Of a stretch of DNA of 8,317 bases, positions 1 to 8,317 are shown piece after piece. The stretch spans positions 1 through 8,317 of the forward strand of contig CAMLNJ010000107.1 in assembly GCA_946481225.1 (NCBI GenBank). Reading direction: 5' to 3'. This DNA comes from an uncultured Verrucomicrobiota bacterium. Its GTDB lineage: Bacteria > Verrucomicrobiota > Verrucomicrobiae > Opitutales > Opitutaceae. The translations under genes were made by a program, and so were the position numbers. How positions within the stretch are numbered: position 1 is the first letter of the stretch; every line of letters begins with the position of its first letter. Under the pieces are notes generated by a model. It ran no database searches and was not told the DNA's origin. It was given only the letters and a program-made list of their open reading frames with translations.

Positions 1-520
<520 letters not shown>

Positions 521-530
521 TCAAAGCACC

Positions 531-546
531 GCGTTCCGGGGAACGC
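531..546. repeat. Perfect 7-bp inverted repeat just after icd
   Basis: GCGTTCC (531-537) and GGAACGC (540-546) are exact reverse complements separated by GG, so the transcript could form a 6-bp stem with a GGGG-type tetraloop. It starts 10 bp after the icd stop codon and lies ahead of the main terminator. There is no T-run after it, so it is not a terminator on its own. It may stabilise the 3' end of the mRNA or be a small operator. Only the symmetry is observed; the role is a guess. Confidence 0.4.
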
Positions 547-570
547 CGGCTCACGCCGGTCTCCGAACCA

Positions 571-611
571 AAGGTCCTATAGGCCCAAGAAGCCTGTAGG
601 ACCTTTTTTTT
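571..611 (+). terminator. Rho-independent terminator of icd
   Basis: The left arm AAGGTCCTATAGGC (571-584) and right arm GCCTGTAGGACCTT (592-605) pair over 14 bp with a single T-G wobble. They enclose a 7-nt loop and run directly into eight Ts (604-611). This is a textbook intrinsic terminator for + strand transcription out of icd. Read on the minus strand, the same stem is followed only by TTTGGTT, so it could act weakly on read-through from the convergent sensor-kinase gene ending at 708. No better terminator for that gene is visible. Confidence 0.93.
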
Positions 612-674
612 GAGCCCCCCCGGAAAAGTTGCAGCACGTCCGTCCGCGACCGTGTTCCTCCCACCTGGATGCCG

Positions 675-693
675 GCCGGAGTGACGTTCCGGC
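675..693. repeat. 6-bp inverted repeat downstream of the propeller-kinase stop
   Basis: GCCGGA (675-680) and TCCGGC (688-693) pair around a 7-nt loop, 15 bp beyond the stop codon of the minus-strand kinase. No T-run follows on the minus strand, so it does not qualify as an intrinsic terminator. It might protect the 3' end or be chance in GC-rich DNA. Confidence 0.25.
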
Positions 694-707
694 GCTCGCT
701 CTCGGGC

Positions 708-3700
708 TCACGCCGCGCGAGTCGGCGGAGGCGCTCCGGGTGGCGCGACGGAGTCGCCTTGCGGCCCGCGTTGGGCTTGCGGCAATTCCAAGATGAACGT
801 GGCACCCGTGCCGGGGCCGGCGCTTTGCGCGACCAGCTTGCCCCCCATTTCGCGGGCGGCGTTGGCGCTGTCGTGCAGGCCGAAGCCGGGGCCCGTGGCG
901 CGGGTGATAAAGCCGTGGCTGAAGATGCGCGTGAGGTTTTCCGGCGAAATGCCGGCGCCGTTGTCGGTGATGGCGATGGCGACGGTGCCGCCGACGCCTT
1001 TGGCCGCATGGATGAACAGGGCCTTGTCCGGCCGGCCCGAATCGTTGCACGCCTGCTCGGCGTTGCAGATGAGATTCACGAGGATCTGGAGCACCTTGTA
1101 TTTGTCCGCGCTGACGGCGGGCGGTGCTTCGAATTCCGTGCGGACGACGATGCCATGCTTCTGGAGCGAGGCTTCGGTCATCCGGAGGGCGTCGGCGACG
1201 AGGTCGGGGACGCCGAGGGTTTCAACCACGACGGAGCCGTGCGCGAAGCTTCGCTGTTTGGCCAGGATGTCGTTGATGAATTCGATGTGCCTGCAAAGGG
1301 TGTCCAGCTCCGCAAGGTTGCTCTCCTGTTCGTGGGCCAGGTGTTCGCTCAGCAGCCGCAGATAGCCGGGCAACCGAACGCCTTGGGGGTCGGTGGCGAG
1401 GAAGCGGCCGAGGTCGGCCGCGTGTTTATCCAGCAGGGCGACGGCTTTGGCGAAGTTGGCCTGTTTGGAATGGCGGGCGCGCTCGGCCATGAGATGGGCG
1501 GAGACGTTCACGCTGTTGAGGACGTTGCCCACGTTGTGGAGGATGCCAGCGGCCACCTCGGCCATGCCCGCCCGACGGGAGGCGTCGATGAGACGCCGGT
1601 TGATTTCCGCCGCCTCGGCCTCGATGCGTTTGCGTTCCGAGATGTCGGTGCAAATGGCCATGTAGGCCCGCGGTTCGCCATGCTCGTCCAACATGGGCCC
1701 GATGGCGGCATCCACCCAGTAGAACCGGCCGTCTTTGGCGCGGTTCTTGATTTCACCGTGCCAGACTCTGCCGGAAGCGAGGGTTTCCCAGATCTCCCGG
1801 TAAAAGGAATCCGCGTGGTGGCCCGACTTAAGCAGGCGATGATTTTGTCCGAGGAGTTCGGCGCGGGGGTAGCCCGAAACCCGGCAAAAGTTGTCGTTGA
1901 CGTAGGTGATGGCGCCCTGCCGGTCGGTGCGCGAAATGATGCAGGCGGTGTCGAGCACGGTGTTGACGGCCGCCAGGGATTGGAGGGTCTCGGTAAGTTT
2001 TTCCTGCGTGGCCCGGCGCTCGATGATCTCCGCTTCGAGTTCGGCGGTGCGCTCCTGCACGCGGATTTCCAGTTCATGGCTGCGCCGGTAAAGGCGCCGC
2101 ACCCGCAGCCGGTAGGCGATGACGACCAGGCCCAGAAATCCGGCGGCCGCGGCGCCGCGGAACCACCAGGTCGCCCACCACGGCGGGAGGATCACCACGC
2201 GCAGGGAGGCGCCCTGCTCGTTCCAGAGTCCGTCGTTGTTGGCTGCCTTGACCCGGAAGACATAGCGGCCGGGCGACAGTCGCGTGTAGGTGGCGTAGCG
2301 CCGCTTGACCCCGGAGTAACGCCAGTCCTCGTCGAAGCCCTCCAGTTTGTAGGCGTAGCGGTTCTTCTCCGGCGCGGTGTAGCTCAACGCCACGAACTTG
2401 AAGGTGAATATGGACTGCTTGTGCGTGAGTGTGAGTTCCTCGGTGACGTTGATCGCCTGCTTCAGCGGAGAGTCCTTCCCGCCGATTTCCGCCGGCTTGT
2501 TGAACAGCTCGAAGCCCGTCAGCGCGACCGGCGGCGGATGCGGGTTGTCCGCCATTTGATCCGGGCGAAACACGGCGAGACCTTCGGTGCTGCCAAAGAA
2601 CATCAGTCCGTCGGGTGCCGTGGCGGCGGCGCCGACGAAAAATTTCTCCCCCGGCAATCCGTCCGCTTTGTCGTAGTTGCGGAACCGGCCCTGTGCGGGG
2701 TCGAAACGGGACAGTCCCGCGGTCGTGCCGAGCCAGAGCCGGCCCTGCTTGTCGCGCTGGATGGAATGCACGCTGTCCGAGGGCAGTCCGTCCTTTTTCG
2801 TGTAGCGGCGGGTAAAGCGGCCCGAAGCCGGATCAAACCGAAACAGCCCCGAAAGCGTGCCCACCCACATTTCCCGCGGGCCGTCCCGGTCGATATGGAC
2901 GGACATCAGGGAGCGGTTGATCTCGCTCTCGGGATGCTCCGGATCGATGAGGTAGGTCGTGAAGACCGCGGTCGCCGGGTCGACCCGCGTCAAGCCGCCT
3001 TCACCGGCGAGCCAGAGGAAGCCGTCGCCGTCCTTGGCGATGCCGAAATTCAAATTGAACGCGAGGCGCTTTGGATCCGCGGGATCGGCCGTGTAGTGGG
3101 TGAAGGTCTTGCCATCATAGCGCCCCACCCCTTCCGCCCAGTAAAGGATCCACACGTTGTCCGAGTCATCCGTCGCCAGGGCCCAAATTTTGTCGGACGC
3201 CGGGCTGTTTGGATTGTTCGGGTCGTGCGGATAATGGGTGACGGCGTCCCCTTGGATACGAAAGAGCCCTTGAGGAAAGGCGCCGACCCAGATCCGCCCT
3301 TGCCGGTCCTCCACGACGGAGTGCGTATCCGTGGCGATCGAGTGCTTCACCGGCGGGCGGCAATCGTCGAGGTAGTCGAGACCGCCCAAGGTGCCGATCC
3401 AGGCGCGGTTGTTTCGGTCTACATGGATCGATTCGACGATGTTGTTGCGCAGACTATTCGGGCTCCCGGGATTGCCGCGATAGACTTGGAACTTCTCCGG
3501 CTCGCTCGGCAGCCGCACGACACCGTGCAGATGGGAAGTGGCCCAGACGGCTCCCGTGCGGTCGTCGCACACATTGTTGATCGAAGCCGCGCAATAGCTC
3601 ACGGGGTCACTCGGGTCGGCAAGGACGTGCGTGAAAACGCCGCGGCTGCGATCCAGGAAATTCGTCCCCCTCGGCGTGCAAACCCAGAAACGTCCGGCCC

Positions 3701-4661
3701 GATCTTCGTGGAGCGCCCAGACATAGTCGTCGCTGATGCTGCCGGGCTCCTTCGGATTATGGCGGTGGTGGACAAAGGTCCTGGTTTCCGGCACGAAGCG
3801 ATCCAAGCCGCCCTCGGTGCCGACCCAAAGCACGCCCTCCTTGTCTCGGAGAAAGCACGTCACGTCCTTGCCGGCGATGCTTCCGGGATCATTGGGATCG
3901 GGCTGATAGGCGGTGAATTCGCCGGTTTCCGGGTCGAGCACGCAGGCGCCGGTCGCGATGGTTCCCACCCAGAGTCGTCCATCTTTCGGATCGGCGAAGA
4001 CCGAACGAACCGCGGCGCTGCTCAGGCTGCGCGGATTCTTCGGGTCATGCCGGTAGGTCGTGAATTTGCCGGTTTTGGGATCCAGCCGGCTCAAACCCTT
4101 TTCCGTGCCCACCCAGATCGCGCCGACGGCATCTTCGCAAAGCGCCGTGACGACCGTGTCGCAAAGCGAGGTGTCGTCGCCCGGAACGGGGCGATATGCG
4201 GTAAAATCGTCCGTGTCGCGATGGTAGCGGTTCAGGCCGCCATCCGTGCCGACCCACAAGGTTCCCTGGCGGTCGAGCAACAGGGCGGTGACGTTGTTAC
4301 GGCTCAGACTCCGAGCATTGCCCTCCTCGTTCTGGTAGATCTTGAACTCGCAGCCATCGTAACGGTTCAAGCCGCCCCTCGTCGTGCCGAACCACATGAA
4401 CCCCTGGGGATCCTGCACGACGGAGCTCATGGCCGAATCCGAGAGACCGTCCGCCGCGGTCAGATGACTGAAACGAAAAGGCGGTGACGAGGACGGGGTT
4501 TGGGCTTCGGCCGCGGCGGCGGAGGCGAACGTTCCGGAGATCCGGGCCGGTGCGGCATCGCCGTCCTTTTCGCCGGCTGCGGAGCGGGCGGACAGGAGCG
4601 AAACCGCTACCTGCAAGAGAGCGATGGCGGCCAGCCGCGAGATGGCTTCTCTGGCCGTCAT
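708..4661 (-). CDS. Two-component sensor histidine kinase with a double beta-propeller sensor (Reg_prop / Y_Y_Y / PAS / kinase), 1317 aa
   Basis: Predicted inner-membrane sensor kinase. A signal peptide (Arg4 and Arg9, hydrophobic 10-23, cleavage near 29) precedes a periplasmic region of 14 Reg_prop-like blades (about 65-702; W[VLI]GT...GL.R.D motifs) and a Y_Y_Y domain (about 745-826; YKLEGFDEDW, LSPGRYVFRV). One membrane segment (about 834-851) leads to a cytoplasmic coiled coil (857-897), PAS/PAC (898-1010) and the kinase core: H-box GILHNVGNVLNS with His1042, N-box NLICNAEQA (Asn1196, Asn1200), G1 DNGAGI (1233-1238), F-box IFSHGF and G2 GPGFGLH (1257-1263). Such sensors resemble Bacteroides HTCS proteins that detect glycan fragments, but here the receiver and AraC output domains are absent, so a separate response regulator is needed; none is adjacent. 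The ligand cannot be named. The ATG start at 4661 is favoured by the signal peptide and a GAAGG 10 nt upstream. It lies 191 bp after the triple-receiver kinase on the same strand. Confidence 0.93.
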   Translation of the reverse strand: MTAREAISRLAAIALLQVAVSLLSARSAAGEKDGDAAPARISGTFASAAAAEAQTPSSSPPFRFSHLTAADGLSDSAMSSVVQDPQGFMWFGTTRGGLNRYDGCEFKIYQNEEGNARSLSRNNVTALLLDRQGTLWVGTDGGLNRYHRDTDDFTAYRPVPGDDTSLCDTVVTALCEDAVGAIWVGTEKGLSRLDPKTGKFTTYRHDPKNPRSLSSAAVRSVFADPKDGRLWVGTIATGACVLDPETGEFTAYQPDPNDPGSIAGKDVTCFLRDKEGVLWVGTEGGLDRFVPETRTFVHHRHNPKEPGSISDDYVWALHEDRAGRFWVCTPRGTNFLDRSRGVFTHVLADPSDPVSYCAASINNVCDDRTGAVWATSHLHGVVRLPSEPEKFQVYRGNPGSPNSLRNNIVESIHVDRNNRAWIGTLGGLDYLDDCRPPVKHSIATDTHSVVEDRQGRIWVGAFPQGLFRIQGDAVTHYPHDPNNPNSPASDKIWALATDDSDNVWILYWAEGVGRYDGKTFTHYTADPADPKRLAFNLNFGIAKDGDGFLWLAGEGGLTRVDPATAVFTTYLIDPEHPESEINRSLMSVHIDRDGPREMWVGTLSGLFRFDPASGRFTRRYTKKDGLPSDSVHSIQRDKQGRLWLGTTAGLSRFDPAQGRFRNYDKADGLPGEKFFVGAAATAPDGLMFFGSTEGLAVFRPDQMADNPHPPPVALTGFELFNKPAEIGGKDSPLKQAINVTEELTLTHKQSIFTFKFVALSYTAPEKNRYAYKLEGFDEDWRYSGVKRRYATYTRLSPGRYVFRVKAANNDGLWNEQGASLRVVILPPWWATWWFRGAAAAGFLGLVVIAYRLRVRRLYRRSHELEIRVQERTAELEAEIIERRATQEKLTETLQSLAAVNTVLDTACIISRTDRQGAITYVNDNFCRVSGYPRAELLGQNHRLLKSGHHADSFYREIWETLASGRVWHGEIKNRAKDGRFYWVDAAIGPMLDEHGEPRAYMAICTDISERKRIEAEAAEINRRLIDASRRAGMAEVAAGILHNVGNVLNSVNVSAHLMAERARHSKQANFAKAVALLDKHAADLGRFLATDPQGVRLPGYLRLLSEHLAHEQESNLAELDTLCRHIEFINDILAKQRSFAHGSVVVETLGVPDLVADALRMTEASLQKHGIVVRTEFEAPPAVSADKYKVLQILVNLICNAEQACNDSGRPDKALFIHAAKGVGGTVAIAITDNGAGISPENLTRIFSHGFITRATGPGFGLHDSANAAREMGGKLVAQSAGPGTGATFILELPQAQRGPQGDSVAPPGAPPPTRAA
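2556..4469 (-). repeat. Coding repeat region: 14 tandem propeller blades of the sensor kinase
   Basis: Blade signatures of the W.GT..GL.R.D kind fall near residues 90, 136, 183, 231, 279, 326, 373, 421, 458, 504, 550, 599, 643 and 688, with a period of about 44-49 residues except a short 37-residue step between 421 and 458. Loops between blades often carry a DP..P.S motif (for example near 206-213, 255-261, 302-308, 479-486). Fourteen blades fit two seven-bladed propellers, the known layout of HTCS sensor domains. Blades near 326, 373 and 504 are degenerate (WVCTPRG, WATSHLHG, WILYWAEG). The repeats are protein-level; their DNA has diverged. Confidence 0.85.
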
Positions 4662-4723
4662 ATTGTTGGAACCTTCGTATGGCCGGTGGTCATGTCAAAT
4701 CCTATGCCATTGTCGCGCACAGA

Positions 4724-4731
4724 CTAATTAG
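4724..4731. promoter_or_regulatory. Palindrome CTAATTAG upstream of the propeller kinase (possible operator)
   Basis: A perfect 8-bp palindrome sits in the only AT-rich patch of the gap, about 63-70 bp before the kinase start codon. Symmetric AT-rich sites in such a position often bind dimeric regulators, but the flanks are not symmetric and no second copy is seen in the window. A candidate only. Confidence 0.2.
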
Positions 4732-4810
4732 AAACTTTCCCCCGCCTACATCGTTGCCTTCCGTCGGCGGTCCGCGCGACTGCGTCCGGGACCACAGGCT
4801 ATAACCACAG

Positions 4811-4841
4811 GCGGGCGTGCGCGTCCCGGGCGTGCGCCCGC
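4811..4841. repeat. GC-rich inverted and direct repeats just after the triple-receiver kinase
   Basis: GCGGGCG (4811-4817) is the exact reverse complement of CGCCCGC (4835-4841). Within this, GGGCGTGCGC occurs twice (4813-4822 and 4828-4837), and CGGGCG/CGCCCG (4827-4832, 4835-4840) makes an alternative compact hairpin. The cluster starts 12 bp beyond the stop codon on the minus strand. No U-tract follows, so Rho-independent termination is unlikely. It may act as an mRNA 3'-end stabiliser or be part of a dispersed repeat. Confidence 0.45.
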
Positions 4842-4852
4842 CGCGCTCGCCC

Positions 4853-6925
4853 TCAAGCGGCGGCAGGTGCCTGCTCGTCCTGGTCCGAGGCGGCCTGGGC
4901 ATCGGCTTCGAGCGTGAAGAAAAAAGTGGCGCCTTGCCCGACCGCGCCCTCCGCCCACACACGCCCGCCGTGGCGCAGGACCACGCGCGACACCGTCGCC
5001 AACCCGATCCCGGTGCCTGGAAACTCTTCCATCGAGTGCAAGCGCTGGAACGGGCCAAAGAGCTTGGCGCCATAGCGCATGTCGAAACCCGCGCCGTTGT
5101 CCTGGACAAAATAGACAGCCGGCCCGGCCTCGCCCGTTCGCCGGCCAAACACGATGCGGGCCCTATTGCGCTTGGACGTGAATTTCCAAGCGTTTCCCAG
5201 CAGGTTCTCGAGCAGGATGCGCAACAAGCCCGGATCACCCTCCGCGGTCAGCCCCTTGGCGATTTCCACCTCGGCGTCCGTCTTCGGGAACGCCGACAGG
5301 AGGCCCGCCACGACCTCGCCCGCCATCGCGCTTAGATCGACCTGCACTATCTTCAACTCCTTCCGGTTCACGCGCGCCAGGCTCAACATGTCGTCGATCA
5401 GCCGGCCCATGTGCTGCGTGGCCTCGCGCACTCTCCCGAGAAAATATCGCTCTTCCTCGGCGAGCTTTTCGAAGGCGGAGGTCAGAAGCAGTTGGCTGTA
5501 ACCGTCTATCCCGCGAAGAGGCGCGCGCAAATCGTGCGACACCGAGTAGCTGAACGACTCGAGCTCCCGATTGGCCGCGTCGGCGATTTCCTTCGCCCGC
5601 CGCAACTCGACGTTGGCGCGGTGCAGCTCGGTATTCTTCGCCTCGAGGTCGGCGATGAGCGAGGCGCGGGTCCCGGCCAGCTCGCGCAGGGCCTGGACCT
5701 CCACCGCCTCGATTTCGCGGCGATGAAGCTGCTCGCGGATCCGGCGATTCTCGTCCTCGAACTGCTTGCGGCGGAGCTGGGCGCGCAGCCGCGCCTTCAG
5801 GATCTCGAAGTCCCCGGACTTGGTGATGTAGTCGTCGGCGCCGGCGTTGATCCCCTCGATCATCGCCGCGCTTTCCTCCATCGCCGTCAGAATGATGAGG
5901 GGGATGTCCCGCCACGCCGGATGCGCCTTGATTCGCTGGCAGGTTTCCTTGCCCGACATCTCCGGCATCAGCAGGTCGAGCAGGATGCCGTCCACCGCCT
6001 GGCTGCCGAGCAACTCCAGCGCCTCCGGACCGGAATGCGCCGCCACGACATCGTAGCCCTCCGTGCGAAGTTCGTCGCAAAGCTCGCCCAAAAACGTGGG
6101 GCTGTCGTCCACCGCCAAAACGCGCTTCGGCGCGAGCAGGCTGGGTAGCGCCGCGCCGGCGGCCGGGCTCGGCGCGGCGCGAAGCAGCGCCGTGAGCTTG
6201 GCGAGGACGACCGCCACGCCTACGTGCTTTTGAATAAAGGCGTCCGCCCCCGCCTCCAAGGCGCGCAATTCGTCCGCGCGGCTTTCCGAGGCGGTGAGCA
6301 GCATGCACGGGGTCCGCCGCAGCGCGGCGTCGGCGCGCAGCCGCCGGATCGCCTCCGCCCCGTCCATCCCCGGCAGCATCTGGTCGACGGCCGCCGCGTC
6401 CGGCCGCAGATCGGCGGCCAGCCGCAGGCCCTCCTCGGCCGTCGGGGCCACCACGACCTCGTGTCCCGCCTCCTCCAGCGCCCCGCGCAACTCCTCCGCG
6501 AAAGTGGGGCTGTCCTCGATCAGCAGGACCAAGGGGCGCTCCCGCGAGCGCCCTTCGCGCGGGCTCACGAGTTCCCGGGCGCGCGCCACCATCTGCGCGG
6601 AGTCGTAAGGCTTCCCCACGTAGTCGTCCGCGCCCGTCTTGAGGCCGCGGACCCGATCCTTCACCTCGTCCTCCGAGGAGAGCAGCAGCACCGGCAGGCC
6701 GGCGGTGGCGGGCGAGGACTTTAGCTCCTGCAAAAAATCCAACCCGTCGCCGTCGGGGAGCAGCACGTCGAGGATCGCCAGGTCGAAGCTTCGCCGCCGG
6801 CAGGCGTCGCGCGCCGCCTCGATGGTCGCGCACAGAGTGGTTTCAAACCCCGCCGCATCGAAGGATTCCTTCAAATCCATCCGGACGGTGATGCTGTCAT
6901 CGATGATGAGAACACTCGGTTTCAT
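4853..6925 (-). CDS. Hybrid response regulator / histidine kinase with three N-terminal receiver domains (690 aa)
   Basis: A soluble cytoplasmic phosphotransfer protein; no signal peptide or membrane segment is visible. REC1 (about 1-122): Asp9/Asp10, phospho-acceptor Asp53, Lys105 followed by Pro. REC2 (131-250): acidic Glu137/Asp138, Asp181, Thr211, Lys233 but no cis-Pro after it. REC3 (267-385): Asp273/Asp274, Asp317, Thr347, Lys369, also lacking the Pro. A charged coiled coil (385-455) leads to a phytochrome-like HisKA domain (SYSVSHDLRAPLRGIDGYS, His464) and HATPase: N-box LENLLGNAW (Asn574, Asn578), G1 DNGAGF (609-614), G2 GTGIGL (637-642). The ATG at 6925 overlaps the cheB stop as ATGA; the frame stays open farther upstream, but that part is cheB in another frame. 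Its position after cheB suggests that the chemosensory CheA phosphorylates its receivers, which then control its kinase. No DNA-binding or GGDEF domain is present, so its own target is unknown. Confidence 0.94.
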   Translation of the reverse strand: MKPSVLIIDDSITVRMDLKESFDAAGFETTLCATIEAARDACRRRSFDLAILDVLLPDGDGLDFLQELKSSPATAGLPVLLLSSEDEVKDRVRGLKTGADDYVGKPYDSAQMVARARELVSPREGRSRERPLVLLIEDSPTFAEELRGALEEAGHEVVVAPTAEEGLRLAADLRPDAAAVDQMLPGMDGAEAIRRLRADAALRRTPCMLLTASESRADELRALEAGADAFIQKHVGVAVVLAKLTALLRAAPSPAAGAALPSLLAPKRVLAVDDSPTFLGELCDELRTEGYDVVAAHSGPEALELLGSQAVDGILLDLLMPEMSGKETCQRIKAHPAWRDIPLIILTAMEESAAMIEGINAGADDYITKSGDFEILKARLRAQLRRKQFEDENRRIREQLHRREIEAVEVQALRELAGTRASLIADLEAKNTELHRANVELRRAKEIADAANRELESFSYSVSHDLRAPLRGIDGYSQLLLTSAFEKLAEEERYFLGRVREATQHMGRLIDDMLSLARVNRKELKIVQVDLSAMAGEVVAGLLSAFPKTDAEVEIAKGLTAEGDPGLLRILLENLLGNAWKFTSKRNRARIVFGRRTGEAGPAVYFVQDNGAGFDMRYGAKLFGPFQRLHSMEEFPGTGIGLATVSRVVLRHGGRVWAEGAVGQGATFFFTLEADAQAASDQDEQAPAAA

Positions 6926-6940
6926 GACGGAAGAGCCGTC
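6922..6940 (-). promoter_or_regulatory. ATGA stop/start overlap with a hairpin directly before the ATG (translational coupling)
   Basis: The cheB stop TGA (6924-6922) and the start ATG of the triple-receiver kinase (6925-6923) share two bases. Immediately 5' of this ATG on the minus strand, GACGG (6940-6936) and CCGTC (6930-6926) form a perfect 5-bp stem with a 5-nt loop. No purine-rich Shine-Dalgarno stretch is visible there. Translation of the kinase probably depends on ribosomes terminating on cheB, which would also melt the stem. Confidence 0.6.
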
Positions 6941-7995
6941 GGACGCGGAACGAGCCCCGCCAACGTGGAAGCGAACTGGTCCAGCGGCAACACCCGCGCG
7001 GCGGCGTCCAGCCGGATCGCCTCCCGGGGCATGCCAAAAACCACGGAACTGCCTTCGTCCTGCGCGAAGGTGGCCCCGCCCGTGCGGCGGATGGCGAGCA
7101 GCCCCTCCGCGCCGTCGCGCCCCATGCCGGTGAGCAGGCAGGCGGCGGCGCGCGGTCCCAGCTCGCCGGCGACGGAGTGAAAGAGCACGTCCACGGAGGG
7201 ACGGCAGGAATGCCGCTCCGGATCTTGCGTCAGGCGCAGCCGGCCGTCGCGAACGACAAGGTGCTGGTCCGGCGGAGCGAGGAGCACGCGACATTCGCCC
7301 GGGCGCGGCAGGACTTCGTTGTCGCGCGCGAATTCGACCGGAAAGGGCGAAAGACCGTTCAACCACTCCGCGAAGGCGGGCCCGAACGCGCGGCTGAGAT
7401 GGATGACCACCAAAAGCGGCAGCCGAAAATCGCGCGGGAGATGGTTCAGGATATGCACGATGGCGGCCGGCCCGCCGGTCGAAGCGCCGATGGCCACCAG
7501 CTCGCATTCCGCCCGGGAGACGGCCGGGCCCGGGACGGACGCGACAGCCGCGCCGCCCGCGAGGTGCTTCAACCGGGCGCGCGGATGGGTGATGACCTTG
7601 ATCCGCGAGATCAGCCGCAAAGTGGAGACCAGTTGCCGCTCCCACGCCGGATCGGAGGCGTCGCCCCGCGGCTTCTCCAGCACGTCGAGCGCCCCCGCGG
7701 CCAGCGCGTCGTAGGTCTTGAACAACTCGCCCCGATTGAAAGAAGACGAGACGACGAGGATCGGCGTAGGGCAGTAGGCCATGATGTATTCGGTGGCGGC
7801 CAGGCCGGTCATCACGGGCATCATCATGTCGAGCGTCATGACATCGGGCCGCAGCCGCTGGCAGGCCTCGATCGCCTCCCGACCGTCGTTGGCCTCCGCC
7901 ACCACTTCGAAATCGGCCTGCGCCTCGAGCACCTCCACGATGCGTTTGCGCACCGTGATGGAATCGTCCGCGACAAGAATCCGGAGTCGTTTCAT
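6922..7995 (-). CDS. cheB: CheB: chemotaxis response regulator protein-glutamate methylesterase (357 aa)
   Basis: CheB removes methyl groups from glutamates of chemoreceptors (and can deamidate glutamines), giving adaptation; phosphorylation by CheA activates it. The receiver domain (1-125) has Asp10/Asp11, phospho-acceptor Asp56, Ser83-85 and Lys108-Pro109. A linker (about 126-163) leads to the esterase domain with the catalytic triad in family context: Ser172 in GASTGG, His199 in VVIHL, Asp294 in LTGMGRDGA. The ATG at 7995 was chosen because it starts the receiver strand MKRLRILVADDS, overlaps the upstream stop as ATGA and has GGGGAG (8009-8004) at 8-nt spacing; the longer upstream reading has no homology. 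Length matches normal CheB. It lies between a CheA-type receiver and a triple-receiver kinase, as WspF does in Wsp-like operons, so it may serve a non-flagellar pathway. No receptor, CheR or CheW gene is in the window. Confidence 0.97.
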   Translation of the reverse strand: MKRLRILVADDSITVRKRIVEVLEAQADFEVVAEANDGREAIEACQRLRPDVMTLDMMMPVMTGLAATEYIMAYCPTPILVVSSSFNRGELFKTYDALAAGALDVLEKPRGDASDPAWERQLVSTLRLISRIKVITHPRARLKHLAGGAAVASVPGPAVSRAECELVAIGASTGGPAAIVHILNHLPRDFRLPLLVVIHLSRAFGPAFAEWLNGLSPFPVEFARDNEVLPRPGECRVLLAPPDQHLVVRDGRLRLTQDPERHSCRPSVDVLFHSVAGELGPRAAACLLTGMGRDGAEGLLAIRRTGGATFAQDEGSSVVFGMPREAIRLDAAARVLPLDQFASTLAGLVPRPTALPS

Positions 7996-8009
7996 GACAA
8001 CAGCTCCCC
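7992..8009 (-). promoter_or_regulatory. Ribosome binding site and ATGA overlap at the cheB start
   Basis: GGGGAG (8009-8004) lies 8 nt before the cheB ATG and inside the end of the upstream gene. The upstream stop TGA (7994-7992) and the ATG (7995-7993) share two bases. This decides the cheB start and shows that the two genes are translationally coupled. Confidence 0.8.
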
Positions 8010-8317
8010 GATGCGCTGCAACAAACGCCGCTGGTCGAATTCGCCCTTGATCACATAGTCCTGCGCGCCGACCGCGAGGCCGCGCAGTCGGTCCTCTCGC
8101 GAGTCGCGCGAGGTGACGAGGATGGCGGGCAACTCCCGCCACGCCGGCTCGGCGCGAAGACGTTCCACCAGCGTGAACCCGTCCATCCCCGGCATCTCCA
8201 CATCCACCAACACCAAGGAGTAATCGCCGGCCTTCAACCGTTCGAGCGCCTCCTCGCCGGAAACCGCCACGTCCACCGAATAACCGGCCGACTCCAGGAT
8301 GCTTTGCTCCAACATCC
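7992..8317 (-). CDS. C-terminal receiver domain of a probable CheA-type hybrid histidine kinase (partial, 5' end outside window)
   Basis: The visible 108 codons are most of a receiver domain, still open at the right edge. The Met at 8315 is almost certainly internal, since the receiver's first strand and its acidic pair are missing. Numbering from that Met: phospho-acceptor Asp38 in LVLVDVEMPGMDGF, Thr68 in AILVTS, Lys90 in DYVIKGEFDQRRLL. The MLEQSILESAGY start and the KGEFDQ..LL ending are, in my recollection, typical of receivers fused to the end of CheA kinases (as in WspE or FrzE). The gene runs into cheB by an ATGA overlap, which supports that reading. In such hybrids the receiver usually serves as phosphate sink or modulator of the kinase. 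A stand-alone CheY-like regulator or another hybrid kinase cannot be excluded without the upstream sequence. Confidence 0.8.
   Translation of the reverse strand, partial: MLEQSILESAGYSVDVAVSGEEALERLKAGDYSLVLVDVEMPGMDGFTLVERLRAEPAWRELPAILVTSRDSREDRLRGLAVGAQDYVIKGEFDQRRLLQRIGELLS

What the first reader, a model, noticed from the sequence alone, without database searches (positions are those of the whole stretch)
4853..8317. Wsp-like chemosensory operon whose output slot is a triple-receiver histidine kinase
Seen: a CheA-type receiver end, cheB and a REC-REC-REC-kinase gene joined by two ATGA overlaps. Known: in Wsp systems the gene after the CheB homologue (WspF) encodes the diguanylate cyclase WspR. 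Inference: here the signal is passed to a second kinase through up to three receivers, making a cascade (CheA to hybrid kinase to unknown regulator) rather than a direct output. All three receivers keep the acceptor Asp (53, 181, 317), so several phosphorylation states are possible.
Basis: partly seen in the sequence, partly recalled or inferred. Interest (0 to 1): 0.7.

Follow-up and report, generated by a model that had tools for sequence, protein, structure and literature searches.

The report
Chemosensory operon ending in triple-receiver kinase
A bacterial chemotaxis-like gene set seems to pass its signal to a second kinase through three switch domains instead of directly to an output protein; such kinase-to-kinase chains are already known, but this three-switch version recurs in several bacterial phyla and often sits beside a likely next partner.

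Summary
In detail: a CheA receiver tail, cheB and a REC-REC-REC-HisKA-HATPase gene are joined by two 4-nt overlaps; D53, D181, D317 and H464 are present. The window cuts the operon. Three relatives (receiver part 75-80% identical) show the rest: cheW-cheR(TPR)-cheW-mcp-cheA(REC)-cheB-REC3HK. All seven genes in this order were detected in 11 of 16 loci that reach far enough, from several phyla.

The cascade idea is plausible but not new in kind: R. centenum Che3 (CheA3 to CheS3-REC1; CheS3 to CheY3) was shown biochemically, Burkholderia Wsp H-systems use the hybrid kinase WspH instead of WspR, and about 40% of response regulators in cheR-TPR clusters carry a kinase module. Membership of Wsp is not supported.

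Added here: (i) a likely next partner, an Rcp1-type single-domain regulator directly downstream in 7 of 19 loci, absent from this window; (ii) unequal receivers: of 359 listed homologues the acceptor Asp is kept in 359 for REC2, 358 for REC1, 240 for REC3, all REC3 losses lying in the Actinoplanes-search set; (iii) a predicted unbroken helix from REC3 into the kinase.

Verdict: new variant of a known kind.

The parts
7992..8315 (-). 3' end of cheA: C-terminal receiver domain of a CheA-REC kinase (cut by the window edge)
   Evidence: Pfam Response_reg; 86% identity over 106 aa to the C-terminal REC of the full CheA of L114
6922..7995 (-). cheB: REC + methylesterase, 357 aa; 4-nt overlaps with both neighbours
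4853..6925 (-). REC3-HK: three receivers (acceptors D53, D181, D317), long helical stalk, HisKA (H464) + HATPase_c, 690 aa; no PAS domain reported by Pfam
   Evidence: AlphaFold2 model shows one helix over residues 373-483 running from REC3 into the HisKA domain (pTM 0.34, so domain packing is not reliable)
708..4661 (-). Next gene on the same strand after a 191-nt gap: Reg_prop/Y_Y_Y/PAS/HATPase sensor kinase without REC; occupies the place where several relatives have an Rcp1-type regulator; probably not part of the conserved operon
   Evidence: it was not the best-scoring query at any place in L096, L097, L103 or L113-L116 (weaker matches under better ones were not shown)

Best explanation
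This is the end of an ACF-type chemosensory operon (cheW-cheR/TPR-cheW-mcp-cheA/REC-cheB-REC3HK). The membrane chemoreceptor with CheW sets CheA activity; CheR/TPR and CheB adapt the receptor; the CheA receiver is probably a phosphate sink. CheA-P phosphorylates the N-terminal receivers of REC3-HK (REC1 and/or REC2 most likely). The receivers, joined to the kinase by a continuous REC3-to-HisKA helix, turn the bacteriophytochrome-type kinase up or down, and the kinase phosphorylates an Rcp1-type single-domain regulator (encoded next door in several relatives; elsewhere or absent in this genome). Shown: gene content, order, domain and residue conservation, adjacency of the Rcp1-type gene in some relatives. 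Inferred: every phosphotransfer step, its sign, and the final output.
For: Conserved order in several phyla; receptor with two hydrophobic stretches in L114; cheB/REC3HK overlap in 17 of 20 loci; CheB and REC3 identities covary, Mantel r 0.91, 0 of 9999 permutations as high, n 17 (60; expected of any two co-inherited genes); CheB's alpha1 and beta5-alpha5 regions resemble REC1 most although whole-domain identity is about equal; REC1 and REC2 acceptors nearly universal in 359 listed homologues; Rcp1-type gene directly downstream in 7 of 19 loci (45) while only 2-9 such genes were found per genome in 10 genomes; the neighbouring copy is its genome's best match in 4 of 6 genomes (G1024, G980, G353, G411; not G442, G004; the query's own genome G1006 left out). 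Its solved relatives include bacteriophytochrome regulators and Rcp1; the kinase's best solved relative is the RpBphP2 kinase domain. Precedent: PMC3868531.
Against: No phosphotransfer can be tested here. The window has no Rcp1-type gene beside REC3-HK, and 12 of 19 loci lack one there: two have a REC-(PAS)-HK-REC gene instead, L103 a REC3-GGDEF gene, L009 fused C-terminal receivers, the window an unrelated kinase, and seven nothing that matches the reference set used, among them all three Actinoplanes-type loci. The kinase domain looks swapped in L009 and L103 (read by eye), so the partner cannot be the same everywhere. REC1, the favoured CheA target, is degenerate in L103. The specificity comparison is small and not significance-tested; against CheA's own REC the beta5-alpha5 region does not favour REC1 (0.35, 0.35, 0.38).
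Confidence: 0.68

Rival explanations
1. Internal relay: REC3-HK autophosphorylates and passes phosphate to its own receivers, which act as sinks or relay steps, with CheA acting only on CheB and its own REC; co-transcription serves co-expression, not phosphotransfer.
For: Hybrid kinases can phosphorylate their own receivers; RodK has three RECs and its kinase selectively phosphorylates the third (stated in PMC3868531, section 12). REC3 is the receiver nearest the kinase.
Against: REC3 has lost its acceptor in 119 of 120 proteins of the Actinoplanes search while REC1 and REC2 keep theirs. The kinase domain looks swapped in L009 and L103 while the operon context is kept. [quoted passage not shown]
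Confidence: 0.15
2. Integrator: the three receivers take phosphate from different kinases (CheA plus one or more other kinases of the cell), so the protein sums a chemosensory and a two-component input before driving its output.
For: Acceptors in all three receivers kept in the 120 closest homologues listed; receivers differ in the alpha1 specificity region; REC-(PAS)-HK-REC genes lie just downstream in L002, L004 and L096-L099.
Against: No partner kinase is conserved with the operon; REC3 loss in the Actinoplanes-search set and REC1 loss in L103 show that not all inputs are needed.
Confidence: 0.15

Closest known systems
Rhodospirillum centenum Che3 system (CheA3/CheS3/CheY3), PMC3868531 (abstract, passages and sections 9, 10, 12 read)
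   Same: Same component list (MCP, two CheW, CheR, CheB, CheA with terminal REC, an N-terminal-REC histidine kinase and, in several relatives here, a single-domain regulator); a demonstrated flow from CheA to hybrid kinase receiver, and from hybrid kinase to single receiver.
   Different: CheS3 has two RECs (only REC1 phosphorylatable), a PAS and an HWE kinase; here three RECs, no PAS, a HisKA kinase nearest to bacteriophytochromes and an Rcp1-type regulator. Sequence homology of CheS3 to REC3-HK was not tested.
Wsp H-systems (WspH) of Burkholderia, PMC8552884 (passages read)
   Same: Wsp operon in which a hybrid histidine kinase/response regulator takes the place of the diguanylate cyclase WspR.
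   Different: wspH is upstream of the operon and appears to be its own unit; wspA-wspF synteny; reported from beta- and gammaproteobacteria. WspH was not compared by sequence here.
Pseudomonas Wsp (WspR) system; P. fluorescens region L113 used as yardstick
   Same: MCP, two CheW-type genes, CheR, CheA, CheB and a REC-containing output.
   Different: Order MCP-CheW-CheR-(CheW)-CheA-CheB-output (the second CheW assigned by position and recall) against CheW-CheR-CheW-MCP-CheA-CheB-output; WspR is REC-GGDEF; neither CheA nor the window CheB is clearly nearest to the wsp copy.
cheR-TPR clusters of the ACF family, PMC3447774 (passages and section 9 read)
   Same: CheR-TPR plus multidomain regulators; about 40% of the regulators carry HisKA + HATPase; additional RECs are mentioned.
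   Different: The parts read do not describe this three-receiver family or an Rcp1-type partner; its supplementary tables were not read.

Membership tests
Wsp system | Gene order MCP-CheW-CheR-CheW-CheA-CheB | tested here: not met
   Relatives have CheW-CheR-CheW-MCP-CheA-CheB; the P. fluorescens yardstick has MCP first
Wsp system | WspR (REC-GGDEF) or WspH (hybrid kinase) output | tested here: inconclusive
   No GGDEF in the window gene; it is a REC-HK type with three RECs; homology to WspH not compared
Wsp system | CheB nearest to WspF among the CheBs of a Wsp-bearing genome | tested here: inconclusive
   Window CheB: 210.8 bits to another P. fluorescens CheB, 197.4 to the wsp CheB; over 18 family CheBs the wsp copy is best for 11, the other for 7. 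alone favoured the wsp copy only because the other was matched in two pieces
Wsp system | CheA nearest to WspE | tested here: not met
   L004 CheA: 216 bits to a 2110-aa frame, 203 to the wsp CheA, 152 to a third; one query, margin small
ACF chemosensory class | CheR-TPR, CheA with terminal REC, multidomain response regulator | tested here: met
   L114: CheR with TPR_19 just above its cut-off (26.5 against 25), CheA with Hpt/HATPase/REC, REC3-HK
ACF chemosensory class | CheA classed as ACF by CheA phylogeny or class model | not tested
   No class models at hand; PMC10746217 reports an ACF class in three Actinoplanes species (passage), not linked here to these loci
CheS3-type cascade | N-terminal receiver(s) with acceptor Asp before a histidine kinase, encoded in a che cluster | tested here: met
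CheS3-type cascade | Two RECs + PAS + HWE kinase | tested here: not met
   Three RECs, no PAS, HisKA
CheS3-type cascade | Dedicated single-domain regulator phosphorylated by the second kinase | tested here: inconclusive
   Rcp1-type gene adjacent in 7 of 19 loci but not in the window; phosphotransfer not testable here
Rcp1/bacteriophytochrome-type regulator (downstream gene in relatives) | Sequence match to solved Rcp1/RcpA/RcpB/BphP regulators | tested here: met
   L098 protein: 8avv (bacteriophytochrome,response regulator) 7.1e-26, 1jlk (RCP1) 1.1e-21, 1k66 (RcpB) 1e-19, 1k68 (RcpA) 4.7e-19; higher still 5brj, 5ic5, 5te9 and 6xvu, named only response regulator or CheY

The most novel reading that the evidence does not exclude
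A recurrent operon in which a chemoreceptor array drives a bacteriophytochrome-type two-component pair (kinase + Rcp1-type regulator), the photosensory module being replaced by three receivers that read CheA and at least one further kinase, so that one protein computes a combined chemosensory and two-component decision.
Probability: 0.25. Interest if true: 0.6.

Novelty: new variant of a known kind. Interest (0 to 1): 0.4.

Why it matters
It gives a defined, recurrent family in which a chemosensory array appears to feed a second kinase, names a likely next partner that can be tested with purified proteins, and supplies a natural experiment (REC3 acceptor lost in the Actinoplanes-search set, REC1 acceptor lost in one Myxococcota-group genome) on which receivers are needed. 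Actinoplanes missouriensis, where gene disruption is done (PMC11064477), encodes a member (P0274).

Tried and rejected
Rejected: lone CheY upstream; order confined to this genome; a cheB-REC3 fusion, P0195, which on reading looks like a frame-shifted artefact; my own first claim that CheB is nearest to WspF, which rested on split matches and fell when full-length proteins were compared. A promoter scan of 4500-5000 found no sigma-70-like site; a plasmid search found no match at E 1e-50.

Void or weak: the DNA-pattern search of 149 genomes found nothing, but its own positive control G002 also gave 0, so it shows nothing. The search in the phylum of G008 (0 of 288) scored at most 6 candidates per genome in the rows shown and had no positive control; the later family search of 250 genomes found 3. 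Left out of counts: L007 (fragment), duplicates L081-L093 and L100-L102, and L010 where REC3 or downstream sequence was needed. The AlphaFold model has pTM 0.34; only a local helix was used. The top fold matches (LvrB, PleD; rmsd 13.6-36 A) were not used. The window's taxonomy is inferred: two close homologues are named Opitutae bacterium, and the family of G098 was chosen by IDH similarity; the window's genome is not held. Literature statements rest on search in CC-licensed PMC papers only; PMC10782961, PMC9239204 and PMC2829493 were seen only as passages.

Full report
WHAT IS THERE. On the minus strand of the window lie, in order of transcription, the end of cheA (8315-7992, open at the window edge), cheB (7995-6922, 357 aa) and a 690-aa gene (6925-4853) with three receiver domains, HisKA and HATPase_c; each junction is a 4-nt ATGA overlap. 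The first is a CheA end: 91 of 106 aligned residues match, without gaps, the terminal receiver of a full-length CheA with Hpt, HATPase_c and REC in L114. A Reg_prop/Y_Y_Y/PAS/HATPase kinase follows after 191 nt, and a monomeric isocitrate dehydrogenase end lies on the other strand.

THE WHOLE OPERON IN RELATIVES. The window's genome is not held. Three genomes of the family of G098, chosen because its isocitrate dehydrogenase end is the closest found (88%), carry the gene with 75-80% identity over the receiver part (3 of 250 genomes). Their loci L114-L116 show cheW, cheR, mcp, cheA, cheB and REC3HK in one order. The second cheW, missed by tblastn there, was read and confirmed by Pfam in L114; in L115 and L116 it was only read. 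Over all loci, 16 reach back past cheR. All seven genes in the order cheW-cheR-cheW-mcp-cheA-cheB-REC3HK were detected in 11 of them: L001, L002, L004, L005, L006, L008, L094, L096, L097, L103 and L114. In L096 the mcp and cheA matches are each split into two pieces. The other five are L115 and L116 (second cheW only read), L003 and L010 (second cheW not detected) and L009 (mcp upstream on the opposite strand). By record title, by the group searched or by the labels printed, the loci come from Chloroflexota, Acidobacteriota, Myxococcota, Planctomycetota, Actinomycetota and the window's own family. Occurrence is patchy: 8 of 199 genomes in the phylum of G004 (two of them, G004 and G007, already known), 2 of 140 in that of G003 (one already known), 1 of 151 in that of G001 (G001 itself), 0 of 288 in that of G008, the last without a positive control.

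COUPLING. The 4-nt cheB/REC3HK overlap occurs in 17 of 20 loci. CheB and receiver-part identities covary across 17 loci (Mantel r 0.91, 0 of 9999 permutations as high), as expected of genes inherited together.

THE RECEIVERS. D53, D181, D317 and H464 are invariant in the 25-row alignment. Among 359 listed homologues from three searches (each lists only its best 120, so these are not random samples), the acceptor Asp is kept in REC1 in 358, in REC2 in 359 and in REC3 in 240. All 119 REC3 losses lie among the 120 proteins of the Actinoplanes search, where none of the 120 keeps Asp at either position of the acidic pair or Lys at the conserved Lys, and one keeps the Thr. The single REC1 loss is the L103 protein itself. 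A few listed proteins differ or have gaps at other pocket positions. In the loci, REC3 is degenerate in L005, L006, L008 and L009 and REC1 in L103; L009 also lacks the second acidic residue of REC2. So three working receivers are the rule in the window's own branch but not a requirement of the family. In the specificity regions CheB's receiver resembles REC1 most (alpha1 identity 0.45, 0.36, 0.26 for REC1, REC2, REC3; beta5-alpha5 0.38, 0.24, 0.19), while whole-domain identity is about equal (0.26, 0.28, 0.25; n 16). This points weakly to REC1 as CheA's target; compared with CheA's own receiver the beta5-alpha5 region does not favour REC1 (0.35, 0.35, 0.38), and L103 is a counter-example.

THE KINASE AND ITS LIKELY PARTNER. 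The predicted model has one helix from residue 373 to 483, from the last helix of REC3 into the HisKA domain (pTM 0.34, so domain arrangement is not trusted). Among solved structures the kinase is closest by sequence to 8f71, the RpBphP2 bacteriophytochrome kinase domain, which also appears among the fold matches. In 7 of 19 loci with downstream sequence (L004, L097, L098, L099, L114, L115, L116) the next gene is a single-domain regulator of the Rcp1/bacteriophytochrome-regulator type (the comparison with solved structures was made for the L098 protein only). Such genes number 2-9 per genome in the ten genomes checked (E 1e-15). The neighbouring copy is its genome's best match in G1024, G980, G353 and G411, not in G442 or G004; in G1006 it is the query. 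Adjacency is thus unlikely to be a base-rate effect, though the loci are related by descent. Of the other 12 loci, L002 and L096 have a REC-(PAS)-HK-REC gene (in L096 lying in two frames), L103 a REC-REC-REC-GGDEF gene 25 nt downstream, L009 extra receivers fused to the kinase, the window the unrelated kinase, and L001, L003, L005, L006, L008, L094 and L095 nothing that matches the reference set. The window holds no Rcp1-type gene; the only notable matches fall on its own receivers.

IS IT WSP? The component list agrees, the order does not, and sequence does not settle it: among the CheBs of one P. fluorescens genome, the wsp CheB is best for 11 of 18 family CheBs and another CheB for 7, the window among the latter (210.8 against 197.4 bits); for the one CheA tried the wsp CheA came second (216 and 203 bits).

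WHAT IS KNOWN. In R. centenum Che3, CheA3 with its receiver mutated phosphorylates REC1 of CheS3 (wild-type CheA3 was not seen to do so in vitro), CheS3 and not CheA3 phosphorylates CheY3, and phosphorylated REC1 is proposed to turn the CheS3 kinase off (PMC3868531: abstract, passages and sections 9, 10, 12). Burkholderia Wsp H-systems use the hybrid kinase WspH instead of WspR; 206 of 794 wsp clusters were of this type (PMC8552884, passages). About 40% of response regulators in cheR-TPR clusters carry a kinase module (PMC3447774, section 9). Ten paper searches brought up no description of this three-receiver family or of an Rcp1-type partner; they cover openly licensed PMC papers only, and for most papers only the listing was seen.

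A TRACTABLE RELATIVE. Actinoplanes missouriensis encodes a member (P0274). Its che 3 cluster is said not to seem related to zoospore chemotaxis (an unpublished result mentioned in PMC11064477, section 13); whether that is the cluster with REC3-HK was not tested.

VERDICT. Observation confirmed; interpretation partly supported; a new variant of a known kind, of moderate interest because it offers a testable partner and a natural experiment on receiver need.

Noticed in passing
window 708-4661 (-): Large Reg_prop/Y_Y_Y/PAS/HATPase sensor kinase with no receiver or DNA-binding domain reported by Pfam, in the place where several relatives have an Rcp1-type gene.
   Followed up: partly
window 2-520 (+): C-terminal end of a monomeric isocitrate dehydrogenase, used to find close genomes (88% identity in G098 and G095).
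   Followed up: partly
window 570-614: A hairpin-like sequence followed by a run of T between the isocitrate dehydrogenase end and the Y_Y_Y kinase, read by eye; looks like an intrinsic terminator but was not scanned.
   Followed up: no
L103 11562-13601 (+): REC-REC-REC-GGDEF protein 25 nt after a REC3-HK whose own REC1 is degenerate: a possible diguanylate cyclase output one step further on.
   Followed up: partly
L096 14210-15652 and 15682-16092 (+): A CHASE8-HAMP kinase with a 54% identical kinase domain, followed by an Rcp1-type match, near the REC3-HK of the same genome.
   Followed up: partly
L009 10757-13690 (+): REC3-HK-type protein of 977 aa with degenerate REC3, a different-looking kinase domain and extra receiver-like sequence at its C-terminus (read by eye).
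   Followed up: partly
homologues P0122-P0239: Proteins that share the three-receiver module with longer kinase parts, some with Hpt; several are named as Burkholderiales-type or Rhodospirillaceae bacteria. Their gene neighbourhoods were not seen.
   Followed up: no
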